In this document: positions 1 to 9,638 of the stretch, piece by piece
Layout: each line of letters starts with the position of its first letter
Numbering within the stretch: the first letter of the stretch is position 1
NCBI GenBank assembly: GCA_027028665.1
Contig: JALVIU010000271.1
Coordinates: forward strand, 1-9,638
Source: Candidatus Atribacteria bacterium
GTDB taxonomy: Bacteria > Atribacterota > JALVIU01
Length of the DNA stretch: 9,638 bases
Reading direction: 5' to 3'
Notes under the pieces: generated by a model
Seen by the model: only the letters and a program-made list of their open reading frames with translations
Databases searched by the model: none
What the model was told of the DNA's origin: nothing
Made by a program: the position numbers and the translations under genes

Positions 1-119
1 TCAGGAATTTGTTTTAACACTTCTTCCCTTATCGTACCTTTACCTACCCCTGAGGGACCCGACATAATGAAGATTATGCCTTTCTTAGTCTTCAGACTCT
101 GACTCAACATCCTGTCCAT
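1..119 (-). CDS. gmk: Guanylate kinase, N-terminal fragment (cut by window edge)
   Basis: Guanylate kinase phosphorylates GMP to GDP with ATP in the cytoplasm. Only about 39 codons are visible; the rest lies beyond position 1. The translation runs through a hydrophobic strand (GIIFIMSG) into the P-loop GPSGVGKGT at residues 21-29, the signature of this kinase family, followed by [10 protein letters not shown]. Two in-frame ATGs compete: 119 (MDRMLSQ...) directly after a TAA, and 110 (MLSQ...). Each has only a weak AGGA or GGA sequence 3-4 nt upstream, so the start is uncertain. Either choice overlaps the end of remA, by 35 or 26 bp in a different frame, which suggests translational coupling. 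It is the third gene of the yicC-remA-gmk operon, a conserved order in Firmicutes-like genomes. The family call is confident; the start is not. Confidence 0.9.
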
Positions 120-351
120 TTATCCTATGAGCTATAGTTTCTGGCTGAATAGCGGACAATATAATATGATTACTATCTGTGATAATAAGAGACCTTGTCT
201 TTCTTCCGTGGGTTGCATCAATAAGCTTCCCTCCTCTCTTTGCCTCTTCCTTTAATCTCTTCACAGGAGATGAACCAGGGTTTATGATAGTTACTATACG
301 GTCCACCATAATAAAATTACTAAAACCTATATTTATGAGTTCCTTTGACAA
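85..351 (-). CDS. remA: RemA/DUF370 family DNA-binding regulator
   Basis: This 88-aa protein belongs to the RemA (DUF370) family. In Bacillus subtilis RemA is an oligomeric DNA-binding protein that activates biofilm matrix and osmoprotection genes; its role in this organism is unknown. The family pattern is clear from end to end: LINIGF (5-10), R18 in the segment VDRIV, SSPVKRL (27-33), [11 protein letters not shown] (43-53) and [15 protein letters not shown] (62-76). Arg18 and Arg50, which correspond to DNA-contact arginines reported for the B. subtilis protein, are present; the next residue is Lys51 where Bacillus has Arg. The start codon is TTG, supported by an AAGGGGG ribosome binding site 8 nt upstream that begins right at the yicC stop. 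The acidic tail VESESED is encoded by the stretch that overlaps gmk. Length is normal for the family. Confidence 0.93.
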
Positions 352-365
352 TAAGGTTTCCCCCT

Positions 366-1247
366 TTACTCAAGATTTTGAATCTGCTCCCTTATCTTCT
401 CAAGGCTGCTCTTCATATCAACAACCATATGGGAGATCTCAGAATTTGGGCTTTTGGACCCAATAGTATTTACCTCTCTATTCATCTCTTGAATTAAAAA
501 GTCCAATCTTCTCCCTACAGGGAGATCTTCTACAAGTAAATCCCTAAGGTGATTTAAGTGAACAAAAAGACGAAGAATTTCTTCTGTTATATCGCTCTTT
601 TCTGAATATATAGCGATTTCTTCCTCCAATCGCTCCGAATCTGTAGAAAAGGCATCAGTAAGCTTCTCTATTCTCTTCTTTAATTTTTCCTTATATTCCA
701 ATAAAAATATATCCTTCTTACTCTCAATCTTTCTAAGTGTTTCTTCGAATTGATCCACCAGGGAAAGAATACCCTTAGCCAGGGCTTCTCCCTCCCTTTT
801 TCTTTCTTTCACAAGATAGGAAAGGGCCTCTATGAATACCTTTTCTATAGCGGACTTTAGCTCCTCATCTATTTCTTTTTTATCCCTAAGTCGTATTATC
901 CCTGGAAATGTAGATATATGCTGTAAAAGATCTTTATCACTTATATCTAAAAATTCTCCGAGTTTTTGGTAAGATTCATAATAGGCCTTTGCCAGGTCAA
1001 GATCGAGATCTATTGTATCAATAGATGCTCTCTTTACATTTTCGTAAGTAATTAAACAATTTATCCTACCCCTCTTTATTTTCTTTGAAAGGAGATCTTC
1101 CAGTCTCTTTTCAAGTTCAAGAGAGTTCCAGGGAAGTTTTAAGGAGAAACTTATAAATCTGTGATTTACAGATTTTATCTCCACAGATATAATAAACTCT
1201 TCTGTCTCTATCTTTGCCTGTCCAAAACCTGTCATACTGTATGGCAT
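366..1247 (-). CDS. yicC: YicC family endoribonuclease-like protein
   Basis: This 293-aa protein belongs to the YicC/YloC family. The E. coli member has been described as an endoribonuclease acting in RNA turnover; B. subtilis YloC is the counterpart. The N-terminal YicC domain (about 1-155) begins [11 protein letters not shown] and includes [10 protein letters not shown] (22-31), both hallmark segments. The C-terminal DUF1732 domain (about 205-293) carries [13 protein letters not shown] (219-231), [19 protein letters not shown] (248-266) and the closing [10 protein letters not shown]. The middle is charged and helical. The start at 1247 is chosen because MPYSMTGFG matches the family N-terminus and because a strong promoter ends 6 nt before it. 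There is no Shine-Dalgarno sequence, consistent with a leaderless message. The stop lies 14 bp before the remA TTG, so it is the first gene of a compact operon with remA and gmk. Confidence 0.95.
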
Positions 1248-1253
1248 AGTTTA

Positions 1254-1282
1254 ATTTTAAAGAAATATTGAGAAAATGTCAA
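1254..1282 (-). promoter_or_regulatory. Sigma70-type promoter of yicC-remA-gmk (leaderless)
   Basis: Read on the minus strand, a perfect -35 box TTGACA (1282-1277) is followed by a 17-nt spacer and a -10 box TAAAAT (1259-1254). Only 6 nt (TAAACT) separate the -10 box from the yicC ATG at 1247, so the expected transcription start falls on the A of the start codon. No ribosome binding site is visible. A leaderless transcript is an inference from this spacing. Confidence 0.85.
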
Positions 1283-1356
1283 GTTTTTTTATCTAAATTA
1301 GACATATTTAGAAATATTTAAAAATATCTATCCAAAATGCTACCTTTTATTATTTT

Positions 1357-1455
1357 AACTTATTTTATGCAAAATTAAAGGCCTCCATAACCGTATATTA
1401 CATGAAATATATAATATACGGAAGATAAATTTATCTTTTTATTCTAAAATAAGTT
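1357..1455. repeat. Nested inverted repeats sharing one centre, divergent intergenic region
   Basis: Two perfect inverted repeats have exactly the same centre, position 1406. The outer arms are AACTTATTTTA (1357-1367) and TAAAATAAGTT (1445-1455), 11 bp each. The inner arms are CCGTATATTA (1391-1400) and TAATATACGG (1412-1421), 10 bp each with an 11-nt loop. Next to the inner right arm lies a 16-bp uninterrupted palindrome, AAGATAAATTTATCTT (1422-1437). The block sits between the yicC promoter and the promoter of the rightward sugar operon. It could be an operator array, a cruciform-forming element or a small structured RNA; the sequence alone does not decide. Apart from this block and the two promoters, I see no gene in 1248-1553. 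Confidence 0.6.
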
Positions 1456-1485
1456 CTCAGAAAGATTATTACTATTTAACAGAAG

Positions 1486-1514
1486 TTGACTTTAGGAAAT
1501 TATTGGTGTATTAT
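1486..1514 (+). promoter_or_regulatory. Promoter of the rightward sugar ABC operon
   Basis: A -35 box TTGACT (1486-1491) and a -10 box TATTAT (1509-1514) are separated by 17 nt. The expected start of transcription is about 1520-1522, giving a leader of about 33 nt before the ATG at 1554. The leader contains a strong ribosome binding site AAGGAGGG (1537-1544), about 10 nt from the ATG. Confidence 0.75.
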
Positions 1515-1553
1515 ATTATATGAAAATAATTTTAAAAAGGAGGGAGTGAAGTT

Positions 1554-3107
1554 ATGAAGAAGTTTTTGGTTTTAAGTCTCATTTTTGTATTGGTTTTTGC
1601 TCTGTCAAGTTTGGCATTTGGTATTGATCCTAATAGGGACTATAGAGGGGTAACTATTAGGATCACCGTAAATCAGGCTGGCAAAGAAGGAGCAATATCT
1701 GGTCCTCTGTATAAAGCCGCAAAAATATGGGAAGAACAGACAGGTGGAAAAGTAGAAGTAGTAGAGATCCCATTCACATCTCACTATTCCAAAATGATGG
1801 AAGACCTTGTAACAGGTGCAGGAAACTTCGATGCATCTATGATAGGTTCATGGTGGCTTGGCGATTTAATAGCAGGAGATTTTGTAGTACCTATCGATCA
1901 ATATTACAACAAAGGGACACATCCATATTGGGATAAAGACTGGTTACCACCATCTCTTCAGATTCTCCACAAATGGGGAGACAAGTGGTATGGTGTACCA
2001 AACGATTCCGATGGCCAGATCCTTTACTACAGAGATGATATATTAAGAAATCCAGAATATCAGAAGAAATTTAAAGAAAAATATGGATACGACCTTCCAG
2101 TGCCTCCAAAGACATGGCAACAGACCTTAGATATTGCGAAATTCTTCACAGGATGGGATTGGAGCGGAGATGGCAAACCTGACTACGGTTTTGTAATGCA
2201 TCTTAAGGTTGGTGGACAGGGCATGTTCCACTTCATGTCGCTCTCTGCGCCATTTGTCCTTAACCCAGAAAACCCAAAACTCTACTGGTTCGACCCAGAA
2301 AATATGAAACCTCTTATCAAGTCTCCTGGACACAAAAAGGCATTGGAGTTCTTATTAGAGCTCGCAAAAACAGGACCAAAGGCACAGACCTCCTGGGATC
2401 TTGGTGAGGCATGGGATTTCTTTATGAAGGGTAATGCCCTAATGACATTTAGTTGGGGCGATGTAGGATCCTTAGTACAGGATCCTAAAAGAAGTAAGAT
2501 CAGAGGAAAACTTGGTTGTTCTGTAATTCCAGGAGTATTAGAATCTTATGATGAGGTACATAACAAATGGGTAAAATTTGATAAAAATAACCCAAATGTA
2601 GTAGGAAATACTACAGGTGGAAGCTGGCATGGTGTAATATTCAAACACTCCAAGCATCCAGAAGCTGTATATGACTATCTATCTCTCATGGCAACAAAAG
2701 ATTTCTCCCTCTGGAATGTGGCAAACGGTTGGACAGGTGTTGATCCAGGATGGAAGATTCACTTCTTAAGACCAATCGGTATCGCATCTATAAGAGATTA
2801 TATTCACTATGGTTGGGATCCAGGAGATGTTGTAGAATACCTGGCTGCATACTATGAAAACTTCTATGCAAAGATTATGTTCCCATACCTTATGATCCCA
2901 AGCACATTTGAATACTGGAATGCGCTTGATGTCCATCTCTCTGAGGCTGTAACAGGTCAAAAGAGTGTAGATGCTGCACTTGATGCAATATACAAAGACT
3001 GGGAGAATATTACAAACAACTACGGAAGAAAAGAACTCTTAAAACTTTATAGAGATTCTATAAATTGGACAAAAGAAGACGACGCAGAATACAAAAAATT
3101 CCATTAA
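1554..3107 (+). CDS. CUT1 ABC transporter periplasmic sugar-binding protein (517 aa)
   Basis: This is the extracytoplasmic receptor of a carbohydrate ABC importer. It should capture a sugar or oligosaccharide in the periplasm and deliver it to the two permeases that follow. Residues 1-23 form a signal peptide (MKKF, a hydrophobic core, then S-L-A-F-G) with probable cleavage after Gly23; there is no lipobox Cys, so the protein should be soluble. The mature chain shows the family-1 solute-binding pattern: AAKIWEEQTGGKVEVVEIPF (55-74), FDASMIGSWW (92-101), WYGVPNDSDGQILYYRDDIL (145-164) and a late GGSWHGVIF segment. It is longer than the usual 400-450 aa. Residues 202-210, DWSGDGKPD, resemble an EF-hand-like calcium loop. 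The many aromatic residues fit sugar stacking. The ATG is supported by AAGGAGGG. A terminator-like hairpin follows the gene. The substrate cannot be read from the sequence. Confidence 0.9.
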   Translation: MKKFLVLSLIFVLVFALSSLAFGIDPNRDYRGVTIRITVNQAGKEGAISGPLYKAAKIWEEQTGGKVEVVEIPFTSHYSKMMEDLVTGAGNFDASMIGSWWLGDLIAGDFVVPIDQYYNKGTHPYWDKDWLPPSLQILHKWGDKWYGVPNDSDGQILYYRDDILRNPEYQKKFKEKYGYDLPVPPKTWQQTLDIAKFFTGWDWSGDGKPDYGFVMHLKVGGQGMFHFMSLSAPFVLNPENPKLYWFDPENMKPLIKSPGHKKALEFLLELAKTGPKAQTSWDLGEAWDFFMKGNALMTFSWGDVGSLVQDPKRSKIRGKLGCSVIPGVLESYDEVHNKWVKFDKNNPNVVGNTTGGSWHGVIFKHSKHPEAVYDYLSLMATKDFSLWNVANGWTGVDPGWKIHFLRPIGIASIRDYIHYGWDPGDVVEYLAAYYENFYAKIMFPYLMIPSTFEYWNALDVHLSEAVTGQKSVDAALDAIYKDWENITNNYGRKELLKLYRDSINWTKEDDAEYKKFH

Positions 3108-3123
3108 TAAGTTAGAATGAATA

Positions 3124-3157
3124 TATAAAAAAGGGGGCATATGCCCCCTTTTTTATA
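3124..3157 (+). terminator. Intercistronic rho-independent terminator after the binding-protein gene
   Basis: This is a perfect 34-bp palindrome with a GGGGGC/GCCCCC core flanked by A6 and T6, giving a GC stem and a U-run on the plus strand. It lies 17 nt after the binding-protein stop and ends 16 nt before the permease ATG. It most likely terminates most transcripts, or protects the 3' end of the binding-protein mRNA, while partial read-through expresses the permeases at a lower level. Confidence 0.88.
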
Positions 3158-3173
3158 ACCTTCGGGAGGACAC

Positions 3174-4034
3174 ATGAAAGAAAATAAATTAATGAAAAGT
3201 CTCTTTGTACTTCCATCTGTCATATGGATTCTAACCTTTACTATCTTCCCTCTAATCTACATATTTTATTTAAGTACCCATAAATTTAAATTTGGCAAAA
3301 TAAGAGGATATATTGGTCTTAGTAATTACATAAAATTCTTTCATGATAGTACAGTGTTAAATGCTGTAATGGTAACTTTATTTATAATAGTAGTTGCGAT
3401 AATAGCAGAACTTACTCTCGGGCTTTTTATGGCGTGGCTTGTGGATAAACCACTTAGAAATATAAAGATATTTAGAACTATTTTTTCTTTACCGCTTTTT
3501 GCAACACCTGTAGCTGTAGCGTTTTTATTTATTACTATATATTACGAAGAAGGTGGGCCTATGAATTCTATTCTGGGCCTCCTTGGGATACATAAAATTC
3601 CCTGGCTTTCCAACCCATTTTGGGCAAAGATCTCTGTCGCTATAGTAGATATATGGCAGTGGACACCCTTCTGTTTCATTATTTTCTTAGCTGCCCTTCA
3701 ATCTATACCTCAAGAAATGTATGAGGCAGCATATCTTGAGACAAAATCGAGATGGAGAATATTCTGGGGTGTGAGCTTTCCCATGATTTCTTCTACCTTT
3801 ATACTTGTAATCATATTAAGGGTTATGGAAGCAATAAAGATATTTGATATCCCTGCAGTTTTAACTATAGGTGGGCCAGGAAGGGCTACAGAGGTATACT
3901 CTTTCCTTATATACAGAACAGGTCTAAAATTTTTCAATTTAGGGTATGCCTCTACAATGGGAGTAATAATGCTTATCGTAGAGATACCTCTCATAATGAT
4001 TATAGTAAAATCTTTTAGGAAGGTGGTATCATGA
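3174..4034 (+). CDS. CUT1 ABC transporter permease, MalF-like (divergent EAA loop)
   Basis: This is an inner-membrane permease subunit of the sugar importer. The 286-aa chain shows about six hydrophobic segments (roughly 9-31, 62-90, 101-123, 150-173, 203-220, 255-277) and the MalF-type order: an FVLPSVIWIL start, GLSNYIKFF (48-56), IPWLSNP before the EAA loop, and FDIPAVLTIGGPGRATE (224-240). The cytoplasmic EAA loop that docks the ATPase is at 184-203, reading EAAYLETKSRW...VSFP. The almost invariant Gly of EAA-X3-G is Thr190 here, and the usual DGA is ETK. The start at 3174 is set by GGGAGG (3164-3169), 4 nt upstream. The stop overlaps the next permease start as ATGA. It is expressed only by read-through of the hairpin at 3124-3157 unless an unseen promoter exists. 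Confidence 0.92.
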   Translation: MKENKLMKSLFVLPSVIWILTFTIFPLIYIFYLSTHKFKFGKIRGYIGLSNYIKFFHDSTVLNAVMVTLFIIVVAIIAELTLGLFMAWLVDKPLRNIKIFRTIFSLPLFATPVAVAFLFITIYYEEGGPMNSILGLLGIHKIPWLSNPFWAKISVAIVDIWQWTPFCFIIFLAALQSIPQEMYEAAYLETKSRWRIFWGVSFPMISSTFILVIILRVMEAIKIFDIPAVLTIGGPGRATEVYSFLIYRTGLKFFNLGYASTMGVIMLIVEIPLIMIIVKSFRKVVS

Positions 4035-4870
4035 AAGCAACATCTACAGAAAAAATTATAGTTTATACAGTACTTATAGTTTTGGCCCTCTGGGCACTCT
4101 TTCCCTTTTACTGGGCATTTGTAAATTCTATAAAAGTACCCTCTCAAATCTTTGCCAAATCCTGGATCCCCATAGTACAATTTAAGCCCACCCTTCACAA
4201 CTGGCAGATAGAACTTAAAACACCCTTAGTGCTAAAGGCAATGAAAAATTCTACTATAGTTGCAGTAGTATCCACATTGGTTGCACTTATTCTCGGAACC
4301 ATGGTGGGATTTGCATTGAGTGTATTTAATTATAGAGGTGCATTTAAAAACGTGGATATTTATATATTCTTTCTCACACAGAGGATCCTTGCACCTGCAG
4401 TAGTGCTCATACCTCTATATATAATTATGAAAAATCTTCATCTCCTTGACACTGTATGGGCATTAATTATCGTAAATATTACATTTAACATACCAATGGC
4501 TGTTGTAATAATGAGAGAGATGTTTAAATCTATACCAAAAGAGATTATGGAGGCAGCACTTGTAGATGGGGCATCCTGGGGAAAGATTTTTTCAAATGTA
4601 GCAATTCCCCTTGCAGCACCTGGGCTTGTAGCAACCTCTATGATAATATTCTCATATGTGTGGAATGAGTTCCTCTTTGCCCTTAGCTTCTCATTTACAA
4701 AAGCAGCAACACTTCCTGTTATAGTAGCAGGCACCCAGCAAAACAGAGGTATAGAGTTTTGGTATGTAGGAACCCGTGCATTATTGGTTATGATTTTACC
4801 TGTAATATTTTCACTATTGGTTCAAAGGTATCTTGTAAAAGGCTTAACATTTGGTGCAGTAAAAGAATAA
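4031..4870 (+). CDS. CUT1 ABC transporter permease, MalG-like
   Basis: This is the second membrane subunit of the same importer, 279 aa. Hydrophobic segments lie at about 9-31, 72-98, 108-133, 141-161, 194-218 and 246-266. Typical MalG-side features are WALFPFYWAFVNSIK (21-35), the canonical EAA loop EAALVDGASWGKIFSNVAIP (174-193) with the expected Gly180, and the C-terminal QRYLVKGLTFGAVKE that such permeases use to contact the ATPase. The ATG overlaps the previous stop (ATGA), with AGGAAGGTGG just upstream, so translation is probably coupled. No ATPase gene follows. The operon ends here and meets the convergent regulator gene 28 bp on, with a shared hairpin at the junction. Confidence 0.94.
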   Translation: MKATSTEKIIVYTVLIVLALWALFPFYWAFVNSIKVPSQIFAKSWIPIVQFKPTLHNWQIELKTPLVLKAMKNSTIVAVVSTLVALILGTMVGFALSVFNYRGAFKNVDIYIFFLTQRILAPAVVLIPLYIIMKNLHLLDTVWALIIVNITFNIPMAVVIMREMFKSIPKEIMEAALVDGASWGKIFSNVAIPLAAPGLVATSMIIFSYVWNEFLFALSFSFTKAATLPVIVAGTQQNRGIEFWYVGTRALLVMILPVIFSLLVQRYLVKGLTFGAVKE

Positions 4871-4875
4871 ACACG

Positions 4876-4906
4876 GTAAATAAGGGGTGCCATGCCCCTT
4901 ATTTAC
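4876..4906. terminator. Shared hairpin between convergent gene ends
   Basis: Perfect 12-bp arms GTAAATAAGGGG (4876-4887) and CCCCTTATTTAC (4895-4906) enclose a 7-nt loop. The hairpin begins 5 nt after the permease stop, and its right arm contains the last codons and the TAA of the convergent regulator gene. Neither strand has a strong U-run: the plus side continues ATCCACAGG, the minus side CGTGTTTATTCTTTT. It is a plausible bidirectional but weak terminator, or an mRNA 3'-end stabiliser. Confidence 0.65.
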
Positions 4907-5948
4907 ATCCACAGGACTTTCTTATTATAAGTTTTACTGGAATCTTTTCCCTTTGAGGAACCCTATCCCCTTTTAGAAGTTTTATAATAAATAGCGCAGC
5001 TGTTGAAGCCATTTTATCGAAATTCTGTCTTACAGTAGTGATAGATGGGTAGAAAAATTGTGCTACTCTTCTATCATCAAAGCCTGTTACCTTAACATCC
5101 TCAGGCACTTTTATCCCATGTTTATAAAAGAAACTTACACCTGCTGCTGCCAAAATATCATGGCAAAATGCTATAGTATCATATCTCTTGGCTTTTATCC
5201 CTCTTACAACCTCTAAAAGGGCATATTCCAGATTTGAAAATTGCAAGAAATCAATATCCCTTCCTATGCCATCTCTTATACCTTCAAATCTCTCTCGTAC
5301 ACTTGATATAATCAAATCTTCTTCTGATAAAAATAAAACATTTTTTACATTATGTTTTTCTTTTAGATGCTTTCCAAGGCAATAAGCTCCTTGATAATTA
5401 TTAGATTCCACTACAGGAACAGATAGATCCTCTAAGCCTCTATCTATAAAAACAATAGGAAAATTCTCATCTATAAGCCTTGTAAAAAATTTGCTTTGAG
5501 AAAGATCTACTTTAGGAGGAAAAATCAAACCATCTACTCCATAAGTCAGTAATCGTTTTATTTTTTTCTCTATAGATTCAAAGGTATATTCCTCCATTTC
5601 TAACATTATAGGATGAACTGAAAATTCTAAAAGGGTACGTGTAAGTCCTGCCAGAAGAGCTATACCTCTTGTATCAGCAAGGTCATCTATTAGAATTCCT
5701 ACGCGAAGATTTTTATTCCCTATATGTTTTGCACCTTCTGCAACATATGTTCCAAGACCTGGAATCCTTATCACTACTCCTTCATAAACCAGACTATCTA
5801 CTGCTTTTCTGGCAGTCATTCGGCTTACGCCAAAGGTAGAAGCCAAATTGTTTTCAGATGGAATCCTATCTCCAGGTCTATATCGTCCCTTTATAATCTC
5901 TTCCTTTATAGATCTTGCAATTTTTTTATACGCTACCTCTGGTACCAT
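4899..5948 (-). CDS. GntR/LacI-sensor chimeric transcription regulator (AraR-like architecture)
   Basis: This 349-aa protein should be a sugar-responsive DNA-binding regulator, most likely a repressor. Residues 1-72 are a GntR winged helix: RYRPGDRIPSENNLASTFGV (22-41), SRMTARKAVDSL (42-53) and the wing RIPGLGTYV (61-69). Residues 81-349 are a LacI/periplasmic-binding-type effector domain: LRVGILIDD (81-89), GVDGLIFPP (137-145), PIVFIDRG (164-171), VESNNYQGAY (180-189), FCHDILAAAG (261-270), VTGFDD (287-292) and PSITTVRQ (301-308). This fusion is the layout of B. subtilis AraR, but the effector here is unknown. The ATG at 5948 follows AAGGAG by 5 nt. The gene lies between two sugar importers, downstream of one and convergent with the other. 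A large dyad over its promoter suggests autoregulation. I give no symbol, since arabinose specificity is not shown. Confidence 0.92.
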   Translation of the reverse strand: MVPEVAYKKIARSIKEEIIKGRYRPGDRIPSENNLASTFGVSRMTARKAVDSLVYEGVVIRIPGLGTYVAEGAKHIGNKNLRVGILIDDLADTRGIALLAGLTRTLLEFSVHPIMLEMEEYTFESIEKKIKRLLTYGVDGLIFPPKVDLSQSKFFTRLIDENFPIVFIDRGLEDLSVPVVESNNYQGAYCLGKHLKEKHNVKNVLFLSEEDLIISSVRERFEGIRDGIGRDIDFLQFSNLEYALLEVVRGIKAKRYDTIAFCHDILAAAGVSFFYKHGIKVPEDVKVTGFDDRRVAQFFYPSITTVRQNFDKMASTAALFIIKLLKGDRVPQREKIPVKLIIRKSCGCK

Positions 5949-5957
5949 TTAAGCTCC

Positions 5958-6006
5958 TTGTATATTTTTATTTATTATATTATATATCAAAAATAAAAAT
6001 ATACAA
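5958..6006. promoter_or_regulatory. Dyad operator over the regulator promoter
   Basis: A 49-bp near-palindrome centred on 5982 has perfect 16-bp arms, TTGTATATTTTTATTT (5958-5973) and AAATAAAAATATACAA (5991-6006); the middle is also largely symmetric (ATAT pairing with ATAT). On the minus strand the arm at 6006 contains a candidate -35 TTGTAT (6006-6001). After a 16-nt spacer comes TATAAT (5984-5979), so the expected start is near 5972, inside the other arm, just before the AAGGAG site. Binding here would block transcription. That the regulator itself binds is an inference. Confidence 0.6.
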
Positions 6007-6043
6007 AATAAGCCCTCTATTTTCCTAATAGAGGGCTTATTTT
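6005..6043 (-). terminator. Rho-independent terminator of the minus-strand sugar operon
   Basis: Perfect 17-bp arms (6005-6021 and 6027-6043), with core AGCCCTCTATT/AATAGAGGGCT, enclose a 5-nt loop. Read on the minus strand, the stem closes with TTTT and continues into a T-rich stretch. It starts about 19 nt beyond the binding-protein stop and separates that operon from the regulator gene. T-runs exist on the plus strand too, so it may work in both directions. Confidence 0.88.
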
Positions 6044-6061
6044 TATTTTACAAATGCTAAA

Positions 6062-7375
6062 CTATTTAGATGCCTCTTCCTTAAAAGCCTTGTCTAACGC
6101 TTGTTGCACTTCGTTTTGTGCATCTCTCAAAGCTTGCTCAGGTGTCTTTTTTCCATAGATTGCATCATTCCATGCCTCTGTGAGTTTATCCCACAAAAGC
6201 GCACCTACAGGAATAACTGGGCGACAGTGTGCATTTGGACCACTGAATAGATCGTAGAATAATTTCTGTCTTGGATCTTTTTTTGCAAGAGCCTCTGTTG
6301 CTGCTTTTAAAGCTGCAAAATGAGAGGTTTTTTCAGCATATATTTCTTCTCCATGTGTAACCATCCATACCAGGAACTTAGCTGCTTCCTTAGGATGCTT
6401 TGCTCCTTTTGGGATAACCAAACTCCATCCGCCTGCCCATGTACTATTCTTTTCTCCCCCTTCCGGATAAGGAATTGGCGCAATCCCATATTCAAATCCC
6501 TTTGGAGCAAAGGCGTCAAGTTGACTTATAAGCCAGTTTCCATCAACTCTCATTGCTTCTTTGCTTATCATAAATGGATCTACAGGAACAGAACCACCCC
6601 TGTATGAAGAGAAGAATGCATCTATATTTTTTATTCCGTATTTTTTAGCATATCCCACTTCCCATTTAAGTGCAGCCAGGATCTTTGGATCATCTGCAAA
6701 TACAAGTTTTTTTGTCGCAGGATCGTAGAACTTTCCACCAAACGCCCAACCCCATGTATAGTGCCATCCCTGGCCTCTCCATGGAACAAAACCTATTTGC
6801 AAAACCCTATTACCCTTAATCATGGTAAGTTTTGCTGCATATTCATCCAGTTCTTTTATAGTTGTAGGAGGCTTATTTGGGTCAAGTCCTGCCTTCTTAA
6901 AAAGTGTTTTGTTATAGTAAAGAACACGTGCATCTGTATCCCAGGGTAAGGCATAGAGTTTGCCTTTATAAGTTGCCTCTTTTATTGTAAAATCAAAAAA
7001 CTTTGCCTTTAACGCAGGTATATCTACTCCAAGCTCTTCTAAGTAATCCTGCAATGGCTCCAAAACACCAAAATGTGCCCTTTGTGCTACTGTGAATCTA
7101 TCAAGATAATAGACATCTGGACCAGTACCTGCAGCAACTGCTGTCATAAGTTTTGTAACTTCTGTCTCATGCCCTGGAACCAAAACAACTTTCACATGGA
7201 TATCTTTATGGGTGCTATTAAACTTTGCCACTGCCTCTTCTATAGCAGATTTGGAGACCTTGTCAACTATACAATGCCAGAAAGTAACCTGAACAGGTTC
7301 AGAAGCATATGCAAAGATTCCAAATACACCTAAGAGCAAAGCAGACAATAAGATACTTGCAAATAACTTTTTCAT
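6062..7375 (-). CDS. CUT1 ABC transporter periplasmic sugar-binding protein (437 aa)
   Basis: This is the extracytoplasmic receptor of the second sugar importer. A signal peptide (MKKLFASILL, then a hydrophobic run to F-A-Y-A) should be cleaved after Ala24; there is no lipobox Cys, so a soluble periplasmic protein is expected. Family-1 binding-protein features include VTFWHCIVD just after cleavage, HVKVVLVPGH, MTAVAAGTGPDVYYLD, GKLYALPWDTDARVLYYNK and WAGGWSLVIPKGAKHPKEAA. Length is typical. The frame stays open to an upstream ATG at 7405, but the start at 7375 is preferred: an AAGGAGGG-type ribosome binding site (7382-7389) stands 6-7 nt before it, inside the would-be extension, and the extension would spoil the signal peptide. 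It is the last gene of an operon with two permeases and a probable GH38 enzyme, so mannose-containing oligosaccharides are a reasonable but unproven ligand. Confidence 0.92.
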   Translation of the reverse strand: MKKLFASILLSALLLGVFGIFAYASEPVQVTFWHCIVDKVSKSAIEEAVAKFNSTHKDIHVKVVLVPGHETEVTKLMTAVAAGTGPDVYYLDRFTVAQRAHFGVLEPLQDYLEELGVDIPALKAKFFDFTIKEATYKGKLYALPWDTDARVLYYNKTLFKKAGLDPNKPPTTIKELDEYAAKLTMIKGNRVLQIGFVPWRGQGWHYTWGWAFGGKFYDPATKKLVFADDPKILAALKWEVGYAKKYGIKNIDAFFSSYRGGSVPVDPFMISKEAMRVDGNWLISQLDAFAPKGFEYGIAPIPYPEGGEKNSTWAGGWSLVIPKGAKHPKEAAKFLVWMVTHGEEIYAEKTSHFAALKAATEALAKKDPRQKLFYDLFSGPNAHCRPVIPVGALLWDKLTEAWNDAIYGKKTPEQALRDAQNEVQQALDKAFKEEASK

Positions 7376-7381
7376 TTTAAA

Positions 7382-7389
7382 CCCTCCTT
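7382..7389 (-). promoter_or_regulatory. Ribosome binding site that decides the binding-protein start
   Basis: Read on the minus strand, AGGAGGGT lies 6 nt before the ATG at 7375. It is the reason for choosing this start over the in-frame ATG at 7405, which has no such site. Confidence 0.85.
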
Positions 7390-7478
7390 TTTTAATAAAA
7401 TTCATCTAACTATTCTATTTTTATAGCCACCCCCTCTTTATACCACCTCCTTTCAGCTGTTTTCTAAGCTATTTTAGA

Positions 7479-8309
7479 TCAACCCTTTATTCCAGATAGC
7501 TTAATTCCCTCAATGAGATACTTCTGGGTAAATATAAACAGAATTATTGAAGGGATTATTGCCATGGTAGCTGCAGCCATCATCCAATTCCAGTGGGTGC
7601 CATATCTATTTAAAAATTGAGGTAATCCAAGTGCTAATGGATATTTACTTTCATCAGTAAGATAAATTAAAGGACCCAAATAGTTATTCCATGATCCGAT
7701 AAAGGTAAAGAGAGAAATTAAAAACAGAACAGGCTTAGCAAGTGGAAGCATTACCTTTAGATATATTTTAAACTCACTTGCCCCATCTACCCTTGCTGCG
7801 TCTAAAAGTTCATCTGGGATAGTCTGGAAGAATTGCCTTATAAGAAAGATATACAATGGCATTCCAAAAAAGGATGGAACAATAAGAGGAAGAAATGTAT
7901 TAAGCCATCCCAGTTTCTGAAAAATAATAAATTGAGGGATCATAGTTACTGCAAAGGGTAACATTATTGTGCCTATCATTATATAGAAGAAAAAGTCTCT
8001 TCCCCACCACTTGATTTTTGAAAAACTATATGCTACAAGAGGACAAGAGATCAATGTCCCTACAACGGTTCCTACACTTATAATTAAACTATTTGCAAAA
8101 TATCTCATAAATGGGAAATAATTCAATGCCTGGATATAATTTGAAAAAACAGGTGGTATAGGAATAAGAACGGGCGGAAAGGCATAAAGATCCTGATCTG
8201 CCTTAAGCGATGTAGAGAGCATCCACAAAAATGGAAGCATATAAACAATAGTAACAGCTATCAAAATGAATCTCACAGAATTTAAGTATAATATATTGTG
8301 TTTTCTCAT
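7479..8309 (-). CDS. CUT1 ABC transporter permease, MalG-like
   Basis: This is an inner-membrane permease subunit of the second importer, 276 aa. Hydrophobic segments lie at about 10-31, 70-96, 105-130, 138-158, 189-210 and 242-262. The early segment MLPFLWMLSTSLK (24-36) and the tail QKYLIEGIKLSGIKG (262-276) are typical of the MalG side. The EAA loop reads DAARVDGASEFKIYLKVMLP (170-189); Asp in place of the first Glu is a common variant, and the key Gly175 is present. The ATG at 8309 follows GGAGG by 6 nt. The gene starts 14 bp after the partner permease stop. The binding-protein gene follows after about 100 bp that hold an orphan Shine-Dalgarno-like site but no gene I can support. Confidence 0.94.
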   Translation of the reverse strand: MRKHNILYLNSVRFILIAVTIVYMLPFLWMLSTSLKADQDLYAFPPVLIPIPPVFSNYIQALNYFPFMRYFANSLIISVGTVVGTLISCPLVAYSFSKIKWWGRDFFFYIMIGTIMLPFAVTMIPQFIIFQKLGWLNTFLPLIVPSFFGMPLYIFLIRQFFQTIPDELLDAARVDGASEFKIYLKVMLPLAKPVLFLISLFTFIGSWNNYLGPLIYLTDESKYPLALGLPQFLNRYGTHWNWMMAAATMAIIPSIILFIFTQKYLIEGIKLSGIKG

Positions 8310-8323
8310 CTCATACCTCCAAC

Positions 8324-9199
8324 TTATCTACTTGTGCCGTAAAATGCCCATCTTGCCGAGGTTTTAAATATAATAATTACAAGGACAAGAGAGATCAAAA
8401 ATAATATCCACGCCATAGCAGAAGCAATACCCATATTCATATAGCTAAAGGCATGCCTATAGAGATACATGACATAAGAAAGGGATGCATTTGCAGGACC
8501 TCCTCCAGTCATTATTTGAGGAAGATCAAAGATCTGAAGTGCACCTATAGTAGCTGTTATCATATAATACAGTGTAGCTGGGGAGATTAAGGGTAAAGTT
8601 ATCTTCCAAAACATTTTCCATTTATTTGCACCATCAAGCATAGCAGCTTCATAAAGTTCTTTTGGTATATCGTTTATAGCCGCCATAAATATGAGTGTAG
8701 CACCACCTACACCCCACTGAGATATAAGCACTATGGTAAATTTTACCCACTTCTCATCATTGAGCCACATCGGACCATTTATACCTAAAAAAGAAAGGAG
8801 GCCATTTACCAATCCATAATAAGGACTAAAAAACCAGAGTGCAATAGTGGCAAAAGCATACACAGGTACTATTGTAGGGAGATATATCATAGACCTATAA
8901 AAATATCTTTCTCGTAACGGTTGTACTAACAAAAGAGCAAGTGTTATAGCAAGCACTAAACCTATAGGAACAAGTCCGATGGTATACCATGCGGTGTTAA
9001 TAAGACCTTTTAAAAATAATTGATCTTTAAAAAGTTTGGCATAATTCGCAAAGCCTACCCACTTTGGAGGAAGGGTAACATGGTATTCTGTAAAACTAAA
9101 AAACAAAGATGCAATTATAGGATACAGGGTAAAGACCAAAAATCCTATTATCCAGGGAGATGCAAAGAGCAATCCTAATAAATTTTGTTTTCTTTTCAT
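8324..9199 (-). CDS. CUT1 ABC transporter permease, MalF-like
   Basis: This is the partner permease of the second importer, 291 aa. Hydrophobic segments lie at about 10-34, 67-93, 103-125, 153-174, 202-224 and 258-278. MalF-type features are LLFASPWIIGFLVFTLYP (10-27), WVGFANYAKLF (47-57), GPMWLND (142-148), the canonical EAA loop EAAMLDGANKWKMFWKITLP (184-203) with Gly190, and FDLPQIMTGGGPANAS (224-239). The ATG at 9199 follows AGGAGAGG, which sits just after the stop of the upstream GH38-like gene, 19 bp away, so the genes are co-transcribed. No ATPase gene is seen in the visible part of the operon. Confidence 0.94.
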   Translation of the reverse strand: MKRKQNLLGLLFASPWIIGFLVFTLYPIIASLFFSFTEYHVTLPPKWVGFANYAKLFKDQLFLKGLINTAWYTIGLVPIGLVLAITLALLLVQPLRERYFYRSMIYLPTIVPVYAFATIALWFFSPYYGLVNGLLSFLGINGPMWLNDEKWVKFTIVLISQWGVGGATLIFMAAINDIPKELYEAAMLDGANKWKMFWKITLPLISPATLYYMITATIGALQIFDLPQIMTGGGPANASLSYVMYLYRHAFSYMNMGIASAMAWILFLISLVLVIIIFKTSARWAFYGTSR

Positions 9200-9218
9200 A
9201 GCCTCATCCTCTCCTTTT

Positions 9219-9638
9219 TTAAATATGAAACAAAAAAGTATCTATTTTAGCGGGTTTAATGTCTAAGATTACATCTCTGCCTTTTCTTTTCTCTACAAAG
9301 GGAACCTCTCTCATATTAGACTCATAAATTTTTGTCTCTAAAGGAAAAGAAATCTGCACCTTTTTTTCTATTTCCGATTGATTATGAGCTCTAAGGACAA
9401 CACCTTCTCCATCCTGGGAAACTTTAAGTGCAGATAAGAAAATACCTCTTTCAAAATCAAATTCAGAGATCATATAAGACACTCTTTCCCTTTCAGGAAA
9501 AGGCATAATTGCTACAGGTTCATAGAGAAAATCTCTGGTTCTTTCATACACCTCTTCCTTTTTTCCATCCTTTAGGAGGATAAAGGAATAGGTGTACTGA
9601 TATGTTCCTATACATTGAGCATCAGGTGTTGGCATAGG
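9219..9638 (-). CDS. C-terminal part of a probable GH38 alpha-mannosidase (cut by window edge)
   Basis: Only the last 139 codons are visible; the frame is open at position 9638, so the Met at 9635 is internal. The fragment starts PMPTPDAQCIGTYQYTYSF, a segment I recognise from the C-terminal beta-sandwich region of GH38 alpha-mannosidases and mannosylglycerate hydrolases. It goes on with GEGVVLRAHNQSEIEKKVQI and closes with KPAKIDTFLFHI, matching the 'LRxxN' strand and the 'xKIxT' end of that family. The catalytic domain is outside the window, so activity cannot be checked. No secretion signal can be assessed either. The place directly upstream of two sugar permeases suggests a cytoplasmic enzyme that hydrolyses imported mannosides. 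An alternative is another large glycosidase with a similar beta-sandwich. Confidence 0.72.
   Translation of the reverse strand, partial: PMPTPDAQCIGTYQYTYSFILLKDGKKEEVYERTRDFLYEPVAIMPFPERERVSYMISEFDFERGIFLSALKVSQDGEGVVLRAHNQSEIEKKVQISFPLETKIYESNMREVPFVEKRKGRDVILDIKPAKIDTFLFHI

What the first reader, a model, noticed from the sequence alone, without database searches (positions are those of the whole stretch)
1357..1455. Nested, co-centred inverted repeats between divergent operons
An 11-bp perfect inverted repeat (1357-1367 / 1445-1455) and a 10-bp one (1391-1400 / 1412-1421) have exactly the same centre at 1406, and a 16-bp continuous palindrome abuts the inner right arm. Inner arm centres are 21 bp apart, two helical turns. 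A shared centre over 99 bp is hard to explain by AT-richness alone. It could be a multi-site operator for a looping regulator, a cruciform, a RemA-type wrapping site, or an unrecognised structured RNA.
Basis: partly seen in the sequence, partly recalled or inferred. Interest (0 to 1): 0.6.

Follow-up and report, generated by a model that had tools for sequence, protein, structure and literature searches.

The report
Operator-like dyad upstream of sugar-importer promoter
Between two oppositely facing gene sets of a bacterium there is a real, well-formed mirror-image DNA motif, most likely a docking site for a sugar-sensing gene regulator; the larger repeat around it with the same centre is unusual but may well be luck, so the element is probably an ordinary control site.

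Summary
The repeats are exactly as described: 11-bp arms 1357-1367/1445-1455, 10-bp arms 1391-1400/1412-1421 (12 of 13 pairs over 1391-1403/1409-1421), both centred on 1406, and a 16-bp palindrome at 1422-1437. Dinucleotide shuffles of the 306-bp intergenic region give an equally strong same-centre nest in 9 of 72,000, and any-centre nesting in 0.36%. That is rare locally, but up to about 0.08 same-centre and 2 any-centre nests are expected per genome, so a wide scan can find one by chance. No other copy exists in the assembly, and no close relative was available to test conservation. The dyad lies between, and outside, the predicted yicC and ABC-importer transcripts, centred about 115 bp upstream of the importer's predicted start. 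Best reading: the inner dyad is a regulator-binding site for the importer. The AraR-type regulator at 4899-5948 is the leading candidate on weak evidence: its own promoter carries a perfect 16-bp inverted repeat sharing GTATATT (sharing p about 0.04-0.12), and neither site fits the GntR/AraR consensus. The outer repeat may be chance. RemA wrapping, structured RNA, terminator and mobile element are not supported for the dyad.

The parts
1391..1421 (.). Inner dyad CCGTATATTACAT-GAAAT-ATATAATATACGG, the operator-like core
   Evidence: 12 of 13 pairs; perfect 10-bp arms; unique in the assembly at 0-1 mismatches
1357..1367 (.). Outer inverted repeat, left arm AACTTATTTTA
   Evidence: co-centred on 1406; may be chance
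1445..1455 (.). Outer inverted repeat, right arm TAAAATAAGTT
1422..1437 (.). 16-bp palindrome AAGATAAATTTATCTT abutting the inner right arm
   Evidence: 4.5% of shuffles contain one this long
1254..1282 (-). Predicted yicC promoter TTGACA-17-TAAAAT, -10 six bases from the ATG
   Evidence: 11 of 12 consensus matches
1486..1514 (+). Predicted ABC-importer promoter TTGACT-17-TATTAT
   Evidence: 10 of 12
1284..1377 (.). 10-bp-phased AT-rich direct repeats (ATATTTAgaaATATTTAaaaATATCTA core at 1304-1330)
   Evidence: window 1261-1377 has the highest lag-10 self-match in 182 kb of own genome; shuffle p 0.0004 for 1284-1400
1554..3107 (+). Sugar ABC solute-binding protein, first gene of the importer operon
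   Evidence: Pfam SBP_bac_1, SBP_bac_8
366..1247 (-). yicC-type endoribonuclease gene
   Evidence: Pfam and TIGR00255
4899..5948 (-). AraR-type regulator (GntR HTH plus LacI-type sugar-binding domain), candidate protein for the dyad
5958..6006 (.). Dyad over the predicted promoter of the regulator gene, perfect 16-bp arms TTGTATATTTTTATTT
   Evidence: 23-nt arms, 91%

Best explanation
The inner dyad (1391-1421) is a transcription-factor operator serving the sugar ABC-importer operon that starts at 1554. A dimeric or tetrameric regulator would bind the two half-sites, 21 bp or two helical turns apart, on one DNA face about 115 bp upstream of the importer's start site, and would act from there by contact or by looping to a second site. 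The leading candidate is the AraR-type regulator encoded at 4899-5948, downstream of the importer operon, whose own promoter carries a dyad with the same GTATATT core. Shown: the dyads, their rarity, the gene context, the regulator's domain make-up. Inferred: that a protein binds, which protein, the promoters, and the direction of control. The outer 11-bp repeat is left undecided, perhaps chance.
For: Exact compact dyad with arms two turns apart. It sits in a divergent promoter region, the usual place for operators, upstream of a sugar importer. A sugar-sensor (AraR-type) regulator is encoded just downstream of that operon, and its predicted promoter overlaps a perfect 16-bp inverted repeat. 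GTATATT-N8-38-AATATAC occurs exactly three times in the 1.79-Mb assembly: these two promoter regions and one inside a coding gene. In the same genome a ROK-type regulator gene has a 26-bp perfect palindrome just upstream of its start, so palindromes of this sort near regulator genes are normal here.
Against: Arm sharing with the regulator's dyad is weak once that dyad is given (4% by base shuffles, 12% by dinucleotide shuffles), was noticed after the fact, and the two sites differ in overall width (31 versus 49 bp). Neither fits the GntR consensus GT-Nx-AC with x of 3-4 (PMC4494728), and there is no AraR box in the region. No further copy in the genome: at up to 3 mismatches 44 hits against 54 for the reversed control. 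The 81% identical importer of a Thermotogaceae MAG lacks the site. No conservation evidence. The dyad is far from the predicted importer promoter for a simple repressor.
Confidence: 0.45

Rival explanations
1. Chance: an AT-rich (79% A+T) intergenic region with no dedicated function for the dyads, picked out because many windows and many patterns were looked at.
For: 11-bp arms occur in 13% of shuffles, compact 10-bp dyads in 8%, palindromes in 4.5%; any-centre nesting expected up to about 2 times per genome (scaled); unique in the genome; absent at the related importer and upstream of yicC in 29 phylum members.
Against: Same-centre nest 9 of 72,000; none other in 68 intergenic stretches of the genome; folding z about -3.5 to -4.2.
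Confidence: 0.33
2. A four-arm site in which inner and outer arms are both contacted by one symmetric assembly of a regulator of unknown identity.
For: An exact shared centre is what a symmetric protein assembly would give; no consensus for the local regulator.
Against: Outer arms carry one G:C pair each and lie 33.5 bp (about 3.2 turns) from the inner arms; no second copy.
Confidence: 0.1
3. Structured RNA or long leader: the 99 bp folds as an 11-bp stem enclosing two hairpins.
For: RNA fold z -3.5 on + strand, -3.1 on - strand.
Against: No Rfam match; both predicted transcripts start outside it and run away from it; no terminator; the folding excess is largely the inner dyad itself.
Confidence: 0.06
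4. RemA (DUF370) wrapping site or curved-DNA element of the yicC-remA promoter.
For: DUF370 gene at 85-351; 10-bp-phased AT repeats at 1284-1377, the strongest such signal in 182 kb, resembling the 7-bp protected, 3-bp spaced RemA pattern at PepsA (PMC8481266).
Against: Published RemA sites are direct, not inverted, repeats; the dyad region itself lacks 10-bp periodicity (best lags 5 and 16); the protein scores below NCBIfam's RemA cut-off (125.5 versus 140).
Confidence: 0.06

Closest known systems
AraR operators of Bacillus subtilis (AraR: GntR-type HTH plus LacI-type sensor)
   Same: Paired symmetric sites near sugar-import genes, with a regulator of the same two-domain make-up encoded nearby
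   Different: AraR boxes are 16-bp palindromes centred on GTACGTAC (PMC4218819); no such box here, and here the half-sites are 21 bp apart
ROK-type palindromic operators (example in this genome: L088:6255-6280)
   Same: Long AT-rich palindrome in a sugar-regulator promoter region
   Different: Different sequence (TAAATTAGTTTAT arms, no spacer); the assignment of that palindrome to the ROK protein is itself inference
RemA binding regions (PepsA, B. subtilis)
   Same: AT-rich promoter-upstream DNA; DUF370 gene nearby
   Different: RemA protects direct repeats of 10-bp period, not inverted repeats (PMC8481266)

Membership tests
GntR-family operator (HutC/FadR type) | Palindrome GT-Nx-AC with x of 3-4 (NyGTNxACNy) | tested here: not met
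   Left arm reads GT-ATATT-AC (x=5), right arm lacks AC; consensus from PMC4494728
AraR operator | Match to the box ATTTGTACGTACAAAT | tested here: not met
   No WTTGTACGTACAAW match within 3 mismatches in 1248-1553 or 5949-6061
AraR operator | Regulator with GntR HTH and LacI-type sensor encoded nearby | tested here: met
   4899-5948: Pfam GntR 1e-21, Peripla_BP_3 2e-19; AraR chains among PDB matches
AraR operator | Direct binding by the regulator | not testable with these tools
   Needs EMSA or footprinting
RemA binding region | AT-rich direct repeats at 10-bp period | tested here: inconclusive
   Not met in 1357-1455; met in adjoining 1284-1400
Structured RNA family | Match to an Rfam model | tested here: not met
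   0 matches at gathering threshold
Structured RNA family | Compensatory changes in relatives | not testable with these tools
   No close relative held
Intrinsic terminator | G+C-rich hairpin followed by T run | tested here: not met
   None in 1200-1600
MITE / insertion element | Further copies in the genome | tested here: not met
   Own-genome search with 1248-1560 found only short AT-rich matches besides itself

The most novel reading that the evidence does not exclude
A four-arm, co-centred operator spanning 99 bp, contacted symmetrically by one regulator assembly (AraR-type or other) that folds or wraps the divergent promoter region and couples a sugar importer to the yicC-remA operon.
Probability: 0.05. 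Interest if true: 0.45.

Novelty: new member of a known kind. Interest (0 to 1): 0.2.

Why it matters
If the dyad is an operator, it and the 5958-6006 dyad give testable sites for the AraR-type regulator of this genome, for which no binding site was found in the papers read here. Otherwise it shows that AT-rich divergent promoters can produce striking dyads by chance. It does not change any known class of regulatory element.

Tried and rejected
Close relatives: none in genus or family; genome contigs gave only four importer relatives, at best 81% identical. Upstream regions of yicC in 29 phylum members: nothing beyond 11-15 bp AT matches. Exact dyad in viral contigs: the 20-mer has none; the relaxed arm pattern hit 8 contigs, not pursued, taken as unrelated. 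YicC and regulator in viral contigs: none. Genome regulon by 3-mismatch search: below control. Regulator homologues (at most 30% identity) show no matching dyad upstream. Small ORF across the region: none convincing. MITE, terminator and known RNA rejected as in the membership table.

Full report
Observation. The outer arms 1357-1367 and 1445-1455, the inner arms 1391-1400 and 1412-1421, and the palindrome 1422-1437 are all perfect, and both repeats are centred on 1406.0. The inner dyad extends to 12 of 13 pairs with a 5-nt loop. Inner arm centres are 21 bp apart.

Chance. The region 1248-1553 is 79% A+T. Single features of this size are common in shuffles: an 11-bp arm pair 13%, a compact 10-bp dyad 8%, a 16-bp palindrome 4.5%. 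The shared centre is the rare part: 0.08% with the inner dyad fixed, and 9 of 72,000 for any same-centre nest with total arms >=21, against 262 of 72,000 for any-centre nesting. In 197 kb of the same genome, 68 intergenic stretches, this is the only same-centre nest of total arm length 17 or more. Scaling to about 620 intergenic stretches gives at most about 0.08 same-centre and 2 any-centre nests per genome. The pattern was chosen after reading, so the real weight is lower than the nominal p.

Surroundings. Left, on the minus strand: yicC (366-1247), a DUF370/RemA-like gene (85-351) and the start of a further gene at the contig end. Right, on the plus strand: a sugar ABC importer, 1554-4870. 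Then an AraR-type regulator (4899-5948, minus) and a second ABC importer, preceded by a gene end with a GH38 C-terminal domain. The window is a whole contig of a 413-contig assembly. Predicted promoters are TTGACA-17-TAAAAT for yicC (1282-1254) and TTGACT-17-TATTAT for the importer (1486-1514). The dyads lie between them and outside both predicted transcripts.

Which protein? The regulator at 4899-5948 has a GntR HTH and a LacI-type sensor, the AraR arrangement. Its own upstream region holds a 49-bp dyad, 5958-6006, with perfect 16-bp arms TTGTATATTTTTATTT; by reading the sequence I place it over a TTGTAT-16-TATAAT promoter, which the consensus scan does not list. Both dyads contain GTATATT...AATATAC. 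That pair with an 8-38 bp gap occurs three times in the genome: these two, and one inside a coding gene on contig C268. The shared 7-mer is only weak evidence: shuffled arms share one in 4% (bases) or 12% (dinucleotides) of trials. Neither dyad matches the GntR consensus (PMC4494728) or the AraR box (PMC4218819). A genome search at up to 3 mismatches gave 44 hits against 54 for the reversed control, so no regulon is visible.

Precedent in this genome: the ROK-type regulator gene at L088 5099-6223 (minus) has a 26-bp perfect palindrome at 6255-6280, just upstream of its start. The ROK assignment is by sequence reading; no profile was run on it.

Other readings. RNA folding of 1340-1460 gives z -3.5 (+) and -3.1 (-), but there is no Rfam match and no predicted promoter would transcribe it. 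RemA: published sites are AT-rich direct repeats with 7-bp protection and 3-bp spacing (PMC8481266). The dyad itself lacks a 10-bp period, but the segment beside it has the highest lag-10 self-match of 182 kb own-genome sequence (window 1261-1377), shuffle p 0.0004 for 1284-1400. The DUF370 protein is below NCBIfam's RemA cut-off.

Conservation. The own genus and family hold only this genome. The closest importer, 81% identical in a Thermotogaceae MAG, lacks the dyad. YicC upstream regions of 29 phylum members show nothing comparable. These are distant, so absence is weak evidence.

Verdict. Real dyads, locally unlikely by composition. Most likely an ordinary operator at the inner dyad (0.45), with chance close behind (0.33). 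The regulator assignment is a lead, not a result.

Noticed in passing
1284-1377: 10-bp-phased AT-rich direct repeats, the strongest lag-10 signal in 182 kb of the genome, next to a DUF370/RemA-like gene; resembles the RemA footprint period.
   Followed up: partly
5958-6006: 49-bp dyad with perfect 16-bp arms over the presumed promoter of the AraR-type regulator gene.
   Followed up: partly
L088:6255-6280: 26-bp perfect palindrome just upstream of a ROK-type regulator gene, operator-like.
   Followed up: no
1247-1282: Predicted yicC -10 box lies six bases before the ATG, which would make the mRNA leaderless.
   Followed up: no
L014:7500-8000: Upstream of the 81% identical importer of a Thermotogaceae MAG there is a LacI-type GAAAACGTTTTC palindrome; that gene cluster also carries three sugar-kinase-like ORFs.
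   Followed up: no
6005-6043: Bidirectional terminator-like hairpin of 17 pairs between the regulator and the second binding-protein gene.
   Followed up: no
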